NCBI RefSeq assembly: GCF_030433645.1
Contig: NZ_JAROCG010000001.1
Location: forward strand, 2,790,001 to 2,854,000
Direction of reading: 5' to 3'
Source of the DNA: Arthrobacter burdickii
GTDB taxonomy: Bacteria; Actinomycetota; Actinomycetes; Actinomycetales; Micrococcaceae
Length of the DNA: 64,000 nucleotides
In this document: one piece after another, positions 1 through 64,000 of the stretch
How positions within the stretch are numbered: position 1 is the stretch's first letter
Layout of the letters: each line of letters opens with the position of its first letter
Position numbers and translations under genes: made by a program
Notes under the pieces: model-generated
Seen by the model: the letters and a program-made list of their open reading frames with translations, nothing else
What the model was told of the DNA's origin: nothing
Databases searched by the model: none

Positions 1-231
1 ATTATGTGGGGATCTGCTGCTTGGATGCATTTCGGGGCGGGGGAATCCACAGCCCGGCGAACTCGTATGGAGAGTACTTCCGAGGAGGTCGTAAGTGGAG
101 GTGACCGACCTGACGATTGGAAGGCTGTCGATGGGCCATTACCGTCGCGATTGGACCCGCCCGAGTTGAGCGAACAACAAAGCACTCCCTTGGGAACCAG
201 AAAGGTGCCCCGCCTACGAAAGGTCAGTGTT

Positions 232-648
232 ATGGACTCTGTCTCTCGAAGGAGCACTCCAATCGTTGAGGTAACTGAGCACTGGGTTTCCGCCCTGCCT
301 GCCTCAGTCGCCCTCGAAGCGGTAGCGCGCGCCTTCTCCGACCTTGGGGCGAGGGTGCATCGAAGTGGTGACCGAGTAGAAGTCCGGGCCGGCTCAAACT
401 GGCGATACCACGTGCTGGGCAACCTCCTCGCAAAGGGCAAGATCTTGCCGGTTGCGCTGGATGTGACGACAACATCCTCACCCGAAGGATCCTCTATCCA
501 CGCTTACGCTTTCGACACTTTCGGGTTCCGAGTACCGGAACAGAGCTTCTTCGGCTCAAAGGAATCGTTTGAAGACCGCCTCGAGGAACTACTTGTAACC
601 GCAGCAGCCGCAGCCCAAGTTACTGATCGCACTAGGGGCACAACCTAG
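232..648 (+). CDS. Hypothetical protein (138 aa)
   Basis: I do not recognise this 138-residue protein. It is soluble, with mixed alpha/beta-looking composition, no signal peptide and no membrane segment. The frame is open back to position 4, but the upstream part is low-complexity and unlike coding sequence, so I prefer the ATG at 232 (MDSVSRR...), about ten bases after a weak AAGG. The middle has alternating strands around a WVSALPAS segment, and the C-terminus is alanine-rich with a short helix. It stands alone: the next gene starts about 125 bases later and has no evident link. The function is unknown; a small SRPBCC-like or DUF-type fold is possible but not shown. Confidence 0.55.
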   Translation: MDSVSRRSTPIVEVTEHWVSALPASVALEAVARAFSDLGARVHRSGDRVEVRAGSNWRYHVLGNLLAKGKILPVALDVTTTSSPEGSSIHAYAFDTFGFRVPEQSFFGSKESFEDRLEELLVTAAAAAQVTDRTRGTT

Positions 649-773
649 TTCTGTTCCCGTTGCGCGGTCCTCCGCGGACCCTGTGCTGTCGAGGTGCAGT
701 GGAGGATCCCGGAGCGGGACACCTTGTTCCAAGTGGCGCGATTGCGTATGGACCCCGCCCGTAGGCTCAAGCC

Positions 774-995
774 ATGAGGTCCAAAGCTAGAAAGTGGCCG
801 ACGAAAGGCCAAGCGGTGGCAATGGGAGTTCTTGCGTTGCTGTGGATGGCTAGCAATTGGGTGTCCGTGTTGTACGAAGGTCGCTCTGCGACTGGCTTCT
901 ACTGGGCGGTACAGGGTTTGAATCTCGTTCTCTTGGCAGTGTGCGTGTGGTTGTACCGCACAGCTGCAAAGAAGCCATTGAAGCCGACGCAATGA
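774..995 (+). CDS. Small two-helix membrane protein
   Basis: This 73-residue protein has a basic N-terminus (MRSKARKWPTK) followed by two hydrophobic segments, roughly residues 14-32 and 42-62, and a short basic tail. That is typical of small actinobacterial inner-membrane proteins of unknown role. Its stop overlaps the start of the next membrane protein by four bases (ATGA at 992-995), so the two are probably translationally coupled. With the downstream genes it forms a run of three small membrane proteins in the same direction. No family was recognised. Confidence 0.55.
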   Translation: MRSKARKWPTKGQAVAMGVLALLWMASNWVSVLYEGRSATGFYWAVQGLNLVLLAVCVWLYRTAAKKPLKPTQ

Positions 996-1441
996 CCGAG
1001 TCACCCAGAACCGAACCACTCCACCCTGCACGTCGGCGCTTGATTATCGCGGTAGTGATTTGGGCACTGGTGATTCGGACGCTCATCCTCATCGTCACGG
1101 ACATCCTCGGAGTTCCAGTCGTTTGGAGCACGGTGGTCAGCATCGCGCTCTTCCTTGCGATCTTCATCCCTCTCAGCCTCGCTGCGGTGAAAGAACTCAA
1201 CGACTTTCGGAAGCGAGGACTGGAACCCCTTCCTCAGATCCCTACCTGTCGTTCACTGATCGCCCTCGGCGTCTTCACGGTCCTGTTCTGGGGTTTCTTC
1301 ATCTGGTTCATCCAATGGCGCGGCGACTTCCTGTTCCCCCTCCTGCCGATCCTGTGCACCATCGCGCTGGGCGTGAACATCCGCAGGTACTACCTAGCAG
1401 GACAACCACTCGACGATGACGCCCCCACACAATCTGATTGA
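992..1441 (+). CDS. Four-helix membrane protein, unknown function
   Basis: This 149-residue protein starts MTESPRTEP and has four predicted membrane segments, near residues 16-36, 43-63, 86-106 and 109-127. A short acidic C-terminal tail ends in PTQSD. The frame is open upstream to 857, but the ATG at 992 overlaps the stop of the preceding small membrane gene (ATGA) and gives a normal charged N-terminus, so I chose it. No catalytic motif is visible. It is probably co-expressed with its upstream neighbour and with the 78-residue membrane ORF beginning about 70 bases downstream. No family assignment can be made. Confidence 0.6.
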   Translation: MTESPRTEPLHPARRRLIIAVVIWALVIRTLILIVTDILGVPVVWSTVVSIALFLAIFIPLSLAAVKELNDFRKRGLEPLPQIPTCRSLIALGVFTVLFWGFFIWFIQWRGDFLFPLLPILCTIALGVNIRRYYLAGQPLDDDAPTQSD

Positions 1442-1510
1442 TGCTGTCGACCACAACCTGAGGTTCACCAGACATCGGCCCAAGAAGGTCGGAGGAGAAG
1501 GGAGACTGGC

Positions 1511-1747
1511 ATCCGAATCATCCTGTACGTCGTCGGAGGCCTGCTCGCGGCCGCCGCAATCCTCAGTCTCGTCCTCGATCGATGGGACATACTGATCGGT
1601 GTCGCACTCGGATTGGTTGCAGTCATCACCGCGGACCCTTTCGCTTGGCGCAATAGTCAATCGGACGAGCCGAGCATGTGGCCGGACCTGTCCAAAATTG
1701 ATGACACCGGTCGAACAACGTACTACTACGACGATGACGACACTTGA
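1511..1747 (+). CDS. Small membrane protein with a non-canonical start
   Basis: The frame read from about 1511 gives a convincing small protein: a hydrophobic stretch (RIILYVVGG, then LLAAAAILSLVL), the segment RWDILIGVALGLVAVITADP, and a hydrophilic tail ending in YYYDDDDT before TGA at 1745-1747. No ATG, GTG or TTG occurs in frame between the preceding in-frame stop (1439-1441) and the first hydrophobic segment. A purine-rich Shine-Dalgarno-like stretch (GGAGGAGAAGGGAG, 1491-1504) stands at normal spacing before an ATC codon at 1511. I infer ATC initiation or a damaged start codon. It follows two other small membrane genes in the same direction. Confidence 0.5.
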   Translation: MRIILYVVGGLLAAAAILSLVLDRWDILIGVALGLVAVITADPFAWRNSQSDEPSMWPDLSKIDDTGRTTYYYDDDDT

Positions 1748-1900
1748 CCGGCATCAGGTACCGCGGACGATCAGTGCCTGCGACCTGACCGCACTGAGAA
1801 CGAGGGCAAGAGTGGGCCCCCGACATAGAAGCAGCACCTCTACTTGGTGACACCGCCCGCTGAGGGATCCCGCTGCGGGACTATTAGCTGGTGGACAGAA

Positions 1901-2371
1901 TTAGCTGGTGGACAGAGCGAAGGCATTCTCGTTGCGGAACCATTCTCTGACCCAGCGTTTCAGGACGAAGGCAAGGGGGACCAGGGCGAGGGATACAAGG
2001 AGCCCGAACAACATTGCTGGACCGCCGACACCCGCGACGGAACCGGCGTGCACACAAATGCTTGCGAAGATCGCCGGCATGAAGATCAGAGAAGCGGCCA
2101 TGATGTTGGTCCATCGCCGTGACCGGCTGCTCGAAGCTCTGTGGGTCAGCGCGGCCGAGACGAGCTTCCATACTGACAGCAGGGCTATCTCGAGACCGAT
2201 GAGCGCAACCATGAGTGCTGTGACGTAGAGGGGTTCAAGGTATGCGACGTCCGGGTATCTGCCGGCGTACGCAGCTCCAGCTCGTGGGACGACCACAAGT
2301 TGGACCACCGCGGTTGCGAGGGCAAGCAGGCCGATGAAGAAACGGGCGGGTAAAGCTTCCTGCTTGGTCAT
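1901..2371 (-). CDS. DUF2975-like four-helix membrane protein
   Basis: This 156-residue protein starts MTKQEALPARF and has four membrane segments: about 10-30, 50-75, 98-116 and 122-142. The segment order, the phrase VVVPRAGAAYAGRYPDVAYL and the loop before the second helix resemble the DUF2975 family of small actinobacterial membrane proteins, whose function is unknown. An in-frame start 13 codons upstream (2410) is possible, but the ATG at 2371 gives a typical charged N-terminus. DUF2975 genes usually sit next to a small HTH regulator, and none is seen here. The family call is by resemblance only. Confidence 0.6.
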   Translation of the reverse strand: MTKQEALPARFFIGLLALATAVVQLVVVPRAGAAYAGRYPDVAYLEPLYVTALMVALIGLEIALLSVWKLVSAALTHRASSSRSRRWTNIMAASLIFMPAIFASICVHAGSVAGVGGPAMLFGLLVSLALVPLAFVLKRWVREWFRNENAFALSTS

Positions 2372-2532
2372 AACGCGCTCACGGCCCCCTGGGAAAGTTG
2401 ATCCAGTCACCTCGAACCTAGGTGCCCCTCGTCGTCCTGGGAAGGGCTCGAGCGACGGGGCTAGCTTCCGTGCCCCGATCGAAACATCAGCGCCGCCTGC
2501 CCGAATGGACGAACCAATCCATGTTCTTCCCG

Positions 2533-2756
2533 ACCAGTTGAGCGGCGAAGACGGGGAAGACCAAGCGGCCGCCAGGTGAGGTCGTGTCTACCGTCTCCTG
2601 CAGCGACTTGAACCCGACGCCCTTGTCCTGAAGTGCGGTGAGTTGATCGATGAGGTGGCGGATGGAACGGCCGAGCCGGTCGAGCTGCCAGACCACGAGC
2701 GTGCCCCCGGGCGTAGCTGATCCAGAAGCTTCGTCAACTCTGGTCGCTGATCGAGG
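2533..2756 (-). pseudogene. Serine recombinase (resolvase/invertase) remnant
   Basis: Reading leftwards, one frame gives DQRPELTKLLDQLRPG and then, after a one-base shift in a run of G/C near 2708, another gives TLVVWQLDRLGRS, HLIDQLTALQDKGVGF and DTTSPGGRLVF. Together these are the middle of the catalytic domain of a Tn3-type resolvase or DNA invertase. The N-terminal part with the catalytic serine, the C-terminal part of the domain after VFAA and the HTH are missing or unrecognisable. It is therefore a frameshifted, doubly truncated remnant. It marks old mobile-element activity immediately upstream of the surface-protein genes at 2875-4571. Confidence 0.75.
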
Positions 2757-2874
2757 GGCGATCCATTGCAAATGTAGGACGATCACAATCGAGGGTTGAT
2801 TCTCATGGGTCAACCATTGGACACTGGACAAACTTAGGGGGAGTTCGGTACGCCGATCGACCTCGGGAGCAACG

Positions 2875-3063
2875 ATGCGCAAGGACCCATTCCTTCACAG
2901 GTGGTGGCACGGCGGAGTCCGTAGGACCTCATCGCTAGGCACTCTGATGGCAGCGTTGCCTCTTGGGCTGGGTGCCCTGGTGGTGCCGGTAGCAGCGTCG
3001 GCTGCTACCGGTGATGTCGGGGCTGAGGGTGCAACTGATCAGACCACGGAAAAAACTCCATGA
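2875..3063 (+). CDS. Signal-peptide-only ORF, possibly a truncated secreted protein
   Basis: The 62-residue product is almost entirely an export signal: a basic start (MRKDPFLHRWWHGGVRR), a hydrophobic core (LMAALPLGLGALVVPVA), an AASAA cleavage region, then a short acidic tail. The stop codon overlaps the ATG of the next gene (ATGA, 3060-3063). Long actinobacterial surface proteins often begin this way, so it may be the 5' end of a larger gene whose body was lost or replaced. It could equally be a small translated leader coupled to the lipoprotein gene. I cannot tell these apart from sequence. Confidence 0.45.
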   Translation: MRKDPFLHRWWHGGVRRTSSLGTLMAALPLGLGALVVPVAASAATGDVGAEGATDQTTEKTP

Positions 3064-4571
3064 TCTGCCCATTCAGCGACCGCCGCAGGCACCTGGTGTC
3101 TGCGGCGCTCGCTGTCTTACTGCTCACGGGTTGTTCAACCGCGAGTAACGCCACCACCGGCTTCGATGATCGGGTCCCACCGACGGCACCACCGACATCA
3201 GCACCCGAGCCCACAACTCCATCGGCCGGCTCGGCTCCCTCGGCCGGCTCGGCGGTGGCACCGCGACCAGCGGCAAGCGCGGCGGAGCCGGGCGATGCCG
3301 GAGTCGAGGGCCCCTCGCATGCGGGGACCCCGTCGCCGATCGGTACGAAACGGGCCACGAGTGCGTTGTGGTTCAACGACGGGTCCTGGTGGGGGAACCT
3401 GTGGGACACCGCCAGCTCCGATTTCCATATCTTCCGGTTCGATGCCGGTACGAGCTCGTGGGTCGATACGGGTGTGGCGACGGACCCGCGGGCCAGCACC
3501 CACCACGACGTGCTGTGGGACGGGACGACGTTGAACGTGGCCAGCTATCGGTTCGTCAACGACGGCCTGCCGGCCGAACCGGGCTTCCCGACGACGATGC
3601 GGCGCTACAGCTACAACTGGAGCACGAAGACGTACACGCTGCTCAGCGCCACCCAGATCAACGACGAGCGCGTCGAGGCGCTGACCATCGACAAGGACTC
3701 CACCGGCCGGATGTGGGCCACCTGGCAGCAGGGCAACCGGATCTACCTGAACGCCACCGGCACCGATGGCAGGTACTGGGGGACGCCGTTCGCGCATCCC
3801 GCGTCATCGAGCCCCCAAGGGTTGGGCAACGTGTCCGTGGATGACACCTCGGCGGTCATCGCCTTCGACGGGAACAAGATCGGCGTGATGTGGAGCCGGC
3901 AGGTCGGCGACGCCACCGACGGCAGGTACTGGAGCTACCACGTCGATGGCGCACCGGACACCGACTGGAGCACTCCGGTAGCGGCCGTGTTGGGGCAGAA
4001 CAGCGGGGATGACCACATCAACCTGAAACGGCTGGGCTCCTCGGACGGCAGGGTGTTCGCCGCTGTCAAGACCTCCTACACGGCCCCCTCCGAGCCGCTG
4101 ATCCAGCTGCTGGCACTGGATAGCGCAACCGAGACGTGGACGGCGCACACGATCGCGACCGTGGCGGAGTGTCCGAATCGGATGGTCGTCATGATCGATG
4201 AGAGCACCCGGATGCTGCGGACCTTCGCCACCTACCCCAAGCCCGGTGACACGACGGACGCCGGCGTCTGCAACAGCACCGGGGGTGCGATCTACGAGAA
4301 GTCCACGCCGCTGGACACTATCGACTTCAGCACCGCCCCGAAGATCCCCCGCATCGTCGACGCCGACCAGTACGTCCACAACGTCACCTCCACGAAACAG
4401 AACCTCAACAGCGCGGCGCAAGGCACAGCCGACAGTGGCCTGCTGATGCTCGCCGACGTGAACGCCACAAGCCGGTACTGGCACTACTACGACCCCACCG
4501 GCGGTAGCGGCGGCGGCGATCCGACGGATCCGACAGAGGCACCGACACCGGCCGCCGCCCGACCGGAGTAA
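3060..4571 (+). CDS. Lipoprotein with a beta-propeller-like body, probably C-terminally truncated
   Basis: This 503-residue secreted protein has a lipoprotein signal (basic start, hydrophobic core, lipobox LLTGC with Cys near residue 25), then a Pro/Ser/Ala-rich linker to about residue 95. A long body follows with repeated W and YW motifs (WWGNLWD, DGRYWGTPF, DGRYWSYHV, SRYWHYYD), as in sialidase- or propeller-like carbohydrate proteins. It ends in a Gly/Asp/Pro/Thr linker and an abrupt stop. Just past the stop, in the next frame, an Ig-like (Big_5) domain remnant continues, so the reading frame was probably once longer. The likely role is cell-surface glycan binding or processing; the substrate is unknown. 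Confidence 0.7.
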   Translation: MICPFSDRRRHLVSAALAVLLLTGCSTASNATTGFDDRVPPTAPPTSAPEPTTPSAGSAPSAGSAVAPRPAASAAEPGDAGVEGPSHAGTPSPIGTKRATSALWFNDGSWWGNLWDTASSDFHIFRFDAGTSSWVDTGVATDPRASTHHDVLWDGTTLNVASYRFVNDGLPAEPGFPTTMRRYSYNWSTKTYTLLSATQINDERVEALTIDKDSTGRMWATWQQGNRIYLNATGTDGRYWGTPFAHPASSSPQGLGNVSVDDTSAVIAFDGNKIGVMWSRQVGDATDGRYWSYHVDGAPDTDWSTPVAAVLGQNSGDDHINLKRLGSSDGRVFAAVKTSYTAPSEPLIQLLALDSATETWTAHTIATVAECPNRMVVMIDESTRMLRTFATYPKPGDTTDAGVCNSTGGAIYEKSTPLDTIDFSTAPKIPRIVDADQYVHNVTSTKQNLNSAAQGTADSGLLMLADVNATSRYWHYYDPTGGSGGGDPTDPTEAPTPAAARPE

Positions 4572-4750
4572 CGGTGACGACCGGTGCGACGGGGATGCCC
4601 TTGGAAGCAATGAACGCCTTGAACCGCACTTCGGACACGTTCACGTTGACGGCGGGATCGGCGGCGGTGCCAGCCGCTGTGACGCACAACAGCACGGACA
4701 GGGCCGCGACCCAGATCCGGATGCGCGTCGAGATGAGGCATTGTGGTCCC
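4548..4750 (+). pseudogene. Decayed Ig-like (Big_5) domain tail
   Basis: In the frame one base off the preceding lipoprotein, the DNA reads PTGVTVTTGATGMP, EAMNALNRTSDTFTLTAG and SAAVPAAVTHNSTDR before a stop. This matches the usual pattern of bacterial Ig-like domain 5: ATGV..., SEAMNA, TFTLTAG, AVPAAVTYN and so on. The first strand and the end are degraded. I read this as the original C-terminal domain of the 3060-4571 product, separated by a frameshift in the GC-rich linker between about 4530 and 4570. A sequencing error could give the same picture, but loss of the distal half of the domain argues for true decay. Confidence 0.55.
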
Positions 4751-5159
4751 TAGCCCACCTGCAAAGCGCTCCCCCTCCATCGCCGTCAACTCGAGCAATA
4801 CGCGCACCCGATGGAGTTTCGCCCCGGGTTGATCGGCAAGAGCAGCAGACGGTTCGAGAGGTACCCACCCGTCGGTCTCGGTAGGAAGAACCCCTGGATA
4901 CGCGCAAGTTCCTCCATCAAGTCGGGCTGAAGCGCCCAGCAGGGCAGGAGGAGTCCGCGGAGCGGCCGTCAGGACCGTGATGACCGGGGCCCGACGAGAG
5001 CGAGCAGAACCGCTGGCACCAGCAACCTCACGTATTTACGCGATGCTTCCGATGTCATGCTCGGCCGTCTCCCATCGGGTCTTGGGGAATCCCTAGGACC
5101 CGACGGACGGGGAACTGATGGGGTTCAACCCCTCTAAGGTGCGATTGCCGAAGGCACCC
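4751..5159. other. Non-coding stretch
   Basis: No convincing gene is seen in these 409 bases. A 29-codon minus-strand ORF at about 5058-4972 encodes a signal-peptide-like peptide (MTSEASRKYVRLLVPAVLL...) and may be the broken start of a lost secreted protein. A short inverted repeat (GGGGTT/AACCCC) lies near 5117. The rest has no coding character in any frame. Confidence 0.4.
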
Positions 5160-5250
5160 GTACGCCTTCCCTGAGTGCTACAAGAACTAGGGCAACGAGA
5201 CCAGCCTGCGAGAAAGCGCGCAACAGCTGCCCGGACCTCCAGCAGCCTTG
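5160..5250 (-). pseudogene. Histidine-kinase N-terminal remnant
   Basis: Downstream of the receiver gene on the same strand, the DNA reads EVRAAVARFLA and, after a one-base shift, GLVALVLVAL. The matching segment beginning REVRAAVARFL continues LALVLVATP in the kinase remnant at 9324-9728, and the nucleotide sequences are clearly similar. Only the region around the first membrane helix survives; sensor, dimerisation and ATPase domains are absent. The locus is therefore a second, more decayed copy of the receiver-kinase module found at 8.8-9.7 kb. Confidence 0.6.
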
Positions 5251-5324
5251 ATGACCCAAGGACCAAGGGTGAGGTTCTGGTTGGCCTCGTTGCGGCGCGA
5301 TTTCGCTCACGATCGTCTGCCCGG

Positions 5325-6071
5325 TTAGGTTCCTGCCGGTTCCGGCACGGACGCGGCCGTATTGCCCAGTCTCGCTATCAGGGACGGGTGCACGATCATG
5401 TTGCCGGGACGGGCGTGCCTCAAAGTGTCCAGCATGATCCCCAGGGAACCGTCCTTTGGAAGGAAGCCACAGATACCCATGCGGGCTGCCTCCTGCAGCG
5501 CGCCCTGGGACGGGTTGCCGGTCAGCATGACAATCCGGGTCTTCGGTGCTTCCGACAGAATCCGCTCGGAGGCCTTGAGCCCGGAACCGTCCGCAAGATA
5601 CAGATCCATGATGATGACGTCGGGTCGGAGGTTCCGGAACATCGGTACCGCGCACTCAACGGTTCGTGCGGTTCCCACACTCTTCAGGTCCGGTTCCCGG
5701 TCAATTGCTCCCGCCAGCAACTCGGAAAATGTGCGGTGGTCATCGACGATCAGGATGCGGAGGCATTCGCTTTCCGGCTTGGTCTCAGGCCACGTCGTGG
5801 GATCGCTGTCTGTGACTGCCTGGCTGCAAGCATGTTCCTCCGCTGGGCCACGCTCACTGGTGCCCCTCTGGAACCTAGCGTGCGCAGTGATCGACGCTCG
5901 AAGCGGCGATGTCTGTATCGGCCCTTGCGGAGGGCCACCTGAATCGAACGCGTCCCCTACCGGCTTTGAACCGATCGCCATGCCGTCGCCCCAGTAACCA
6001 AGCTCTACCCCCATGCTGCCCGAAGTACGGGTACGCGCGTGAACATAAAGCTGAAGAGCCGGTTCCTTCAT
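5325..6071 (-). CDS. Receiver-domain-only response regulator
   Basis: The C-terminal half (about residues 103-225) is a complete CheY-type receiver. It has the acidic pair D110-D111 (IVDDH), phospho-acceptor D156 (VIIMDLYLADGSG), T184 (MLTGNPS) and K206 (FLPKDG). No HTH or other output domain follows; the protein ends about 25 residues after the last helix. The first 100 residues are low-complexity and partly basic, and the true start may be internal (for example MAIGSKPV, about 5981). The receiver is closely similar to the C-terminal domain of the SARP protein at 7866-9308. The adjacent kinase gene is dead, so any phosphodonor must act in trans. Confidence 0.75.
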   Translation of the reverse strand: MKEPALQLYVHARTRTSGSMGVELGYWGDGMAIGSKPVGDAFDSGGPPQGPIQTSPLRASITAHARFQRGTSERGPAEEHACSQAVTDSDPTTWPETKPESECLRILIVDDHRTFSELLAGAIDREPDLKSVGTARTVECAVPMFRNLRPDVIIMDLYLADGSGLKASERILSEAPKTRIVMLTGNPSQGALQEAARMGICGFLPKDGSLGIMLDTLRHARPGNMIVHPSLIARLGNTAASVPEPAGT

Positions 6072-6845
6072 CGCATCGTCCTTTCGATCACGACCACGAA
6101 TGGCCAGTACTCATAGTCCGGGCAGAAGGTACCAGCACCTACAAACGGGCACCAGTACCTCGGGCACACCTCCACCGGTGAACCGTCAAACCATGATGCG
6201 ACTCAGACACTGGGGAAACCTTAGATAGAGGGACAACCGCGGAGTGGCATCCCTGGACGGTATGACCGTGTTCTGCAAACGACCGTCCATGGACCACTCT
6301 TCAAACACGAACAGCAGAACGGCGCGGCGTGTCCCATGGGACGTGTCCGGAACAAAGGTGTTGTGACCCCCCCACCCGCGAGACAATTCGGTGTCCGCCT
6401 CCCGAAGTACCGACGCTCCCTGTGTCTCGAAAACCTAAAGGTTTCGATACACCATTTCGGGGCCTTGGTCAGGGCTCCGAGCCCCGTGATTGTGGGACTG
6501 CTCCTGACTCGAAAACTTGTCTCGCCGTCTTCTGTCTCAGTAACGGCGACACGCCAGCTCGCAGCAGCATCCTCGCGGAGCCTCCTCCACCTCGATCCCG
6601 GGACTCCCACCATGGGGTATCGCCATCACGGCAGCTGCCACGCCACACACCCACATACGACATGGCAGGCCGGAAACCCGCCGATTCCACCCACTGCGGG
6701 CACGGAGACGACACTCAGTATTTCGGGCACCCTGCGGGGCTTAGACCACGGATGGCGCGTCGACCCGTTGGGACGTACCTCGCTGGTACCTGCCTCGCTG
6801 GTACAGGCCTGCTTCGGTGGGGGATGCAGGATTTTCGCAACATCT
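6072..6845. other. Long region without a supported gene
   Basis: About 770 bases between the divergently transcribed receiver gene (minus) and the 6846 gene (plus). Long open frames exist on both strands, but their translations are low-complexity, rich in Arg/Pro/Ser/Thr, and show no family features. A 12-base direct repeat (CCTCGCTGGTAC) occurs twice near 6778-6805. The region presumably holds the two divergent promoters plus remnant DNA. Confidence 0.5.
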
Positions 6846-7256
6846 ATGAGTACTGTCATAAGCATGCTTCCTTGTCCGGTGCTTCGATGCACAAATCCCG
6901 GTGCCGCCTTCGTGATGGATCGTCAGGGCCTAGGTGGTCGTTATCGCGAGGCCTACGTCTGCGCTGAACATAAGGCGCTGATCGACGCCGGGTCTCCGTG
7001 GCACCTGGAGAACCATTCCGTCGTGATCGGCCAGGACGTACCGCCGGTGCTGGAGAGCTGGTCTGCCCGGCCGAGCCTGGAGGCTGACGGCTTCACTCTT
7101 ACTCTTCACATCGCGGGCCGGACCAACCCCGTTGACGTTTTTATGACACCGACAGAAGCAAGGACGCTGGCCGTGTTCATCAACGCAACCAACAGCGCCA
7201 GCGGCCGCCACCGTCTGTCAGCGCCTGAGGATTCGTTGATAGACCGGGCGCACTGA
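6846..7256 (+). CDS. Hypothetical protein with a Cys/His cluster
   Basis: This 136-residue protein (alternative start 6864) has an N-terminal cluster of the form C-x4-C ... C-x2-H: LPCPVLRCTNPG, then YVCAEHKALIDAG. Together with the short loop between them it suggests a zinc-binding knuckle. The C-terminal half (LTLHIAGRTNPVDVFMTPTEARTLAVFI) resembles a small beta-alpha domain. The open frame extends upstream to 6336, but that part is not protein-like. No family was recognised. It lies between the two receiver-domain regulator loci and points in the same direction as the SARP gene. Confidence 0.55.
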   Translation: MSTVISMLPCPVLRCTNPGAAFVMDRQGLGGRYREAYVCAEHKALIDAGSPWHLENHSVVIGQDVPPVLESWSARPSLEADGFTLTLHIAGRTNPVDVFMTPTEARTLAVFINATNSASGRHRLSAPEDSLIDRAH

Positions 7257-7302
7257 TCGCCCGGCGCGCACGAGGTTCCCAAAAGCCTCTTCACCCCGGG
7301 GA

Positions 7303-7614
7303 ATGCAGGATGCACGGCTATCCCCGGTCCTAGCCTTTTCCGAGATGGGCCGACGGGCCGGTGCGCCAGCAGCCCGGTCGACGGCCCACCTCGACGGGCA
7401 GCATTGTGACCATTTGCTCGGTGGCACCCAATGCCATCGGACCACCACTGACACTATGAGTAATTACTGCCCTCTCCACGCGCTGCGCATGCCTTCACTC
7501 CAGAGCGACGGAGAAGAGGTACGAGCCGTGGGGAGGTCAACGCGGAGTTCAGGCACTTCCCTACAGATGCCGGGCTTCCTTCAAGACACCGGGTTCATTC
7601 CTTCTCGGCAGTAA
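7303..7614 (+). CDS. Possible small Cys/His-rich protein
   Basis: This weakly supported 103-residue ORF contains C-x8-C...C-x2-H (HCDHLLGGTQCHR and YCPLHA), echoing the Cys/His pattern of the preceding gene. That is the main reason for listing it. The N- and C-terminal parts are low-complexity, and the true start could be the internal ATG of MGRRAGAP at 7345. It may be a diverged or decaying relative of the 6846 product, or not a gene at all. Confidence 0.3.
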   Translation: MQDARLSPVLAFSEMGRRAGAPAARSTAHLDGQHCDHLLGGTQCHRTTTDTMSNYCPLHALRMPSLQSDGEEVRAVGRSTRSSGTSLQMPGFLQDTGFIPSRQ

Positions 7615-7865
7615 GTTCCAGACGCCATCCGAGCAGCCCACCCGTCCGTCTCACAACGTAATGGTTGCTTCGTACGCTGCAATCATCCATCCTCCCTCCG
7701 GTGAAGGGAGGACGGCGACAGAAGTTTCACCCCAGGTTCCGGGCCATCACTCGGATTACTGAGTACGCCCCTTACGCGCTGCGTACCGACTACTCGTGTG
7801 CATGTGTTCTCCGACCCCTTCTAATTCTATTAGGTGCGGCAGGAAATCAATTGGGGAAAGATATT

Positions 7866-9308
7866 GTGATCGCTTTGGAATTGATCAAAAAAGCAACTAA
7901 TTCAACTCAATTTTCCGAAGCGTCCGGGCAGTCGTCGGCACTTCAGATCTCCGTCCTGGGCCCGCTGACCATTCGCCGGGGAGACACTACCCTCAACGCC
8001 AACGACCTGGGCGGACCCAAACCCCGCCAGGTACTCGAGATCCTTCTCCTGAGCTTCGGTCTGGCAGTATCCAAGACCCGCATCATCGATCTGCTGTGGA
8101 ACGGCAACCCTCCGGCCGTCGCACTGCCGACCCTTGAAAGCTATGTCAGCGTCCTGCGCCGGCGGCTGCAGCCAGGAGCCGGCCGGACAGGTCCCCTGCG
8201 CACGGTCACGGGCGGCTACGTGATCGAGCCCTCGCTCGTGAGCCTTGATGCGAACCGGTTCGAAACTCTCACCAAGCAGGCCAGCGTGGCACCGCCACCG
8301 GTCGCGCTGCCACTGCTGGCCGAAGCACTCCAACTCGCTTCCGCCCCGCTGCTCGGCGACGAGCTGCTGCCGGCCTGGGCCGAAGAGGAACGGGCCCTGC
8401 ACGCCGAGCGGGTCGGTCATACCCGTGTCCTGGCCGCGGAAACCGCGCTCATCATGGGAGATGTCGGGAGGGCGATCGCCTGGGCCCATGAAACGGTCCG
8501 GGAGGATCCTTTGAACGAACGGGCGTGGACCGCCCTTGTCCTGGGGCTGGAGCAGAACGGCGAGAACACCGAAGCGCTGAGGGTGTTCGACCGCTGCCGT
8601 AGGGTCATGGACGAGGAACTGGGCTGCGCGCCCAGCGGAGTCCTGAAGGAAGCACAGGCCAGGCTCCTGACGACCACCGGGACGACCAGCAGGACGACTA
8701 CCGGGACGACTACCGGGACGACTACCGGGACGACGCACGCTGCGGCGCCTCCCCGGGCGTCGATGCGCGCGGTGACCGTCTCGGGTAACAGTCATCCCAC
8801 GGCATCACTGCTACCCGAGACGGACACCGAGACGGACACCGAGACGCAGACCGAGACGCAGACCGAGCGCCTGCGGGTTCTGGTCATCGATGATCACACC
8901 ACGTTCTCGGATCTGCTGTCCGGAGCACTGGACCGGGAACCTGATTTCATGAGTGTGGGAGCTGCTACATCGGTGGAGTCCGCCGCGACGATGTTCCGGG
9001 ACCTGCGCCCCGACGTCGTCGTCATGGACCTGCATCTTGCCGATGGGTCCGGGCTGAACGCCGCCGAGCGGATCCTCTCCGAGGCACCGCAGGCCCGGAT
9101 CGTCATGCTGACGGGCAACCCGTCCCAGGAAGCGCTGCGGGAAGCTGCCCGCATGGGAATCTGCGGGTTCCTTCCGAAGGACGGCGCCCTGGGAGTCATG
9201 CTCGACACCCTCCGGCACGCCCGCCCAGGGAACATGATCGTGCACCCGTCGCTGGTGGCCAGGCTGGGCGACGCTACCGGATCCGCGCCGGATCCTTCCG
9301 GAAAATAG
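7866..9308 (+). CDS. SARP-BTAD transcription regulator fused to a C-terminal receiver domain
   Basis: The 480-residue protein has three parts. Residues about 20-105 are an OmpR/PhoB-type winged helix of SARP type (SVLGPLTIRR..., LLWNGNPP, SYVSVLRRRL). Residues about 120-265 are a bacterial transcriptional activator domain of helical repeats (BTAD), ending EELGCAPSG. After a Thr/Gly linker and an acidic Thr/Glu/Asp linker comes a full receiver (about 335-460) with D342-D343, D388 (VVMDLHLADGSG), Thr in MLTGNPS and Lys in FLPKD. I chose the GTG at 7866 because GGGGAAAG precedes it by five bases and the upstream frame is not protein-like. SARPs activate operons by binding direct repeats upstream of the promoter. 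Phosphorylation of the receiver probably gates this, but its kinase gene is broken. Confidence 0.85.
   Translation: MIALELIKKATNSTQFSEASGQSSALQISVLGPLTIRRGDTTLNANDLGGPKPRQVLEILLLSFGLAVSKTRIIDLLWNGNPPAVALPTLESYVSVLRRRLQPGAGRTGPLRTVTGGYVIEPSLVSLDANRFETLTKQASVAPPPVALPLLAEALQLASAPLLGDELLPAWAEEERALHAERVGHTRVLAAETALIMGDVGRAIAWAHETVREDPLNERAWTALVLGLEQNGENTEALRVFDRCRRVMDEELGCAPSGVLKEAQARLLTTTGTTSRTTTGTTTGTTTGTTHAAAPPRASMRAVTVSGNSHPTASLLPETDTETDTETQTETQTERLRVLVIDDHTTFSDLLSGALDREPDFMSVGAATSVESAATMFRDLRPDVVVMDLHLADGSGLNAAERILSEAPQARIVMLTGNPSQEALREAARMGICGFLPKDGALGVMLDTLRHARPGNMIVHPSLVARLGDATGSAPDPSGK
8669..8734 (+). repeat. 12-bp tandem repeat encoding a Thr/Gly linker
   Basis: About five and a half copies of a 12-base unit (GGGACGACTACC and variants) lie in frame in the SARP-receiver gene and encode TTGT-type repeats between BTAD and receiver. 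The unit is a multiple of three, so copy number can change without frameshift. Confidence 0.85.
8817..8867 (+). repeat. 12-bp tandem repeat encoding an acidic linker
   Basis: Four 12-base units (two GAGACGGACACC, two GAGACGCAGACC) encode ETDTETDTETQTETQTE immediately before the receiver domain. This is a second, compositionally different repeat linker in the same gene. Confidence 0.85.
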
Positions 9309-9323
9309 CCGGGCACGCCGACC

Positions 9324-9728
9324 GTGCGGAAACTCCACGCAGGAAAAACCCACCACGCCACCACGCACGACACCACGCACGACACCACGACTGCCCCGGA
9401 AGTCACCGAACGACGCGAGGTCCGGGCAGCCGTCGCACGTTTTCTCACGGTCGGCTTCCTGGCCCTCGTCCTGGTGGCAACACCCGTTGCTTTCTGGATC
9501 CGAGCAGAAGCCGAACAGCACGCCCTGGCCAACGCCAGGGACATCACCCAACGCCTGGCCGACAACGTGGTCGGGCCATTGATCACGAACCAACTCCTTG
9601 CCCGGGAGCCCGCCGTGAAGGGATGTGCGATCGTGTCTGGTGCGCTTCCCTTCGATCGTTCCCACTCCCGTATACCGTTTCCTCGGCAGGGCGGACCAGC
9701 TCTAGACGTGGCAGTGCCACTGGCTTAG
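9324..9728 (+). pseudogene. Truncated sensor histidine kinase
   Basis: The frame opens 15 bases after the SARP-receiver stop. It starts with a His/Thr-rich stretch built on a 12-base repeat, then EVRAAVARFL and a membrane helix (LALVLVATPVAFWI), then the beginning of the sensor region (AEQHALANARDITQRLADNVVGPLITNQLLAREPA). These are standard features of actinobacterial kinases that pair with such receivers. At about 9613 the similarity stops. The remaining codons (VKGCAIVSG...) are unrelated, and no HAMP, DHp or ATPase domain follows. The kinase is therefore a 5' fragment, cut off at a junction with foreign sequence. Confidence 0.75.
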
Positions 9729-9732
9729 TGCG

Positions 9733-9819
9733 CAGGGTTACTGCGCGGTCCGGTTAGACCGCCGCAAAACCGGCAAGACCCGCCTGCATCAGTACATCGC
9801 CACCCACAAGGGGTGAACC
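9733..9819 (+). pseudogene. Short foreign fragment after the kinase break
   Basis: A 28-codon open stretch in a different frame from the kinase reads GYCAVRLDRRKTGKTRLHQYIATHKG and then stop. It looks like the end of a basic protein, perhaps a mobile-element protein, but I cannot place it in a family. It lies just beyond the point where the kinase gene is interrupted and may belong to whatever inserted there. Confidence 0.25.
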
Positions 9820-9975
9820 TGAACCACGGAAGCAGGGCCCATCCTCGTGTCGACCGGATGCTCCTGAAGGGAGGCCAGCGACATGGAACGCACGAGAGGC
9901 TTAGCCTTGATCAGTAACACGAATCCGGTCAGGTTATCGAGCAGGGATTACAGACGAGTTGGCGGAGGATCGAAC

Positions 9976-10860
9976 GTGCTGGATGAGTATGTGCAGCAGT
10001 GGAGTGCGATCCAGACGGTACGCGCAGCCGGTCTGAGGCTGGAAGACATCCTCACAACGTACTTCGAGCTCACCTGCGAGGGGGATGAACTCGAGCTACA
10101 GGGATATCTGTCCGGTCTGGTGATGGTTCCGGTGGCAGAGCGCGATCTGCTCGCCCAGGTCATCAATGAACTGCTCGACAGCACGGGCTCGCTGACCGAT
10201 GGTGCGCAGTACAGCGACCAGGTCACCGCGTCGTCCTCCGGTTACAGCGACTACCTCCGCACCCTGACCCTCTCCCCCGACGACTACGACTTCGACGCCC
10301 TCCCAGCCGCAGAGCACAGCACCACCAGGGTTTCCGCCCTTGATTCCACTGCTGCCACGGGCGGGAAAGGGGACGACCCGGACGAGACCGACCCGGACGA
10401 GACCGAGTTTCGGCGCCTGCACGCGCTGGACGAGACGGGGTTGCTCGACACCGGGTCCGAGGAACGCTTCGATCGAATCACCCGCCAAGCCCGGGACCAC
10501 TTCGGCGTCAGCTCGGCCTACATGGCCCTGATCACAGAAGACTCCCAGATCATCAAATCCGTCGTCGGGCCCCTCGCCCAGAACCTCCCGCGGAACCTCG
10601 CAATGTGCGCGAAAACCATCGAACAGGACCGCACCCTCGTCATTCCCGACGCGAGCATCCACCCACAATGGCTGGATCACCCCCTCGTCACGGGCCCGCT
10701 CGGAATCCGCTTCTACGCCGGCCACCCCATCAGCACAACCGACGGCATGCGCATCGGAACCATCTGCCTGACCGACGACCAGCCCCGAACCTTCACCAAC
10801 TACGACGCGCAGGTCCTCAGACGCCTCGCCGCGCAGATCCAAATCGAAATCGGGATTTGA
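9976..10860 (+). CDS. GAF-domain sensory protein
   Basis: This is a 294-residue protein. The N-terminal 75 residues form helices (LDEYVQQWSAIQTVRAAGL...), and a negatively charged linker with a repeated DPDETDPDETE runs to about residue 148. A GAF domain follows, from about residue 150 to the end: FRRLHALDETGLLDTGSEERFDR, a central SSAYMALITEDSQ strand, CAKTI, VIPDAS, and FYAGHPISTTDGMRIGTICLTD. No HTH, kinase or cyclase domain is attached. The GTG at 9976 is preceded by GGAGGA at good spacing; an ATG at 9883 is also in frame. GAF domains bind small ligands or chromophores. Its place beside the SARP-receiver gene suggests, but does not prove, a signalling role with it. Confidence 0.8.
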   Translation: MLDEYVQQWSAIQTVRAAGLRLEDILTTYFELTCEGDELELQGYLSGLVMVPVAERDLLAQVINELLDSTGSLTDGAQYSDQVTASSSGYSDYLRTLTLSPDDYDFDALPAAEHSTTRVSALDSTAATGGKGDDPDETDPDETEFRRLHALDETGLLDTGSEERFDRITRQARDHFGVSSAYMALITEDSQIIKSVVGPLAQNLPRNLAMCAKTIEQDRTLVIPDASIHPQWLDHPLVTGPLGIRFYAGHPISTTDGMRIGTICLTDDQPRTFTNYDAQVLRRLAAQIQIEIGI

Positions 10861-11175
10861 ACGAAAAACCCAAGGTCCCGGTGATGCAGCGTGGATGCGG
10901 GTGAGCACCGTGTCGTAGATGACCACGAACATCAGTGCCCAGGCTGGCTGATGAAGAATGGCCCGGCGTCACCTGCGTACAAGATCTCGCTCACTGCTTG
11001 AGACGTCAGACAACGAAGGATCCCCCGAAATTGACGCGAACATGCGTCAATCCTCGAAGCTACGTCCAACTCGCCCACTCGCTCAGCGGAACTGATTCCT
11101 CAACGGGTGCTGGTCGATTTTTGGATGTGCGAGGGCGGCGGGTTCAACTAGTAGCCGGGCGGCGTCCTCTACTGG
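10861..11175. other. Intergenic region with a perfect inverted repeat
   Basis: No gene is supported in these 315 bases. At 11031-11050 there is a perfect 7-base inverted repeat with a 6-base spacer (TTGACGC...GCGTCAA), of operator or stem-loop type. It is not followed by a coding start on the plus strand, so its target is unclear. Confidence 0.45.
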
Positions 11176-11574
11176 TCAGATTGTGTAGACCTGGGAAGTC
11201 GAGCCAGCGACGCAACTACCAGGACGGTGGGTCGACGGACTGGCTTCGGTCATGTACCCCCCACCGAAAGCGACATCTTCCCCGATGGCGACGGTGGCGA
11301 AACCCATGTCGATTCTTCCGGAGTCGTCGAAGTGAGTGCCGGCCGAAAACTCCAAGTTGTAGTAGGAGCCGTCTTTCATCCGGCCCTGAACGCAACCACT
11401 ATCGGCGATGATCACGACTCCCTCCCAAAGTGCTTCGGGCCCCGATCGCCCCGCACGCGCTTCATCAGAAATGAACAACACACCACCGGTACCTGTATCA
11501 GGCGGCGGACTGCAAGCGGCGAGGACCAGCCCCGCGATAGCGGCCATGAAGACTGCTGGACGGCGATGTTGCAT
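11176..11574 (-). CDS. Small lipoprotein
   Basis: This 132-residue protein has a lipoprotein signal: basic start (MQHRR), hydrophobic core and lipobox VLAAC, with Cys near residue 21. A Pro/Thr/Gly spacer and a compact domain of about 100 residues follow, rich in Gly and aromatic residues (DGSYYNLEFSAGTHFDDSGRIDMGFATVAIGEDVAFGGG in two adjoining parts). Two cysteines (near 60 and 121) could form a disulfide outside the cell. Similar tiny lipoproteins are scattered through Arthrobacter genomes. No function is known. It stands alone, with no operon partner. Confidence 0.65.
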   Translation of the reverse strand: MQHRRPAVFMAAIAGLVLAACSPPPDTGTGGVLFISDEARAGRSGPEALWEGVVIIADSGCVQGRMKDGSYYNLEFSAGTHFDDSGRIDMGFATVAIGEDVAFGGGYMTEASPSTHRPGSCVAGSTSQVYTI

Positions 11575-11840
11575 GTCGACACCTTTGGTCCGGGATCTCA
11601 GATCTCAGTGCACCACGCAGGCCAGTCTGTTTGGAGTGCCGGACCTGTAACGATATGAATGCATTGCTACCAGATCATTTGGCCGATCACGCTGGCCCCT
11701 AGGCCAGTACTCGCGGTTCCTGCAACCGAACGAGCGCGACGAGGGATCGTCCGACGGACGCCGTATCCGGCGGCGTGGTGACTTCGCGATCTGAAGTATC
11801 ACTGGTGAGGTGGTGCCACGGAGACGTGCAAAGGAGCCGA

Positions 11841-12023
11841 GTGAAGGGTCCCGGTGCCGGTATGAACAAGTTCTTGGAAGAGGACAGGATCACCTCTGTC
11901 GGCCCGCTCGTCTTCGATCGCAATGAGTATGAAGCAGCCCTCAACAATGTGGCCGACCAACGCGGACGGAGCCACCTGCGGTACCGGCTCAGCACGGCGC
12001 CTTTGACCTGTACTCCGACCTGA
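11841..12023 (+). CDS. Short hypothetical ORF, possibly a fragment
   Basis: This 60-residue ORF starts at GTG 11841 with AAGGAG four bases upstream. Its middle (MNKFLEEDRITSVGPLVFDRNEYEAALNN) looks like genuine protein, but the last third is less convincing and the stop comes early. It may be the surviving 5' part of a longer gene. No family was recognised, and no neighbour suggests a role. Confidence 0.35.
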   Translation: MKGPGAGMNKFLEEDRITSVGPLVFDRNEYEAALNNVADQRGRSHLRYRLSTAPLTCTPT

Positions 12024-12137
12024 TCTACTCGTCCCGTGCAGGGATCCCTCACCGGACACCGCGCGTTTTCGCCACAGTTCATCTAGCAGTAGGGTTTAGG
12101 TCAGCCCGCCGCATGCGGAGAACGTTAGGGAAGCCTG

Positions 12138-12461
12138 ATGAGAAAAGTCCAGACCGGAAAGCCTGTTTCAGTAGCAGCAACGGTTCTGTTTGCCAGCCTC
12201 TTAGGGGCGTGGTTGTATATCAGGATCCAACAGGGTTTCGCGCTCGGGGTCGCTGCCGATGCCGATGCCCAAATCTTCAGGATGGCTGCGGCGGCCCTAC
12301 TGTTTGCGCCGTTCATCGCCCTCATCTACCTGTGCGTGAACCCTCAGACAGTGCTTCGGAACCGTTCATCGCCGGGAAGCCCCGCATTCGCGGCTCTGGG
12401 GTTCATTTGGCTCCTCTGTGGCCTGTTCCTCTCCCTCTTTGTTGGATTCGCCCCGTTCTAG
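12138..12461 (+). CDS. Three-helix membrane protein, unknown function
   Basis: This 107-residue protein starts MRKVQTGKP and has three predicted membrane helices, roughly residues 11-29, 47-66 and 84-105, with a short basic loop (VLRNRSSPGSP) before the last. A Shine-Dalgarno-like AGGGAAG lies about five bases before the ATG. The composition is typical of small Micrococcaceae membrane proteins with no assigned function. It is monocistronic as far as can be seen. Confidence 0.6.
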   Translation: MRKVQTGKPVSVAATVLFASLLGAWLYIRIQQGFALGVAADADAQIFRMAAAALLFAPFIALIYLCVNPQTVLRNRSSPGSPAFAALGFIWLLCGLFLSLFVGFAPF

Positions 12462-12646
12462 GGAAGCTAGCCAGCAAAGGGCAACATGAGAACCGAACCT
12501 GCGCTCCGTTGAGGGATCCTCACGCGGTGCACGGTGGGCCCGACAGGGAAGTGCGTGCTGGTTTGAGACGGTGCTGCTTCCTGATGGCTCGGAGCGACTC
12601 GTCGAGTCGGAGGTAGAACGGACCGAAGGTGATCTAGATTCGGCAC

Positions 12647-13306
12647 GTGGGTACAGCAGCCAAGGGCCGATCGCAGATCAACAAGCTTCTCCTCCTCTCC
12701 CAAGAACAATCCCTCCCTTTGCGCATCCTTCGCAACGTCGGCGGCTTGAGAACCGAATTCGGTGTTGTGGTCGACCTGTCTGAGGGATGGGTGGTCCTGG
12801 CCGAACTGCGCGAGGGAGTCCTCCGGGACGGCTACATGGCCTTTCGAACCAGTTCGATCAAGCGAGCTAGGGTCTTCGATACCTTCATCGGCTTCATCCG
12901 GGAGAACAACCCGTGGCCCCCGCACAGCCCGGTCGTGACCGCCGACCTAAGGAATCCTGGACAGCTCATACGGGCAGCCGTGAAGGCGGCAGGTGTCGTC
13001 TCGCTCTACAGGGAGGATAAGTATCCCGAACAACTGCTCATGGGTGTCCCGGTGAGGTGGAGTAAAAAGCGCCTGTGGCTCTTCACGATCGATGAGCATG
13101 GACGGTGGGAGTCGTTCCTGGATCGGTTCCGTTTGCGGAACATCACGCGGATCGGATTCGGCGGAACGTACGAGCGCGCCGTCTCATCGACGGCTGGTGT
13201 AATGCCAGAGTCAATTCCGGAGAAGGACGATCGTGGGAAGAAAGTACAGCTGCCGTCAAACGTACCGGGCACAGGAATAAGCGATCAGTCCTCGCCGTCC
13301 CGTTGA
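12647..13306 (+). CDS. Hypothetical protein (219 aa)
   Basis: This soluble 219-residue protein starts at GTG. Its first 170 residues look like a well-packed alpha/beta protein (LRTEFGVVVDLSEGWVVLAELREGVLRDGYMAFRTSSIKR in sections), with a KRARVFDTFIGFI helix and a late RLRNITRIGFGGTYE strand. The last 40 residues are disordered and rich in Ser/Pro/Lys. It contains neither a signal peptide nor a membrane segment. I do not recognise the family; similar single-copy proteins of unknown function occur in Arthrobacter. It is followed after about 65 bases by a GNAT gene, probably independent. Confidence 0.6.
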   Translation: MGTAAKGRSQINKLLLLSQEQSLPLRILRNVGGLRTEFGVVVDLSEGWVVLAELREGVLRDGYMAFRTSSIKRARVFDTFIGFIRENNPWPPHSPVVTADLRNPGQLIRAAVKAAGVVSLYREDKYPEQLLMGVPVRWSKKRLWLFTIDEHGRWESFLDRFRLRNITRIGFGGTYERAVSSTAGVMPESIPEKDDRGKKVQLPSNVPGTGISDQSSPSR

Positions 13307-13372
13307 GGAATAGGCGAGCGACCACTCATCGCGCGACAGCTCCATTGACTCTTAAGTTAGTACGATTACGCC

Positions 13373-13849
13373 ATGGCCCTTCGACCACTTACTCAGGACG
13401 ACCGGGCGCTTTTGCGGCAGGCGACACTCGCCAACATGAACTGGAGCACACCACGATTTACGTTCGACGCCGTGGACGGCTCACACGAGATCGCGCACTA
13501 CTTCAAGACCTTTCCCTCGACTCGTGACTTCGGGCTCCTGGATTACGAGGGAAACGCCGTCAGAGCGGTTGCCTGGCTCGTCTTCCTACCCGAGAGCGAT
13601 CCCGGCTACGGGTTCGTCGACGCCGACACCCCGGAGCTGTCCATCACAACCTTCGAGGGGTTCCGCGGACAAGGCATCGGCGGCGCACTACTTCACGAGC
13701 TGATTGGTGTGGCCAGAACGCGGGGGCTCCAACGCATCAGCCTCAGCGTCGAAGACGGCAACGACGCCCGGCGTCTCTACGACCGAGCAGGCTTCCGAGT
13801 CGTCGGACGGAACGGTGCGTCAGACACGATGCTTCTCGAACTCGGCTAA
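13373..13849 (+). CDS. GNAT-family N-acetyltransferase
   Basis: This 158-residue protein carries the GNAT fold across its length. The acetyl-CoA pyrophosphate loop is in FRGQGIGGALLHELI (motif A, residues about 103-117), and the C-terminal motif B is RLYDRAGFRVVGRNG. GNATs transfer an acetyl group from acetyl-CoA to an amine; the substrate here is not predictable. A TACGAT element ends six bases before the ATG, so the transcript may be leaderless. It is one of six GNAT genes between 13 and 28 kb and is convergent with the next. Confidence 0.9.
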   Translation: MALRPLTQDDRALLRQATLANMNWSTPRFTFDAVDGSHEIAHYFKTFPSTRDFGLLDYEGNAVRAVAWLVFLPESDPGYGFVDADTPELSITTFEGFRGQGIGGALLHELIGVARTRGLQRISLSVEDGNDARRLYDRAGFRVVGRNGASDTMLLELG

Positions 13850-13890
13850 GTCAGCGGACCTGCAAAAGGGCCCTGCCCGCTGACCGATCG

Positions 13891-14361
13891 TCAAGCGGCG
13901 GTTACTGCGCGCGTCATGTATGAGCTGTGCGGGTCCTCCTTATAGGAGCCAAAGGGCGGGCACGGACCGAAGCCGTGCTTGGCATAGAGTGCTCGGGCGG
14001 GCGCAAAAAACCCCATGCTTCCGGTCTCCAAGGAAATACGTCTAACGTTGCGTGCTCGGGCATCCGCGAGCATGTGATTCAGCAACTGGGACGCTATTCC
14101 CTGCCCCCGCATCTCAGGCTCCGTCCGCATGCTTTTGAGCTCCTCGTGCCCTGGCTCAAGCACCGCTAATGCGCACGTGCCCGCTATTCGCCGTTCGTGT
14201 AAAGCGACCCAAAGCCGAACGCCCGGCTGTCGCAGGGCAGGCATGTCCAGCGCGTGCTGACTCTCTTTAGGAGATTCCGGTGCCATATCCGCCAAGTGGG
14301 CACGCAGGAATACCTCGAGGGCGGGCTCCTCGAAATCGGCAAGTTGGATGGTGCACGTCAT
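13891..14361 (-). CDS. GNAT-family N-acetyltransferase
   Basis: This 156-residue protein starts MTCTIQLADFEEPAL. Motif A is MRGQGIASQLLNHMLADARAR (in two parts), with the following RISLETGSMGFFAPARALYAKHGF typical of GNATs similar to YhdJ/PhnO-type small-molecule acetylases. The N-terminal segment SPKESQHALDMPALRQPGVRLW is common in this subgroup. The substrate is unknown. It is convergent with the GNAT at 13373, with 41 bases between their stops. Confidence 0.9.
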   Translation of the reverse strand: MTCTIQLADFEEPALEVFLRAHLADMAPESPKESQHALDMPALRQPGVRLWVALHERRIAGTCALAVLEPGHEELKSMRTEPEMRGQGIASQLLNHMLADARARNVRRISLETGSMGFFAPARALYAKHGFGPCPPFGSYKEDPHSSYMTRAVTAA

Positions 14362-14562
14362 GGAAGAAGGATAGTGACCCCCTATTTCATGAGCGTTTCA
14401 GCATCGGCTCACGCGCGGTCTGGGAAGCCGGATGAGTATGCGATTGGACTTTCACTTACGGCTGGTGCTTTTACGATTCGCGACATAGCCATGCCGCGGG
14501 AGAACGCCCAGCCCTGGATCCAACCATTCAGGGCGGAGAGGTCGCCGTCGGGGCGGGGGCTG

Positions 14563-15126
14563 TCATTGAGCCTCAACAGGTCGTGTGCTCGTCCATTCGG
14601 CACGAAGTATCGAAAATACCTCCTTGTCGTAACGTTTCTCGTCGTAGACCCAACTGCTGCGAAGAACGCCGTCCGAACGCATGCCCAGTCGCTGCGCGAC
14701 TGCAACGCTGCGGTCGTTGTCGGTGCGGCACCGCCATTCAACGCGGGACATCCCCCGCTCCACGAAGGCCCACTCCATGAGCAGTTCGACTGACCGGGTG
14801 ATGAGGCCGCCTCCGACGGCATCGGGTTGGAGCCAGCAGCCGACCTCGCAAATGCCCCAAATGGGGTCAAAGGCGACGAACATCACGCCTCCAACGATCT
14901 TGCCTTCGTCCCAGAGGCCATAGATACGGGCTCCATCATTCGCGGTGGCTATGGCGTAACGCTGAAGGGTAGCCCGGGCACCATCGACGGTGTCGGTGAC
15001 AAAAGTCGGTCCAACCCACGGCCGGATATGGTCTCGTGCCCTGCCCATATGCTCGGCAAACTCGCCGGCGTGCCACGTCTCAAGGGGCTTCAAGACAACC
15101 CCGTCTCTCACGACTGCTTCAAACAT
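14563..15126 (-). CDS. RimJ/RimL-type GNAT acetyltransferase
   Basis: This 187-residue protein begins MFEAVVRDGVVLKPLETW and has the RimJ/RimL layout: an N-terminal AEHMGRARDHIRPWVGP segment, the conserved EVGCWLQPDAVGGGLITRSVELLMEWAF motif (in parts) that binds acetyl-CoA, and RVEWRCRTDNDRSVAVAQRLGM. RimL-class enzymes acetylate protein N-termini or antibiotics. The ATG at 15126 has GGAGGAAACG in front of it, so I prefer it to the in-frame start 13 codons upstream. The IS481 element begins about 210 bases upstream and may have separated the gene from its original promoter. Confidence 0.9.
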   Translation of the reverse strand: MFEAVVRDGVVLKPLETWHAGEFAEHMGRARDHIRPWVGPTFVTDTVDGARATLQRYAIATANDGARIYGLWDEGKIVGGVMFVAFDPIWGICEVGCWLQPDAVGGGLITRSVELLMEWAFVERGMSRVEWRCRTDNDRSVAVAQRLGMRSDGVLRSSWVYDEKRYDKEVFSILRAEWTSTRPVEAQ

Positions 15127-15313
15127 CGTTTCCTCCAGAGGGTGTGCCCAGGGTCTGGTTGCCACTGGGGGGTGAGTGCTTTCGGGCGTGTGCGGCGGCT
15201 ACATGGCGGGGACTGAACCGGTTTTCGGCGGTGGAGCGCCTGCACAGAGTCGCTGGCAGGTGCGCTAGGTGTACTGGGCTGGGACGTTGTTGACGCTTGG
15301 GGCTTGATATGAG

Positions 15314-15372
15314 GAGGACCTCCGGGCTTAGTGGAGCTGTCTAGTTCCCACACTTCGCGACCGGAGGTCCTC
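15314..15372 (+). promoter_or_regulatory. 12-bp inverted repeat sequestering the transposase RBS
   Basis: GAGGACCTCCGG (15314-15325) is repeated in perfect inverse as CCGGAGGTCCTC (15361-15372), which ends at the GTG start codon and contains its Shine-Dalgarno. A transcript reading in from outside would fold and hide the ribosome site, whereas one starting inside the loop would not. Confidence 0.7.
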
Positions 15373-16341
15373 GTGTCCCACGTTAATGCTCGTCTGACGG
15401 TGCATGGAAGACAGTTGCTTGTTGATCGGGTGGCGGCAGGTCGCCCGGTCGCCCATATCGCTGCTGAGTTGGGCGTGTCCCGGCAGACCGCGTACCGGTG
15501 GGTCGGCCGGTACCGGGCCGAAGGAACCGCGGGGCTGCGGGACCGTTCGAGCCGACCACGATCATCGCCCAGGCGTACCAGCGCCGATCGGGAACAGGAA
15601 GTCCTGCAGGCCCGGCAGGCTCTGCGCTTCGGGCCGTTGCGCATCGCGGCAGTCACGGGTGTCCCGGCACGCACCGTGACCCGGATCCTGCACCGCCATC
15701 AGGTGCCGCGGCTCGCGGACTGCGATCCGCTCACCGGGACCCCAATTCGTGCGTCGCGGGCGAGCTCGAACCGGTACGAGCGCACCACCCCCGGCGAGCT
15801 GGTCCACCTGGACGTCAAAAAACTCGGACGGATACCGGCCGGTGGTGGCTGGCGGGCGCACGGGCGTTCCGAGCAGGTCAGAGGCCGCGGCATCGGCTAC
15901 GACTACGTCCACGTCGCCATCGATGATCACACCCGGGTCGGGTACGCCGAAGTCCTCCCCGACGAAAAAGGCGCAACCGCCGCGGGGTTCCTCGTCCGCG
16001 CCGGCATCTACTTCGCCGAACAAGGCATCAACCGTATCGAACGCGTCATCACCGACAACGCCTTCGCCTACCGCAACTCCGCCGCATTCGCCCGGGCCGT
16101 GGCGGACCTCGGAGCCGTTCAACGCTTCATCAAACCCCACTGCCCCTGGACCAACGGCAAAGCCGAACGCTTCAACCGCACACTCCAAACCGAATGGGCC
16201 TACCGCCAGGTCTTCACCAGCAGCGCTCAACGCCAAGCCGCCCTTGCACCCTGGCTCCAGCACTACAACACTGAACGCATCCACACCGGCATCGGAGCCA
16301 CACCCATCACCCGAGTGTCACCAACCTGATGGCCCAGTACA
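15338..16341 (+). mobile_element. IS481-family insertion sequence
   Basis: This compact element of about 1.0 kb carries one transposase gene. I place the ends at TGT (15338) and ACA (16341), within a longer AGCTGT...ACAGCT match. Beyond that the terminal repeats are only weakly similar, so the ends are approximate. No clear target duplication is visible in the flanks. The right end touches the stop codon of the SRPBCC gene. Confidence 0.65.
15373..16329 (+). CDS. IS481-family transposase
   Basis: This 318-residue protein starts at GTG. Residues 1-60 are a helix-turn-helix (VAHIAAELGVSRQTAYRWVGRY), followed by a second basic helical region (RSSPRRTSADREQEVLQAR). The rve-type integrase core (about 135-300) has the DDE residues in LVHLDVKKLG (first Asp), RVITDNAFAYR (second Asp) and CPWTNGKAERFNRTLQTEW (Glu). 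The end, HYNTERIHTGIGATPITR, is characteristic of IS481. The frame is intact, so the element may still be active. A perfect inverted repeat covers its ribosome-binding site. Confidence 0.93.
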   Translation: MSHVNARLTVHGRQLLVDRVAAGRPVAHIAAELGVSRQTAYRWVGRYRAEGTAGLRDRSSRPRSSPRRTSADREQEVLQARQALRFGPLRIAAVTGVPARTVTRILHRHQVPRLADCDPLTGTPIRASRASSNRYERTTPGELVHLDVKKLGRIPAGGGWRAHGRSEQVRGRGIGYDYVHVAIDDHTRVGYAEVLPDEKGATAAGFLVRAGIYFAEQGINRIERVITDNAFAYRNSAAFARAVADLGAVQRFIKPHCPWTNGKAERFNRTLQTEWAYRQVFTSSAQRQAALAPWLQHYNTERIHTGIGATPITRVSPT

Positions 16342-16342
16342 G

Positions 16343-16813
16343 CTAGGTGCCCGACACGAGGTAGTTGCCTAGAGCCTCGAGCAGGTCACGGTAGCCTCTT
16401 TCGCGGTTCGGCCCGTCGGCCCAGAACTGGTCGAAGAAGACGCCGTGCTCGACGTGCGTGAACCGAGTGCCCCCTTCGATCGGTGCGAACTCGTACGACG
16501 CCACCGAGGTCGACATGTGGACCCCGTCGAGCCACATGTCGTACGTCGTGACGATCCGGTCGTGCTCCACGATGTCGGTGTATGTGGCCTCGTACCGCGA
16601 GACCGGACCGCCGTGGAACGCCCCCTCGTCGATGTCGCGTCCGCCGACGCGGAAGTCGAATACCCACTCGCCGGTCTCGACGGTGTCGCCGCCGCCAAAC
16701 CAGTGCAGCTTCTGGTCCTCTGTGGCAAAGGCGTCCCAAACGCGCTCGAGGGGAACAGGGTAATCGCGTCTTAGGGTGAAGTCGGCGCGGGCGAGCCGGC
16801 GTTCGATCGTCAT
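16343..16813 (-). CDS. SRPBCC (AHSA1-type) protein
   Basis: This 156-residue protein has the START/AHSA1 pattern: FTLRRDYPVPLERVWDAFA at the start, a central WVFDFRVGGRDIDEG, and a late FTHVEHGVFFDQFW followed by a C-terminal helix. Such proteins bind hydrophobic ligands or act as co-chaperone-like accessory proteins, and are very often encoded with ArsR-type regulators, as here. It is the last gene of the ArsR-reductase-SRPBCC operon, 10 bases after its neighbour. The adjacent IS481 end touches its stop codon but does not truncate it. Confidence 0.88.
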   Translation of the reverse strand: MTIERRLARADFTLRRDYPVPLERVWDAFATEDQKLHWFGGGDTVETGEWVFDFRVGGRDIDEGAFHGGPVSRYEATYTDIVEHDRIVTTYDMWLDGVHMSTSVASYEFAPIEGGTRFTHVEHGVFFDQFWADGPNRERGYRDLLEALGNYLVSGT

Positions 16814-16823
16814 GAGTACGTTC

Positions 16824-17468
16824 CTATCGCGTGAAGGTGATGTGGATCGTGCCGCTCTCGGCCACTTCCGTCGTCACCTTGTGGGTGAGGTCGAGCCTGG
16901 GTAGGTCGTCCCATAGTCGGGTTCCCCGGCCGAGGACAACCGGGGCCATCATGAGGTGCAACTCGTCGACCAGGCCTGCGCGCAGAAAATCGCGCGCGGT
17001 GCTGACTCCACCGCCCACGCGCACGTCCAGGCCGCCTGCGGCGTCGGTCGCCTCGGCGAGCACGTCCTCGATGGCTCCACGGCGGAAGTGGAAGGTCGTA
17101 CCGCCCTCCATCGGGATCGGCGGACGCGGTGCGGCGTGGGTAAGAACGTAGACCGGGGTCCCGAACGGCGGCCGCTCACCCCACCAGCCCTTCCAGTCCG
17201 AATCGTCGGGATACGACGTCAGGCCGAACATTGTTGCGCCCATGATCTCGGAGCCGACGCCCTGGAAGAACGCGGAGGCGTAGAAGTCATCAACGCCGGT
17301 CGTGCCGGTACCATCGGTCACACCGAAGCGCTCCTGCATCGTGCGGGTTGCGATATATGCCTCCGTGAGGCGCCCCCAGTCCTCACCCATCGGATTCTCC
17401 AGGGAACGGCCGGTTGTCGAGGTGTAGCCGTCCAGCGAAGTGAACAGGCTCATGCGGATGCGGGTCAT
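16824..17468 (-). CDS. Dihydrofolate reductase-like (RibD C-terminal) protein
   Basis: This 214-residue protein belongs to the RibD C-terminal/dihydrofolate reductase superfamily: RIRMSLFTSLDGYTS at the N-terminus, EIMGATMFGLTSYPDD, TPVYVLTHAAP, GGLDVRVGGGVSTARDFLRAGLVDELHLMMAPVVLGRGTRLWDDL (in sections). Members of this subgroup bind NADPH and reduce unidentified substrates. It lies one base downstream of the ArsR gene and ten upstream of the SRPBCC gene, a combination common in actinobacteria. Expression should follow the ArsR-controlled promoter. Confidence 0.88.
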   Translation of the reverse strand: MTRIRMSLFTSLDGYTSTTGRSLENPMGEDWGRLTEAYIATRTMQERFGVTDGTGTTGVDDFYASAFFQGVGSEIMGATMFGLTSYPDDSDWKGWWGERPPFGTPVYVLTHAAPRPPIPMEGGTTFHFRRGAIEDVLAEATDAAGGLDVRVGGGVSTARDFLRAGLVDELHLMMAPVVLGRGTRLWDDLPRLDLTHKVTTEVAESGTIHITFTR

Positions 17469-17469
17469 G

Positions 17470-17808
17470 TCAGGTTTCCTTTGGGGTGGTGCGGATCAGG
17501 TGCAGGCCGAGCCGGTCGGCTTGGCGTTCAGCGGAGGTTCGTTGCTCCCCGAGCCACAGGTGCAGGACGTCGAGGGCGCCAGGTCGCAGGCTCACGGTGC
17601 GGACGCGTCCTTGCTTCTGCGACGTAACCAGACCGGCGTTTTCGAGCAGACGCAGGTGCTGCATGAGCGACGGCAACGCCATCTCGAAAGGCTCCGCGAG
17701 TTCGGACACGACCGCTGGGGACTTTGCCAGCCGCTCGACGATGGCTCGGCGTGTGGGATCCGCGAGAGCGCGGAGCACGGAGTCGAGCTCTTCATAATAC
17801 TTAGGCAC
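17470..17808 (-). CDS. ArsR-type HTH repressor
   Basis: This 112-residue winged-helix protein has LRALADPTRRAIVERLAKSPAVVSELAEPFEMALPSLMQHLRLLENAGLV (in parts), the standard ArsR HTH, followed by the wing TSQKQGRVRTVSLRPGAL. It has no CxC metal site, so it is likely one of the non-metal ArsR regulators that control SRPBCC genes. The GTG start lies inside a perfect inverted repeat and about where transcription should begin, so the mRNA is probably leaderless and autoregulated. Confidence 0.9.
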   Translation of the reverse strand: MPKYYEELDSVLRALADPTRRAIVERLAKSPAVVSELAEPFEMALPSLMQHLRLLENAGLVTSQKQGRVRTVSLRPGALDVLHLWLGEQRTSAERQADRLGLHLIRTTPKET

Positions 17809-17845
17809 GCACCTAAGTGTTCGGGCCAGAGGATGAGGTTGTCAA
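17799..17845 (-). promoter_or_regulatory. Promoter and operator of the ArsR operon
   Basis: Reading leftwards: -35 TTGACA (17845-17840), an 18-base spacer, -10 AACACT (17821-17816), and a predicted start at or next to the GTG at 17808. The perfect inverted repeat ACTTAGG-6-CCTAAGT (17799-17818) overlaps the -10 and the start codon, as expected of an ArsR operator. Confidence 0.7.
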
Positions 17846-17890
17846 TCGATTCATCAAAAGAGCCTTGCGAACCGTGACACCGGCCATGGC

Positions 17891-18434
17891 TCACGCGGAA
17901 GAGTCGCGCAGTCGCAGACCGGATGTCAGTCCAAGGCAGGAAGAGACGCCGGCGCCCACCCGTAGCGTCCCGTGGCGAATCCGCTCACCGGACAGAGGCG
18001 GTCTCATCGGACTACCGCTCTCGAATGTTGGCATCGATTTGACCTGGAGCTTCCGTCGTAGAGAGGTTCTTTCAAGGCCGTCGACGACGACCGCAGCGCC
18101 AATCCAGGGCGCACCACTCATCTCGACGAGGGATTGGCTCCCACCAAGCATCGCTGTCGGCCGCTCGCCCAGGATCCTTCCGCACTTCCGCGAACACGAT
18201 ACCTAGATGCTGCGCCGTTAGGACGCCGAGCAAGCTCCCATGCGACTCGGTACCCACGACGACGGTCGGCGTCGAGTCAACGAAGAGCGCCGCGAGACCC
18301 GGACCGAGCGATGAGAGCGTGTCCGGACTTCGCCACCATCCGGTGACATCCGCTGGGAAGTCCGGATCGGTGCGGTCCCCCAGCCATCCAGAAGACTGAC
18401 GAAGATGATCCCGCTTGTCAGATTCCTTCCGCAT
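17891..18434 (-). pseudogene. Phosphoribosyltransferase-like gene with an internal deletion
   Basis: The first frame reads like the N-terminal half of an adenine-type phosphoribosyltransferase: SLGPGLAALFVDSTPTVVVGTESHGSLLG, VFAEVRKDPGRAADSDAWW. At about 18110 the similarity jumps to another frame, SLVEMSGAPWIGAAVVVDGL, ERTSLRRKLQVKSM, the normal C-terminal part. The stretch in between, including the PRPP loop (usually VLLVDDWxxTGxQ), is missing. The gene is therefore dead: an internal deletion of some 30-40 codons with a frameshift. The rest of the second frame runs to 17891 without further similarity. Confidence 0.65.
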
Positions 18435-18504
18435 GAAACCGTCCTTGAAATATGACCTGAAAGCCTCAGCAGATGTTGGGCTAGCCGGCCTGCGGGACTG
18501 GGCC

Positions 18505-18540
18505 TTGACGTCTCACTTGTATTTTGCAAGTATAGCCGCA
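18505..18540 (+). promoter_or_regulatory. Leaderless promoter with inverted repeat (VOC-HxlR)
   Basis: TTGACG (18505-18510), a 17-base spacer and AAGTAT (18528-18533) place the transcription start at about 18540, the A of the ATG. An inverted repeat ACTTG-7-CAAGT (18515-18531) covers the spacer and -10 and could be the HxlR operator. Confidence 0.55.
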
Positions 18541-18944
18541 TGAGCCTTTTCATCACCTGCCCGGTCGCGAGCGTCGAGCGTGCGACAACCTTCTACACCA
18601 CCCTCGGCTGGACCCTCAACGCCGAGATGTCCGATCACAACGTGTCGTGCTTTGCGATCGCGCCCGAGCAGTACGTCATGCTCGGCAGCCGTGAGATGTA
18701 CGCGAGCATCGGTGGAGCCGAGGAGCTGGTCGGCGGACCCGGCACGCCCTCGAAGGTCACGGTCTCGTTCGACCTCGACAGCCGCGCAGCGGTCGACGAA
18801 CTCGTTGAGCGTGCCGCTGCCGCGGGTGGGCGGATCGGTGACACCGACGACTACCCCTTCATGTACCAGCGCCAGTTCGACGACCCCGACGGCTACCACT
18901 ACTCGCCGTTCTGGATGAAGCCGGACACCGATCCGACCGCGTGA
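18540..18944 (+). CDS. VOC-family (glyoxalase-like) protein
   Basis: This 134-residue single-domain protein of two beta-alpha-beta-beta-beta modules starts MSLFITCPVASVERATTFYTTLGWTLN and includes SKVTVSFDLDSRAAVDELVERAAAAGG and FMYQRQFDDPDGYHYSPFWM. The late FDDPDGYHY motif is the usual metal-binding/closing strand of this family. Members include lactoylglutathione lyases, bleomycin-binding proteins and uncharacterised proteins; this subgroup (PhnB/YkcA-like) has no known substrate. The stop overlaps the next gene by four bases (GTGA), so it is translationally coupled to the HxlR regulator. Confidence 0.9.
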   Translation: MSLFITCPVASVERATTFYTTLGWTLNAEMSDHNVSCFAIAPEQYVMLGSREMYASIGGAEELVGGPGTPSKVTVSFDLDSRAAVDELVERAAAAGGRIGDTDDYPFMYQRQFDDPDGYHYSPFWMKPDTDPTA

Positions 18945-19222
18945 GCGACCTGGCCGCGGCCCTCGACGTCGTCGGAGCACGGTGGGCGCTACTGGTCGTG
19001 GAGCGGCTGCTCGACGGACCGCAGCGCTACGGCGATCTGCAGCGCAACCTCGGAGTGCCGACCAACATCCTCGCGACCCGGCTGCGCGAGCTCGAAGCGG
19101 CCGGCGTACTGTCCCGCCTGCCCCTGCGGCACAACACCCGGGCCTACGCGCTGACCGACCGCGGGCTCGCCCTGCGCGAGGCGATCGTCGCGCTCCGGCG
19201 TTGGGGCGCCCAGGAGGTGTAG
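18941..19222 (+). CDS. HxlR-type HTH regulator
   Basis: This 93-residue winged-helix protein of the HxlR family reads VVGARWALLVVERLLDGPQRYGDLQRNLGVPTNILATRLRELEAAGVLSRLP (in parts), ending with the wing and RGLALREAIVALRRWG. It lacks the Cys near the N-terminus used for redox or formaldehyde sensing in HxlR/HypR, so the signal is unknown. It starts at a GTG that overlaps the VOC gene, and probably regulates that gene and itself through the inverted repeat at 18515-18531. Confidence 0.9.
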   Translation: MSDLAAALDVVGARWALLVVERLLDGPQRYGDLQRNLGVPTNILATRLRELEAAGVLSRLPLRHNTRAYALTDRGLALREAIVALRRWGAQEV

Positions 19223-19261
19223 GTATCGCGCCGGGCACACCCGCGCGCAGGCACCCGTGAT

Positions 19262-19488
19262 TCCCGTGCGCGGTACCGGTCAGTCCTACGAGATACGTGC
19301 TGGTGACGACTGGGTGTCACTGTGCCGTGAGTACCCTGGAGGTCACTGCGTCCCGTCGTCATAGCTGGTTCCGTTGCACCGGCCATGACGGCCTGTGGGT
19401 GATTCCGGACTGGGAGAAGGTCGCGGAGCGCCCTACCTATCACGAGACCTGGGCCAAACGCCACTGCAATCCAACGAATCGCCCATAA
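19262..19488 (+). pseudogene. Frameshifted remnant of a small hypothetical protein
   Basis: Two frames together form one protein-like sequence: SYEIRAGDDWVSLCREYP, then, after a one-base loss in CCCTGG near 19335, LEVTASRRHSWFR...GLWVIPDWEKVAE. The pattern of an aspartate-rich entry, then 'YPLxVTASRRHxWxR', then 'WVIPDW' is familiar from actinobacterial proteins of unknown function. The N-terminal start is missing and the end after WVIPDWEKVAE looks random, so this is a fragment. Confidence 0.45.
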
Positions 19489-19549
19489 ACTCGTCCCGCA
19501 GAGGGACCGCTCAACCGACGTTCTGAATAGCAGGAGAGAAGGACCCCGT

Positions 19550-19993
19550 TTACGCCTGTGGGCCTCTCCATGCCATGTGGTGGCAGATCAGGTCGAAGCC
19601 GTTGCGCAGGTAGCTGCGGTGCGCGTCGTGCCGCGTATACCCAGTGTCGAGATGGAGTTCATCGCAGCCGCGGCGGATCGCCTCGTGTTGCAGGTGCCGC
19701 AACAGGCGACCGCCGTACCCGTGGCCGCGGTGTTCCGGCAGCGCGATCAGATCATCCAGGTACAAGATTCTGCCCCATGCCATTGTTGTCAGCTCACGGA
19801 AGCCTGCCGCGGCGACTATGCGCCCGTCGGCCTCGATTGCGACGATTTGGTACCCCGTGGATGACTGCTCGCGCCAACGAGCGACGAACGTGTCCTCATC
19901 CAGATGTGGTCGGAGTTCATGGAACGCGGGGAAGCAGCGTCGCGCCTGCTCCTCGTCGGCGACGATCAGGATCTCGTCTTCAGGGGTGCCCAT
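19550..19993 (-). CDS. GNAT-family N-acetyltransferase
   Basis: This 147-residue protein has the GNAT core: IVAAAGFRELTTMAWGRILYLDDLIALPEHRGHGYGGRLLRHLQ (in parts), in which LPEHRGHGYGGRLL is the acetyl-CoA loop. HLDTGYTRHDAHRSYLRNGFDLICHHM gives the C-terminal motif. The pattern LDDL...P..RG.GYG is typical of ElaA/YjaB-like small-molecule acetylases. The substrate is unknown. It has no operon partner; the gene at 20155 lies about 160 bases upstream in the same orientation and is also a GNAT. Confidence 0.9.
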   Translation of the reverse strand: MGTPEDEILIVADEEQARRCFPAFHELRPHLDEDTFVARWREQSSTGYQIVAIEADGRIVAAAGFRELTTMAWGRILYLDDLIALPEHRGHGYGGRLLRHLQHEAIRRGCDELHLDTGYTRHDAHRSYLRNGFDLICHHMAWRGPQA

Positions 19994-20154
19994 CCCACCA
20001 CACTATGAGATCCGCGCGGTCGAACGTCGAGTGACGTACCGGAACTGCACCAACGTGACTGAACCTCGGCGCTGGACGATAGGAGGTCGTCTGGCTGGGG
20101 TGGGGATGGGCAAGGAGTTCTCGTCGCTGCTGCACTGCATCGATTGGGGATCCT

Positions 20155-20619
20155 CTACGGGGACACTCTTCCTCGGTCGTTGAGGTCCTTGAACGCAATC
20201 ACCTCTCCAAACAGTTCCTCGCCGGTAGGGATGAAACCCAGCTTGAGGTAGAACCCTTCTGGGCCATGTTCGCCGCGCTCCCACAGGACAGAGATGCGCT
20301 CCACGCCGCGGGCACGCGCCTCCTCCTCCAACGCATCGACGGCGAACCGTCCCACGCCGCGTCCTTGCGCGGACGCGGCTACATTGAGTCTCCAGATGCC
20401 GGCACGGAATGCTTCGATCTCGTGGTCGGGATCGAAGTTGCCCATGATGAAGGCCAGCACTTCGTCGCCGTCGACCACGAGTCGTGGCCAGGCTGTGAGT
20501 GTCACATAAGCTTCGGCGATCGATTGCACAACCGGCGCAACAAACGCTTCCTGTTCGGGCCGAAGTGCGATGCTGACGGCCCTACCGAGGTTCTCCGGAG
20601 TCAGGGTTGTGAGTTCCAT
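20155..20619 (-). CDS. GNAT-family N-acetyltransferase (spermine/spermidine-like)
   Basis: This 154-residue protein starts MELTTLTPENLGRAVSIALRPEQEAFV, the opening of the SpeG/BltD-like subgroup. It continues with VLAFIMGNFDPDHEIEAFRAGIWRLNVAASAQGRGVGRFAVDALEEEARARG in parts; AASAQGRGVGRFAV is the acetyl-CoA loop. GFYLKLGFIPTGEEL is motif B. This subgroup often acetylates polyamines or diamines; that is inferred by family only. I prefer the ATG at 20619 over one ten codons upstream because the N-terminus then matches relatives. Confidence 0.9.
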   Translation of the reverse strand: MELTTLTPENLGRAVSIALRPEQEAFVAPVVQSIAEAYVTLTAWPRLVVDGDEVLAFIMGNFDPDHEIEAFRAGIWRLNVAASAQGRGVGRFAVDALEEEARARGVERISVLWERGEHGPEGFYLKLGFIPTGEELFGEVIAFKDLNDRGRVSP

Positions 20620-20820
20620 GGCAGCGACGATAAACGCAGTTGCGGTCACCTACAGTCCTCATCGATAGAAGAACACCGCGCGTTAGTCGATCCTGCCGCA
20701 CACTCTCGAGCACCTGGTGCCCGCACGCCGAACCCCGCGCCTTCCGGGCGTCCTTCCGGCGGCGTAGTGTCTGCGAACAGGTTCTGCTCCGAACCGGTGG
20801 CAGATGAAATGGGAGCTCAG

Positions 20821-21252
20821 ATGCCTGGGAAGTACGTCGCGACCTCATCGGTCTCGATCAATGCGCCGACAAGCCGAGTATGGGCAGTCCTTACCGATCA
20901 CGACTTCATCGAGGAGTTCATGTTCGGCACGGACGTCGTGACCGACTGGACGGTCGGCGGACCGATCGTCTGGCGCGGCATTTGGGAAGGCACGGCCTAT
21001 GAGGACAAGGGCACAGTCCTCGCATTTCAACCCGGCCAGCGGCTGGTCGTGACCCATTTCAGTCCGCTCAGCCGCATGCAGGACAAACCGGAGAACTATC
21101 ACACGCTCGCCTGGACGCTGGAGAGCGAAGCCGGCAAAACGTACTTGACGCTGGCTCAGGACAACAATGCAAGTGCCGAGGAAGCAGCGCACTCGAAGGG
21201 CATGTGGGACGCCGTTGTGACGGGTGTGAAGAGTATCGCCGAGCGAGAGTGA
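20821..21252 (+). CDS. SRPBCC (AHSA1-type) protein
   Basis: This 143-residue protein starts MPGKYVATSSVSINAPTSRVW and has the AHSA1 signature: VWAVLTDHDFIEEFMFGTDVVTDWTVGGPIVWRG, GTVLAFQPGQRLVVTHFSPLS, LTLAQDNNASAEEAAHSKGMWDAVVTGVK (all in parts). The family binds small hydrophobic ligands. A GGGAG lies about five bases before the ATG at 20821; the in-frame frame upstream is antisense to the GNAT gene and not real. The gene is single, with no ArsR partner next to it. Confidence 0.88.
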   Translation: MPGKYVATSSVSINAPTSRVWAVLTDHDFIEEFMFGTDVVTDWTVGGPIVWRGIWEGTAYEDKGTVLAFQPGQRLVVTHFSPLSRMQDKPENYHTLAWTLESEAGKTYLTLAQDNNASAEEAAHSKGMWDAVVTGVKSIAERE

Positions 21253-21430
21253 GCCGTGGACAAGTACCGAATCTACCGCTCTTGAGGTGGGAGTACAGAC
21301 GCCCGGCAGCCGAGCAGATGGTCGTTCCCGCTCATTGCGTCGGCCTTAGGTGCGTTGAGTTGGGCGCCAAGAAGCGCACTCCGATTGGTGTGCCGGCCAC
21401 CGTGCCAGCTCGCCCCGTGCACAGCAGGAG

Positions 21431-21817
21431 CTAGCCGAGGGAGCGCAGGGCTGCCAGGGCCTCCTGCGCCCTGGCTTCCGGTACGAACAGGTGATCGTGG
21501 GTGTACCCGGCGACGACGTTGCAGCTGATGCCGGCGTCCGTCAAGGCTTTACTGATCGCAGCAGTCAGCCCGACAGCCTCCAGTGCGGAATGCACTTCCA
21601 GGGTGATCCATGCAGCCACGTACTCATAGAACAGCCCCGCCGTGTCGGCTTCGCTTTGCTCGACCACGAGGGTCAGGCCCTCCTGCTCACGGACGGTGAC
21701 CACGGGATGGACGCCGGAAGGAATGTCGGACTCCACGATCGAGAATACGTAGGCTCCATCGTTGAGCACCGGTGACATGTTGCGCAGAAGTGCTTGGAGA
21801 TTCGTCTCGCCGGCCAT
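21431..21817 (-). CDS. ACT-domain protein
   Basis: This 128-residue protein starts MAGETNLQALLRNMSPVLNDGAYVFS, with VREQEGLTLVVEQSEADTAG, then WITLEVHSALEAVGLTAAISKALTDAGISCNVVAGYTHDHLFVPEARAQEAL (in parts), the tandem ACT arrangement of the CASTOR/YkuI-like family. ACT domains bind amino acids. Relatives are small stand-alone proteins of unknown role. The end of the cysteine desulfurase-like gene lies about 110 bases upstream on the same strand, so the two could share a transcript. Confidence 0.85.
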   Translation of the reverse strand: MAGETNLQALLRNMSPVLNDGAYVFSIVESDIPSGVHPVVTVREQEGLTLVVEQSEADTAGLFYEYVAAWITLEVHSALEAVGLTAAISKALTDAGISCNVVAGYTHDHLFVPEARAQEALAALRSLG

Positions 21818-21927
21818 GATGTTCCTGTTCCGCTGCAAGCAGCGCGTGCTTTGAGGTTTTTCGAGCGGTGCTCGAACGGTGGATGATGAGGTCCTCGAAC
21901 CAGCCCGCCTTGAGACCTCATTCCGCG

Positions 21928-23136
21928 CTACGAAGCAACGAACTCGCCGAGCGCGGCCAGGAGGCGGTCAACGTCGTCGTCGTTGTTGTACGGCGCCACG
22001 CCGATCCGCAGGGCGGCGCTGTCCTCGAGATCCAGGCGACGGAAGGCTTCGTACGCGTAGAAAGAACCGGCTGGCGCGAGAATATTCCGATCCGCGAGGA
22101 ATCGGTAGCCGTTCGCGGAGGACCGGCCCGGGAACGTCACCAGCAGTGTCGGTGTCCGGTCCTGGGCTTTCGAGTGCAGCACGACGGCGTCGCCCAGTTC
22201 GGCCAGCCCTGCCTCGATGCGGGAGCGCAAGGCCTGCTCGTGCTCATCGACCACGTGGGCGGATGCAAGAAGGCGCGCACGACGGCCGGTTGCGGCGCCG
22301 GGCGCGGCCGCGGCGAGGAAATCCACGGCCGCCGTGGCACCGGCCATGATCTCGTACGGCAGGGTGCCGAACTCAAATCGCTCGGGAACCGCGTTCGTGG
22401 ACGGCAGCAGCTTGTCCGGCTGCAGTGACTCCAGCAGCTCCGGGTCGGCCACGAGAACACCACAGTGAGGTCCGAGGAATTTGTAGGGCGAGCAGGCGAA
22501 GAAGTCAGCTCCCAGCGCCTTCACGTCGACCGCCGCATGAGCGGTGTAGTGCACCCCGTCCACGTAGACGAGTGCGCCGACCATGTGCGCGGCATGGGCA
22601 ATGCGGCGCACCGGCGGTTTCGTGCCGAGCAGATTCGACGCGGCGGTGATCGCCACCAGCTTCGTGCGCTCGGTGATCGCGGTTGCGACGGACGCTTCGT
22701 CGATCTCCGTGGTGTCCGGGTCGAAATCGATCCAGCGCACGGTGGCACCGACCGCGGCGGCTGCTTGCAGCCAGGGGCGGATATTGGAGTCATGGTCCAG
22801 GCGTGACACTACGACCTCGTCACCCGGCTGCCAGGTCTTCGCGAGGTGGCGGGAGAAGTCGTAGGTGAGCTGCGTGGCGCTTCGCCCGTAGACGACGCCG
22901 CCAGGATGCGCCCCCAGCAGGTCGGCCATCGCCTCCCGGAAAGCGCTGACTGCCGAGTCGGCGTTCCTCTCCGAGCCCATACCGAAACCGCGGTTGGAGA
23001 GCGGCCCGGTGATGGTGTCGGCTATCGCGGCTCCTACGACGGCGGGAGCCTGTGTTCCGCCGGGGCCGTCGAAATAGGCGGTACCGGTGAGCAGGGCGGG
23101 GAACTGCGCGCGGAAGGCTGCGATGTCCAGGGTCAT
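21928..23136 (-). CDS. Cysteine desulfurase-like PLP enzyme
   Basis: This 402-residue class V aminotransferase-fold protein reads FDGPGGTQAPAVVGAAIADTI at the N-terminus, VSRLDHDSNIRPWLQAA, and VDGVHYTAHAAVDVKALGADFFACSPYKFLGPHCGVL in parts, in which the lysine of SPYKFLG is the PLP-binding residue. It matches the 'cysteine desulfurase-like' group rather than SufS or IscS, whose catalytic Cys loop (RxGxHCA) is absent here; the C-terminal region has LRIGVAPYNNDDDVDRLLAAL. The reaction is unproven: a selenocysteine lyase, isopenicillin-epimerase or desulfurase activity is possible. It is single, without suf genes. Confidence 0.88.
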   Translation of the reverse strand: MTLDIAAFRAQFPALLTGTAYFDGPGGTQAPAVVGAAIADTITGPLSNRGFGMGSERNADSAVSAFREAMADLLGAHPGGVVYGRSATQLTYDFSRHLAKTWQPGDEVVVSRLDHDSNIRPWLQAAAAVGATVRWIDFDPDTTEIDEASVATAITERTKLVAITAASNLLGTKPPVRRIAHAAHMVGALVYVDGVHYTAHAAVDVKALGADFFACSPYKFLGPHCGVLVADPELLESLQPDKLLPSTNAVPERFEFGTLPYEIMAGATAAVDFLAAAAPGAATGRRARLLASAHVVDEHEQALRSRIEAGLAELGDAVVLHSKAQDRTPTLLVTFPGRSSANGYRFLADRNILAPAGSFYAYEAFRRLDLEDSAALRIGVAPYNNDDDVDRLLAALGEFVAS

Positions 23137-23152
23137 GTCGTCACTCTCTCAG

Positions 23153-23422
23153 GTGAGAATCGATACGGGAAACATCGCGGGCGGGAGTCGCGGTGGACCA
23201 GTTCGAAAGGTTTGCTCCAATCGCGATGCAAAGAGGCGCAGAGACACCATCCTTCGTGGCCTCGCCAGCGCAGCCTTCGCATTGGCCGGAATCTTCTCGC
23301 TTCTGAATGCCACCATCTGGTACGTGATCCTGGGCGCGTCCATCATGCTCGCCGCAGGAGCCCTCTTCGTCGCTCGGGCGATCACCTCGCTGCGTGCCGA
23401 CGAGTCCACCACGTCCAGGTAG
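23153..23422 (+). CDS. Small two-helix membrane protein
   Basis: An 89-residue ORF whose second half is convincing: a basic segment (DAKRRRDTILRG), two hydrophobic helices (LASAAFALAGIFSLLNATIWY and VILGASIMLAAGALFVARAIT, each shown in part) and a charged tail. The start is uncertain: GTG at 23153, or ATGs at 23123 and 23135 that overlap the start of the divergent cysteine desulfurase-like gene. The function is unknown. Confidence 0.4.
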   Translation: MRIDTGNIAGGSRGGPVRKVCSNRDAKRRRDTILRGLASAAFALAGIFSLLNATIWYVILGASIMLAAGALFVARAITSLRADESTTSR

Positions 23423-23557
23423 CCCGCGCCTTCGCGAGAACCTGAAGCACTACGCACACCAACTCATCAGGGAGATGAGCCCAGGACGATCCTCCTCCGC
23501 GTAGTGCGGCAGGTGGGATGCTGAAGCTTCGTCGGTACGAGGGAAAGCTGGGCGCGG

Positions 23558-23965
23558 ATGGCTTCGAAAGTGACTTTGATTCGCTCCACCGCGCTATCTG
23601 ACGTGGCGCAGTATGCATACGCGGCCACTGCGCCGGCAGATGCTCGACTCATCTTCCTCGCGGGGTCCTGCCCCCTCGACACGGCCGGAGCGACCGTAGG
23701 TCAAGGTGACTATGCAGCTCAGGCGGAACAGTGCATCAGGAACATGACGACTGCTCTCCAGGAAGCTGGAGCCACCATCGAGGACGTGATCAGTACTCGG
23801 GTGCTTGTGGCATCAACTGACCGGGATGATCTCGTCCGTGCGTGGGAGGTTGTACGCCGAGCCTTCGGCACCCATGACGTCCCGAGCACCCTGGTAGGGG
23901 TGACTGTTCTTGGCTACGAGCACCAGCTCGTGGAGATTGAGGCCGTTGCCGCTGTTCACAGCTGA
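23558..23965 (+). CDS. RidA/YjgF-family protein
   Basis: This 135-residue protein has the RidA pattern: QYAYAATAPADARLIFLAGSCPLDTAGATVGQGDYAAQAEQCIRNMTTALQEAGAT (in parts) and VISTRVLVAS, ending in VPSTLVGVTVLGYEHQLVEIEAVA. Canonical RidA has an Arg near position 105 in 'PaRs..' that holds the substrate carboxylate; here the corresponding segment reads DVPSTLVGV, so the arginine is replaced by Thr. It is thus of a Rid subfamily without proven imine deaminase activity. It is single, with no obvious partner. Confidence 0.88.
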   Translation: MASKVTLIRSTALSDVAQYAYAATAPADARLIFLAGSCPLDTAGATVGQGDYAAQAEQCIRNMTTALQEAGATIEDVISTRVLVASTDRDDLVRAWEVVRRAFGTHDVPSTLVGVTVLGYEHQLVEIEAVAAVHS

Positions 23966-24077
23966 TCGTTCATGCAGCATCCCGCTGAGTGATGCCCAGG
24001 TGGGCTCCCTGAGTTCCGGCGATAGGCGCTCAGGCTCAGTTGTTGTGTCTGGAGGTATCTCAGGCTTGGATCAGTTC

Positions 24078-24305
24078 ATGTACCCCACTCGGATTGACAC
24101 GGATGCGATGCCGGTCAACCTTGCGCTTCTGATCACAGGGATAGGCGTAGTCGTGATCGTTCTGGTCATAGTGGGGTCACTCGTCGTCGATCGCGTCGAT
24201 TCGTTCCGGTCGGCCACGCAGAGGCTCTTGTCAATAGCGGCAATACTTCTCCTGCTGTTGTGGCGACGCCCGCGGCCTATTGTTCCGTCGCTTCGCGCAG
24301 AATAG
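24078..24305 (+). CDS. Small two-helix membrane protein
   Basis: This 75-residue ORF (MYPTRIDTDAMPVNLALLITG...) has a strong helix near residues 13-35, a charged loop (VDRVDSFRSATQR) and a second helix (LLSIAAILLLLLW), with a basic tail. A start at the internal ATG 24108 is also possible. The end overlaps the end of the convergent ankyrin lipoprotein gene by 29 bases. The pattern is that of many small Micrococcaceae membrane proteins with no known role. Confidence 0.5.
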   Translation: MYPTRIDTDAMPVNLALLITGIGVVVIVLVIVGSLVVDRVDSFRSATQRLLSIAAILLLLLWRRPRPIVPSLRAE

Positions 24306-25014
24306 CAGCGATCTCCTGGAAGCCCAGGGAGGTGGCGTGCTGCAAGGGCGTCACACCATCACGCTGGGAAGGGAGCCTCACGTCGGCGCCGCCTTCGACG
24401 AGCAGCTGCACGGTCTCCACGTACCGGGGCGAGCCATCGCCGAAGATGATCGCCTCGTTTAGTGCGGTCCAGCCCGGGTTGTTGACGTGGTTGATGTCCA
24501 CGTCCGTCTCCAGTAGTCTTCGTACCCCGTCCGCGTGGCCACGCTCCGCGGCGCGGATCAGTGCCGTGCCGTTGTAACTGTCGCGCGCGTGGACGTCCGC
24601 ACCGTTGCTCAGGGTCAGGTCCAGCAGCTCGAGGTAGCCCTCACTCGCTGCGATGAGGAAAGCGCTCTGTTGGGTCTCGTCCTCGTAGTTCACGTCAGCG
24701 CCGGCGTCGATGAGCCGGCGAGCTTCGGTGACATTGTTGTCCCAGGCCGCCCCGATCAGGGTCTGATTCAGCGCGATCAGTTCGCCGGGGGCGAGCGACC
24801 TGGAAGTAACCGATGGGCTGCTCGGCGAGACACCCGGAGCGGACTTCACAGCTAGCGGCGACGGGCTCGGCGTGCTCAACGGGCGAGGCGTGCTCGACGC
24901 ACGCGCGGACCCGGAAGGCGCCTGTTGCGTTGGACCGGTCACCTCGCCGTTGTCGGTGCAGCCGGTCATCAGCAGCAGTACGGCAAGAACACCACGCTGC
25001 ACGAGGGCCCTCAC
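24277..25014 (-). CDS. Ankyrin-repeat lipoprotein
   Basis: The product has a signal with lipobox LMTGC, then a Ser/Pro/Thr-rich linker of about 70 residues, then four to five ankyrin repeats: LIGAAWDNNVTEARRLIDAGADVN, FLIAASEGYLELLDLTLSNGADV, ALIRAAERGHADGVRRLLETDVDIN, the repeat with TVQLLVEGGADVRL, and the final PLQHATSLGFQEIAAIL (some in parts). Ankyrin repeats bind proteins, so this may be a surface adaptor or anchor. The frame is open to 25122; I prefer a start at GTG 25014 just before the signal core. Similar exported ankyrin lipoproteins are common in Arthrobacter. Confidence 0.85.
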   Translation of the reverse strand: MRALVQRGVLAVLLLMTGCTDNGEVTGPTQQAPSGSARASSTPRPLSTPSPSPLAVKSAPGVSPSSPSVTSRSLAPGELIALNQTLIGAAWDNNVTEARRLIDAGADVNYEDETQQSAFLIAASEGYLELLDLTLSNGADVHARDSYNGTALIRAAERGHADGVRRLLETDVDINHVNNPGWTALNEAIIFGDGSPRYVETVQLLVEGGADVRLPSQRDGVTPLQHATSLGFQEIAAILREATEQ

Positions 25015-25220
25015 CGCGACGCCTGCCTCGGGACCGCCGAGGTGGCCCAAAACTTCATCGGGACCATTCCCATGCCCGCCAGCATACTCGGGCCATGAAT
25101 CGGACAACCGTGGGCCAGGCACAGCTCAACGCGGGAGTCACGGGCGTTCGCCAGGTCCGGTCATCGATCCTTCGCGCGCACGTCCTGATGGTTGGTTGGG
25201 CAGGCGGAAGCTTGGGAAAA

Positions 25221-25535
25221 TCAGTGTGTGTTCGAGGTTGAGTCCTTGTTGCTTGTTGATTGTTCGCTTGCTTCGGCGTGACGGATCACCAGGGAGGTGG
25301 TGATGAGCATGGCTGAGAGCACCGCGCACGGTATCAGCAAGATCAGGTAGGTCAAGGACACCAGCACAGCGATCGGTGCTGATTCCCAGACTTCGGGAAG
25401 CGACATGAAACTCAGGCTGTCTCCTACGCCGAAGTTCCTGTTGATGAATGGACCCAGAATGATCAGGGCGATGGCAGCGATACCGAGTCTCGTCCCGAAT
25501 CTCATCGTCGACCTTGCCAATGTTGCACCGGACAT
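25221..25535 (-). CDS. Small two-helix membrane protein
   Basis: This 104-residue protein starts MSGATLARSTMRFGTRLG after AGGAG at good spacing. Helices lie near residues 15-33 and 50-78 (IAVLVSLTYLILLIPCAVLSAMLITTSLVI in parts), and the C-terminal tail is Ser/Asn/Thr-rich. No family was recognised. The fragment at 25676-25888 lies upstream on the opposite strand and is unrelated. Confidence 0.5.
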   Translation of the reverse strand: MSGATLARSTMRFGTRLGIAAIALIILGPFINRNFGVGDSLSFMSLPEVWESAPIAVLVSLTYLILLIPCAVLSAMLITTSLVIRHAEASEQSTSNKDSTSNTH

Positions 25536-25675
25536 TTCGCTCCTGAGGGTCGGTCGGTAAGAGGTCGCACAATCGGCTGCATCTGCCTTTGTCTGAGTAT
25601 GAGCGCAGTCTGCAGCGGCATCAATGCTGTGAAGAGGTCGGTACCCATCCGTTGGAAAAGCGCGTAGCAAGCTGA

Positions 25676-25888
25676 TTCTGTCCGTGCGCCGCTGCTGGGC
25701 CTGACCACCGGGAGAACCTCACCCGCCGGCTTCGCACCTGGTACAACACATGGGAGGCCGAGAAATTGCATCAAAGCGAGTGGAACTCGCCTGAGAACGA
25801 AGTCGCCTGGAAAACCGAGGGCACGAGTACCGCCGAGCAACTTCGAGCAGAAGTCAAAGCCTTCGCTGACGTGGAATACGACGATTAG
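25676..25888 (+). pseudogene. 5'-truncated hypothetical gene
   Basis: From just after an in-frame stop (TGA, 25673-25675), the plus frame reads as a good C-terminal segment: ENLTRRLRTWYNTWEAEK, SEWNSPENEVAWKTEG, TAEQLRAEVKAFADVEYDD and stop. There is no start codon in a useful position and the first codons are not protein-like. I read it as the 3' end of a soluble helical protein whose front half is gone. Actinobacteria have proteins ending in 'VEYDD' with Trp-rich helices, of unknown function. Confidence 0.5.
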
Positions 25889-26040
25889 CATCCACGTCGA
25901 CCATCAATACCGTCAGCGCCCGCTCACCCATCGGTTTGCGGACCGATCGAACCCTCGCCGCGCCAACACTCTGTCCCAAGAGAAGCGCCGCCACATCGAG
26001 TAGCATGGCCCCAATCGACCAGCAACGGGAGGAATTTTCA

Positions 26041-26250
26041 ATGCCGCAGTATGTCGTCCTACAGGTAATCCTCAAAGAAAAGCTGCTGGGAACCGGTTCG
26101 GGCAACCTGACCTCCTTGGAGAAGTCTATTAACGATCAAGCTGCTAAGGGCTACCGCCTCCACACCATCACCACCTCGAGCAGCGGGAGCAAGGGACTCG
26201 GCGGCGGCGACCGCATCCAGGCGACAATGGTGTTTGAGAGCCTCACGTAA
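26041..26250 (+). CDS. DUF4177-like small protein
   Basis: This 69-residue protein reads MPQYVVLQVILKEKLLGTG, NLTSLEKSINDQAAKGYRLHTITT and DRIQATMVFESL. Opening with a Tyr/Val strand, then 'LExxINxxAxxGYxLHxI', and ending in an 'ATMVFE' strand is the layout of DUF4177, whose members are small single-domain proteins of unknown function. GGAGG stands about nine bases before the ATG. A hairpin at 26253-26291 immediately follows. Confidence 0.85.
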   Translation: MPQYVVLQVILKEKLLGTGSGNLTSLEKSINDQAAKGYRLHTITTSSSGSKGLGGGDRIQATMVFESLT

Positions 26251-26252
26251 AA

Positions 26253-26291
26253 CGCTTCAGCCGATCGACTTTCAGTCAGTCGACTGAGGCG
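26253..26291 (+). terminator. Likely terminator after the DUF4177 gene
   Basis: An imperfect stem: CGCTTCAG...TCGACT (26253-26270) pairs with AGTCGACTGAGGCG (26278-26291), with a small bulge. It contains the 12-base palindrome TCAGTCGACTGA and begins three bases after the stop codon. Confidence 0.45.
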
Positions 26292-26322
26292 CTTACAGCT
26301 TAAATGTCTCTATCGTGAACAC

Positions 26323-26658
26323 ATGACTGGACCGATGTATGTGCGAGAGGTGCGGCGGCTCCTCGAGCCCATGTTCGAGTCGATGCTCAGCCCCGGAGAG
26401 CTACGGTCGTTGACGTTTCGATTGGAGAGGGTCGCCGACGGTGCGAATGGCACAGAGCTCCCTGCTGACACCATCATCGAAACGAACGACGCTTGGGTCA
26501 GATGGCAGGTGCTCGGCGAAGAGGGTGGCTCTGGCAGCCTTCCTCTTGACGACGGTGTGGATGTGCTCGTTCGCTTTGTGCAGGGCGATCTTCAGGACTT
26601 CATAGCCGAAAGCCATTTCGGGTGGGGCGAGTTCCGGCTCCCCCGCAACCTGGCCTGA
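26323..26658 (+). CDS. Hypothetical protein (111 aa)
   Basis: This 111-residue, acidic, soluble protein reads MTGPMYVREVRRLLEPMFESMLSPGELRSL, then a beta-rich part (TDAWVRWQVLG-type strand, VDVLVRFVQGDLQDFIAE, GWGEFRLP). The composition is well balanced and the frame is clean, so it is likely real. I do not recognise the family. The next gene begins about 170 bases later, with a hairpin in between. Confidence 0.55.
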   Translation: MTGPMYVREVRRLLEPMFESMLSPGELRSLTFRLERVADGANGTELPADTIIETNDAWVRWQVLGEEGGSGSLPLDDGVDVLVRFVQGDLQDFIAESHFGWGEFRLPRNLA

Positions 26659-26771
26659 CCAGCTACGCCTCCCTAAGAAGGCCGTCATGGACCCTTGCTC
26701 GAAGGAAGACCTTCATAGCCGCAACCGTCATGTTCGGGACCGGCGTAGTCACTGTCTTCGTTCTGAGCTCA

Positions 26772-26792
26772 CCGGGCACACAGCGTGCCCGG
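26772..26792 (+). terminator. Hairpin between two plus-strand genes
   Basis: CCGGGCAC (26772-26779) and GTGCCCGG (26785-26792) form a perfect 8-base stem with a 5-base loop. It lies 114 bases after one stop and 36 before the next start, fitting a terminator without a T-run. Confidence 0.45.
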
Positions 26793-26827
26793 TATCTCGT
26801 CGACTGACTCTCGTGTTCGGATAAAAC

Positions 26828-27250
26828 ATGACCACCGTTGCTGTAGTGAATGCGCAGGACCTCCAGCTCAGCGAGGTCCTCGCGCTTTATGGTGCGGTGG
26901 AATGGTTGGCCTACACGAAAGACCCTGACAATCTTCAACGAGCGTTGGAAGGGTCTTCGACCCTTGCGGCCGCTCATGATGGCAAGACGCTCGTTGGGCT
27001 GGCACGGGTCATCTCCGATAATGCCTCGATCTGCTACCTCCAGGACATCCTCGTGCTGCCCTCACACCACAGGAGAGGTATAGGACGGGCCCTCGCTGAA
27101 AGAGCACTCGAACAGTATCCGCATGTGCGTCAGAAAGTCTTGATTACAGACGACGAGCCACAGCAGAAAGCGTTCTATGAAGCGCTCGGCTACACCCAGA
27201 TCGAGGAGCTTCAAGGAGCACTCATCCGAGCCTTCGTGAGGTTCGATTGA
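26828..27250 (+). CDS. GNAT-family N-acetyltransferase
   Basis: This 140-residue protein begins MTTVAVVNAQDLQLSEVLALYGAVEWLAYTKDP, the usual opening of the YjdJ/YhfO-type subgroup, in which 'VGWxxYT' lies near the start. ICYLQDILVLPSHHRRGIGRALAERALEQYPHVRQKVLITDDEP (in parts) carries the acetyl-CoA loop RRGIGRAL. The end, FYEALGYTQIEELQG, is motif B. The substrate is unknown. It is monocistronic, and the sixth GNAT gene in the accessory part of the window. Confidence 0.9.
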   Translation: MTTVAVVNAQDLQLSEVLALYGAVEWLAYTKDPDNLQRALEGSSTLAAAHDGKTLVGLARVISDNASICYLQDILVLPSHHRRGIGRALAERALEQYPHVRQKVLITDDEPQQKAFYEALGYTQIEELQGALIRAFVRFD

Positions 27251-27541
27251 TTACCCAAGGGCCGACCGATCTTCCTCGCCCTGGTCCGATTTGTCAGTAG
27301 CCTTCCTGTACACATCAGTGCGTTTTTCCGCACGATGGCGGACGGCAGGGCCCGCAGGTACACGGAAATCCTGCGTGCCTGAATGGAAAAGGAACCCGAG
27401 GAAGTGCAGCTTCCCTGCCATTGCCGCCCAGGAACCGTTCTCCATCGGCATCTCGATACGGGTCGCGCTGATTCGAAGGGACGAAGACAGGGCCGACCAA
27501 CTGAATTAGCGTCCAGAGAGACAGTCGGCAAGGGAGGCGAT

Positions 27542-27968
27542 GTGCGTTCACCGCGAGTTGTGGCAGTAGTGGGCCTGGCGGCCGCGGGCTTGGTAATCAG
27601 TGGGTGCAGTGGTGGGGCTGGAATTGCGGCTCTCGATCGGGAAGCGACGTTGGAGGATCAATTGCGCGTACGTCGTCATTCAGGACCTCGAAGTTGATAC
27701 CGTCCGGAAGGCTGCTGCGAGCGAGGGTTTCACTTACTTCCTCGTCAGGGCTGATGATGCCGGCATTTGCCTGATCCGCATCAGGGACGAGGACGAGAGT
27801 GCCTTCATGGCCGGCTGCGGCACCGGTACTGGTCATGTCACCACCACTTCGCTGCCCGGAACGAAAGACGGGCCACACACTATGGCACTCGTCACGGACG
27901 GTTATGCGACCGATGACCTCGAGAAAGACGGATGGACCAGGATCCAGGACAACATTCCGGTTCAGTGA
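27542..27968 (+). pseudogene. Frameshifted small lipoprotein gene
   Basis: GTG 27542, preceded by GGGAGG, opens a lipoprotein (MRSPRVVAVVGLAAAGLVISGCSGG, Cys of ISGC lipid-modified) that runs through IAALDREATLEDQL and then into nonsense. The other frame picks up exactly there, as AYVVIQDLEVDTVRKAAASEGFTYFLVRADDAGICLIRI (in parts), up to DDLEKDGWTRIQDNIPVQ and stop. Joining them gives one normal lipoprotein of about 142 residues. A single-base change near 27665 (CAATTGCGCG) accounts for the break. It is a recent pseudogene, or a sequencing error. Confidence 0.65.
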
Positions 27969-28063
27969 GCCGGTCACCACGTCCCGCTCAGGGGTGGCAT
28001 ACCGCATTGAAGTGAGCCGGTAGGCCATCCTCTTCTGCGGGGTTCGTGGCGCCTGACTCCAGG

Positions 28064-28225
28064 TCAGGCGGGGATGACGATGACTTTCCCTGGGACATGA
28101 CCGGCGCTGGCTTCCGCATGGAGGGCGGGCAGTTCCGGGAGGGTGATCCTGCGCGTCACCTCGACGGTGAGCGCGCCGTCATCGACGAGGGACACGAGCT
28201 GCGCGAGGCGGTCCCGCTTCCCTGA
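28064..28225 (-). pseudogene. 3' fragment of a zinc-type quinone oxidoreductase
   Basis: The last 53 codons of an NADP-dependent oxidoreductase of the quinone reductase/zinc-alcohol dehydrogenase superfamily remain: RLAQLVSLVDDGALTVEV, TRRITLPELPALHAEASAGH, VPGKVIVIPA, stop. That is the standard C-terminal motif ('...LHAEaxAGHxxGKvVV...'). The rest of the gene, including the whole nucleotide-binding domain, is missing. The break lies where the MarR-like remnant begins in the opposite direction. Confidence 0.75.
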
Positions 28226-28696
28226 CGCCGACACAACTGGGCGCGTACTTCGCGTTCACGGAGGTGGGCAGCCTCCTGCGCTCCGGGGTCGAGAAACGGC
28301 TTCGCGATGCCGGGGGCCCTCAGTTACGTCCAGTTCCAGCTCTTGGCACGCCTGGGCGACGCCGTCGACGGCCACCTACGCATGACCGACCTCGCCGATG
28401 GTGTCGTCTACAGCCGCAGCGGCCTGACCTATCAGGCACAACTGCTTCAGGAGCGGGGCCTGGTCACCCGATCCCCCTCGCCCGACGATGAGCGCAGCAC
28501 CATCGTCGCCATCACCGCTGCGGGCCGCGACGTACTCCAGGCAGTATTTCCCGGGCATATCGAGGCCGTCCGTGGACTCCTCTTCGCCCCGCTCAGCGAT
28601 GACGACGCCACCGACCTCGCCCGCATCCTCGGTCAGGTCAGCGCACACCTCCGAGCAGCCCCACCCCGCTCAGCAGCCCGACGACGAAAGACCTGA
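28222..28696 (+). pseudogene. MarR-family regulator lacking its start and frameshifted
   Basis: One frame begins LTPTQLGAYFAFTEVGSLLRSGVEKRLRDAGG and, after a one-base change in GCCGGGGGCCC near 28306, another continues SYVQFQLLARLGDAVDGHLRMTDLADGVVYSRSGLTYQAQLLQERGLVTRSPSPDDERSTIV (both in parts), a typical MarR winged helix ending in an Arg-rich tail. No start codon precedes the first part. Such a MarR is often divergent from a quinone oxidoreductase; here the start codons of both and the space between them have been removed. The second frame alone (28307-28696) could still make an incomplete protein. Confidence 0.7.
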
Positions 28697-28942
28697 CCCT
28701 GTCCGATCCGGCCAGTGTCCGTGCAGGCCGGATCGGCCCATCAGTCGGCCCTCGTCCCGGCCGCGACGGTGGTGCGGCGTCGTCGCCCTTTCCTCGTTCT
28801 TGCGCCAGAGGGCACGAGGCCGTCGTCGCGCCGGCCTCCGCGTCCTCCATCACAGACCGCTTCGTCATGCGGCGTCACGCAGCGTCAAAGCTCGCCCTTG
28901 TGCTGGAAACCGTCCCGGTCCAGCGCCTAGTCTCGTACCTAC

Positions 28943-29024
28943 AGATCAAGAGTTCCAACGCGAAGCCCTGGCTCGTTGGACGGCAACCCCCTCCGTGGCG
29001 GGGTGCCCCAGGTGAAGATCCGGT
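28943..29024 (+). ncRNA. SAM riboswitch, SAM-IV / SAM-I-IV-variant type
   Basis: The core layout is clear: a short P1 (GATC 28944-28947 with GATC 29017-29020), AAGAGT, P2 (CCAACG with CGTTGG), then the conserved CGGCAACCCC hairpin closing with GGGGTGCC, and CCAGGTGAAGATC. The CCTGG in the P2 loop side can pair with CCAGG as a pseudoknot. This arrangement is that of actinobacterial SAM-IV or the SAM-I-IV variant. It ends 70 bases before the AmiS/UreI gene. When SAM is abundant, expression of the genes behind it should fall, probably at translation. Confidence 0.85.
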
Positions 29025-29093
29025 CCCGCGCACCAGCGTCGGGGCAAGCACGGCGCGGGCCTCGGGGCTCCGCGTCCCGTCGACGGGACCTCC

Positions 29094-29714
29094 ATGTCGT
29101 ACATCTGCCTCCTCCTGTCCGGAGCGGCCCTCCTGATCAACGGTCTCGGCCTCCTCGGCCGGGTCACATCCCGCGACTCCGGGTTCTTCAACCTGGTGAT
29201 CGGCACGCTCCAGCTGGTGATCGCGACGCTGATCGCGTCCGCCGGTGCTGCCGATCCCGCCGCGATCGGCTCGGCGAGCGGTATCTTCCTCTTCGGGCTC
29301 ACCTACCTCTACGTGGGGCTGGGCTCGGTCGCCGGGTTGGGTGCGTCGGGTGTCGGATGGTTCTGCGGGCTCGTCGCCGTACTCGCCGTCGTCTTCGCCG
29401 GCACCTCCCTGGACGACGACCCGGTCAGCTCGGTGCTGTGGCTCGCGTGGGCGGTGCTGTGGGGCCTCTTCTTCCTGCTCCTGGCCTTCGATGCGGCGCA
29501 CCTGACCCGGATCACCGGATGGAGCGCCATCCTGGTGGGCACGGCCAGCACCGTTCCTCCGGCCGTCCTCGGGCTCAACAGCGCCTGGCCGGCCGGCTGG
29601 ACCTCCGCCCTCGGCGTTGCCGGAATCCTCGCTGTGCTGTTCGTTGTCGCCGGTGCCGTCAGCTCCCGACCTGCAAAGGCGCCGGCGGCCCCGCAGGTCG
29701 CCGTTCCCGCCTGA
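29094..29714 (+). CDS. AmiS/UreI-family membrane channel
   Basis: This 206-residue protein has six to seven hydrophobic helices. It starts MSYICLLLSGAALLINGLGLLGR and continues with FNLVIGTLQLVIATLIA, FLFGLTYLYVGLG, GWFCGLVAVLAVVF, SVLWLAWAVLWGLFFLLLAF, GWSAILVGTASTVPPAVLGL, LGVAGILAVLFVVAGA. This is the AmiS/UreI layout (urea or short-chain amide channels), including the 'GLTYLYVGL' and 'WLAWAVLWGLFFLLL' signatures. No urease or amidase genes are near. Because a SAM riboswitch controls it and a DszC-like monooxygenase follows, its cargo may be a small neutral organosulfur compound rather than urea. Confidence 0.88.
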   Translation: MSYICLLLSGAALLINGLGLLGRVTSRDSGFFNLVIGTLQLVIATLIASAGAADPAAIGSASGIFLFGLTYLYVGLGSVAGLGASGVGWFCGLVAVLAVVFAGTSLDDDPVSSVLWLAWAVLWGLFFLLLAFDAAHLTRITGWSAILVGTASTVPPAVLGLNSAWPAGWTSALGVAGILAVLFVVAGAVSSRPAKAPAAPQVAVPA

Positions 29715-29787
29715 CGTCCGCCCCTCCGTACCCGTCCCGAAATCCCCTCCCATCTCCCCTCCATCCGCTTCCACCGAAAGGCCGACC

Positions 29788-31041
29788 ATGACCACGCTGA
29801 CCCACACCCCTCCAGCCACCGACGCGGAGTACGAGCTCCTCGCCGCCCGCTTCCGGCCGCTGTTCGCCCGCATCGCCGAGGGCTCATCCCGCCGCGAGCA
29901 GGAGCACGAGCTCCCCCGCGAGGAGATCCGTGCACTCATCGACGCCGGCTTCGGCGCACTGAGGGTCCCGGTGTCCGCAGGCGGCTCCGGCGCCTCACTG
30001 CCCCAGCTGTTCCGCCTCCTCACGGAGCTCGCAGCCGCCGATTCGAACATCCCGCAGGCCCTGCGCGCCCACTTCGCATTCGTGGAGGACCGCCTGGTAT
30101 CCACTGGAGCCCAGCGCGAGGTGTGGTTCAAGCGCTTCGTCGACGGCGAGATCGTCGGCAATTCCTGGACGGAGGTCGGCACCGTCACCATCGGAGACGT
30201 CATCACCAAGGTCAGCCCGGACCCGGACGACGCCGGCGCCTTCCGCGTCAGTGGAACCAAGTACTACTCGACCGGCAGCATTTTCGCGGACTGGATCGAC
30301 ACCTTCGCGCAGCGCACCGACAACGGGGTCAAGGTCATCGCGGTGGTCAGCACGCACCAGCCGGGGGTGACCCACAGCGACGACTGGGACGGTTTCGGCC
30401 AGCAGACCACGGGCTCCGGCACCTCCACCTTCGACCAGGCCCGGGTCGACGCCGTTAACGTCATCGACTTCGACACCCGGTTCAAGTACCAGACCGCGTT
30501 CTACCAGGCAGTGCTCCTCGCCGTCCTCGCCGGAAGCATCACGGCCGCCGAACGGGACGTGGCCCGCGAGGTCCGGAACCGCACGAGGATCTTCAGCCAC
30601 GGCAATGCGTCGTCGTTCGCGGCCGACCCGCAGATCCTGCAGGTCATCGGCGAGGTCTCCGCGGCGGCGTACGCGGCGGATGCGACCGTCGAACGGGCCG
30701 CCCGGTCGCTGCAGTTCGCCTACGAGGGCGCATTCCTCGGGGACGAGGTCGAGGACGAGCGCCGCAACGACGTCGCCGAACTCGAGACCGCGAAGGCTCA
30801 GGTCATCCTGTCAGCGCTCGCCACCCGCGCGACATCCGATGTCTTCAACGCGCTCGCCGCCTCCGGCGTGAGTACCGCGAAGAACTTCGACCGGCACTGG
30901 CGCAATGCGCGCACGGCCGCCAACCACAACCCGTGGGTCTTCAAGGCGAGGATCATCGGTGACCACTCGGTCAACGGTGCCGTCCCGCCGCGCGTCTGGT
31001 CCATCGGGGCTGCGCCGGGCGCCGCGCCCGCGAAAGCCTGA
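29788..31041 (+). CDS. DszC/SfnB-type acyl-CoA dehydrogenase-fold monooxygenase
   Basis: This 417-residue protein of the acyl-CoA dehydrogenase superfamily has an N-terminal helical domain (LAARFRPLFARIAEGSSRREQEHELPREEIRALIDAGFGALRVP in parts), a central beta-domain (GNSWTEVGTVTIGD, FRVSGTKYYSTGSIFADWIDTFAQR) and a C-terminal helical domain ending HWRNARTAANHNPWVFKARIIGDHSVNG. The 'SGTKYYSTGSIFAD' and 'HNPWVFKARIIGDH' elements are characteristic of the DszC/SfnB sulfur-acquisition monooxygenases, which use reduced flavin from a separate reductase. It probably oxidises an organosulfur compound to release sulfur. It follows the channel gene by 73 bases and shares its riboswitch. Confidence 0.9.
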   Translation: MTTLTHTPPATDAEYELLAARFRPLFARIAEGSSRREQEHELPREEIRALIDAGFGALRVPVSAGGSGASLPQLFRLLTELAAADSNIPQALRAHFAFVEDRLVSTGAQREVWFKRFVDGEIVGNSWTEVGTVTIGDVITKVSPDPDDAGAFRVSGTKYYSTGSIFADWIDTFAQRTDNGVKVIAVVSTHQPGVTHSDDWDGFGQQTTGSGTSTFDQARVDAVNVIDFDTRFKYQTAFYQAVLLAVLAGSITAAERDVAREVRNRTRIFSHGNASSFAADPQILQVIGEVSAAAYAADATVERAARSLQFAYEGAFLGDEVEDERRNDVAELETAKAQVILSALATRATSDVFNALAASGVSTAKNFDRHWRNARTAANHNPWVFKARIIGDHSVNGAVPPRVWSIGAAPGAAPAKA

Positions 31042-31046
31042 GAAGG

Positions 31047-31073
31047 TGCGCGCCCGCGGTCCGCGGGCGCGCA
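31047..31073 (+). terminator. Terminator after the DszC-like gene
   Basis: TGCGCGCCCGCGG (31047-31059) and CCGCGGGCGCGCA (31061-31073) form a perfect 13-base palindromic stem, starting five bases after the stop codon. Confidence 0.75.
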
Positions 31074-31098
31074 GCAGGATCAGTTCTCCAGGGTGCCG

Positions 31099-31320
31099 TC
31101 ACCGCGGTGTCCGCCGAACCCCCGTCCGGTGCCCGACCGGGCAGGCGTCCCTGCGATCGAGTTCGTCGAGGACGGAGTCGAGCGCAGCGGCGGGCCACGG
31201 CGGGGAAGGGGGCCCCGTCGTCGGGGCGGGATGACCTGCTGCTGCCCCGCGTTGCAGCAGCAGCAGGTCCAGGTCCGAGACGATGTGCAGGTCGGGGAGG
31301 AACCCTGTCAGGTAGGTCAT
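31099..31320 (-). CDS. Possible small hypothetical protein
   Basis: A 73-residue ORF whose first part looks protein-like (MTYLTGFLPDLHIVSDLDLLLLQRG), followed by a Pro/Ala-rich stretch and a charged end (LDSVLDELDRRDACPVGHR). The ATG at 31320 is chosen because the upstream frame is not convincing; no strong Shine-Dalgarno precedes it. No family or neighbour evidence supports a function. Confidence 0.3.
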   Translation of the reverse strand: MTYLTGFLPDLHIVSDLDLLLLQRGAAAGHPAPTTGPPSPPWPAAALDSVLDELDRRDACPVGHRTGVRRTPR

Positions 31321-31505
31321 GGCGTGTCCTGTCCGGAGATCGGTCTGCGTGCTTCCTCCCTTAGACGGGGTTGGCCCGCCGGAATCATCGGTCGCGGGAC
31401 ACCGAGGATGCGCCACAGCGCCGGCACCGATTCGGGTCATGACTCCGGCGGTCGCTAGAATGGTGCTCCCCCGGCGATCCGTCTGGTCTCACACGGTGTA
31501 CGGAA

Positions 31506-31525
31506 GTCGGTTCGGGGGAACCGAC
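31506..31525. promoter_or_regulatory. Inverted repeat upstream of the STAS-like gene
   Basis: GTCGGTTC (31506-31513) and GAACCGAC (31518-31525) form a perfect 8-base inverted repeat around GGGG, ending 24 bases before the ATG at 31550. It could be an operator or an mRNA leader hairpin. Confidence 0.5.
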
Positions 31526-31549
31526 CCGACGAGACCACCGAAAGCCCCC

Positions 31550-32005
31550 ATGATCAGCACCGAGACCAGCACCGGTATCCCCCGCCCTTTCCGCCTCACC
31601 CGGCTGGCACGGTGTGCCGTGCGCCTGAGGCTCGGGCAGGACTCCGTGATCACGGAGTCGGACGCGGTCGCGATCCTCCAACAGTGCTTCGACCTCACGG
31701 GCCGGCGACAGTACGTCCTGTACTTCGAACTCGACAAGGTGTCATCCATCTCGTTCGGTGCCCGTCGCGTCCTGACAGCGGCCCGCGACATCCTCGCGTG
31801 CGCCATGGTCGGTGCGGAGCCGATGGACCGCATGCTGGCGGTGCCCTACGAGCAGGCCGACTACCCGTCGGAGTACTTCACGGAGCGGAGCGCCGCTCTC
31901 GAGTGGCTGGGGCTCATGCATGACATCCTGTGTGCCGACCCGGTGGAACACGCGATGAGCCTCACGGTGGACCGGGACCCCTTCGTCCGCCGCCGGGCTT
32001 CCTGA
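31550..32005 (+). CDS. STAS/SEC14-like domain protein (tentative)
   Basis: This 151-residue cytoplasmic protein reads FRLTRLARCAVRLRLGQDSVITESDAVAILQQCFDLTGRRQYVLYFELDKVSSISFGARRVLTAARDILACAMVG in sections, then PMDRMLAVPYEQADYPSEYFTERSAALEWL. The centre (a strand, a helix with ARRVL, and then a strand) and the ending 'PSEYFTERSAALEWL' follow the STAS/SpoIIAA-like pattern of Micrococcaceae proteins with no assigned role. It has no serine in the position phosphorylated in anti-sigma-factor antagonists that I can identify. A perfect inverted repeat lies upstream. It is convergent with pgsA. Confidence 0.6.
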   Translation: MISTETSTGIPRPFRLTRLARCAVRLRLGQDSVITESDAVAILQQCFDLTGRRQYVLYFELDKVSSISFGARRVLTAARDILACAMVGAEPMDRMLAVPYEQADYPSEYFTERSAALEWLGLMHDILCADPVEHAMSLTVDRDPFVRRRAS

Positions 32006-32033
32006 CGGCTGCAGAGCGTCGCAGCAGAGCTCG

Positions 32034-32654
32034 TCAGGACGCGGGCTTCGCCGCCAGCGACTGCCTGCGGACGGCCCTCACCCGCTGGTAGACCGTGACG
32101 AGGCTCGCCGCCGCCAGGACAACGAGGACGGCCAGCAGAACTCCCTCGGGCAGCCCGAGGCCCGTCAGTCCCGTGACGACCAGAACGGAGACGAGGCGCT
32201 CGGCGCGCTCCGCCAGCCCCACGTTCGCCGTGAAGCCGAGCGACTCGGCCTTCGCCCGGGCGTAGGAGACGAGCATGCCGAGCACGAGGCAGGCGAGCGC
32301 TGCGATCGCGATCGCCGGGTTTTCCCCGCCTGTGAAGAACCAGATGGCGACGCCGGTGAACAGCGCCCCGTCCGCGATGCGGTCGAGCGTCGAGTCGAGG
32401 AAGTTCCCCCACAGTCCGCCGTGGCCCTTCATGCGCGCCATGATCCCGTCGACGACGTCGGAGAACACGAAGAGCGTGATGAAGACCGTGCCCCAGAACA
32501 GCTGGCCGAGCGGGTAGAAGACCAGCGCTCCGGCGGCCACACCGATGGTGCCGGTGATGGTCACGGCGTCGGGCGTCACGCCCCACTTGAGCAACAGGCG
32601 GGCCAGCGGCGTGAAGAGGGCCGTGAAGAAACCGCGCGCGTACCTGTTGAGCAT
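32034..32654 (-). CDS. pgsA: CDP-alcohol phosphatidyltransferase, probable phosphatidylinositol phosphate synthase
   Basis: This 206-residue membrane enzyme has the CDP-alcohol motif DG(x2)AR(x8)G(x3)D(x3)D in VVDGIMARMKGHGGLWGNFLDSTLDRIAD, with six helices overall. In actinobacteria the enzyme encoded between a HIT protein and PIM-synthesis genes makes phosphatidylinositol phosphate from CDP-diacylglycerol and inositol phosphate. The ATG overlaps the HIT stop by one base (TGATG), so the two are coupled in the thrS-HIT-pgsA operon. The usual next genes (PIM acyltransferase, PimA) are absent, and pgsA ends near a convergent gene. Confidence 0.85.
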   Translation of the reverse strand: MLNRYARGFFTALFTPLARLLLKWGVTPDAVTITGTIGVAAGALVFYPLGQLFWGTVFITLFVFSDVVDGIMARMKGHGGLWGNFLDSTLDRIADGALFTGVAIWFFTGGENPAIAIAALACLVLGMLVSYARAKAESLGFTANVGLAERAERLVSVLVVTGLTGLGLPEGVLLAVLVVLAAASLVTVYQRVRAVRRQSLAAKPAS

Positions 32655-33265
32655 CAGGAAGCCGATCCCGCCGCTGTCCCCGAGGACGGCCAGGCCGCCG
32701 CGACCTGCTCGCGGACCTCACCGAGCGTCTGCGTGATCGCCTTGGTCTGCGCGATGATCGGCAGGAAGTTCCCGTCCCCGCCCCATCGGGGCACCACGTG
32801 CTGGTGCAGGTGTGCAGCGATACCCGCGCCTCCGGTGACCCCCTGGTTCATACCCAGGTTGAAGCCCGAGGGATTGGACACCTTCCGCAGCACGCGCATG
32901 GCCGTCTGGGTGAGGGCGGCGATCTCCGCGGTCTCCGCTTCGTCGATGTCCGTGTAGTCGGGCACATGCCGGTAGGGGCAGACCAGGAGATGGCCGGCGT
33001 TGTAGGGGAACAGGTTGAGCAGCACGAAGGCATGGGTGCCGCGGTGGACGATCAGGGCTTCCTCGTCGCTCTGCTGAGGCGCACGGCAGAACGGACAGGT
33101 CTGCTCCGACGTGACCTGCTCCTGCCCTCCCTTGATGTAGGCGAGGCGGTGCGGCGTCCACAGTCGCTGGAAGGCGTCGGGCACGCCCGCCAGTTCGAGA
33201 TCGTCCGTCACTGCGGCGTCGCCCGCGTAGGGGCCGTGCCCGCCCGGATTGTCCGCGTCCTCCAT
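32654..33265 (-). CDS. HIT-family nucleotide hydrolase/phosphorylase
   Basis: This 203-residue protein has a HIT domain with CPFCRAPQQSDEEALIVHRG, VLLNLFPYNAGHLLVCPYRHVPDYTDID (in parts) and the catalytic histidine triad in AAHLHQHVVPRW. The Cys pair and His suggest a bound zinc near the N-terminus of the domain. Members of this actinobacterial group cleave Ap4A or other nucleotides. The gene sits between thrS and pgsA with one-base overlaps on both sides (ATG of each begins in the stop of the previous). The first 40 residues are Gly/Asp-rich and may be flexible. Confidence 0.92.
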   Translation of the reverse strand: MEDADNPGGHGPYAGDAAVTDDLELAGVPDAFQRLWTPHRLAYIKGGQEQVTSEQTCPFCRAPQQSDEEALIVHRGTHAFVLLNLFPYNAGHLLVCPYRHVPDYTDIDEAETAEIAALTQTAMRVLRKVSNPSGFNLGMNQGVTGGAGIAAHLHQHVVPRWGGDGNFLPIIAQTKAITQTLGEVREQVAAAWPSSGTAAGSAS

Positions 33266-35277
33266 CAGACCGTGGCCTCCCGGCTGCGTACCGCCTCCAC
33301 GATCCGTCGGACCGCCTCGTCGACCGGCACCTGGTTGTCCTGGCTGCCGTCACGGAACCGGAACGAGACGGCGTCGGCTTCCTGGTCCTCGCCGCCCGCG
33401 ATGAGCACGAACGGCACCTTCTCCTTGCTCGCCGTCCGGATCTTCTTCGGGAAGCGGTCCGACCCGGCGTCGACCTGCGCGCGGATGCCTTCGGCCTTCA
33501 GCTTGTCGACGACATCGAACAGGTAGTCGTTGAACGCCTCGGCGACGGGAATGGCGAGCACCTGCACGGGCGCCAGCCAGGCGGGGAAAGCTCCGGCGTA
33601 GTGCTCCGTGAGCACACCCATGAAGCGCTCGATCGACCCGAACAGGGCGCGGTGGATCATGACCGGGCGCTGGCGCGAACCGTCGGCTGCCTGGTACTCG
33701 AGCTCGAAGCGATCGGGCAGGTTGAAGTCGAGCTGGATGGTCGACATCTGCCAGGTGCGTCCGATCGCGTCACGCGCCTGGACGGAGATCTTCGGGCCGT
33801 AGAACGCGGCTCCCCCGGGGTCGGGTACGAGCTCCAGTCCGGAGGACTCGGCGACCTCGGCCAGGGTGCGGGTGGCTTCGTCCCAGATCTCGTCCGACCC
33901 GACGGACTTCTCGGGGTTGCGCGTGGAGAGTTCGAGGTAGAAGTCCTCGAGGCCGTAGTCCTTGAGGAGGCCGAGCACGAAGTTGAGCGTCCCGGTGAGC
34001 TCGTCCTTCATCTGCTCACGCGTGCAGTAGATGTGGGCGTCGTCCTGGGTCATGCCCCGCACCCTGGTGAGGCCGTGGATGACGCCGGACTTCTCGTACC
34101 GGTACACGGAGCCGAATTCGAACAGGCGCAGCGGCAGTTCGCGGTAGGACCGCCCGCGCGACCGGAAGATCAGGTTGTGCATGGGGCAGTTCATGGGCTT
34201 GAGGTAGTAGTCCTGCCCGGGCTTGCGCACCGTGCCGTCCTCGTTGAGCTCCTCGTCCACGTGCATGGCGGGGAACATGCCGTCCCGGTACCAGTCGAGG
34301 TGCCCCGAGACCTCGTAGAGGTGGCCCTTGGTGATGTGCGGCGTGTAGACGAACTCGTAGCCGGCATCGGTATGGCGCTGGCGCGAGTAGTCCTCCATGG
34401 CCTTGCGGATGATGCCGCCCTTGGGGTGGAACACCGGCAGCCCGGAGCCCAGCTCGTCGGGGAAGGAGAAGAGGTCCAGCTCCGTGCCGAGGCGCCGGTG
34501 GTCGCGGCGCTCGGCTTCGGCCAGGCGCTCCTGGTAGGCCTTCAGCGCGTCCTTGGTGGGCCACGCCGTGCCGTAAATGCGCTGGAGCTGCTTGTTCTTC
34601 TCGCTGCCGCGCCAGTAGGCGGCGGCCGACCGCGTCAGCGCGTAGGCGTTGGAGATGAGCTTGGTGTTCGGCAGGTGGGGACCGCGGCAGAGGTCCTGCC
34701 AGACGACGTCGCCGGACTTGCGGTCCACGTTGTCGTAGATCGTCAGCTCTCCGGCCCCGACCTCGACCGACGCCCCGTCCTCCTCGGTGGCCCCGCCCTT
34801 GAGGCCGATGAGCTCGAGCTTGTACGGCTCGTCCTTCATGGCCTCGCGGGCCTCGTCCTCGGACACGACCCGCCGCACGAAACGCTGGTTGGTGTTGACG
34901 ATCTTCAGCATCATCTTTTCGAGCTGCTTGAGCTCGTCGGGCGTGAAGGGTTCCTCGACGTCGAAGTCGAAGTAGAAGCCGTCGGTGATGTACGGCCCGA
35001 TGCCGAGCTTGGCACCCGGACGCAGCTGCTGCACGGCCTGGGCCATGACGTGGGCTGCGGAGTGGCGGAGCACCTCGAGGCCGGCCGGGTCCTCCAGCGT
35101 GACGCCCTCGACGGAGGCACCCTCGGGAAGTTCCTGATCGAGGTCCCTGAGCTCTCCGTCCACGCGCATCACGACGACGTCACGCCGTTCGCTGAACAGC
35201 TCGGTGCCGGTGGTGCCCGTCGTCGCCTGCTTCTCTTCGCCGTCGACGATGAGTTTCATGGGCTGGGGCGCTGACAC
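33265..35277 (-). CDS. thrS: Threonine-tRNA ligase
   Basis: This 670-residue ThrRS charges tRNA-Thr with threonine. It has the TGS domain (about 1-65), the editing domain with [14 protein letters not shown], a class II catalytic core, and a C-terminal anticodon-binding domain (about 565-670). The zinc ligands are Cys in MNCPMHNL, His in TQDDAHIYC and His in [14 protein letters not shown] chose GTG 35277 because AAGGAG lies seven bases upstream; the open frame extends to 35340, and the ATG at 35259 is another option. It is the first gene of the thrS-HIT-pgsA operon. No T-box leader was seen. Confidence 0.97.
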
Positions 35278-35478
35278 GGGCGGTCTCCTTGGTGCTGGGA
35301 AAAAATTGGTCGCCCGAACGGGCGTGACGGGACCCGGCAAGGGCCGGGACCGCCTTGCTGATCGTATCGGGTGGGCGCAGGGCCGACCAACACTCCTCCG
35401 CTCGACTGGACCGATGGACGGGCAGATCGACCATCACCTCCACGGGTCGGTCGACGGAGGCCACCCGGGCCCCGCGCG

Positions 35479-35781
35479 TCAGCCTTCCCGGCGGACCCTC
35501 ATCTCGAACTCGATGAACGCGGCGATCATCGCCCGGTACGTCTCCTCGACGACCGTCGGGTCCACGCCCTGCAGTGACGCGTAGCCGCGCACATTGGAGA
35601 TGACCTGCTCCACCCGGGCGGGGGCGCGGACGGAGGCGTCGTCGCGCTTGAGCGCACCCGCCCGGCGGACGAGGCGCTCCCTGCGGGAGATGAGCGACAC
35701 AATCTGCTCGTCCACCTCGTTGATGGCGACACGGACGGCCGCCAACTGCTTCACGTTCTGCTCGTCGTCTGCATCACCCAT
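35479..35781 (-). CDS. Chorismate mutase (AroQ type)
   Basis: This 100-residue all-helical protein of the short AroQ class reads VRVAINEVDEQIVSLISRRERLVRRAGALKRDDASVRAPARVEQVISNVR (in parts), ending VVEETYRAMIAAFIEFEMRVR. Arg, Lys and Glu/Gln at the usual places (RRERL, K of ALKRD, E of VEETYR) line the active site. It converts chorismate to prephenate for phenylalanine and tyrosine synthesis. It lies upstream of thrS on the same strand, separated by about 200 bases, and is divergent from the mycoredoxin gene. Confidence 0.92.
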   Translation of the reverse strand: MGDADDEQNVKQLAAVRVAINEVDEQIVSLISRRERLVRRAGALKRDDASVRAPARVEQVISNVRGYASLQGVDPTVVEETYRAMIAAFIEFEMRVRREG

Positions 35782-35929
35782 GGCGGAAGCCTACCGCTGC
35801 CACCGGCGGTCGCCACCTGCCGCGGGGAGGAATGGCACCGCCTCCTGCGGTGTTGAGTACCATGCGGGCGGATCAGCTGCCCGCGTATCGACGCGTGCGG
35901 CACGTGCGCACGCAGATTTGAGGAGCACC

Positions 35930-36187
35930 GTGGACTACACGCCAGAAGCCGGATCCATCACCATGTTCTCGACCTCCTGGTGCGGGTACTGCCGGCGCCT
36001 GAAGTCTCAGCTCGATGCCCAGGGCATCGGCTACACCGAGATCAACATCGAGGAGGTCGAAGGCACCGCGGAACTGGTCGCATCCCTCAACGGAGGCAAC
36101 CAGACCGTCCCGACCGTGATCTTCCCGGACGGCAGCACGGCCACCAACCCGTCCGCCGCCGAGGTCCGGACCAGGGTCGCCGTCTAG
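35930..36187 (+). CDS. Mycoredoxin-type glutaredoxin
   Basis: This 85-residue thioredoxin-fold protein has an active site CGYC in ITMFSTSWCGYCRRLKSQLD, and the cis-proline region NQTVPTVIFPDGSTATNPS. A CGYC centre is typical of actinobacterial mycoredoxin-1, which reduces mycothiol mixed disulfides. I chose GTG 35930, with GAGGAG seven bases upstream; the longer open frame to 35594 is antisense to chorismate mutase. The neighbouring mycothiol-dependent dehydrogenase reinforces the assignment. Confidence 0.92.
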   Translation: MDYTPEAGSITMFSTSWCGYCRRLKSQLDAQGIGYTEINIEEVEGTAELVASLNGGNQTVPTVIFPDGSTATNPSAAEVRTRVAV

Positions 36188-36223
36188 CCCGGCCACCCTC
36201 CGCGCCGGTCCTTCCCGCCATAT

Positions 36224-36263
36224 GCTGGGAACGGTGGCCCGTTCCCAGGCCGCCGTTCCCAGC
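36224..36263 (+). promoter_or_regulatory. Overlapping inverted repeats before the mycothiol dehydrogenase
   Basis: GCTGGGAACGGTGGCC (36224-36239) is matched in inverse by GGCCGCCGTTCCCAGC (36248-36263), 15 of 16 bases. The loop plus one base, CGTTCCCAG (36240-36248), can also pair with CTGGGAACG (36225-36233). Two mutually exclusive hairpins, or three half-sites of an operator, therefore stand 17 bases before the ATG at 36281. The second hairpin ends next to the Shine-Dalgarno GGAAGGAC. Confidence 0.7.
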
Positions 36264-36280
36264 GGAAGGACAGCGAAGAC

Positions 36281-37366
36281 ATGGTGCATAGAGTTCAGGG
36301 CGTCGTGGTGCGGGCGAAGGATGCCCCCGCCGCCATCGAGACCATCCTCGTACCCGATCCCGGACCGGGCGAAGCGCTGGTCGATATCCTGACGTGCGGC
36401 GTCTGCCACACCGACCTGCATTACAAGCAGGGCGGCATCAACGACGAGTTCCCGTTCCTGCTGGGCCATGAGGCCACCGGCGTCGTGAGCGCCGTGGGCG
36501 ACGACGTCACCACCGTCGCACCGGGCGACCGCGTCATCCTCAACTGGCGGGCCGTCTGCGGCGAGTGCCGCGCGTGCCGCCGGGGTGAGCCGCAGTACTG
36601 CTTCAACACCGCCAACGCCACGCAGAAGATGACGCTCGAGGACGGCACCGTGCTGTCCCCGGCCCTCGGCATCGGCGCCTTCGCCGAGAAGACCCTCGTG
36701 GCGGCGGGCCAGTGCACCAAGGTCGATCCGGCGGCGGACGCGGCGGCCGTGGGCCTGCTCGGTTGCGGCGTGATGGCGGGCATCGGAGCCGCGATCAACA
36801 CGGGCAACGTCTCCCGGGGCGACTCGGTCGCCGTCATCGGATGCGGCGGCGTGGGCATAGCCGCGGTCGCGGGGTCCCGGCTCGCCGGAGCCACCACGAT
36901 CATCGCCGTCGACATCGACGACCGGAAGCTCGAACTCGCACGGGGCCTGGGCGCCACGCACGTCCTGAACTCGAAGGAGGAGGACCCCGTGGAAGCCATC
37001 CGGGCGCTGACCGGCGGCAACGGAGCCGACGTCGTGATCGATGCCGTCGGACGGCCCGAGACCTACCAGCAGGCGTTCTACGCGCGCGACCTCGCCGGGA
37101 CCGTGGTGCTCGTCGGAGTCCCCACCCCCGAGATGACCATCGAACTCCCGCTGCTCGACGTCTTCGGCCGGGGCGGAGCACTGAAGTCCTCCTGGTACGG
37201 CGATTGCCTGCCCAGCCGGGACTTCCCCATGCTCGTCAGCCACTACCTGCAGGGCAATCTCGACCTCGACGCCTTCGTCACCGAGCGCATCCGCCTCGAC
37301 CAGGTCGAGGAGGCCTTCGGGAAGATGCACGGCGGCGCCGTCCTCCGTTCGGTGGTGGAGCTCTGA
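36281..37366 (+). CDS. S-(hydroxymethyl)mycothiol dehydrogenase
   Basis: This 361-residue zinc alcohol dehydrogenase of the MscR/AdhE2 group has catalytic Zn residues in [14 protein letters not shown] and GHEATGVV, the structural Zn cluster in [15 protein letters not shown], and the NAD motif [14 protein letters not shown]. Such enzymes oxidise the formaldehyde-mycothiol adduct (and reduce S-nitrosomycothiol). Formaldehyde detoxification fits the linkage with the metallo-beta-lactamase-fold gene that overlaps its stop by one base. Regulation probably acts through the inverted repeats at 36224-36263. Confidence 0.95.
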
Positions 37367-37995
37367 TGGCGGCACGCGTGGACCACCTCGTCACGTCCGG
37401 GACGTTCTCGCTCGACGGCGGGACGTGGGACGTGGACAACAACGTCTGGATCGTGGGCGACGACGAGGAATGCGTCGTCATCGATGCACCCCACGACGCG
37501 GCGGCGATCCTCGACCAGGTGAACGGGCGGACGGTCCGGGCGATCCTGCTGACGCATGCTCACGACGACCACATCCGCGCCGTCGGTGACCTGTTCGACG
37601 CCGTCGGCGCGCCGATCTACCTCCACGAGGGCGACCGCGAACTGTGGGACAGGGTGTTCCCCGAGCTGAGCCCGGACCAGTGGATCCGCGATGGTGACAC
37701 GATCGACGTCGCCGGTGTCACGCTCACCGCGCTGCACACGCCGGGCCACTCCCCCGGCTCGGTCTGCTACCTCCTCCCGGAGGCGGGCACGGTCTTCACG
37801 GGCGACACGCTCTTCCAGGGCGGGCCGGGCGCAACGGGCCGCTCCTACAGCGACTTCCCCACCATCATCGAGTCCATCCGCACCCGGCTCCTGACGCTGC
37901 CGCCGGAGACCATCGCGCGGACCGGCCACGGGGACAGCACCACCATCGGCGACGAGGCTCCGCACCTGGAGGAATGGATCCAGCGCGGACACTGA
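37366..37995 (+). CDS. Metallo-beta-lactamase-fold hydrolase
   Basis: This 209-residue protein has the motif THAHDDHIRAVGDLFDA (HxHxDH), later GHSPGSVCYLL and FTGDTLF, and a final TGHGDSTTIGDE: a glyoxalase II-like metal site with two ions. It starts within the stop of the dehydrogenase (TGATG). In mycothiol-using bacteria this pair probably hydrolyses the formyl-mycothiol ester produced by the dehydrogenase, completing conversion of formaldehyde to formate. The actual substrate is inferred. Confidence 0.92.
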   Translation: MAARVDHLVTSGTFSLDGGTWDVDNNVWIVGDDEECVVIDAPHDAAAILDQVNGRTVRAILLTHAHDDHIRAVGDLFDAVGAPIYLHEGDRELWDRVFPELSPDQWIRDGDTIDVAGVTLTALHTPGHSPGSVCYLLPEAGTVFTGDTLFQGGPGATGRSYSDFPTIIESIRTRLLTLPPETIARTGHGDSTTIGDEAPHLEEWIQRGH

Positions 37996-38017
37996 TGCCG
38001 TAGGCCCGGTCCCCCGC

Positions 38018-38042
38018 GTCCCGCCGTCAGGAGCGGCGGGAC
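38018..38042. terminator. Hairpin between convergent genes
   Basis: GTCCCGCCG (38018-38026) and CGGCGGGAC (38034-38042) form a perfect 9-base stem with a 7-base loop that includes the stop codon of the LplA-like gene. It lies between two convergent genes and could serve both. Confidence 0.6.
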
Positions 38043-38761
38043 GCCGGGGCAAGGCGCAGGGTCGCGGCGTAGGCCGCCAGCAGGGCGTCCTCCACGGCGT
38101 CGACCGTCACACCGCCGGCGAGGTCCTGCGCCGCTCCGGCGGTGGTTGGCCGCCACTCGAGCCCCAGCGCGGCGTAGACGTCGGTGAGGACGGCGCGGAG
38201 GGGTGCCGAGTCCTCCACGACGAGGACCGACGAGAAGAGCCAGGCACCCGCGACGACGCGCTGCGCCGTGCCGACGAGCTTGACGGCCGGGACGCCGTCG
38301 ACCCGGCCATGGACGGTGAATTCGCCAGGGCAGTACTCGCCCGGGACCTCGCCCACGTGCGCGTCGAGTCCGATGTCGGTGAGTACCCCGGCGAAGAACT
38401 CCCCGAACGCGGCGAAGCGGGCCCGCGTGCCGGCGACGGGGTCTGCGGCGGGTTCGAGGTGGTCGACCACGAGGCAGCCCCGATGGTAGGCCGCGGCGCG
38501 CCCGCCTGCACGCCGCACCAGCGGGACGAAGCCGTGCTTCGTCGATACCGCGCACGCCTCGCCGAAGCCCGGCAGCCGTGCGTCCCGCTGCCCGAAGGCG
38601 ACCGTGGGACTCGGACGGTAGAGGCGCAGCGTCGGGGGCCTGCTTCCGACGGCGACCTCGCGCAGCAGCGCGATGCCGCGCTCCAGCTCTGCGGCCGCGT
38701 CATCCGATGTCGGGTCGAGAACGAGCGCCAGCTCGGCAGCGCCATGCCATGGAGTGCTCAT
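38027..38761 (-). CDS. Lipoate-protein ligase A-like protein
   Basis: This 244-residue protein of the biotin/lipoyl ligase fold reads LRLYRPSPTVAFGQRDARLPGFGEA, VPLVRRAGGRAAAYHRGCLVVDHLE, FTVHGRVDGVPAVKLVGTAQRVVAGAWLFSSVLVVED (in parts). The RRAGGRAAAYH loop and the lysine of VKLVGTAQR are the conserved binding elements of LplA. It may attach lipoate or octanoate, or use another acyl donor. I chose ATG 38761 because upstream residues are not protein-like. It is convergent with the formaldehyde genes and unrelated to them. Confidence 0.88.
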   Translation of the reverse strand: MSTPWHGAAELALVLDPTSDDAAAELERGIALLREVAVGSRPPTLRLYRPSPTVAFGQRDARLPGFGEACAVSTKHGFVPLVRRAGGRAAAYHRGCLVVDHLEPAADPVAGTRARFAAFGEFFAGVLTDIGLDAHVGEVPGEYCPGEFTVHGRVDGVPAVKLVGTAQRVVAGAWLFSSVLVVEDSAPLRAVLTDVYAALGLEWRPTTAGAAQDLAGGVTVDAVEDALLAAYAATLRLAPASRRS

Positions 38762-38922
38762 CGACCCATCGTAGGCAGAGCCCGGGAGAAGCTGCGCGCG
38801 GACGGGCCGGGCAGCGCCTGCCTCCCCGAAGACCCCGTGTCCTGCTCCTGCTAAAGCGGTGCCGGCGGGAAGTTCGTTCCGCCGGCACATCGAGGAGGAT
38901 GCGCCGGCAGGACCCACGCCGG

Positions 38923-39723
38923 TCAGGGCGTCGGGAGGGGCGTCCACTCGAGCCACAGCCCTGCCTCGACGGCGATGGCCGGGGGTACCGTATGGGGGCC
39001 GTCGAACTCGCGGTACACCACCTCGTACCCGCGGCGCTTGAGCGTGGGGACCACCCTCCTGCTCGTGGCGTCGATGGGGAGGACGGCGTCCTCGGTGCCG
39101 TGCGAGATGAAGACGGCCGGCTGCCCGTTCTGGGGCCCGGCCGGCACGAAGCCGGGTGAGAACGCGACCACCTTGCTGAAGAGGTCTCCGTTGGCCAGCC
39201 CGAGGCCCAGCGCATAGGAGGCTCCGTCGGAGAACCCCGCCACGCCGATCCGGTCGGGATCGACCGGGACGAACGAGAAGACCTCTTCCAATGCCCTGTT
39301 GATGACCTCGGTGTCCGGACCGTACCCGCCGCGGATGGCGTCCCAGGTAGCCGCGCGGGAGGCGGGCGCGAGGATGACGATCCCGAGCTCCTCGGCGGCC
39401 GCGCGGAGGACGGACAATCCGCCCTGCGGGTCCCCGCCGGCCCCGTGGAGAGCGACGAGGAGGGGAACCGGTTCATCGGTGGCCACGGACTCGGGGACGA
39501 AGACGATCGGGTCCCGGGTCGTCGCCACGCCGAGGGCGTGCACCCCCGGTCTCGTCCCGGTACCCGGTTCCGCCGCGCCCGGTCGCGCTGTCAGGACGGC
39601 CGGATCCCCCGCCGTCGTACCCGTGGGCTGTCCGTTGTCCATGGAACCTCCGTTACACGCCGTCTCCGCCACGAGGAGCGGCACGATCACCATGCCGGCA
39701 AGGATGTCCCTCCTCGTTGCCAC
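38923..39723 (-). CDS. Secreted alpha/beta-hydrolase (esterase-like)
   Basis: The 266-residue product has a signal segment (VATRRDILAGMVIVPLLVAETAC), perhaps lipid-anchored, although the lipobox is poor. A Gly/Thr/Pro-rich linker and a hydrolase domain follow: LLVALHGAGGDPQGGLSVL, the nucleophile in IGVAGFSDGASYALGLGL, Asp near GTEDAVLP, and His in EFDGPHTVPP. It belongs to the phospholipase/carboxylesterase and PHB-depolymerase-like group. It probably acts outside the membrane on an ester. It is single. Confidence 0.85.
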   Translation of the reverse strand: MATRRDILAGMVIVPLLVAETACNGGSMDNGQPTGTTAGDPAVLTARPGAAEPGTGTRPGVHALGVATTRDPIVFVPESVATDEPVPLLVALHGAGGDPQGGLSVLRAAAEELGIVILAPASRAATWDAIRGGYGPDTEVINRALEEVFSFVPVDPDRIGVAGFSDGASYALGLGLANGDLFSKVVAFSPGFVPAGPQNGQPAVFISHGTEDAVLPIDATSRRVVPTLKRRGYEVVYREFDGPHTVPPAIAVEAGLWLEWTPLPTP

Positions 39724-39845
39724 ACGGCGATTGTAGGGGCGACACGCACCCACTCTCCCGGTTGCCGTCCGAGCCTCTTTCGGTTATCGGACCATGCCGA
39801 CCTACACGGTCCCGCGCCCGTGTCGCACCGGTGCACCCGCGCTCC

Positions 39846-40505
39846 TCAGGACTCCCAGGCCTCCAGCAGCAGCCCGGCGGCACCTGCGGGGTCGGGTGCC
39901 GCGCAGATCGCGGACACGACCGCCATCCCTGCCGCTCCCGCCCTGCGGAGCGGGGAGGCGTCCGCCGCGGTGATGCCGCCGATCGCCACGCAGGGCAACT
40001 GCGCCGTGCCCGCCAGGGCAGCGACGCCGTCGACGCCGAGCGGCGCCGGGTGGTCCGGTTTCGTGGCCGTGGCATGCACCGCGCCGATGCCGAGGTAGTC
40101 CACCGTGCCGGCGGGAAGAGCATGGGCGACGGCGAACTCGTCAGCCGTCGCCGCACTGAGCCCGACGACGGCGTCGGGGCCGACGATGCGCCGCACCAGG
40201 TCGGGCGGCAGGTCGGACTGGCCCACGTGGACGCCGTGCACCTGTGCGCCCTGCGCCCGCGCCGCGAGGTACACGTCCACCCTGTCGTCGACCAGCACCG
40301 GCGCCCGACCGGCGACGGCGTCGGCGACCGCGGCGAGGAGCGCGACCAGGTCCCGCCCTCCCGCGTGCTTGTCCCGCACCTGCACGCAGGTCGCACCCCC
40401 TGCCACGGCGGCGGCGACGACGTCGACGACCGTCCGGGGCGCGCACAGCGCCGTGTCGGTCACGAGGTAGAGCGGCAGGTACGACGCCGGATCCGGCCGC
40501 GCCAT
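39846..40505 (-). CDS. thiE: Thiamine-phosphate synthase
   Basis: This 219-residue (beta/alpha)8 enzyme condenses hydroxymethylpyrimidine pyrophosphate and hydroxyethylthiazole phosphate into thiamine phosphate. Motifs are LVTDTAL, VQVRDKHAGGRDLV (phosphate-binding Arg and Lys), VLVDDRVDVYLAA, GVHVGQSDLPP, VDYLGIGAV and CVAIGGITAAD. Its ATG shares one base with the thiM stop (40505), so they are coupled. The TPP riboswitch upstream of thiM controls both. Confidence 0.95.
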   Translation of the reverse strand: MARPDPASYLPLYLVTDTALCAPRTVVDVVAAAVAGGATCVQVRDKHAGGRDLVALLAAVADAVAGRAPVLVDDRVDVYLAARAQGAQVHGVHVGQSDLPPDLVRRIVGPDAVVGLSAATADEFAVAHALPAGTVDYLGIGAVHATATKPDHPAPLGVDGVAALAGTAQLPCVAIGGITAADASPLRRAGAAGMAVVSAICAAPDPAGAAGLLLEAWES

Positions 40506-41350
40506 CAGGAGTCCTCCGGCAGGACCAGGCCCTGACGGACATCGGCCGGGGTGATCGCCGCGAGCGCATCGAGGAAGCGCGGGGCGAAGGTTCCCGGGCC
40601 TTCCGCCAGGATCGCGGCTTTCTCTGCGGCGAGCGTGTACACGCCGGTGGCCGCAGTTGCCGCGAGCAGTGGATCCGGTGTGAGCGAGGCGAAGGCCGCC
40701 ATCACGGCACCGAGCGCGCAGCCGCCGCCCGTGACGCGGGTCAGCAGCGGCGTGCCGTTGGCTACCCGGATGACGGCGCCGTCGGCCGGGACGACGGCGT
40801 CGACGGCACCCGAGACGGCGACGACGGACCCGTACCGCGATGCCAGCAGGCGTGCGGCGCCCAGCGCCGCGGCCGGCTCGTCCAGGGAGTCCACGCCGCG
40901 TCCGCCACCGCCCGAGCCGGCGAGTGCGATGATCTCCGATGCATTGCCGCGGAGAATGGTCGGGCGCTGGGCGACGAGCTGCTGGGCCGTCCGGGTGCGA
41001 ACGGTCAGGAACCCCACGGCGACGGGATCGAGGACCCACGGCGTGCCGGACGACGCCGCTGCCCCGGCGGCCTCGAGCATGGCCGCGCGCTGCGCCTCGG
41101 TCGGTGTGCCGAGGTTGACGAGCACCCCGGAGGCCACGGGCGCGAACTGCGCCGCTTCCCCGGGGATGTCGACCATGGCGGGGGCTGCACCGAGGGCGAG
41201 CAGCACGTTCGCGGTGAAGTTGGTGACGACGGCGTTGGTGATGCACTGGATCAGCGGGGAGGCGCTGCGCAGGTCTGCGAGCAACCCGGCGCAGGCCTCG
41301 GCGCTGATCGTGCGGGCGGGGTCCGCGGTTGCCGAAGGGAATTCCGTCAT
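40505..41350 (-). CDS. thiM: Hydroxyethylthiazole kinase
   Basis: This 281-residue enzyme of the ribokinase-like ThiM family phosphorylates the thiazole alcohol for salvage. Landmarks are [76 protein letters not shown] and the nucleotide-binding/catalytic CysGly region [21 protein letters not shown] riboswitch lies between about 41400 and 41488, directly upstream, and thiE follows, so this is a thiamine-repressed salvage operon. Confidence 0.95.
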
Positions 41351-41399
41351 GTGCTGCCTTCCGCTGGGGCGAGAGGACGGACGGACACCAGGGCCCGGC

Positions 41400-41488
41400 A
41401 GGACATCCCTTCGCCAGTATGAGCTGGATCAGGTTCGACGGGTCTTATCTCAGCCCCTCCGGTGGAGGGACACCCCGTGTCGCTGCTC
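41400..41488 (-). ncRNA. TPP riboswitch (THI element)
   Basis: On the minus strand the sequence reads ACACGGGGTGTCC, a variable hairpin, GGGGCTGAGAT, ACCCGTCGAACCTGATCCAG, then TACTGGCGAAGGGATGT. The CUGAGA pyrimidine-binding element and the ACCUGAUC...GCGAAGGGA pyrophosphate-binding helix are unmistakable. It ends about 50 bases before the thiM ATG, consistent with control of translation initiation or early termination by thiamine pyrophosphate. Confidence 0.97.
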
Positions 41489-41640
41489 GAACGATAACGC
41501 GTTGCGCGGATGCTTCCAAGCCCGTCACCGCCCCGGCGTGCCGGGCGCCGGTCGGAGGGACCAGCGCCGGGACCGGCGGCCGCGCGGGCCCGACCTGCCG
41601 GGGCGCCGGTCGGAGCAGCGCCGGACGGACCAGCGCCGGG

Positions 41641-42669
41641 CTAGCGGCCGCCCTCGATCTTGCGGCTGCGCTGCTCCTGCCCCGGGGCCCCGTAGGGGTA
41701 GTCCCCGAAGGTGGGGGCGCTGACCTCGTCGAGTCGGTGGAGCTCTTCGGGCGTCAGCACGACGCCGGACGACGCGAGGTTGTCGGCCAGCTGGTCCTGC
41801 GTGCGTGCGCCGAGGATCACGGAGGTCACGGCAGGCTTCGCGGCGACCCAGGCGAGCGCGACGTGGGAGGCGTTGATGCCCCGCTCGGCCGCGATGCCGG
41901 TGACGGTGTCGACGATGTCCCACGTCCGGTCCGCGTTGCGCTTCTCCCAGGCTTCCATGCCGCGCTTGGGGTTCTCCCCGAGCCGGGTGGCGCCCGTCGG
42001 CTCGGCGTCGCGGGTGTACTTCCCGGTGAGCCAGCCGCCGCCGAGCGGGGACCACGGCAGCATGCCCATCTCGGCGTCGAGCACGGCGGGGACGATCTCG
42101 GCTTCGATGTCGCGCACGAGCAGCGAGTACTGGGGCTGCAGCGTCACCGGCAGTGAGTAGCCACGCTGGCGGGCGATCATCACGGCCTTGGTGAGCTGCC
42201 AGCCGGTGTAGTTCGAGAACCCGTAGTAGCCGATCTTGCCCTGGACGACCGCCCCGTTGAGGAAGCCGAGGGTCTCCTCGAGCGGGGTCAGCGGATCCCA
42301 CGCGTGCACCTGGTACAGGTCGATGTGGTCGACCCCGAGCCGTGCCAGCGAGGCGTCGAGCGCTCGCCGGAGGTGCCGCCTCGACAGGCCGAGGTCGTTG
42401 GGGCCGGTTCCCATCGGGAAGCGTCCCTTGGAGGCGAGGACCATCCGGTCCCGTTCCACCGGGTTCTTCGCGAGCCAGCGGCCGATGATCTCCTCAGAGG
42501 TGCCGGCGGAGTACACGTCCGCCGTATCGATCAGGTTGCCGCCTGCCGCGGCGTAGTCGGACAGGATGGCGTGTGACGTCGCCTCGTCCGACTCCGCCCC
42601 GAAGGTCATCGTGCCGAGGGCGAGGTGGGACACCGAGGTGCCGCTGTTGCCGAGTTTCCGGTACTCCAT
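41641..42669 (-). CDS. Aldo/keto reductase
   Basis: This 342-residue (beta/alpha)8 NADPH-dependent reductase has LALGTMTFGAESDE at the N-terminus, NLIDTADVYSAGTSEEIIGRWL with the Asp and Tyr of the tetrad, VLASKGRF with the Lys, DHIDLYQVHAWD with the His, YYGFSNYTGWQ, and a late SVILGARTQDQLADNL for cofactor binding. The group (YajO/Tas-like) reduces small aldehydes and ketones. The ATG at 42669 has AAAGGAG at good spacing. It has no operon partner. Confidence 0.95.
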   Translation of the reverse strand: MEYRKLGNSGTSVSHLALGTMTFGAESDEATSHAILSDYAAAGGNLIDTADVYSAGTSEEIIGRWLAKNPVERDRMVLASKGRFPMGTGPNDLGLSRRHLRRALDASLARLGVDHIDLYQVHAWDPLTPLEETLGFLNGAVVQGKIGYYGFSNYTGWQLTKAVMIARQRGYSLPVTLQPQYSLLVRDIEAEIVPAVLDAEMGMLPWSPLGGGWLTGKYTRDAEPTGATRLGENPKRGMEAWEKRNADRTWDIVDTVTGIAAERGINASHVALAWVAAKPAVTSVILGARTQDQLADNLASSGVVLTPEELHRLDEVSAPTFGDYPYGAPGQEQRSRKIEGGR

Positions 42670-42754
42670 GGGGTTGCTCCTTTGCTGTGCGCCGTGCGGC
42701 GCCGTGTCCTTGGATCCTGAGCCGAGCGCAGCTGTCCTGCTAGCAGCATGGCAG

Positions 42755-42780
42755 GGGGCGCCGTCATGGGACGGCGCCCC
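42755..42780 (-). terminator. Terminator after the DUF427 gene
   Basis: GGGGCGCCGTC (42755-42765) and GACGGCGCCCC (42770-42780) form a perfect 11-base stem with an ATGG loop, 11 bases beyond the DUF427 stop. Confidence 0.7.
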
Positions 42781-42791
42781 TTGTCCGCTGC

Positions 42792-43076
42792 TCACTCGCT
42801 GACGGTGACGCCCTTCCAGAAAGCGTAGTAACCGCGGATGTTCTCCGCCGCTTCTTTCGGTTCCGGGTAGCTCCAGGCGGCGTCCCTGTTCTGCTCGCCG
42901 TCCACCACCAGGGTGTAGTAGCTCGCCGTGCCCTTCCAATGGCACACGGTGTGCGTCTCCGTGGGGACGAACAACTCGGAGGAGATGGAACCCGGGGGGA
43001 AGTAGTGGTTCCCCTCGACCATCACGGTGTCCGCCGACTCAGCGACGACCCTGTCTTTCCAGATTGCTTTCGTCAT
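42792..43076 (-). CDS. DUF427-family protein
   Basis: This 94-residue single-domain protein starts MTKAIWKDRVVAESADTVMVEGNHYFP and includes VPTETHTVCHWKGTASYYTLVVDGEQNRDAAWSYPEP in parts. The 'THTVCHWKGTASYY' segment is the hallmark of DUF427. Structures show a small beta-tent; the function is unproven, though links to nucleotide-like ligands have been suggested. A perfect hairpin follows the stop. The thioesterase gene ends about 120 bases upstream on the same strand. Confidence 0.92.
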   Translation of the reverse strand: MTKAIWKDRVVAESADTVMVEGNHYFPPGSISSELFVPTETHTVCHWKGTASYYTLVVDGEQNRDAAWSYPEPKEAAENIRGYYAFWKGVTVSE

Positions 43077-43197
43077 GGTTCCTCTTCCTCGGGACCTCCG
43101 GTCGCGCGGGCAGGCTGTCCGCACCCTGCCGACGGCGGCGAGGGCGTCCGTACCCGGTGCAACCCCGCCGAGCGCCGGGGCATTCCGGGCACGAGGG

Positions 43198-43974
43198 TCA
43201 GAGCTTGCGCACCGTGAGGATCTGCTCGATCCGCCCGAAGGGACCGTCGAGGTCGTGCGCCACGCTGGAGGTGAGTCCCACACCGTTCGCGCCGAACGTG
43301 ACGCGCGTATCGAGGCCGAGCCACTCGCCGGTCGGCGGGCGGTGGAGGTGGATCTGCAGGTCGACGTTCGGGAACATCCAGCTGTCGCCACCGGGTGCCA
43401 CGCGCGAGGCGATGCCGTTGGCCGCGTCCATCATGCCCACGAGGCGCACGACGTCGGCGCTCGTCCTGCCCTCCACCATCGGGTAGGGGTTCCGTATCCA
43501 GACCTGCCCCCGCCCGGGACGGTGGCCCGGTACCACCCGGACCTCCAGGGACCGGATGAACCCTCCGGGCCACGCCGTCATGCCCTCGTGCGGCCCGGCG
43601 GCTTCGGGTCCGGGCATCCGCGGGTCCTCCACGGCGGCGACGGCGGCCGTGTCCTGGGTGGCGAGGCGCCATGCCTTCGCCACGATGGCGGTCCTGCCGC
43701 CGGCCTCCATGCGTGCCTCGAGCAGTTCGATGGTCCGTCCGGGCCGGACGACCGCTGTGCTGACCTCGAATTCACCGCCGGGGATCATCCCGAGGATGTC
43801 GAAACTCAGGCGGCCGAGCTGCATGCCGTCCCGCGGCTGGCAGTCGAGGAGGCACTGGGTCAGGAGGCCCGAGATCGGTGCCATGTGCTGCTCTTCCGGG
43901 TTCCAGGCGCCCTGGGCGTGGATCGTCGATTCGAACCTCCCGCCGCCGAGATCACGGTAGAAAGAATCGGGCAC
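43198..43974 (-). CDS. Acyl-CoA thioesterase-like protein (double hotdog)
   Basis: This 258-residue protein fits the tandem-hotdog TesB-type layout. Its N-terminal hotdog reads IHAQGAWNPEEQHMAPISGLLTQCLLDCQPRDGMQLGRLSFDILGMIPGGEFEV (in parts), and its C-terminal one has SWMFPNVDLQIHLHRPPTGEWLGLDTRVTFGANGVGLTSSVAHD. Such enzymes hydrolyse acyl-CoA. GTG 43974 is preceded by AAGGAGATTTCC. It is transcribed away from the exporter at 44358. Confidence 0.85.
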   Translation of the reverse strand: MPDSFYRDLGGGRFESTIHAQGAWNPEEQHMAPISGLLTQCLLDCQPRDGMQLGRLSFDILGMIPGGEFEVSTAVVRPGRTIELLEARMEAGGRTAIVAKAWRLATQDTAAVAAVEDPRMPGPEAAGPHEGMTAWPGGFIRSLEVRVVPGHRPGRGQVWIRNPYPMVEGRTSADVVRLVGMMDAANGIASRVAPGGDSWMFPNVDLQIHLHRPPTGEWLGLDTRVTFGANGVGLTSSVAHDLDGPFGRIEQILTVRKL

Positions 43975-44357
43975 GGAAATCTCCTTCGTTGGACGAGCCG
44001 GGATCGCGTCCTGCGCGGCGAGCGGAGGAAAAGGCCCTGGACATCGGTCCCGGGTCACGCACCCGCCCCATGCTAGTGGAGCAATCACCGTCGCAGGCAC
44101 AGGCCGGTGCGCTCCCGGCGGCGTCCCGAACGCGTGCCGAGCGCGTGCCGAAGGGGCACCGACAGGGCCACGTCCCGGCGGACACACCAACGGGCACACG
44201 GAATGGCGTACCGGAAGGACGGCATCCCGGAATAGGATCCGGACACCGGCGGTTCAGTTGACTGAGCGGGCCGGCCATTCAGCGCCCGGTCCCGAACGTG
44301 GCCCGTACGGAGGACATCCGACGGCGCCGTACAGCATTTCGAACCGAGCGGATTCCC
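43975..44357. other. Divergent promoter region
   Basis: About 380 bases with no supported gene lie between the thioesterase (minus) and the exporter (plus). The interval holds a short palindrome (CAGTTGACTG near 44254) and otherwise GC-rich sequence without coding character. Confidence 0.4.
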
Positions 44358-45911
44358 ATGACCTCCAGTCCCCCGTCCCGCGTATCAGACGCGACTCCGA
44401 GCCGAGCAGGCGCTGCGCCGTCCCGCCCTGCCGTCTCCCCCGGCACTGCCTCCTCTGACACCGCCCCCTCCGGAGCCGTCGGCCAGGGCGCCCTCCCAGC
44501 ACGCGACAAGCTGGTCATCACCATCTTGCTCATCTCCGCGTTCGTGGTGATCCTCAACGAGACGATCATGGGCGTGGCCATCCCGCGCCTGGTCGAGGAC
44601 CTCGGCATCACCGTCGGTGCAGGCCAATGGCTGAGCACGGCCTTCATGCTGACCATGGCCGTGGTCATCCCGGTGACCGGCTACCTCCTCCAGCGCTTCA
44701 CCACGCGCCCGGTCTTCATGGCCGCCATGGGGCTGTTCAGCCTCGGCACCCTCATCGCCGCCCTGGCCCCGGGGTTCGCCGTGCTCGTGGTGGGCCGCGT
44801 CGTCCAGGCGAGCGGCACGGCGATCATGATGCCGCTGCTGATGACGACGGTCATGACGCTCGTGCCTCCCGCATCGCGTGGCAAGATCATGGGCAACATC
44901 TCGATCGTGATCTCCGTGGCGCCCGCGCTGGGCCCCACCATCTCCGGAGCCATCCTCAGTGTGCTCGACTGGCGCTGGATGTTCTGGCTGGTCCTGCCGA
45001 TCTCCCTCGCGGCCCTGGTCATCGGATCGGCCAAGATGCAGAACGTCACCGAGCCGCGGCGATCGTCGATCGACGTGCCGTCGGTCATCCTCTCCGCCGT
45101 GGCCTTCGGCGGCATCATCTACGGCCTCAGCCAGCTCGGTGAAGCCGCCGCCGGCAGTGCCTTCCCTGCGTGGATCCCCCTGGTCGCCGGCATCGTCGGA
45201 CTCGCCGCCTTCATCTCCCGCCAGCTCGTGCTGCAGCGCCGGGACGCGGCCCTGCTCGACCTGCGGGTGTTCACGTCCGGCAACTTCACCATCTCGATCG
45301 TCGCCATCGCGGTGAGCATGATGGCCCTCTTCGGCACCATCATCCTGATCCCGATCTACGTCCAGAGCGTCCTCGGCCTGGATCCGCTGGCGTCCGGGCT
45401 GCTGCTCCTCCCCGGCGGCCTCGCCATGGGCCTCCTCGGCCCCGTCGTCGGCCGGATCTACGACCGCCGGGGGCCACGGGTCCTCCTGGTCCCGGGCGCG
45501 CTCCTGGTCAGCGCGGTGTTCTGGTCGATGACCCAGGTCACCGAGACGACCCCCGCGCAACTCGTCCTCGTGGCACACGTCCTGCTCAGCATCGGGCTTG
45601 CCCTCATGTTCACACCGCTGATGACCTCGGCCCTCGGGTCTGTCAGGCCGCACCTGTACTCGCACGGCAGCGCGGTCTTCGGAACGGCGCAGCAACTGGC
45701 AGGCGCTGCCGGCACCGCGCTCTTCATCTCGGTGATGACCCTCCAGTCGACGGCACTTGCGGCCGACGGCGCCGCGCAGCTTCCGGCGATGGCCGGTGGT
45801 ATCCGGGCGGCGTTCCTGTACGGGGCGGTCATCTTCCTGCTCGCCGTCGTCGCCTCGTTCTTCGTGCGCACGCCCCAGGTGACCGGGGATGCTCCCGCGC
45901 CCGTGCACTAG
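44358..45911 (+). CDS. MFS exporter, DHA2 (EmrB/QacA) family
   Basis: This 517-residue protein has 14 predicted helices. The N-terminus is disordered (Ser/Pro/Ala), then LVITILLISAFVVILNETIMGVAIPRLVEDLG (in parts), with 'NETIM.VAIP' replacing the usual 'D.TIvnVALP'. Motif A is present as YLLQRFTTRPVFM, and motif C as APALGPTISGAIL. DHA2 transporters expel lipophilic drugs using the proton gradient. No regulator is adjacent; the divergent region upstream has an inverted repeat. A strong hairpin follows the stop. Confidence 0.93.
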   Translation: MTSSPPSRVSDATPSRAGAAPSRPAVSPGTASSDTAPSGAVGQGALPARDKLVITILLISAFVVILNETIMGVAIPRLVEDLGITVGAGQWLSTAFMLTMAVVIPVTGYLLQRFTTRPVFMAAMGLFSLGTLIAALAPGFAVLVVGRVVQASGTAIMMPLLMTTVMTLVPPASRGKIMGNISIVISVAPALGPTISGAILSVLDWRWMFWLVLPISLAALVIGSAKMQNVTEPRRSSIDVPSVILSAVAFGGIIYGLSQLGEAAAGSAFPAWIPLVAGIVGLAAFISRQLVLQRRDAALLDLRVFTSGNFTISIVAIAVSMMALFGTIILIPIYVQSVLGLDPLASGLLLLPGGLAMGLLGPVVGRIYDRRGPRVLLVPGALLVSAVFWSMTQVTETTPAQLVLVAHVLLSIGLALMFTPLMTSALGSVRPHLYSHGSAVFGTAQQLAGAAGTALFISVMTLQSTALAADGAAQLPAMAGGIRAAFLYGAVIFLLAVVASFFVRTPQVTGDAPAPVH

Positions 45912-45940
45912 GAGCCTGCACCAGGAGCCCCCGGCTCGAC

Positions 45941-45978
45941 GAAGAAGCCCCGCCGGGTCCTCCCGGCGGGGCTTCTTC
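45941..45978. terminator. Strong bidirectional terminator
   Basis: GAAGAAGCCCCGCCGGG (45941-45957) and CCCGGCGGGGCTTCTTC (45962-45978) form a perfect 17-base stem with a TCCT loop, between the convergent exporter and Rieske genes. Confidence 0.9.
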
Positions 45979-45981
45979 GTA

Positions 45982-46017
45982 GGTGCGGTTGTCGGTGCAG
46001 TTGTTGGTGCAGTTGTC
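45982..46017. repeat. 12-bp tandem repeat in the convergent intergenic region
   Basis: Three units of GGTGC(A/G)GTTGT(C/T) lie between the terminator hairpin and the stop codon of the Rieske gene. They are not inside a recognised gene. Confidence 0.7.
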
Positions 46018-46032
46018 GGTCCGGCGTGCGCG

Positions 46033-46890
46033 TCAGGACGCCGGCTGGCGCAGCTCGATGTAGCCGTCACTGGTGACTCGCGTCTCGTAGACGGGCTGCG
46101 GCACGGCAGCGGGCCCGCGGTAGTTCTTGCCGTCGTCGAGCCGGAACATGCTCTGGTGCCACGGGCACGTGATGCAGCCGTCCTCGATGGGGCCGTCCTG
46201 CAGTGGCCCGCCGAGGTGGTTGCAGACGCTGTCCATGGCCGTCAGCCTGCCGCCGTGGCGCAGCAGCAGGATCGGCACGCCGTTCGCCTCGACCATCTGC
46301 CGCCCGCCCTCGGCGATGTCGGCGTCGCTGGCGACCCGCGTCCAGTCCTTCGGGGCCTCGTGCCCGGCGGTCCGGTTCACGTTGACGGCGTTCGCATAGC
46401 TCAGGTGCCCGCCGAGGTAGGCGCTGAACAGCATCGACCCGAGGCCGCCGAGGCCGAGCAGGACTCCGACAGTGCGGCTGTCCCTGGCCCTCGCGACGGC
46501 CGAGGCGGTGTACAGCGTCAGGGCCAGCGAGTTGCCGGCCGCGTGGACGAGACCCACGCGGCGTTCCTTCTCCTGGGTGTCGGACCAGTCGTGCAGGCCC
46601 GCGATGGCAGTCGGCACGGCGGAGAGGATCCCGACGCCGACGAGGAGGTCGGCTGCCTTGCGGGAGCTCCTGCCGCCGGCGAGGTCGAGGAACGAGCCCA
46701 TGCTCCAGGCGCCGGACGGGATGACGACCATCATGGGATGGAGGTGGTGGCCGATGGCGGTACCGCTGAGCACGTTCCGGATCATGCGAGGCTTGACGGC
46801 TTTGCTGACTGCTGCCGCGATCGGGTCGGCGACCTTGTCGAGGAACCTGGCGTGCTCGAGTCCGTCCAGCATTACGTGCAGGATGTTCAT
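46033..46890 (-). CDS. DUF2231 membrane domain fused to a Rieske iron-sulfur domain
   Basis: This 285-residue protein has two parts. The N-terminal 165 residues form a membrane domain with about four helices (IGHHLHPMMVVIPSGAWSMGSFLDL, AADLLVGVGILSAVPTAIAGLHDW, with conserved His pairs), as in DUF2231. The C-terminal 110 residues are a Rieske domain with both cluster motifs, CNHLGG (C-x-H) and CPWHQSMF (C-x2-H). It is a membrane-attached [2Fe-2S] redox protein. Its partner is unknown; no oxygenase subunit lies nearby. Confidence 0.92.
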   Translation of the reverse strand: MNILHVMLDGLEHARFLDKVADPIAAAVSKAVKPRMIRNVLSGTAIGHHLHPMMVVIPSGAWSMGSFLDLAGGRSSRKAADLLVGVGILSAVPTAIAGLHDWSDTQEKERRVGLVHAAGNSLALTLYTASAVARARDSRTVGVLLGLGGLGSMLFSAYLGGHLSYANAVNVNRTAGHEAPKDWTRVASDADIAEGGRQMVEANGVPILLLRHGGRLTAMDSVCNHLGGPLQDGPIEDGCITCPWHQSMFRLDDGKNYRGPAAVPQPVYETRVTSDGYIELRQPAS

Positions 46891-47183
46891 CCTTTGCTCC
46901 TTCTGGTCCGGGACGGCAGGCCACCCGACGGGATCTGACCGTGGCGCCGCCCGGTCCCCACCGTTCCAGCAGCCACTACACCTGACAACCCGACGCCGCG
47001 CGGGGAGGTTTGTCTTGGCCTGTGCGCACTTCGGTGCGAAAATCCCGCCCGGCCCGCGGCATCACGGTGTGCCGCCCCGCCCATGGGCCGCTACTGCCGG
47101 ACTGCCACCGGATCAAGGACGACTCGACGTCTCCCGCGCTTGTAGGCTTGGCGCAGGACTCTGGAGGGGGAGTCCGAGGGGGC

Positions 47184-48155
47184 ATGGGGATGGCAATGCG
47201 CAGCAGCACGACGACCGGAGTTCTCGCGGCTCCGCCGGCACGTCCCAGGGGTTCGCCACGCGTGGCCCTCCTGTCCCTCGGGCTGTCGCTCGCCCTCCTC
47301 GCAGGGTGCGTGTCGCCCACCTCGGCGCAGACCCGCCGGGCCCTGGCCCCGCCCGCTGACGCTCCCGCGCGCGTCTCCGCGCATGCTGTGGGCGAAGAGG
47401 CCCCGGGTAGGAACTCCAGCGAGTCGACCAGGGCGACGATGCGGGCCCGTATGCAGCCGGCGCAGCTGCCGCCCGGCAGTTTCGCCAGGAATCCCGTGAC
47501 GGACCGCCGCGAAGTCGTGGTGCCCGACATCCGCCGCACCGCCGTCCTCATCGGGGACTCACAGTCGGCCGGTAAGGACAACTGGCCCCAGCTGGCCCTG
47601 CGCGAACTCGGGTATACCGTGCGGTTCGTCGGCGCCGGCGGCACCGGATTCGTTGCCGCGAACGAAGCCGGCGATGCGAACTACTACGACTCACTCACCC
47701 GCGGAGACTGGGTGCTGCCGCACGGGGATCCCGCACTCGTGGTCGTGGAGGGCGGAGGCAACGATGCTTTCCAGGGAGCATCGGACGGTGACATCCTTGC
47801 CGCCGCCAATGCCCTGGTGTTGGAGCTCGGACGTACGTATCCGTCCTCGCGCATGGTGATGATCGGCACCCTGAGCCGTAGCGCCCAGGACGGCGGGGGG
47901 CGCCGGCATGAGGTCGACGCCCTGCTCGCCGAGCTGGCCGACAAGCGCGGCATCCCCTTCGTGTCGGCCGGGGACTGGCTGACCACCCACCAGCTGAAGG
48001 CATTCCTCGCCGACGACGTGCACCTCGGCCCTCCGGGTCACCGGAGGGCGGCGGACCTGCTCGAGCAGGAGTTGAGGACCTTGAAGCTGGGTGTCGCGTA
48101 CACTTCCATCAACCCGTTGCTCCAATGGCCCCGGGAGCGCCGGCCTCTCGAGTAG
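47184..48155 (+). CDS. SGNH/GDSL-type lipoprotein hydrolase
   Basis: This 323-residue protein has a signal with lipobox LLAGC (VALLSLGLSLALLAGCVSP), a linker to about residue 120, then an SGNH hydrolase: block I in TAVLIGDSQSAGKDNW (Ser nucleophile), block II Gly in VGAGGTGFV, block III Asn in VVVEGGGNDAFQG, and block V Asp-His in DDVHLGPPGHRRA. Such proteins deacetylate or deacylate surface glycans or lipids. I use the ATG at 47184; ATGs at 47190 and 47196 are also possible. It is monocistronic. Confidence 0.88.
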   Translation: MGMAMRSSTTTGVLAAPPARPRGSPRVALLSLGLSLALLAGCVSPTSAQTRRALAPPADAPARVSAHAVGEEAPGRNSSESTRATMRARMQPAQLPPGSFARNPVTDRREVVVPDIRRTAVLIGDSQSAGKDNWPQLALRELGYTVRFVGAGGTGFVAANEAGDANYYDSLTRGDWVLPHGDPALVVVEGGGNDAFQGASDGDILAAANALVLELGRTYPSSRMVMIGTLSRSAQDGGGRRHEVDALLAELADKRGIPFVSAGDWLTTHQLKAFLADDVHLGPPGHRRAADLLEQELRTLKLGVAYTSINPLLQWPRERRPLE

Positions 48156-48233
48156 CGGGCCGCTCGAGGAGCCCTGTCCCGGCGTCGCCGAATGGTGGCC
48201 CACGACAACGCTAAGTCCGCTTATTGTTGAGCC

Positions 48234-49139
48234 ATGACTTTCAATGACAACGTCCGCCTGGATCCCTCCCGCGTCAGCGACCGGCGGGGACGGGGACGCG
48301 GCGCCGCCGTCGGGGGCGGTCTCGGGGGCGGCCTCCTCCTCATCCTGTCACTGATCTTCGGACCCGATGTCGTGAACCAGCTCGGACTCGAGGAAGGCAG
48401 CACGACCACGCAGGAACAGGACGGCGGTTCCGTCGACGCCATCAATGCATGCAATCGCGGCACCGATGCGAACGAGCAGCTCGACTGCCGCATTCTGGGG
48501 ACGGCGGAGAGCCTCGACAGCTTCTGGCAGCCCTACCTCGACCAGTTCGGCGTCTCGTACACGCAGCCCGGCGTCGTGCTGTTCACGGGCAGCACCGATA
48601 CCGGCTGCGGCACCGCAACCAGCGCCGTCGGCCCCTTCTACTGCCCCGTCGACGAGCAGACCTACTACGACACGGCGTTCTTCGACGAGCTCGTCACGCG
48701 CTTCGGATCCTCCAGCGGCCCACTCGCGCAGGAGTACGTGGTGGCGCACGAGTTCGGGCATCACATCCAGAACCTGATCGGTACCCTCGGCGCCGCCCAG
48801 CAGGATCCGCAGGGAGCCGAGTCCGGCGGCGTCCGGGTGGAACTGCAGGCCGATTGCCTCGCCGGCATGTGGGCTGCCCACGCGATATCCGTACCGGACC
48901 CCGAGTCCGGCCTGCCGTTCCTTCGGACCTTCTCGACGACCGACCTCCAGGACGCCCTGTCCGCCGCGGCGTCGGTGGGCGACGACAGGATCCAGGAAGC
49001 AGCGACCGGACAGGTGAACCCCGAGGGCTGGACGCACGGCTCCAGCGAGCAGCGGCAGGCCTGGTTCTCCCAGGGCTACGAGACCGGCGACCTGAGGTCG
49101 TGCGACACCTTCGCCGCAGCCGACCTCGACAACCCCTGA
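48234..49139 (+). CDS. Neutral zinc metallopeptidase (KPN_02809/YpfJ family)
   Basis: This 301-residue membrane-anchored protein starts MTFNDNVRLDPSRVSDRRGRGRG, has one helix near residues 23-44, and an external domain with YCPVDEQTYYDTAFFDELVTRFGSSSGPLAQEYVVAHEFGHHIQNLIG (in parts). The HEFGHH motif binds zinc, and ELQADCLAGMWAAH supplies the third ligand. The Arg/Gly-rich N-terminus and a closing EGWTHGSSEQRQAWFSQGYETGD match the family. Its substrates are unknown. It is 43 bases upstream of a glycosyltransferase gene, perhaps co-transcribed. Confidence 0.95.
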   Translation: MTFNDNVRLDPSRVSDRRGRGRGAAVGGGLGGGLLLILSLIFGPDVVNQLGLEEGSTTTQEQDGGSVDAINACNRGTDANEQLDCRILGTAESLDSFWQPYLDQFGVSYTQPGVVLFTGSTDTGCGTATSAVGPFYCPVDEQTYYDTAFFDELVTRFGSSSGPLAQEYVVAHEFGHHIQNLIGTLGAAQQDPQGAESGGVRVELQADCLAGMWAAHAISVPDPESGLPFLRTFSTTDLQDALSAAASVGDDRIQEAATGQVNPEGWTHGSSEQRQAWFSQGYETGDLRSCDTFAAADLDNP

Positions 49140-49182
49140 CCTGCCGTCCCGCGACACCGCTCGAGGACCGGAAGGAAGTCCA

Positions 49183-49944
49183 GTGACAGACCGGCTTGCC
49201 GTCGTCGTCCCCGTCTTCAACGAACCCGACGTGGCCCGTGCTCTCGAGGCACTGCGCCGACAGCGGGACGGCGCGGGCCTCTCCGTCTACGTCGTGGACA
49301 ACGGCTCCACCGACGACACCGTCCAGCGGGTGGAACGCTTCGCCGCGGACCATCCGGACCTGGCCGTCAGGATCCTCTCGGAGCCGCAGAAAGGCACCGG
49401 GGCTGCCTGTGACACGGGGTTCCGGGCCGCGATCGCCGACGGCTCCACCGTGGTGGCCCGGACCGACGGGGACAGCGAGCCGGCGGAGGACTGGGCCACC
49501 CGGATCCGTGCCACGTTCTCCCGGGACGCCACCGTGCAGCTCCTGGGCGGCACCAGCCTCCCCCTGCGCGACCGCTATTACCGGTGGAGCGATGACCTGC
49601 TCATGTCCGGAGCCCTCAGGCTCCTGAGGATCCTGATGGCGGTCGCCCACCTGGACGCCGCCTACCTGCGTTTCGTCGCCGGCCACAACATGGCGGTCCG
49701 CGCGTCCGCCTACGTCGCGACGGGCGGATTCGAGCGGACGTCGATCGATCGACGCGACGAGGACATCGACTTCTCCGTCCGGGTCTCCCATCGCCTCGGC
49801 TACGCAGCGGTGCGGATCGACCCGCAGCTGAAGGTAGCTACGTCGATGCGGCGCGTGCGGCGGTACGGGATGGGCATGATGGGCGTCCACCACCTCGTGC
49901 CGGCCCTGCGCGGAAAGCTCATCCGCACCATCGACGTGCGCTAA
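49183..49944 (+). CDS. Family 2 glycosyltransferase
   Basis: This 253-residue GT-A-fold enzyme has LAVVVPVFNEPDVARALEALRRQ at the N-terminus, YVVDNGSTDDTVQRVERF, SEPQKGTGAACDTGFRAAI, VVARTDGDSEPAEDW with the metal-binding DxD, and a later FERTSIDRRDEDIDFSVRVSH, whose ED pair is the usual catalytic-base motif. It starts at GTG 49183 with GGAAGG upstream. It has no membrane helix, so it acts as a soluble or peripheral enzyme. The acceptor is unknown. Confidence 0.93.
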   Translation: MTDRLAVVVPVFNEPDVARALEALRRQRDGAGLSVYVVDNGSTDDTVQRVERFAADHPDLAVRILSEPQKGTGAACDTGFRAAIADGSTVVARTDGDSEPAEDWATRIRATFSRDATVQLLGGTSLPLRDRYYRWSDDLLMSGALRLLRILMAVAHLDAAYLRFVAGHNMAVRASAYVATGGFERTSIDRRDEDIDFSVRVSHRLGYAAVRIDPQLKVATSMRRVRRYGMGMMGVHHLVPALRGKLIRTIDVR

Positions 49945-49962
49945 CGCGTCCCGCGGGAGTCG

Positions 49963-50574
49963 CTAGCCTGCACCGCTCGCCCGCACCAGGGCCACCGCGT
50001 CCTCGACGGCCCTCACCCGGCCCTGCTGCGCCCCCGAGACCAGCCGGACGGTGCGCCGGAAGAAGGCGTCGTCCCCCGCCCCCGCCCGGAAGGCGGGCAG
50101 GTGCGCCAGGACGGCGGCGCGGCGCAGCCACACGTCGTCCGCCGCCGCCCACCGCTCCAGGACCGCGCGGGCGCGGACGCCGTCCTGTCCCGGAAGGCGG
50201 AGAAGCAGGGGTCCGACGACGTCGACGGCAAGCGGGTCCACGAGGTCCTCGATGTGCGCGGACCGGAGGAAACCCTCGATGCGCGTCAGGTCGGAGTGGC
50301 GCAGGAGGCGCACCGATGACTGCAGCAGCACCACGGACGCCAGGCGGCGCTCGAAGACCGGGCGGGCCCACAGCTCGGAGGCGAGGGCGGTGACGTCGTC
50401 GTGCCCGAGGTCCGGGTACCGGCGTTCCGCGTTGCGGACCGTGCCGCGCACGGCGCCCACCGACGCACCGTAGTACTCGAGGCCGGTCCCCAGGCGCCGC
50501 TCGTAGTCCTCCGCGCGCTCCTCCGAGCTCTCGTACTGGAGGGACTCGTCGATGAAGTCGGCCGGGTCGCTCAT
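49963..50574 (-). CDS. AlkD/HEAT-like protein, short C-terminus
   Basis: This 203-residue all-helical protein reads VRNAERRYPDLGHDDVTALASELWARPVFERRLASVVLLQSSVRLL (in parts), then DLTRIEGFLRSAHIEDLVDPLAVDVVGPLL, and DDVWLRRAAVLAHLPAFRAGA. This is the HEAT-repeat layout of AlkD-type DNA alkylation repair proteins. However, the last helices (usually '...FIRKAIGWALREY...', carrying catalytic Trp/Arg residues) are replaced by FFRRTVRLVSGAQQGRVRAVEDAV and an early stop. It may be a divergent non-catalytic relative or truncated. It overlaps nothing and precedes the CPBP gene. Confidence 0.65.
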   Translation of the reverse strand: MSDPADFIDESLQYESSEERAEDYERRLGTGLEYYGASVGAVRGTVRNAERRYPDLGHDDVTALASELWARPVFERRLASVVLLQSSVRLLRHSDLTRIEGFLRSAHIEDLVDPLAVDVVGPLLLRLPGQDGVRARAVLERWAAADDVWLRRAAVLAHLPAFRAGAGDDAFFRRTVRLVSGAQQGRVRAVEDAVALVRASGAG

Positions 50575-50595
50575 GGTGCTCCTGTCCTCGGCCAC

Positions 50596-51471
50596 TCAGT
50601 AGACGAAGATGTCGATCCACGCGCGGTTGTGCGCGTGGAGGAGGACGAGGAACAGGACGAGGTCGAACAGCAGGTGGACGCAGACGATGTAGGAGAGGGA
50701 CCGCGTCCTCGTGAAGATGAAGGCCTGCAGCAGTGCGAACGGGAAGATGAACACCGGCGCCCAGGCGTGGAAGCCGAGCTCCCAGAGGAAGGAGGTGAAG
50801 AGCACGGCCTGCAGCACATTGGCCTGTGCCATCGGCAGGTGGCGGCGCAGGAGCGCGAAGACGGTGCAGATGAAGAAGAGCTCGTCCCAGATGCCGAGCC
50901 CGTTGGTGCCGACGAACAGGCGCACGACGTCGTCCGGTTCCGAGGCCGCGGGCCAGTTGCGGTACACGCCGGTGGAGAGCATGTAGACGGGGAGCAGCAC
51001 GTAGCCCATCACGACGACGGCGGGCAGGTACCACCTCTCGGCGCGGCTCCACCGCTGGCCGGTCCGGACCGGGAAGGTGATGGCATGGTCCCGGTAGGCG
51101 AAGCGGGAGACGGCGTAGGGGACGCCGACGGCGAGGATCATCGCCGTGCCCATGACGCCCATGTGCGCGGGGCTGATGTCGGTGGTGATCGGGACCAGGC
51201 TCATGACCGCCACGCCGAACGCCACGAGCAGGAGGTCCCGGAACAGCACCCTGGAGACGAGGAGGGCCAGCACGAGGGCCACCAGCAGCAGCGGATATCC
51301 GATCAGCGGCTGATGGAGCGCGAACAGGGTGAAGCCCGCGAGGGACACCAGCGCTGCCGGCACCAGCGCTCGTGACGGTGTGTTCCATGCGCCCTGCTGC
51401 CAGTCCCGGCCCGTCCGCGGAGAGCGCCCGGCCGGCAGGTCCGGCGCTGCCGGATGCGCGCGCTGCTCCAC
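50596..51471 (-). CDS. CPBP-family intramembrane protease-like protein
   Basis: This membrane protein has about eight helices. Near the C-terminus it has GIWDELFFICTVFALLRRHLP, FTSFLWELGFHAWAP and YIVCVHLLFDLVLFLV, corresponding to the CPBP (Abi) motifs EExxxR, FxxxH and HxxxN/D/B. The first is altered: WDELFF lacks the usual second Glu and the Arg, so proteolytic activity is uncertain. I start at GTG 51471; the longer frame to 51570 is not protein-like. It is directly upstream of the AlkD-like gene (22 bases apart). Confidence 0.8.
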   Translation of the reverse strand: MEQRAHPAAPDLPAGRSPRTGRDWQQGAWNTPSRALVPAALVSLAGFTLFALHQPLIGYPLLLVALVLALLVSRVLFRDLLLVAFGVAVMSLVPITTDISPAHMGVMGTAMILAVGVPYAVSRFAYRDHAITFPVRTGQRWSRAERWYLPAVVVMGYVLLPVYMLSTGVYRNWPAASEPDDVVRLFVGTNGLGIWDELFFICTVFALLRRHLPMAQANVLQAVLFTSFLWELGFHAWAPVFIFPFALLQAFIFTRTRSLSYIVCVHLLFDLVLFLVLLHAHNRAWIDIFVY

Positions 51472-51620
51472 GTGACCATGTCCCTTCGTCGTCGTCCGCC
51501 CATTCTTTCGCCCGGCCGTCTCCCGGTCCACTGCCCGCCTCCGTGCGTGCGCTGATTCCCCACCATGCAAGGCCGCAGTGCAGGACGGCGATGCTGGGCC
51601 CGCGATGCAAGACTGGGGTC

Positions 51621-52514
51621 ATGCGTGAGCTCGTCATTCTCGGCACGGCGTCCCAGGTGCCCACCCGGACCCGCAACCACAACGGGTACTTCCTGCGGTG
51701 GGAGCGCGAGGGCATCCTGTTCGATCCCGGCGAGGGCACCCAGCGCCAGATGACCCTTGCCGGCGTCGCGGCGAGCCGCATCACCAGGATCTGCCTGACC
51801 CACGTCCACGGCGACCACTGCTTCGGCCTGCCCGGCGTGCTGTCCCGGATGGTGCTCGACGGCGTCGCCTCCCCCGTCCACCTCCACTACCCCGCGTCCG
51901 GCGAGGACGTGGTTCGCGCACTGGTCTCCCTCGCGACACCGGGGCTCGATCTGCAGCTTCATCCCCACGGTGAGGCGGGTCCGATCGCTCCCGGGATCGA
52001 CGTGCAGCCGCTGCGGCACCGCATCGAAGCCTATGGCTACCGGGTGACCGAGCCCGACGGACGGACGTTCCTTCCCGAGCGTCTCGCGGCCCTCGGCATC
52101 GCCGGGCCGGACGTGGGACGCCTGCAGCGCGAGGGCAGCCTGGGCGACGTGCGGCTGGAGGACGTGAGCGTGCATCGCCCGGGGCGCCGCTTCGCCTTCG
52201 TCATGGACACGGCGGTGTGCGACGGCGCTGTCGCGCTCGCGGGAGGCGCCGATCTCCTGGTCATGGAGAGCACTTTCAGCGACGACGACGCGGCGCTCGC
52301 CGACCAGTACCTCCACCTCACCGCGGGCCAGGCCGGTGCTCTCGCGGGCGACGGCGGGGCAGGCACACTCGTGCTGACGCACTTCTCGTCGCGGTACGAC
52401 GACGTCGCGGTGCTGGCGGACCAGGCGAGGGCAGCAGCAGGTTCCGCGCTGGTCATCGCGGCGTCGGACCTGGACCGTATCGCGTTTCCTCCGCGCCGCG
52501 CTTCCGCCGCGTGA
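51621..52514 (+). CDS. rnz: Ribonuclease Z-type nuclease
   Basis: This 297-residue metallo-beta-lactamase-fold tRNA 3' endonuclease reads MRELVILGTASQVPTRTRNHNGYFLRWEREGILFDPGEGTQRQM, then LTHVHGDHCFGLPGVL (HxHxDH), then GRRFAFVMDTAVCDGA and LVMESTFSDDDAALADQYLHLTAGQAG, and LTHFSSRY (all in parts). The AALADQYLHLTAGQ helix and LTHFSSRY are typical of RNase Z. It matures the 3' end of tRNA precursors. It is divergent from the CPBP gene. Confidence 0.95.
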   Translation: MRELVILGTASQVPTRTRNHNGYFLRWEREGILFDPGEGTQRQMTLAGVAASRITRICLTHVHGDHCFGLPGVLSRMVLDGVASPVHLHYPASGEDVVRALVSLATPGLDLQLHPHGEAGPIAPGIDVQPLRHRIEAYGYRVTEPDGRTFLPERLAALGIAGPDVGRLQREGSLGDVRLEDVSVHRPGRRFAFVMDTAVCDGAVALAGGADLLVMESTFSDDDAALADQYLHLTAGQAGALAGDGGAGTLVLTHFSSRYDDVAVLADQARAAAGSALVIAASDLDRIAFPPRRASAA

Positions 52515-52599
52515 GCGGGAGGACCCACCGGATGTACACGCGGTGGAAGTGGGGCCTGCCGACCCGACGACAGCACGGACCTGCCCCGGTGCTCCCGGC

Positions 52600-53190
52600 T
52601 CAGCGGTAGCGCCGGGCGTCGGCGGCTTCAGGAGCGAAGACACCCACCTGCAGGCCGACAACGGGAGCATGCCAATCCGATACCGACAGCATCTGGCCGG
52701 TCAGCTGGGACCTGAGCCATCCGCTGAAGTCCCGCGTCGCACGGGTGCCGTCCATGACGTCGGAGAGGGGGTAGCCCCCTGCCCGGGGCACCTGGACCTT
52801 CGTGCCGTCCAGGAACGACACGATCACCTTGACCCTGGCATGGGCTCGGCCTTCCCGATCAGCCTGATCGGCTTCGTGCCGCAGGGCGGTCAGGGCATGG
52901 TCGAAGACGACGGTCCCGCGATCGAAGGAGGGATGCGCCGGCCGCGCAACGGAGTGGAAGGCGACCCAGTGCAGTGGATGGACGTCGGAGACGACGGTGA
53001 TCGCTCCGACCTGGGCTCTGATCTGCAGCCACACGAGATCATCGGGAACCCCGTTGAGCCCGGCGAGGACGGTCCGCACGTCGCACGCATCCCAGAGCGA
53101 GGTGACCTGGTGGTGGAGCGCAGGGACATCGGGACAGGTCACGACGAACCCATCCTCAGCCGCTTCAACATGGACCTTGAAGACCAGCAT
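52600..53190 (-). CDS. HicB-like N-terminal domain, hypothetical protein
   Basis: The first 60 residues of this 196-residue protein (FKVHVEAAEDGFVVTCPDVPALHHQVTSLWDACDVRTVLAGLNGVPDDLVWLQI in parts) have the alternating strands and helix of HicB-type antitoxins ('xGxxVxxPDVPGxxxxgxtxxEA...'). The remainder (SFDRGTVVFDHALTALRHEA..., VIVSFLDGTKVQVPRAG, GWLRSQLTGQML) is of unknown type. No HicA toxin lies next to it. It is divergent from the coiled-coil protein at 53282. The function is unknown. Confidence 0.65.
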   Translation of the reverse strand: MLVFKVHVEAAEDGFVVTCPDVPALHHQVTSLWDACDVRTVLAGLNGVPDDLVWLQIRAQVGAITVVSDVHPLHWVAFHSVARPAHPSFDRGTVVFDHALTALRHEADQADREGRAHARVKVIVSFLDGTKVQVPRAGGYPLSDVMDGTRATRDFSGWLRSQLTGQMLSVSDWHAPVVGLQVGVFAPEAADARRYR

Positions 53191-53281
53191 GTCCTACCGC
53201 CTACGGGCGCGGACGGCGCCCCTTGAGGACGACAGTAAGGTCATAGCCAGGATTAGGCCAGCACTTTCAGGGAGGGTTCTG

Positions 53282-53647
53282 ATGGTCAGGAAGCCCGGCA
53301 CGTATGAACGCGCACTGGCGCTCCACGTCGCTGCCCGTGAGCTTGCTTCGTCCGGCACGGCCTTCTCCGTCCCCTCCGAGGGGCCGGACGCCCTGGGGGA
53401 ACTGGTGCATGTGCAGGAAAGGATCGCGCATGTGCTGGACCAGTTGGGGAGGTGGCATCAACAGCTGCAGGCGGGCAGGCATCACGCCGAGGACAAACAG
53501 AGCGTCGAAGGCGTGCTCGAGGCGGCCTTCGAGTTGCAGACAGCCGCACGTCAGGCTGCCGAGCTGCATCAGACGCTGGTGCGGGCCCACCACGCGACCA
53601 GCCAGATCCGCTGGTCCGACTCCGACTCCGGCACGGGCCGGGAGTGA
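53282..53647 (+). CDS. Helical hypothetical protein (121 aa)
   Basis: This soluble 121-residue protein is made almost entirely of helices, with heptad-like spacing in VHVQERIAHVLDQLGRWHQQLQAGRHHAEDK and VLEAAFELQTAARQAAELHQTLVRAHHATSQIRW (in parts); a coiled coil or helical bundle is likely. AGGGAGGG lies four to five bases before the ATG at 53282. It may work with the divergent HicB-like protein, but that is only positional. I do not recognise the family. Confidence 0.55.
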   Translation: MVRKPGTYERALALHVAARELASSGTAFSVPSEGPDALGELVHVQERIAHVLDQLGRWHQQLQAGRHHAEDKQSVEGVLEAAFELQTAARQAAELHQTLVRAHHATSQIRWSDSDSGTGRE

Positions 53648-53770
53648 AGCCGACCCGATAATTCCCCCTTTTGTGCGCCGAATTCGAGAAATTCCGGTCG
53701 GCGGTCCGGGGGTGCGATATTCTCCCCCGATCCCCGGTTCGAAAGGTGGGAGTGGCTGTAGGGTTCCGGT

Positions 53771-54172
53771 ATGACCTCGCTGGAATGGAAACTCGAAGTG
53801 ATCGTCCTGCCCAGCAGCGACATCGACCGCTCGATCAAGTTCTACCGGGACCAGATCGGTTTCGTCCTGGACCATGACGTGTCCCCCGCGCCGGGGGTCC
53901 GGATCGTCCAACTCACACCCAGGGGATCATCCTGCTCCGTGGTGGTCATGGAGGGAATGGGTTCTGATGGAAGCCCACCCATCTCCGGCCTTCAGCTCGT
54001 GGTGCGGGATGTCGAGTCAGCCCGCTCGGAGTTGCTGGAGCGGGGAGTCGACGTCGCTCCCGTCACCAGGATGGGAGACGGCGACGCGTCCGCTTTCATC
54101 TACTTCTCGGATCCGGACGGCAACGGATGGGCCGTGCAGGAGATCCGGAACCGTAGCGACTGGCTCAGCTAG
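53771..54172 (+). CDS. VOC-family (glyoxalase-like) protein
   Basis: This 133-residue protein reads LEVIVLPSSDIDRSIKFYRDQIGFVLDHDVSPAPGVRIVQLTPRGSSCSVVVM (in parts), with LQLVVRDVESARSELLERGVDV and SAFIYFSDPDGNGWAVQEI; the FSDPDGNGW strand is characteristic. It has two modules with an Arg/Glu-rich linker. It may detoxify or bind a small molecule. The following alpha/beta-hydrolase starts 46 bases later on the same strand, so the two are likely one unit. Confidence 0.92.
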   Translation: MTSLEWKLEVIVLPSSDIDRSIKFYRDQIGFVLDHDVSPAPGVRIVQLTPRGSSCSVVVMEGMGSDGSPPISGLQLVVRDVESARSELLERGVDVAPVTRMGDGDASAFIYFSDPDGNGWAVQEIRNRSDWLS

Positions 54173-54218
54173 CACAAGCCCTGCACGCACGGGGACTTCT
54201 CGTCGAAAGGCCCTCAGC

Positions 54219-55034
54219 ATGAAGCAGAACACGGACATCACGACCGTTGCAGAAGTTCCGTCGGCGGACGGAACACTGATCTCGTACGAGAGGATCGGAA
54301 CCGGACCGAGCGTGGTCCTGGTGGACGGGGCGTTCTGCGGCCGCTCCTTCGGACCCGCGCGCAAGCTTGCCGAAGAACTGGCCTCGTCGTTCACCGTGTT
54401 CTTCTACGACCGTCGCGGCCGCGGCGGGAGCGGCGACACGCAACCCTACGCAGTGCAGCGGGAGATCGAGGACCTTGCCGCGGTCATGACCGCGGCCGGC
54501 GGAAACCCCTATGTGTACGCCATCTCCTCCGGCGCCGCGCTGGCGCTCGAAACGGCCGCCTCGGGTATCCCGATCCGTAAACTGGCGATCTTCGAAGCAC
54601 CCTACACCGGCATCGGAATGGTCGACGGGGTTCCCGTGGACCACGCGGCCCGCCTCGAGCAGATGCTCGCCGACAACAGGCGCGGAGCGATGGTGTCCTA
54701 CTTCCTGGTCAAGATGATCGGCCTCCCGGCCTTCGTTCCGCTGATGCTGCACATCATGCCCGGAGTCTGGAAACACCAGACCGCAGCTGCCGGCACCTTG
54801 CCGTACGAGACGAGGGTTACCAACAACTTCGCTGCCCCGCTCGAGCGGCTGGCCACGATCCCGGTGCCGACGCGGGTCATGGTCGGCGGAAAAGCAGCTC
54901 CCGCCGTGGCTGCAGCCCAACGGACGATCGCAGAGACGATTCCAGGGGCCGACCACCGCATCCTCGACGGCCAGACCCACCAGGTCTCCGAGAAGGCGGT
55001 CTCACCGCACCTCATCGAATTCTTCACCGACTGA
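54219..55034 (+). CDS. Alpha/beta-fold hydrolase
   Basis: This 271-residue protein reads GTGPSVVLVDGAFCGRSFGPARKLAEELASSFTVFFYDRRGRGGSGDTQPYAVQREIEDLAAVMTAAGG (in parts), the nucleophile elbow VYAISSGAALALETAA (Ser), and a late DHRILDGQTHQVSEKAVSPHLIEFF with the His. Asp near VMVGGKAAP is the probable third residue. Related enzymes hydrolyse esters or C-C bonds. It stands with the VOC protein, as often seen for antibiotic- or aromatic-degradation accessory genes. Its substrate is not predictable. Confidence 0.9.
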   Translation: MKQNTDITTVAEVPSADGTLISYERIGTGPSVVLVDGAFCGRSFGPARKLAEELASSFTVFFYDRRGRGGSGDTQPYAVQREIEDLAAVMTAAGGNPYVYAISSGAALALETAASGIPIRKLAIFEAPYTGIGMVDGVPVDHAARLEQMLADNRRGAMVSYFLVKMIGLPAFVPLMLHIMPGVWKHQTAAAGTLPYETRVTNNFAAPLERLATIPVPTRVMVGGKAAPAVAAAQRTIAETIPGADHRILDGQTHQVSEKAVSPHLIEFFTD

Positions 55035-55179
55035 CGACGGCGGTCCGGGTGCAGTGCCCCGCGCTCCCGTGCCGGGCCTCGCCAACAATCGATTCCGGAC
55101 GTTATGCTAAGCATGCTGATGAATCGGGATGATGCTTCATTCCTGATTTCCGATCCACGAAACAACCGAAGGAGTCGCT

Positions 55180-55962
55180 ATGAGCACGAAGGTTGAAAAG
55201 AGAATCCTCGTCAACGTGCCGGTGAGTGTGGCCTACAACCAGTGGACCCAGTTCGAGGAGTTCCCCCACTTCATGGGCGGGGTCAAATCGATCACGCAGC
55301 TCGATGACGAGCGCCAGACCTGGGTGGCGGAGATCGGCGGCGTTCGTCGCCAGTGGGAGGCGCGGATCCTGGAGCAGGTGCCGGACACACGGGTGTCATG
55401 GGCCGCGACCGAAGGTGCCACGAATGCTGGTTCGGTGTCCTTCGAGGACCTCGGGGGCGGGCAGACGCAGATCAACCTCGTGCTCGAGTACGAGCCGGAG
55501 GGCCTGGTCGAGAAGATCGGCGACAAACTCAATGTCGTGGAGAACCAGGCCGAGGCAGACCTGGAACGGTTCAAGGCGTTCATCGAGGACGAGGGGTATG
55601 CGACGGGCGCCTGGCGTGGGTCCGTAGGAGCGGGCTCCACCGTCGGTCAGCCCGGCGTGGAAGCTGCTGCGGCGTCCCGCGGGGACAGCGGTAAGGCCGG
55701 AGTGTCCGGCAAGGTCGCCGCGGGCGTCGGCCTGGCAGCTGCAGCAGCAGTTGCCGGTGTTGCCGCGAGCAAGAAGAGCTCCGAGAAGACCGAGGACGTC
55801 TCAGCAGATGTCACCATCACCCCCGCCGATGGTGGCGCCCCCGAGGTCTACACCGGCCCGGATGACAGTCTCTCCCCGAGCACCACGGAAACGCTCCACC
55901 CCGTGGACGAGACCGACGCTTCCGTGACCGACAGGAACCGCACGACAGGCGGGGCGCTCTAA
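55180..55962 (+). CDS. SRPBCC (polyketide cyclase/dehydrase-like) protein
   Basis: Residues 1-145 of this 260-residue protein form an SRPBCC domain: KRILVNVPVSVAYNQWTQFEEFPHFMGGVKSITQLDDERQTWVAEIGGVRRQWEARI (in parts), ending VENQAEADLERFKAFIED. The rest is an Ala/Gly/Ser-rich linker (with a hydrophobic VAAGVGLAAAAAVAGVAAS that could be a membrane-associated helix) and an acidic tail. SRPBCC domains with a long tail are common in actinobacterial stress regulons. It is single; a terminator hairpin follows. Confidence 0.9.
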   Translation: MSTKVEKRILVNVPVSVAYNQWTQFEEFPHFMGGVKSITQLDDERQTWVAEIGGVRRQWEARILEQVPDTRVSWAATEGATNAGSVSFEDLGGGQTQINLVLEYEPEGLVEKIGDKLNVVENQAEADLERFKAFIEDEGYATGAWRGSVGAGSTVGQPGVEAAAASRGDSGKAGVSGKVAAGVGLAAAAAVAGVAASKKSSEKTEDVSADVTITPADGGAPEVYTGPDDSLSPSTTETLHPVDETDASVTDRNRTTGGAL

Positions 55963-55995
55963 CCCGCCGGTCACCTACGGCGAGCGCCACTCGTT

Positions 55996-56028
55996 GCTGC
56001 CGGGCTCCTCCTCGAGGAGCCCGGCAGC
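55996..56028. terminator. Hairpin between convergent genes
   Basis: GCTGCCGGGCTCCTC (55996-56010) and GAGGAGCCCGGCAGC (56014-56028) form a perfect 15-base stem with a 3-base loop, between the SRPBCC and DUF1508 genes, which converge. Confidence 0.85.
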
Positions 56029-56118
56029 CTGCTGATACCGGGTGGTCGCTCGCCCGAACTGCCTTCCCCTACCTCGCCGGCCAGACCCGCACGAGCGCGA
56101 GCCGTCCCGCGGACAGGC

Positions 56119-56313
56119 TCAGGTCCGCTGTCCCAGTGTCAGGTCGGCGATCAGTGCCGAAGCGGCACAGTCCCGGATCCCGTTGATGCCCGCCACCGCG
56201 GTGTCCTTGTCGTCGTAGGGCTCACTCGTCACCAGGGTGGCCCCGTCGTCTCCCGTGAGCCGGAACCGGAATTTCTCCCCGTCGTCGTGATAGATCTCAA
56301 ATCGTCCTGCCAC
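56119..56313 (-). CDS. YegP-type DUF1508 protein
   Basis: This 64-residue protein is a single DUF1508 unit: GRFEIYHDDGEKFRFRLTGDDGATLVTSEPYDDKDTAVAGINGIRDCAA (in parts). The family (YegP in Escherichia coli) is small and its function is unproven. Most members carry two repeats; one is normal in actinobacteria. It starts at the ATG 56313. No operon partner is evident. Confidence 0.9.
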   Translation of the reverse strand: MAGRFEIYHDDGEKFRFRLTGDDGATLVTSEPYDDKDTAVAGINGIRDCAASALIADLTLGQRT

Positions 56314-56536
56314 GTGTGCCTCCTGTGTCCTGAAGCACGGCCGGCCTGTCGGGACAGGCGACCGAGGGCCCCCGCGTGATGCGCGCCACCCCCAATAACA
56401 CCTGCTGCCGTTCGTTTAGGCAACAGCAAATGCGTCCGGCCCCGCCCTTGTGACGAGCGGCCTGATCATCCTCCCAGCGGAAGGGTCGCGGATCCGGAAG
56501 GGCCGCGGCCACCGCTGGACGCCTCGCTCGGCCCGG

Positions 56537-58156
56537 CTAGCGCGCGGACCGGGTGGCCGGGACGGGCGAGTCGTCGTCGTCCGCGGTGATCAGGATGCTG
56601 CCCTCGGAGATCGATTCGGACAGTACGTCGTGTTCGACGGCGGTGGCGAGCGGCTTTTCCTTGACGAAGCACATCAGCACGGCGGCGATCAGCGCCAGCG
56701 GAACCATCCAGACGAAGATCGGGGTGAGTGCGTCGTTGTAGGAGGAGATGACGGCCTCCCTGATCGGCGCCGGCAGTTGGGCGACCAGCGCCGGGGTGAG
56801 TGAGTTCGATCCTCCCGGCGCCCCGCCCCCGGTGGCCGCGGCGGGCAGCCGTTCAACCAGCAGGTCGGCCAGCCGGTGGGCGAAGAGGCTTCCGACGACT
56901 GCCGAGCCCAGCGTGGCGCCGATCTGGCGGAAGAAGTTGTTCGACGCGGTAGCGGTACCCACCTCGCGCAGCGGGAACGAGTTCTGCACGATCAGCACCA
57001 TGATCTGCATGCTCAGGCCCAGCCCGAGACCCATGACGGCCAGATAGGCGCAGATCTCCCAGAGCGGCGACCCGGGCTTCAGGGTGGAGAGCAGCACCAG
57101 GGCGACGGCGACCAGCACGCCGCCCGCGATGGGCATCCACTTGTAGCGGCCGGTACGGCTGACCAGCTGGCCGGAGACCACCGATGCCACCAGGAGCGCG
57201 CCCATCATCGGGATCATGAGCAGGCCGGACTTGGTCGCGTTGACGCTGAAAGCCATCTGGAGGTACGTCGGCAGGTAGCCGATCGCCCCGAACATGGCCA
57301 CACCGATGAAGAGGCCGGCAATGGTGGCGAGGTTGAAGTTGAGGTCCCTGAACAGGTGCAGCGGAATGATCGGCTCGGTCGTCCGTCGCTCCACGAGGAC
57401 GAACGCGACGGCGCCGAGGACCGTGCCGGCGATGAGCCCGAGGATGATCGGGTCGCTCCACTCGTACTTGCTGCCCCCCCAGGTGGCGAAGAGCACCAGA
57501 CAGGTCGTCGTGATCGCCAGCAGCACCATGCCGCCCAGGTCGAGGCGAGGCCTGCCGGAGTGTCGAGGCAGCTTGAGGAAGAACACGGCACCGGCCAGCG
57601 CCAGCAGCCCCAGGGGGATGTTGATCCAGAACACCCACCGCCAGCCGGGCCCCTCGGTGAACCAGCCGCCCAACAAGGGGCCGGCGACCGAGGCGATGGC
57701 GAAGACGCCGCCCATCATCCCCATGTACTTACCGCGTTCACGAGGCGGAACGACGTCGGCGATGACCGCCTGCGACAGGATCATCAGGCCGCCACCACCC
57801 AGGCCCTGGATGACGCGGGCAGTGATGAGCACGGCCATGTCGTTCGCCAGGGCGCCCACGACCGAACCGATCATGAACAGCACGATGGCGGCCATCAGCA
57901 GGGCCCTGCGTCCCATCAGGTCACCGAGTTTGCCGTAGATGGGCATGGTCACCGTCGAGGCGAGAATGAACGCAGTGATGACCCACAGCATCTCGTTGAC
58001 TCCGTGGAGTTCACCCACGATCGTGGGCAGCGCCGTGCTCAGCACGGTCTGGTTGAGTGCGGCCAGGAGCATCGAGAGCATCAGTCCGATGAAGAGCAGC
58101 ACCATGTGCTGTTTTCCTTCGGCCGGTGCCGCGGGGGGAACGGCTGGAGGTGTCAT
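56537..58156 (-). CDS. MFS exporter, DHA2 (EmrB/QacA) family
   Basis: This 539-residue protein has 14 predicted helices. HMVLLFIGLMLSMLLAALNQTVLSTALPTIVGELHG (in parts) has the 'L.QTVLSTALPTI' motif, then LGDLMGRRALLMAAI (motif A) and RVIQGLGGGGLMILSQAVIADVVPPRERGKYMG, a hallmark of this family, with VAGPLLGGWFT (motif C). It probably exports drugs or lipophilic cations. Its ATG overlaps the TetR stop by four bases (ATGA), so they are coupled. A long C-terminal cytoplasmic tail is present. Confidence 0.94.
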   Translation of the reverse strand: MTPPAVPPAAPAEGKQHMVLLFIGLMLSMLLAALNQTVLSTALPTIVGELHGVNEMLWVITAFILASTVTMPIYGKLGDLMGRRALLMAAIVLFMIGSVVGALANDMAVLITARVIQGLGGGGLMILSQAVIADVVPPRERGKYMGMMGGVFAIASVAGPLLGGWFTEGPGWRWVFWINIPLGLLALAGAVFFLKLPRHSGRPRLDLGGMVLLAITTTCLVLFATWGGSKYEWSDPIILGLIAGTVLGAVAFVLVERRTTEPIIPLHLFRDLNFNLATIAGLFIGVAMFGAIGYLPTYLQMAFSVNATKSGLLMIPMMGALLVASVVSGQLVSRTGRYKWMPIAGGVLVAVALVLLSTLKPGSPLWEICAYLAVMGLGLGLSMQIMVLIVQNSFPLREVGTATASNNFFRQIGATLGSAVVGSLFAHRLADLLVERLPAAATGGGAPGGSNSLTPALVAQLPAPIREAVISSYNDALTPIFVWMVPLALIAAVLMCFVKEKPLATAVEHDVLSESISEGSILITADDDDSPVPATRSAR

Positions 58157-58779
58157 AGAAGTTTCCTTTGTACGGAATGGAAAAGTGCGAGGGCGGGCCC
58201 GAGATCCTCGGGCGCCAGGCCGGCTGCGGGGCTGTAGGTGCCGGAAGCGACCGTGAAGCGCAGGGGAATGGCGGCGGTCATGACGGTGACGCGGGCGACG
58301 TCGTCCACACCGCTCTCCCCCATCCCCGCGGCCCACTCCGGATTGTCGGCCAGCAGGCCGGCCAGCGCTCCGCGCACCAGGTTCTCGGCCTCGTTCATGC
58401 GCTCTATCAGCCGATGGATCAGGTGGGGATACTGCCGGGTCAGCTCACGGCGCCGGACCTGGTCCACCCCCTCGTGGGAACTGCCGGCAACCGCCAGGAG
58501 GAGACGCGAGACCTGGCCCAGCACGTCCTGCGCGAAGGAGAAACCCTCCAGCAGGGCCGGATCCAGCACGGGGGCCCGCAGGCCCAGCACAGCATCCTCC
58601 TTGGACGGGAAGTAATTGAAGAACGTGCGCTGTGACACGCCGGCCCGATCGGTGATGGACTCGATGGTGGACCTTTCCAGTCCCCGCTCCAGGACCGATG
58701 CGACGGCGGCGTGATGGAGAGCTCGCCATGTCTCTGCCTTCTGGCGCTCCCGCAGCGACGGAGCGCAACTCTGACTCAT
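58153..58779 (-). CDS. TetR-type regulator
   Basis: This 208-residue protein has an N-terminal HTH: LERGLERSTIESITDRAGVSQRTFFNYFPSKEDAVLG (in parts), typical of TetR, then an all-helical ligand domain. It starts at ATG 58779 and overlaps the exporter gene. It most likely represses the exporter and itself, with the ligand being an export substrate. Confidence 0.93.
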   Translation of the reverse strand: MSQSCAPSLRERQKAETWRALHHAAVASVLERGLERSTIESITDRAGVSQRTFFNYFPSKEDAVLGLRAPVLDPALLEGFSFAQDVLGQVSRLLLAVAGSSHEGVDQVRRRELTRQYPHLIHRLIERMNEAENLVRGALAGLLADNPEWAAGMGESGVDDVARVTVMTAAIPLRFTVASGTYSPAAGLAPEDLGPALALFHSVQRKLL

Positions 58780-59001
58780 GCCCCCATTCTTGCGCAACTG
58801 CAAATCGTGCACAAATGCAGAAAACCTCGAGCGCGCGACCGATTTCCTCGTCGGCGGTATCTAAGGAGGCTTACCATTTGAGGAGTCGAGGTCGAGGGAG
58901 CCCTAGCCGAGGAGCAAGATGATCCATCGTGTCGAAGACGGGTGCTCACCCGCAGGTCGTTCGCTGCAGGATGTCGGGTCACGTTCTCCCGGCGGCGCGC
59001 G

Positions 59002-60132
59002 ATGACCCGCAGGCTCGGTGTCGAAGAGGAATTCCTGATCGTCGACGGGGCTGGGCATGCCGTGCCGCTGGGTCCCGCGCTCGATGCCCTCGGCGGGGAC
59101 TCGGGCCTCAGCAGCGAGATGAAGCAGGAACAGATCGAGACCTGCACCCTCCCCCACGTCGGCCTCCCCGCCCTCGCCCGGGACATCACGGACCGGAGGA
59201 GGAGTGCGGATGCGGCGGCGCGGTCCTGCGGGGCACGGTCGGTTGCCCTCGCGACCTCTCCATTGCCCGTGCGGACCACCACCACGCCGGGGCTGCGGTA
59301 CGAGCAGATGGTGGAGCGGTTCGGCCTCACCGCGGTGGAGCAGTTGACCTGCGGCTGCCATGTGCACGTGGAAATCGGGTCGGAAGAGGAGGGTGTGGCC
59401 GTTCTGGACCGCATCCGGGTGTGGCTCCCGGTGCTCCTGGCCATCACCGCCAATTCGCCGTACTGGAACGCCGCCGACTCGGGTTTCGCCAGCTATCGTT
59501 CCCAGGCCTGGAACCGCTGGCCGACCGCCGGACCGTGCGAGGTCTTCGGGTCAGCGAAGGCGTACCACGCACAGGTGCGGGAGATCCTCGGCTCCGGCGT
59601 TCCCCTCGACAGGGGGCAGATCTACTTCGACGCGCGGTTGAGTCACCGGCACCCCACCGTCGAGGTCCGGATCGCCGACGTCTGCCTGTTCGCCGACGAC
59701 GCCGTGCTCCTCGCCGCCCTGGTGCGCGGGCTGGTAGAGACGGCGGCCAGGCAATGGCGGAACGGCGAAAGGCCCGTACCTGCCTCCGCGCAGCAGCTGC
59801 GGCTCGCGTCCTGGCAGGCCGGCCGCTACGGGCTCGACGGCGACCTGCTGGATCCACTGACGGGGAGGCCTTGGGCCGCCTTCGACGTGGTCATGGCGCT
59901 GGTGGACTCCATCCAGTCCGTGCTGAAGGAGCAGGGGGACCTCAGCACCGTCGAGTTCCTGCTGTTCCAGGTGCTGGCCCGTGGCACCGGAGCGGCCCGG
60001 CAGCGGAGCATTCAGATGCAGGAGGGCAGCCTTCGTGAGGTCATCGCCGACGCGGTCCGGATCACCAACGTGCCGGTGACACCGTTCCGGGACTTCACGC
60101 CTCCGCTGCTGCCCAGTGCCCGGACCCTGTAA
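59002..60132 (+). CDS. YbdK-type carboxylate-amine ligase
   Basis: This 376-residue enzyme of the glutamate-cysteine ligase type 2 family reads RRLGVEEEFLIVDGAGHAVPLG at the start, SEMKQEQIETCT, TCGCHVHVEIGSEEEGVAVLDRIRVWLPVLLAITANSPYWNAADSGFASYRSQAWNRWPTAGPCEVFG (in parts), DARLSHRHPTVEVRIADVC. The early EEEF and CHVHVE motifs and the later R/H residues bind ATP and metal. It joins a carboxylate and an amine, but not necessarily Glu and Cys. It is the first gene of the right-edge operon, followed 20 bases later by the PLP gene. Confidence 0.92.
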   Translation: MTRRLGVEEEFLIVDGAGHAVPLGPALDALGGDSGLSSEMKQEQIETCTLPHVGLPALARDITDRRRSADAAARSCGARSVALATSPLPVRTTTTPGLRYEQMVERFGLTAVEQLTCGCHVHVEIGSEEEGVAVLDRIRVWLPVLLAITANSPYWNAADSGFASYRSQAWNRWPTAGPCEVFGSAKAYHAQVREILGSGVPLDRGQIYFDARLSHRHPTVEVRIADVCLFADDAVLLAALVRGLVETAARQWRNGERPVPASAQQLRLASWQAGRYGLDGDLLDPLTGRPWAAFDVVMALVDSIQSVLKEQGDLSTVEFLLFQVLARGTGAARQRSIQMQEGSLREVIADAVRITNVPVTPFRDFTPPLLPSARTL

Positions 60133-60152
60133 CCGACGATCGAGGGAGTTCC

Positions 60153-61631
60153 GTGGACCAGAACGAGACGCCGGTGCTGGACGCCCTGGCCGAACACCAG
60201 AAGCTTGAGAGGTACGGTTTCACTCCGCCGGCACATCGCCAGGGCAGAGGCGTGGATCCGCGGGTCCTGAAGGTCCTGGGGGAACAGAGCTTTCGGTCCG
60301 ACGTCGTCGCCTCTTCGGGGCTGGATGACCGGAAGTCGTCCAACGGCTACCTCTCGAGGGCCGAGTCGCTGATGGCCGAGGCCGTCGGCGCGGACCAGAC
60401 GTTCTTCTCCACCTGCGGCAGCTCCCTGTCGATCAAGGCGACGATCCTGGCGGTGACGCGTGGTGAGGGAGAACTGCTGATCGGCCGGGACGCCCACAAG
60501 TCCGTCGCCTCGGGCCTGATGCTGTCCGGCTTGCAGCCGCGCTGGATCAAACCGGCTTGGGACAACGAGCTCAAGCTCGCCCATCCCCCTGCACCCAAGA
60601 CGCTCGAAGAGATGTGGCAGCGGTACCCCGATGCCTCCGCGGCCCTGATCGTCAGCCCGACCCCCTACGGGACGTGTGCCGACCTCGAGGCGATCGTGGA
60701 GATCTGCCACAAACGGGGCAAACCGCTGATCGTCGACGAGGCTTGGGGCGCACAGCTGCCGTTCCATCCCGACACTCCCACCTGGGCGATGTCGGCAGGG
60801 GCCGATGTTTGCGTGGTGAGCGTGCACAAGATGGGTCTGGGCTTTGAGCAGGGTTCGGTGTTCCATCTGCAGGGCGGCCTCGTGGACCCGATCCGGCTCA
60901 GCCAGTGCGCCGACATCCTGTCCACGACCAGCGCCAGTGTGATGCTGTACGCGGCCATCGACGGCTGGCGCCGACAGATGGTGCAGGACGGCAGGTCCAT
61001 GATCGACAGGGCGCTCGACCTCGCCCGCGGACTGCGGCGTGACATCGACGCGATTCCCGGACTGCACGTCCTGGAGGACGAGCTGGTCCGTGCCGAGGCT
61101 TCCCACGACCTGGATATCCTGCACATCCTGATCGACGTCTCGCAGCTCGGCATCAGCGGATTCCAGGCGACCGACTGGTTGCGGGAGAACTGCCGGGTGG
61201 ACATGGGGACCACCGACCACCGACGGACGGAAGCGGTTCTCTCCGTCTCGGACGACAGTGCGACAGCCGACAAGCTCCTGTCCGCCCTGCGGGAGCTGAC
61301 CGCCGCCGCGCCGGACCTGCCCCGTCCACCCGCCGTCGTCATCCCCGATGAGGGGGACCTGTTCCTGGAAACGGTGATGCTTCCCCGGGACGCCTTCTTC
61401 GGAGCTGTGGAGGTCGTCCCGGCCGAGGAGGCCCCGGGGCGTATCGCGGCGGAGATGGCCACCCCGTATCCACCGGGCGTGCCGCTCCTGCTGCCCGGCG
61501 AGAGGATCAACAAGGCCGCCGTCGACTATCTCCGGAGCGGCGTGGAGGCAGGCATGGTCCTCCCCGATCCCGGCGATCCCTCGCTGAAGACCATCCGGGT
61601 GGTCCGCGAAGAACCGCACAAATCGCAGTAG
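60153..61631 (+). CDS. Orn/Lys/Arg decarboxylase-fold PLP enzyme
   Basis: This 492-residue enzyme has an aspartate-aminotransferase-type fold: GFTPPAHRQGRGVDPRV, FRSDVVASSGLDD, ESLMAEAVGADQTFFSTCGSSLSIKATILAVTRGEGELLIGRDAHKS (in parts), ALIVSPTPYGTCADLEAI, VDEAWGAQLPFHP, and SVHKMGLGFEQGSVF with the PLP lysine at about 226. The C-terminal domain ends PPGVPLLLPGERINKAAVDYLRSG. The family (Orn/Lys/Arg decarboxylases; SpeA/LdcC-like) decarboxylates basic amino acids. The substrate here is unproven. It sits between the YbdK ligase and the amidotransferase. Confidence 0.92.
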   Translation: MDQNETPVLDALAEHQKLERYGFTPPAHRQGRGVDPRVLKVLGEQSFRSDVVASSGLDDRKSSNGYLSRAESLMAEAVGADQTFFSTCGSSLSIKATILAVTRGEGELLIGRDAHKSVASGLMLSGLQPRWIKPAWDNELKLAHPPAPKTLEEMWQRYPDASAALIVSPTPYGTCADLEAIVEICHKRGKPLIVDEAWGAQLPFHPDTPTWAMSAGADVCVVSVHKMGLGFEQGSVFHLQGGLVDPIRLSQCADILSTTSASVMLYAAIDGWRRQMVQDGRSMIDRALDLARGLRRDIDAIPGLHVLEDELVRAEASHDLDILHILIDVSQLGISGFQATDWLRENCRVDMGTTDHRRTEAVLSVSDDSATADKLLSALRELTAAAPDLPRPPAVVIPDEGDLFLETVMLPRDAFFGAVEVVPAEEAPGRIAAEMATPYPPGVPLLLPGERINKAAVDYLRSGVEAGMVLPDPGDPSLKTIRVVREEPHKSQ

Positions 61632-61654
61632 GACAAGGAAACGAGGCAGGTGCC

Positions 61655-63430
61655 ATGTGCGGAATAGCCGGCGAGATTGCTTTCGGGGCAACGGCCTCCC
61701 GGGAGCCGGTCCTGAGGATGATGGAAGCCATCGCCTCGCGGGGACCGGATGGCGAGGGCATCTGGGCCGAGGGGCGGGTGGCGCTGGGGCATCGGCGGCT
61801 CAGCATCATCGACCTCTCGCCCGGTGGGGCGCAGCCCATGCTCGACGACGGCGGCGTGGTCGTCGTCTTCAACGGGTGCATCTACAACTACAAGGAGTTG
61901 CGGAGCGAACTCGAGCCCGAGTTCACGTTCCGGTCCACGAGTGACACCGAGGTGATCCTCAAGGCCTACCGCAAATGGGGTGACGGGTTCGTCCACCACC
62001 TGATCGGGATGTTCGCGATCGCCCTGTACGACCCCCGGCGCGACGAGGTCCTCCTGATCCGCGACCGGCTCGGGATCAAACCGCTGTACTTCTCCTCAGT
62101 GCAGGGAAGGCTGCGTTTCGCATCCACCCTGCCCGCCCTGGTGGCCTCGGGTGGTGTGGACTCGGGACTCGACGAGGTCGCCCTGCACCACTACCTCAGC
62201 TGGCACTCCATCCTTCCCGCTCCGCGGACCATCCTCCGCGGCATCCAGAAACTTCCCGCCGCCACCATCAGGACGGTTCGCGCGGACGGGACCTGGCACG
62301 ACCGCGAGTACTGGCGCCCGTCCTACACGCGCCAGGCCGAATACTCGGACTGGTCAGCCACGGACTGGCAGGATGCCATCCGCGACGCCCTGCAGACCGC
62401 GGTACGACGGCGGATGGTCGCCGATGTGCCCGTCGGGGTCCTCCTGTCCGGAGGACTGGATTCCAGCCTGCTGGTGGCACTGCTGGCGGAGGAGGGCCAG
62501 CACGGGCTGTCCACGTTCAGCATCGGATTCGACGGCGCTGGCGGGGACGCCGGCAACGAGTTCGCCTACTCGGACCTGATCGCCGACACCTTCGGCACCC
62601 GTCACGAACGGCTGCACATCAGCACCGCGGAATTCGGGCCGTCCATCGATGCCGCCGTGGGCGCGATGTCCGAACCGATGGCCAGCCATGACGTCACGGC
62701 ATTCCACCTCCTGTCCGCAACGGTGTCCCGGCATCTCAAGGTGGTGCAGTGCGGGCAGGGCGCCGACGAGGTGTTCGCCGGCTACGCGTACCACCAGCCA
62801 CTGGCCCGCGTTCCGCGTCAGGACGCCCTCGACACGTTCTCCGCCTCGTTCGTCGACTCCAGCCACGAGGAGCTGGCCGGGATCCTCGAGCCGGAGTGGA
62901 GGGTGGAGACGGATGTGAGCCGGGAGGTGCTTGCCGCCCATCTGGCTGCTCCCGGTGCGAACACCGCGCTGGATGCCGCGCTCCGGCTGGATACGCACCT
63001 GCTCATGGTGGATGATCCGGTCAAGCGGCTGGACAACATGTCCATGGCGTGGGGCATCGAGGCGCGTGTCCCGTTCCTGGATCACGAACTGGTGCAGCTT
63101 GCCGCCGCGTGTCCACCCGAACTCAAGGCGGCGCAGGGCGGCAAGGGCATCCTCAAGGACCTGGGCAGGGAGCTGCTGCCCGCTGCCGTGATCGACCGGC
63201 CCAAGGGGTACTTCCCCGTCCCGGCACTCCGCCACCTCGAGGAGCCGTTCATCTCCCTGGTCCGTGACGCCCTGCATGCACCGGAGGCCAAGCAGCGCGG
63301 GCTCTTCACCCCGGACGTCGTCGAGGGCCTGCTCGCGGACCCCAACTCCCGACGGACCCCGGTCAACAGCAACGTCCTGTGGCAGTTCGCCCTGCTGGAG
63401 ATGTGGCTCCAGCACCACGGTGTGGGCTGA
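61655..63430 (+). CDS. N-acetylglutaminylglutamine-type amidotransferase (AsnB superfamily)
   Basis: The N-terminal glutaminase domain of this 591-residue enzyme starts MCGIAGEIAFGA, with Cys2 as nucleophile, and has SRGPDGEGIW, GHRRLSIIDLSPGGAQP, FNGCIYNYKELR. The C-terminal synthetase domain has the PP-loop VGVLLSGGLDSSLLVALLAEEGQHGLSTFSIGFDGAGGDAGNEF, then SEPMASHDVTAFHLLS, GQGADEVFAGYAYHQP, and VDDPVKRLDNMSMAWGIEARVPFLDHELVQLAAACPPELK (parts). This matches the enzyme that amidates N-acetylglutaminylglutamine to the osmoprotectant NAGGN more closely than plain asparagine synthetase. The M20 gene overlaps its end. Confidence 0.9.
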   Translation: MCGIAGEIAFGATASREPVLRMMEAIASRGPDGEGIWAEGRVALGHRRLSIIDLSPGGAQPMLDDGGVVVVFNGCIYNYKELRSELEPEFTFRSTSDTEVILKAYRKWGDGFVHHLIGMFAIALYDPRRDEVLLIRDRLGIKPLYFSSVQGRLRFASTLPALVASGGVDSGLDEVALHHYLSWHSILPAPRTILRGIQKLPAATIRTVRADGTWHDREYWRPSYTRQAEYSDWSATDWQDAIRDALQTAVRRRMVADVPVGVLLSGGLDSSLLVALLAEEGQHGLSTFSIGFDGAGGDAGNEFAYSDLIADTFGTRHERLHISTAEFGPSIDAAVGAMSEPMASHDVTAFHLLSATVSRHLKVVQCGQGADEVFAGYAYHQPLARVPRQDALDTFSASFVDSSHEELAGILEPEWRVETDVSREVLAAHLAAPGANTALDAALRLDTHLLMVDDPVKRLDNMSMAWGIEARVPFLDHELVQLAAACPPELKAAQGGKGILKDLGRELLPAAVIDRPKGYFPVPALRHLEEPFISLVRDALHAPEAKQRGLFTPDVVEGLLADPNSRRTPVNSNVLWQFALLEMWLQHHGVG

Positions 63431-64000
63431 CGGCGTGTCACCGGTCACGGAGTCGGTGCTGCCCGGGCTGCGCCAGGCGGTTCGGGCCGGCTTTCCCGCC
63501 GTCGTCGACGAACTGTCCGCCCTCGTGGGGATCCCCGCGATGGCGTGGGATTCGTTCGATCCGTCCGAACTGCACCGGGCCGCGCGGGAGGTGGCCGGCC
63601 TCATTCGGGACGCCGGGATCCCGAATGTGGAGATCCACCAGGCGCCGCGGCCGGATGGCACACCGGGAGCGCCGGCGGTGGTGGGCCGGCGTCCGGCACA
63701 GCCCGGCAAGCCCACCATCCTCCTCTACGCTCACTACGACGTGCAGCCCGCCGGTGACCCGGACCTGTGGGTGAGCCCGCCCTTCGCGGCGGTCGCCAGG
63801 GACGGCCGGCTCTGGGGTAGAGGAGTAGCGGACAACAAGGCGGGGGTCCTCCCGCATTGTGCCGCCGTCCGCACGGTGCTGCGGGTTCTCGGGGACGGGT
63901 TCGGCGTCGGGGTGACCATCCTCATCGACGGCGAGGAGGAAGTCGGTTCGCCCAGCCTCCCCCTGCTGCTGCAACGGGTCGGCGGCGATCTCCGGGCCGA
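63420..64000 (+). CDS. M20-family metallopeptidase (partial, runs off the window)
   Basis: The first 193 residues of a dipeptidase-type M20 enzyme are present. Zinc-site motifs are ILLYAHYDVQPAG (His and Asp), GRGVADNKAGVLPH (bridging Asp) and ILIDGEEEVGSPSL (Glu base and ligand). It starts at GTG 63420 or 63435, overlapping the end of the amidotransferase gene, so it is coupled. The rest lies beyond 64000. It may process a peptide or amide intermediate of the same pathway. Confidence 0.9.
   Translation, partial: MWADGVSPVTESVLPGLRQAVRAGFPAVVDELSALVGIPAMAWDSFDPSELHRAAREVAGLIRDAGIPNVEIHQAPRPDGTPGAPAVVGRRPAQPGKPTILLYAHYDVQPAGDPDLWVSPPFAAVARDGRLWGRGVADNKAGVLPHCAAVRTVLRVLGDGFGVGVTILIDGEEEVGSPSLPLLLQRVGGDLRA

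Follow-up and report, generated by a model that had tools for sequence, protein, structure and literature searches.

How activators of the SARP family receive their signals is, to our knowledge, mostly unexplained, and many of these proteins are without a sensor domain. A gene in the 64,000-nucleotide stretch of Arthrobacter burdickii DNA analyzed here (the window) raises the question of whether phosphorylation might control such an activator directly, because its inferred product places the winged helix and BTAD domain of a SARP at the N-terminus and the receiver domain of a response regulator at the C-terminus. This arrangement, which had been picked out in an earlier note made from the letters of the sequence, was borne out by Pfam on a single open frame, preceded by the ribosome site GGGGAAAG, in which all three domains exceeded their gathering scores (Table 1). 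The succession of Trans_reg_C and BTAD is that of the SARP family, in keeping with fold matches to AfsR and EmbR, and the receiver has the residue set expected of a response regulator, as the same note had read it: the acidic pair D342/D343, the acceptor D388, T416 and K438 are all intact. No Pfam match in the protein was obtained for GerE, the C-terminal helix-turn-helix domain of NarL/FixJ-type regulators, or for FHA, the C-terminal domain of EmbR. The order of the domains, which the note had contrasted with the normal one, is indeed unusual for a response regulator, but a C-terminal regulatory domain is ordinary for a SARP, AfsR and EmbR being examples. For a SARP, what is new is which domain occupies the C-terminus, not that a domain is found there.

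Table 1. Features of the window around the fusion gene, with the candidate operator sequence (positions are those of the window)
Feature	Position	Strand	Remarks
Counterpart of a stretch that precedes the Fn3 surface-protein gene in the intact locus	4762..4967	+	About 69% identical
Decayed operator-like repeat	5081..5097	.	2 mismatches to CCTAGGGANNNCCTAGG
Solo receiver gene	5325..6071	-	74% identical to the fusion receiver; retains DDDTK; falls within the fused clade
Small conserved cluster protein gene	6915..7256	+	DNA at 6816-7210 is 79% identical to L038 1915-2310
Block common to the window and the intact locus	7742..9615	+	About 20% diverged up to ~7950, then almost identical to ~9613
SARP-BTAD-receiver fusion gene	7866..9308	+	480 aa, GTG start, no internal stop
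Winged helix (Trans_reg_C), aa 51-116	8016..8213	+	Pfam E 2.2e-6; aligns with AfsR (8k60) and EmbR (2fez)
BTAD, aa 127-268	8244..8669	+	Pfam E 2.8e-18
Linker with two unlike 12-bp tandem repeats (8669-8734 and 8815-8867)	8669..8867	+	Relatives have shorter, unrelated linkers
C-terminal receiver (Response_reg), aa 338-447 of 480	8877..9206	+	Pfam E 2.8e-18
Codon of the acceptor D388	9027-9029	+	One of the DDDTK residues
Truncated HisKA_3-type kinase gene	9324..9728	+	Similarity to the intact 492-aa kinase (L038) is confined to the first 98 aa
Candidate operator sequence, 11-bp period			CCTAGGGAAACCCTAGG

The two halves of the protein are joined by a linker in which two different repeats had been noticed, and both repeats were found. 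Among the fused proteins they are confined to the two copies in this genome; the linkers of the other fused proteins are unrelated and measure 14 to about 44 aa, giving a full range of 14-63 aa, and SARPs without a receiver instead extend 53-75 aa past the BTAD domain model. The linker coding sequence of both copies also holds an inverted repeat (window 8770-8829, 83% self-complementary over 60 bp). An AlphaFold2 model of the window protein was built from a 69-row alignment (the window protein and 68 of 95 stretches, with separate receivers and a few near-duplicates omitted). In this model (pLDDT 85, pTM 0.59) the linker is disordered, mostly with pLDDT below 50, and no defined contact between the SARP and the receiver is seen. 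The SARP half matches the folds of AfsR, as found in its transcription complex, and EmbR, and the folds nearest to the receiver half include those of DesR, VraR and LiaR.

To place the fusion among its relatives we searched 38 genomes of the genus, 395 of the family and 394 of the class, together with a named genome collection that contributed 36 loci (titled Arthrobacter, Pseudarthrobacter and Paenarthrobacter, and one Cryobacterium). The same architecture was recovered in 41 distinct fused proteins, that of the window included. After dereplication the loci comprised 30 with a fusion lacking GerE, 11 with a fusion retaining GerE, 20 in which SARP and receiver are encoded by separate genes, and 12 with the SARP alone; in these counts one locus (L100), which a distance rule had assigned to the SARP-alone class, was manually reassigned to the separate-gene class on account of its regulator, and two loci truncated at contig ends (L154 and L156) were left out, as they were from the trees. 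Separate-gene loci have the order SARP, NarL-type regulator (receiver plus GerE) and HisKA_3 kinase, interrupted in L046 by an Fn3-protein gene, and GerE is present in the separate-gene regulators tested as well as in the 11 fused relatives. In a tree of 73 SARP domains all 41 fused proteins formed one clade (support 100/98), and in a tree of receivers the same 41, joined by a solo receiver of the window, did likewise (97/90), with the pair L111 and L124 grouping with the proteins that keep GerE. GerE thus appears from the sequences to have been lost once or twice among the fusions. Separate genes are likely the ancestral state: because that state is the wider one, we read the direction as running from neighboring genes to fusion to loss of GerE, on trees whose roots were not inferred. 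The earlier note had held that a family in which the two genes are always separate would speak against the fusion; separate genes do occur, in 20 loci, but as the likely ancestral state of a group with 41 distinct fusions. Two apparent variants proved not to be real. A stop suspected between the SARP and the receiver in G374 and G155 (one TAG inside the match) gave way to a single open frame (L122 and L123), and a supposed three-part fusion in G067, with 1022-aa open frames, consists of separate frames (L125).

The fusion of the window is not the only one in its genome. A second copy, encoding a protein 98% identical to that of the window, is located at C1:2554738-2556174 (locus L038, here called the intact locus). 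It is followed by a complete kinase gene (L038 10194-11672), whose 492-aa product has both a HisKA_3 and a HATPase_c domain, and upstream of it lie genes for a 679-aa secreted protein (Fn3, CHB_HEX_C) and a multicopper oxidase. Thus, the partner histidine kinase is intact at L038, whereas just a 98-aa remnant adjoins the window copy, whose match to the intact kinase ends at ~9613. The two copies are roughly 20% different over window positions 7750-7950 and then show a handful of differences in ~1.66 kb, with none from 8800 to 9600, a mosaic suggestive of a recent gene conversion that overwrote part of an older duplicate. The window fusion is a partial duplicate, with the intact locus elsewhere in the genome, and to judge by the cluster fragments listed in Table 1 the window appears to contain a scrambled partial copy of the module. 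One of these fragments, the solo receiver, is probably a fusion copy minus its SARP part, because it is nested within the fused clade; with its phosphorylation residues intact, it might compete for the same kinase. We also noticed, by eye, an IS481-like transposase (window 15373-16329, + strand) and a resolvase fragment (2487-2696, - strand), which are perhaps tied to the rearranged region. In Arthrobacter cheniae Hz2 (G007; L126, L127, L198 and L199) several contigs begin or end within a SARP or kinase gene, which suggests that near-identical copies exist there too.

Is the window copy, then, dead or dying, with only the copy at L038 at work? We give this reading somewhat less than an even chance. 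It would account for the kinase gene that is cut at ~9613, for the scrambled cluster remnants and for the finding that no operator, intact kinase or candidate target gene stands alongside the window copy. Against it, the frame and all five phosphorylation residues of the window copy are intact, the near identity of the 3' 1.6 kb to the other copy points to a recent exchange or duplication that keeps the window copy intact, and intact second copies without a kinase are likewise present in two other strains (L141 and L161).

SARP genes were found in 68 of the 395 family genomes: 42 with an intact-looking receiver (18 fused and 24 separate, the residues of the latter having been examined for the fetched loci, 19 rows), three with only a decayed fused receiver, 21 with the SARP alone, and two that are ambiguous (G007, because of contig breaks, and G154, with no receiver listed). 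At a cut-off of E 1e-40, a kinase orthologue was present in 42/42 genomes with an intact receiver, in 0/3 with decayed receivers only (G155, G281 and G374, each of which carries another SARP too), in 0/21 with the SARP alone, where some of the genes may be paralogues, and in 2/2 of the ambiguous genomes. The 327 family genomes without the SARP yielded two kinase matches, of which one was a fragment and the other had 32% identity, and a second kinase search in 15 genomes agreed, G281 giving just a partial match (36%).

The DDDTK residues are kept in 23 of the 30 fusions without GerE, in all 11 with GerE and in all 19 separate receivers, and none of the seven fused proteins without the full set (L111, L122, L123, L124, L149, L150 and L158) has an adjoining kinase, though these seven fall in two clades and so represent about two events. 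The kinase-less fusions that keep their residues (those of the window, L141 and L161) are second copies in genomes that also have a kinase-linked copy; in L135 the residues are kept despite a kinase frame that is broken in two. Joint loss of kinase and receiver would be easy, because the genes are neighbors. Given the co-occurrence of the kinase with an intact receiver, control of the SARP fusion by phosphorylation is likely.

What might the fusion regulate? SARP sites, in the available part of PMC10936776, are direct repeats 11 or 22 bp apart, and repeats with an 11-bp period, such as CCTAGGGAATCCCTAGG upstream of the Fn3 gene, stand before genes at the intact locus and in relatives, where we regard them as candidate operators. 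Exact matches to CTWGG-N6-CTWGG were found upstream of 11 of 13 Fn3-protein genes, 2 of 22 oxidase genes and 11 of 658 other genes of the same loci, several of these last preceding peroxidase genes; these counts are not independent, because related species share ancestry, and the motif forms were fitted after looking at the very promoters later counted. The control promoters had been reduced from 701 to 658 by dropping regions that shared 40 bases with a target region, and runs of N were skipped. Periods of 10, 12 and 22 gave 0-1 exact matches per target set. The oxidase promoters carry a related form, CAAGG/CAGGG-N6-CAA, at about -58 to -65 and -90, whether the locus is fused, separate or SARP-alone, and the pattern CWRGG[AT]3-N3-CWA was present in 12/22 of them, in 16/658 of the others and in 1/13 of the Fn3 promoters. 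The CTTGG and CAAGG forms are direct repeats; at the Fn3 sites direct and inverted repeats are indistinguishable, because CCTAGG is itself palindromic. The idea that the fused gene has a strong operator of its own held only in part: exact CTWGG-N6-CTWGG repeats were found upstream of 10/69 SARP genes, nine of them among the 11 of the GerE-keeping class, so that a repeat in the gene's own promoter seems clear only where GerE is kept and weak elsewhere.

Over whole genomes, the exact sequence CTWGGGAANNNCTWGG occurred at 16 sites in 12 genomes. All nine of the sites in four genomes with a fusion and a kinase (G000, G024, G332 and G353) lie no more than 23 kb from the fused gene, as does one of the two in G193, and five in G028, G031 and G208 are away from the module. 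When CTAGGGANNNCCTAGG was searched for in 30 genomes with one mismatch allowed, some sites were again located away from the module, and G193, G365, G376, G155, G281 and G374 had none. Repeats also precede the oxidase gene in three of four SARP-alone genomes, from which we infer that a receiver is probably not essential for the SARP to work.

The genes next to these repeats recur. Multicopper-oxidase and Fn3-protein genes are found next to fused, separate and SARP-alone loci, if not next to every one, and genes for giant proteins (animal heme peroxidase plus RTX repeats) are close to the fused gene in several. In G353 the repeat sites also precede genes for a multicopper oxidase, an acyltransferase and a signal-peptidase-like protein; Pfam supports the acyltransferase there and, in G260, a signal peptidase belonging to that cluster. 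DUF1775 and CopD/CtaG genes adjoin, in G353, a multicopper-oxidase gene with an operator of its own (L192 1666-4390). The oxidase cluster also has genes for small Hpt-domain proteins (L194 13968-14360, with Pfam support, and similar genes in L192 and L195), in which the usual histidine seems by eye to be missing. Genes for GAF-ANTAR regulators adjoin operator-like sites (L194 13134-13937 and L196 12486-13235). According to the accessible portions of PMC6247904 and PMC11409713, two kinds of bacterial Mn(II) oxidase have been described, the multicopper oxidases and the heme peroxidases of animal type (MopA, which has calcium-binding domains), and Pseudomonas putida GB-1 requires the two-component system MnxS1/S2-MnxR to oxidize Mn. 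Because the Arthrobacter cluster has both kinds of enzyme, we take Mn(II) oxidation as a lead and not as a finding.

Comparison of the loci thus documents a fusion, its ancestry, its linkage to a kinase, the decay of receivers where the kinase is absent, and the repeats. The explanation that we favor, and consider probable as a whole, is as follows. A gene for a SARP activator became fused to the receiver of the adjacent NarL-type regulator, whose LuxR/GerE DNA-binding domain was later lost, leaving the SARP as sole output. At the intact locus D388 would receive its phosphate from the membrane HisKA_3 kinase whose gene lies just downstream; pairing of the phosphorylated receivers would then, through the flexible linker, unite two SARP domains on CTWGG/CAAGG direct repeats with an 11-bp period. 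The paired SARP would in turn recruit RNA polymerase to the genes for the secreted multicopper oxidase, the giant heme peroxidase with its calcium-binding repeats and the Fn3 surface protein; activation of transcription through sigma region 4 is characteristic of the SARP family. The window copy, if expressed, would need the kinase encoded at the other locus. Phosphorylation, pairing, DNA binding and activation are the steps that we infer. Since the SARP domain of AfsR is a monomer in solution and pairs on DNA (PMC10936776, as far as the text is available), a phosphorylation-paired receiver on a loose linker could supply the pairing.

The main rival has the receiver as a brake that covers the SARP domain until phosphorylation frees it, much as NOD-TPR restrains AfsR. 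The C-terminal NOD and TPR domains do inhibit the SARP domain of AfsR (stated in the available part of PMC10936776), and the receiver-less, SARP-alone relatives keep similar repeats before the oxidase gene. A fixed inhibitory contact is disfavored, however, by linkers that range from 14 to 63 aa, vary in sequence and are disordered in the model, and we think this reading rather unlikely, preferring pairing driven by the receiver. That the two halves act separately, the fusion being neutral and, for example, only fixing their ratio, is very improbable: seven proteins do stay fused despite a decayed receiver, but in 30 of the 41 fused proteins the receiver, now that GerE is lost, has no output evident apart from the SARP, and receiver residues are kept wherever a kinase is linked. 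Finally, although near-identical repeats can confuse assembly and contigs of A. cheniae end inside the SARP gene, an assembly join, a frameshift or an annotation error is refuted by the recurrence of the fusion, which with 41 distinct proteins and diverged linkers in many genomes can be neither chance nor an artefact.

A SARP and a receiver also became fused on a second occasion. In the class search, 13 genomes of another family (f24) matched across both the SARP and receiver domains. All eight f24 loci examined encode SARP-receiver proteins, a kinase match adjoins seven of them, and the acidic pair, acceptor Asp, Thr and Lys are kept in their receivers, as read by eye; the one protein tested with Pfam has GerE at 28.6 bits. 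In a joint tree of SARP domains (39 of the 73 rows used above and 19 from class-search loci), a single clade of f24 and Micrococcaceae fusions was rejected (AU test, p=1.8e-5), for a grouping that was named after the matches had been seen. By this comparison the SARP-receiver-GerE fusion of f24 is of independent origin. Separate SARP, regulator and kinase genes were also found in families f3, f4, f34 and f43, and in family f16 in the order SARP-kinase-regulator. A wider proposal, which we advance tentatively and think doubtful as a whole, is that receivers were grafted C-terminally onto SARPs at least twice, making pairing on 11-bp repeats subject to Asp phosphorylation; that this switch runs a secreted metal-oxidizing program in the Arthrobacter group (multicopper oxidase and MopA-like heme peroxidase); and that the spare fusion and the solo receiver of the window genome draw on the same kinase.

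Several known systems resemble the fusion in part. EmbR of Mycobacterium tuberculosis (2fez) likewise joins a winged helix and BTAD to a C-terminal domain linked to phosphorylation, and the SARP part of our model matches it with a TM score of 0.58 by target length, but its C-terminal domain is FHA and not an Asp receiver. The FHA domain of EmbR is tied to Ser/Thr kinase signaling. AfsR and other large SARPs (8k60 and 8hvr; TM 0.80-0.82 by target length) also have regulatory domains C-terminal to the SARP, and AfsR has 11-bp direct-repeat operators where the fusion group has candidate repeats, but they are controlled through NOD/TPR with ATP binding and protein phosphorylation, and the receiver is absent. 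These C-terminal domains, NOD-TPR in AfsR and FHA in EmbR, are those given for SARPs in the available part of PMC10936776. Regulators of the NarL/DesR/VraR type with HisKA_3 kinases share the receiver fold and the kinase class, and the separate-gene relatives are of this type; unlike them, the window fusion is without the GerE helix-turn-helix and has its DNA-binding domain before the receiver. Proteins of COG3947, such as Deide_19260, combine a receiver and a SARP-type DNA-binding activator in one polypeptide, but there, in the accessible text of PMC3564903, the receiver is N-terminal. PhyR has its output domain first and its receiver last (from the portion available of PMC3892343). Its output is sigma-like, binds an anti-sigma factor and is unrelated to SARP. 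Among titles and the beginnings of abstracts we recognized no description of a SARP with a C-terminal receiver, in a search outside of which most subscription papers fell.

The family thus offers matched natural versions of one activator: alone, beside a two-component regulator, fused to it with its helix-turn-helix domain, fused without that domain, and fused to a receiver that is dead; related repeats precede neighbor genes that they share. These versions make it directly testable whether a SARP is driven by phosphorylation, and in what way. The fusion shows a natural way to couple sensor kinases to SARPs, and it points to regulated genes for secreted oxidases and peroxidases in common soil bacteria, enzymes of kinds that elsewhere oxidize manganese.

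Follow-up and report, generated by a model that had tools for sequence, protein, structure and literature searches.

The AmiS/UreI family is known for channels that pass urea and amides. Within the 64-kb stretch of DNA analysed here (the window), the gene for such a channel was found between a SAM-class riboswitch and the gene for a flavin-dependent monooxygenase, which raises the question of what a channel of this family would admit to the cell under SAM control. The features of the locus are listed in Table 1.

Organization of the locus

The SAM-IV-class aptamer named in a preliminary description of the locus was recognised by the covariance model of RF00634 over its full length (positions 1-116), scoring 91.6 bits (gathering score 38; E value 3e-16); the 64-kb window has no other SAM-class element. 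Both-sided changes were found at 11 of the 28 consensus pairs among 14 copies. The spacing of 70 bases to the channel gene also agreed with the earlier description, the P1 helix ending about 70 bases 5′ of the ATG; counted from the end of the full Rfam match, the distance is 37 bases. A probable promoter lies about 10 nt 5′ of the aptamer; since a strict sigma-70 consensus scan called no promoter there, we infer it from sequence reading, and in most of the 16 leaders aligned a TANNNT-type hexamer was seen by eye at much the same spacing.

Downstream of the aptamer, the likely ribosome-binding site of the channel gene is covered by a palindrome. In each of the 15 leaders preceding amiS this site was predicted to be mostly paired (P 0.52-1.00), and its predicted partner in same-genus leaders was often the post-aptamer stretch GTCCCGTCGA(C/T)GGGAC; in the one leader lacking amiS (L139) the site was predicted to be unpaired (P 0.01). 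The predicted pairing in the amiS leaders suggests that the SAM-IV leader controls the channel gene at the level of translation.

The operon is followed by an inverted repeat with arms at 31047-31059 and 31061-31073. The perfect 13-base terminator described before was borne out as a repeat (13 nt, 100% complementary, 1 nt loop); its role in termination is only probable because no T-run follows it, and a strict terminator scan of the site was empty.

Table 1 Features of the locus in the window, and gene order in related SAM-IV clusters (LLM, NtaA/DmoA-type monooxygenase; MO, relatives of the window's oxidase; MOb, its 25-28% paralogue)
Feature	Position or locus	Strand	Evidence
MarR gene upstream of the trio	28307-28696		
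Probable promoter, TGGAAA-18 nt-TAGTCT (-10), ~10 nt 5′ of aptamer	28904-28933	+	Sequence reading
SAM-IV riboswitch aptamer	28944-29056	+	RF00634, 91.6 bits; covariation
Palindrome GTCCCGTCGACGGGAC over likely ribosome-binding site GGGAC, putative translational expression platform	29074-29089	+	Sequence
AmiS/UreI-family channel, 206 aa	29094-29714	+	PF02293, 148.9 bits; AlphaFold; HpUreI top PDB match
Two-component flavin-dependent monooxygenase, acyl-CoA-dehydrogenase fold family, SfnB-like separate clade, 417 aa	29788-31041	+	TIGR04022, 258.5 bits (below cutoff); nearest structures; tree; catalytic residues
Perfect 13-base inverted repeat, probable transcription terminator	31047-31073	.	Repeat search
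SAM-IV-ABC-LLM-MOb-MO	L151		
SAM-IV-MOb-MO	L157		
SAM-IV-MOb-MO-APC permease-LLM	L159		
SAM-IV-MO-MFS-LLM-MO-LLM	L170		
SAM-IV-peptide-type ABC-LLM2-MO	L214, L215		
SAM-IV-MO alone	L154, L139		

Conservation in related genomes

A sample of 395 genomes of the family was surveyed, and the nearest relatives of the oxidase in it, at 78-100% identity, were followed; they come from three genera, with one locus in each of 17 genomes. SAM-IV was located directly 5′ of the orthologous monooxygenase gene in all 17 genomes. In 16 of them the channel gene lies between the two, so that SAM-IV, channel and monooxygenase form a trio, and every channel orthologue (16/16) was found in this position. The 17th genome (G278) has SAM-IV followed by the oxidase gene and carries no AmiS/UreI gene anywhere; there the channel is dispensable. 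The genes flanking the trio differ from genus to genus in the genomes viewed; thus the unit persists in different surroundings. These data support SAM-IV control, the operon and the functional linkage of channel and oxidase, as originally proposed.

Linkage of the channel to amidases or urease without the monooxygenase had been named as evidence against such a unit. Among channel relatives of at least 53% identity in the sampled genomes, no such case was found. Only distant AmiS proteins (<50% identity) have neighbours of this kind, namely an FmdA formamidase, an aliphatic-amidase-like gene or gdhA (product names from sequence), and these have no SAM-IV at the loci scanned and no oxidase in the same operon. 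A place beside an amidase or urease was therefore ruled out for the trio orthologue group, whose neighbours are SAM-IV and the oxidase. In G109 (L037/L171) an oxidase gene stands divergently about 1 kb from an AmiS gene; since two congeneric species have the channel but lack the oxidase, this was treated as incidental and rejected as a second independent pair.

The channel

Assignment to the AmiS/UreI family, made earlier from the sequence, was upheld by the PF02293 profile (148.9 bits, cutoff 25) and by the predicted fold. The AlphaFold model (pLDDT 92) matched the urea channel of Helicobacter pylori, HpUreI, best among PDB entries (3ux4/6nsj, TM 0.69-0.73), followed by SatP acetate channels. 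For residue comparison HpUreI was represented by two segments of the PDB alignment. Besides the two filter residues, we take Leu6, Leu13, Phe84, Trp146, Trp149 and Leu152 to be further constriction residues of HpUreI, and these positions are unchanged in 15/15 channel orthologues. The filter residues themselves, Tyr88 and Trp153 (PMC4482100), are likewise kept in 15/15, the HpUreI numbering past the loop being taken from residue spacing. Helix 1 is altered, with Ser for Val9 and Leu for Tyr8, and carries the signature ICL[LI]LSGAALL, which among the sequences compared is common only to the trio channels and a gdhA-linked sister group; the two together form one clade with support of 100/100. 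The trio channel therefore shares the fold and filter of the HpUreI/AmiS urea and amide channels, but differs from them in helix 1 and in its linkage to a SAM riboswitch and an oxidase in place of urease or amidase. Of the 16 genomes with the trio channel, 13, the host among them, encode no other AmiS/UreI protein.

In the gdhA-linked AmiS group (L016-L019, L040-L042) the helix-1 signature reads ICL[LI]LS.AALL, and no SAM-IV was found at these loci.

The monooxygenase

The oxidase had been described as DszC/SfnB-type, which holds at the level of the superfamily but not within it. Its best NCBIfam model is SfnB, with a score below the curated cutoff of 430.9, and among solved structures MsuC and DszC come closest to it (E about 1e-31). 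Against the DszC model NF043015 it scored only 118.4 bits, with a cutoff of 850, and in the tree it is positioned outside the DszC/TdsC/MsuC clade (100/100; several long branches); by score and tree, identity with DszC was ruled out. Comparison of sequences thus makes it a two-component flavin monooxygenase of the DszC/MsuC type in a broad superfamily sense, and a member of a separate clade with an altered pocket that is neither DszC, MsuC nor curated SfnB.

Besides His391, we take Asn129, Ser163 and Trp205 to be catalytic residues of DszC. In DszC numbering, Trp205 was found in 16/16 sequences and Asn129 in 15/16, with Thr at position 163. His391, which in DszC forms the flavin hydroperoxide (PMC11134501), was also present in 16/16. 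The pocket is different: Gly95 of DszC is replaced by Arg in all rows of the trio, clade 2 and clade 3, Tyr96 by Ala, Gly or Ser, His388 by Ala or Val in nearly all, and Ser131 mostly by Trp. As the catalytic residues are kept and the pocket is changed, the chemistry is probably oxygenation by flavin hydroperoxide as in DszC, on a substrate other than that of DszC or MsuC. Since the pocket is unlike that of either enzyme, the oxidase may catalyse something other than the S-oxidation of a small sulfide, and the invariant Arg could hint at an anionic substrate, to which a urea-type channel would be impassable.

The SAM-IV regulon and the flavin reductase

Seven SAM-IVs were found in the host genome. 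As read from sequence, one of them stands before metY-metX and one before metB-metY, behind which comes an HsaB/HpaC-type flavin reductase. Two precede importers, MetQ-MetN-MetI in one case and an ABC importer for amino acids in the other. Two more precede monooxygenases of the NtaA/DmoA family, the first of which is accompanied by another MetNIQ set. In 9/9 genomes, genes at least 88% identical to this first NtaA/DmoA gene lie about 35 nt behind a SAM-IV. The other members of the regulon being genes for methionine and sulfur supply, we count them in favour of a role of the trio in sulfur scavenging.

The preliminary description noted that no flavin reductase adjoins the trio and that reduced flavin would come from elsewhere. 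The reductase in the metB-metY operon of the host answers this in part: such a gene was seen in a SAM-IV operon in only 7 of the 17 genomes, and in five relatives (G038, G151, G136, G105, G085) it lies about 70-85 nt behind a SAM-IV of its own, with MetNIQ next in two. From its place in the host operon, the reductase serving the trio is probably co-regulated elsewhere in the SAM-IV regulon.

The second NtaA/DmoA gene is located close behind SAM-IV in the host (L062) and in G264. In sister species (L204, L206, L211, L212) a whole peptide-type ABC importer lies between SAM-IV and this gene, which looks like loss or gain of an importer at a fixed site.

A third NtaA/DmoA-like gene of the host was found beside a second DszC-superfamily paralogue of 28% identity (L072, L074; G000:C1:334388-337335), and no SAM-IV was detected at this locus.

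Exchange of importers in related clusters

Oxidases less closely related to that of the trio (42-66% identity) turn up repeatedly behind SAM-IV together with importers of other kinds (Table 1). The DszC-like enzyme of these clusters is MOb, which in L157 reaches 246 bits to the DszC model, below its cutoff. Because the core of SAM-IV and monooxygenase carries ABC, APC or MFS importers in these relatives, the trio channel may be read as its importer, and the gene orders support its placement in the importer slot. These swaps are the strongest argument on function that is independent of gene naming.

Proposed function

On balance we favour, though by no means with certainty, the reading that the trio is a SAM-repressed operon for scavenging a small uncharged organosulfur compound. 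The data establish the riboswitch, the gene families, the conserved linkage, the regulon and the exchange of importers; from them we infer the direction and site of regulation, the substrate and the chemistry as follows. When SAM is plentiful, it would be bound by the SAM-IV aptamer and expression would fall, probably because the ribosome-binding site in front of the channel gene is concealed. A shortage of SAM, and with it of methionine, would let channel and oxidase be made together. The compound would diffuse in through the channel and be oxygenated by the oxidase at or near sulfur, with reduced flavin supplied by the shared reductase encoded elsewhere in the regulon. The product would pass to the co-regulated NtaA/DmoA-type monooxygenases where these are present, and sulfur would finally enter O-acetylhomoserine sulfhydrylase as sulfide or methanethiol.

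Small neutral sulfoxides and sulfones such as dimethyl sulfoxide (DMSO) and dimethyl sulfone (DMSO2) are the likeliest substrate class, though at less than even odds; thioamides, thiourea and sulfonamides are the alternatives. PMC9259527 cites Arthrobacter species that metabolise dimethylsulfone. The published route from dimethyl sulfide (DMS) to sulfite (PMC13352529) does not suit every genome: in G116, which carries the trio, no NtaA/DmoA-type LLM was detected at E<1e-60, and SsuD above its curated cutoff was found in no genome examined, G116 included.

The first alternative overlaps with this reading. The oxidase may act on a larger or methionine-derived compound, or perform C-S cleavage itself, outside the route through DMS, DMSO and DMSO2; we regard this as possible while giving it less weight than the scavenging of a small neutral compound. 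The pocket residues, with the invariant Arg, point in this direction, as do the absence of an NtaA/DmoA-type partner in G116 and the SAM control, which indicates methionine supply and not general sulfate starvation. However, the filter of the channel is of the small-molecule type, and two-component monooxygenases of Acinetobacter act on small sulfides (PMC13352529).

A plain role in nitrogen supply, with the channel as a urea or amide pore that came by chance to lie in a SAM-regulated operon, is unlikely. Its fold and filter are those of urea and amide channels, the sister group adjoins gdhA, a gene of nitrogen metabolism, and distant relatives adjoin formamidase or aliphatic amidase. However, urease was found in none of the 10 same-genus genomes, host included (E<1e-60), being present in some genomes of other genera. 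Classic formamidase (575-584 bits) was found in only 3 of the 17 genomes, each time with a second AmiS alongside; the host has no classic FmdA, and two distant FmdA_AmdA-like proteins are present in it. The position of all 16 channel orthologues between SAM-IV and oxidase also argues against a nitrogen pore.

Slightly less likely still, the channel could vent or equilibrate a small neutral product of the oxidase, such as an aldehyde, an amide or a urea-like by-product, and not import the substrate. AmiS/UreI-type channels are passive and two-way, which would permit this, and the oxidase gene persists behind SAM-IV without the channel in G278 and L154. Against it, the same slot holds importers in related clusters (ABC with binding proteins in L151, L214 and L215; APC in L159) and no obvious exporters. 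That riboswitch, channel and oxidase are chance neighbours and not one unit is very improbable, given their conservation in 17/17 and 16/17 genomes of three genera with differing flanks; nothing in its favour came to light.

Comparison with known systems

The aptamer is the same as in the SAM-IV regulons of actinobacteria. In Mycobacterium avium SAM-IV precedes O-acetylhomoserine sulfhydrylase (PMC3774663), and the host too has a SAM-IV before metY-metX; here, an AmiS/UreI channel and a monooxygenase are also under SAM-IV. In the open-access literature we found no paper on SAM-IV with a monooxygenase, nor on AmiS/UreI with a riboswitch.

The Dsz/4S pathway (DszA, DszC, DszD) likewise joins oxidases of the NtaA/DmoA family and the DszC superfamily to a flavin reductase, and its His391 is kept in the trio oxidase. 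The trio differs from it in the clade and pocket of the oxidase, and the host genes are scattered under separate SAM-IVs. A second parallel is found in Acinetobacter baylyi, whose two-component monooxygenases convert DMS to DMSO and on to DMSO2 with one shared reductase (PMC13352529). Dms1-3, MsuD, MsuC and SsuD are likewise serial flavin-dependent monooxygenases acting on small organosulfur compounds, several per flavin reductase; Dms1-3 are likened here by description only, and the text consulted mentions neither a riboswitch nor a UreI-type channel.

Whether a UreI-family channel was recruited under a SAM riboswitch, together with a new oxidase clade, for uptake of small neutral organosulfur compounds, as a version with swappable importers of a SAM-IV organosulfur-scavenging regulon in Micrococcaceae, we judge to be evenly balanced. 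If true, the pairing of channel and monooxygenase under SAM control would extend the AmiS/UreI family to sulfur nutrition. The pairing also points to a riboswitch-run organosulfur regulon in soil actinobacteria, beside the protein-based control known elsewhere, and provides a candidate list for soil organosulfur use: the channel, the oxidase, two NtaA/DmoA enzymes and one reductase.

Other riboswitch loci

In four genomes (L175, L181, L194 and L198, in G038, G151, G379 and G339), SAM-IV was located directly 5′ of an ORF resembling class-V aminotransferases and cysteine desulfurases (LDYAASAPA motif, by eye), followed in three of them by a methyltransferase-like ORF (by eye). A divergent pair of weak SAM-IV matches (39-58 bits) about 200 nt apart was found in G136 (G136:C8:314929-315052(-)/315240-315403(+)), with similar pairs in G085 and G105; PIN-domain-like and alpha/beta-hydrolase-like ORFs, identified by eye, surround the stronger member. 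The window also has a TPP riboswitch (41389-41487, minus strand, 68.6 bits) before thiM-like (hydroxyethylthiazole kinase, 40505-41350, minus strand) and thiE-like ORFs, an arrangement of ordinary thiamine salvage.
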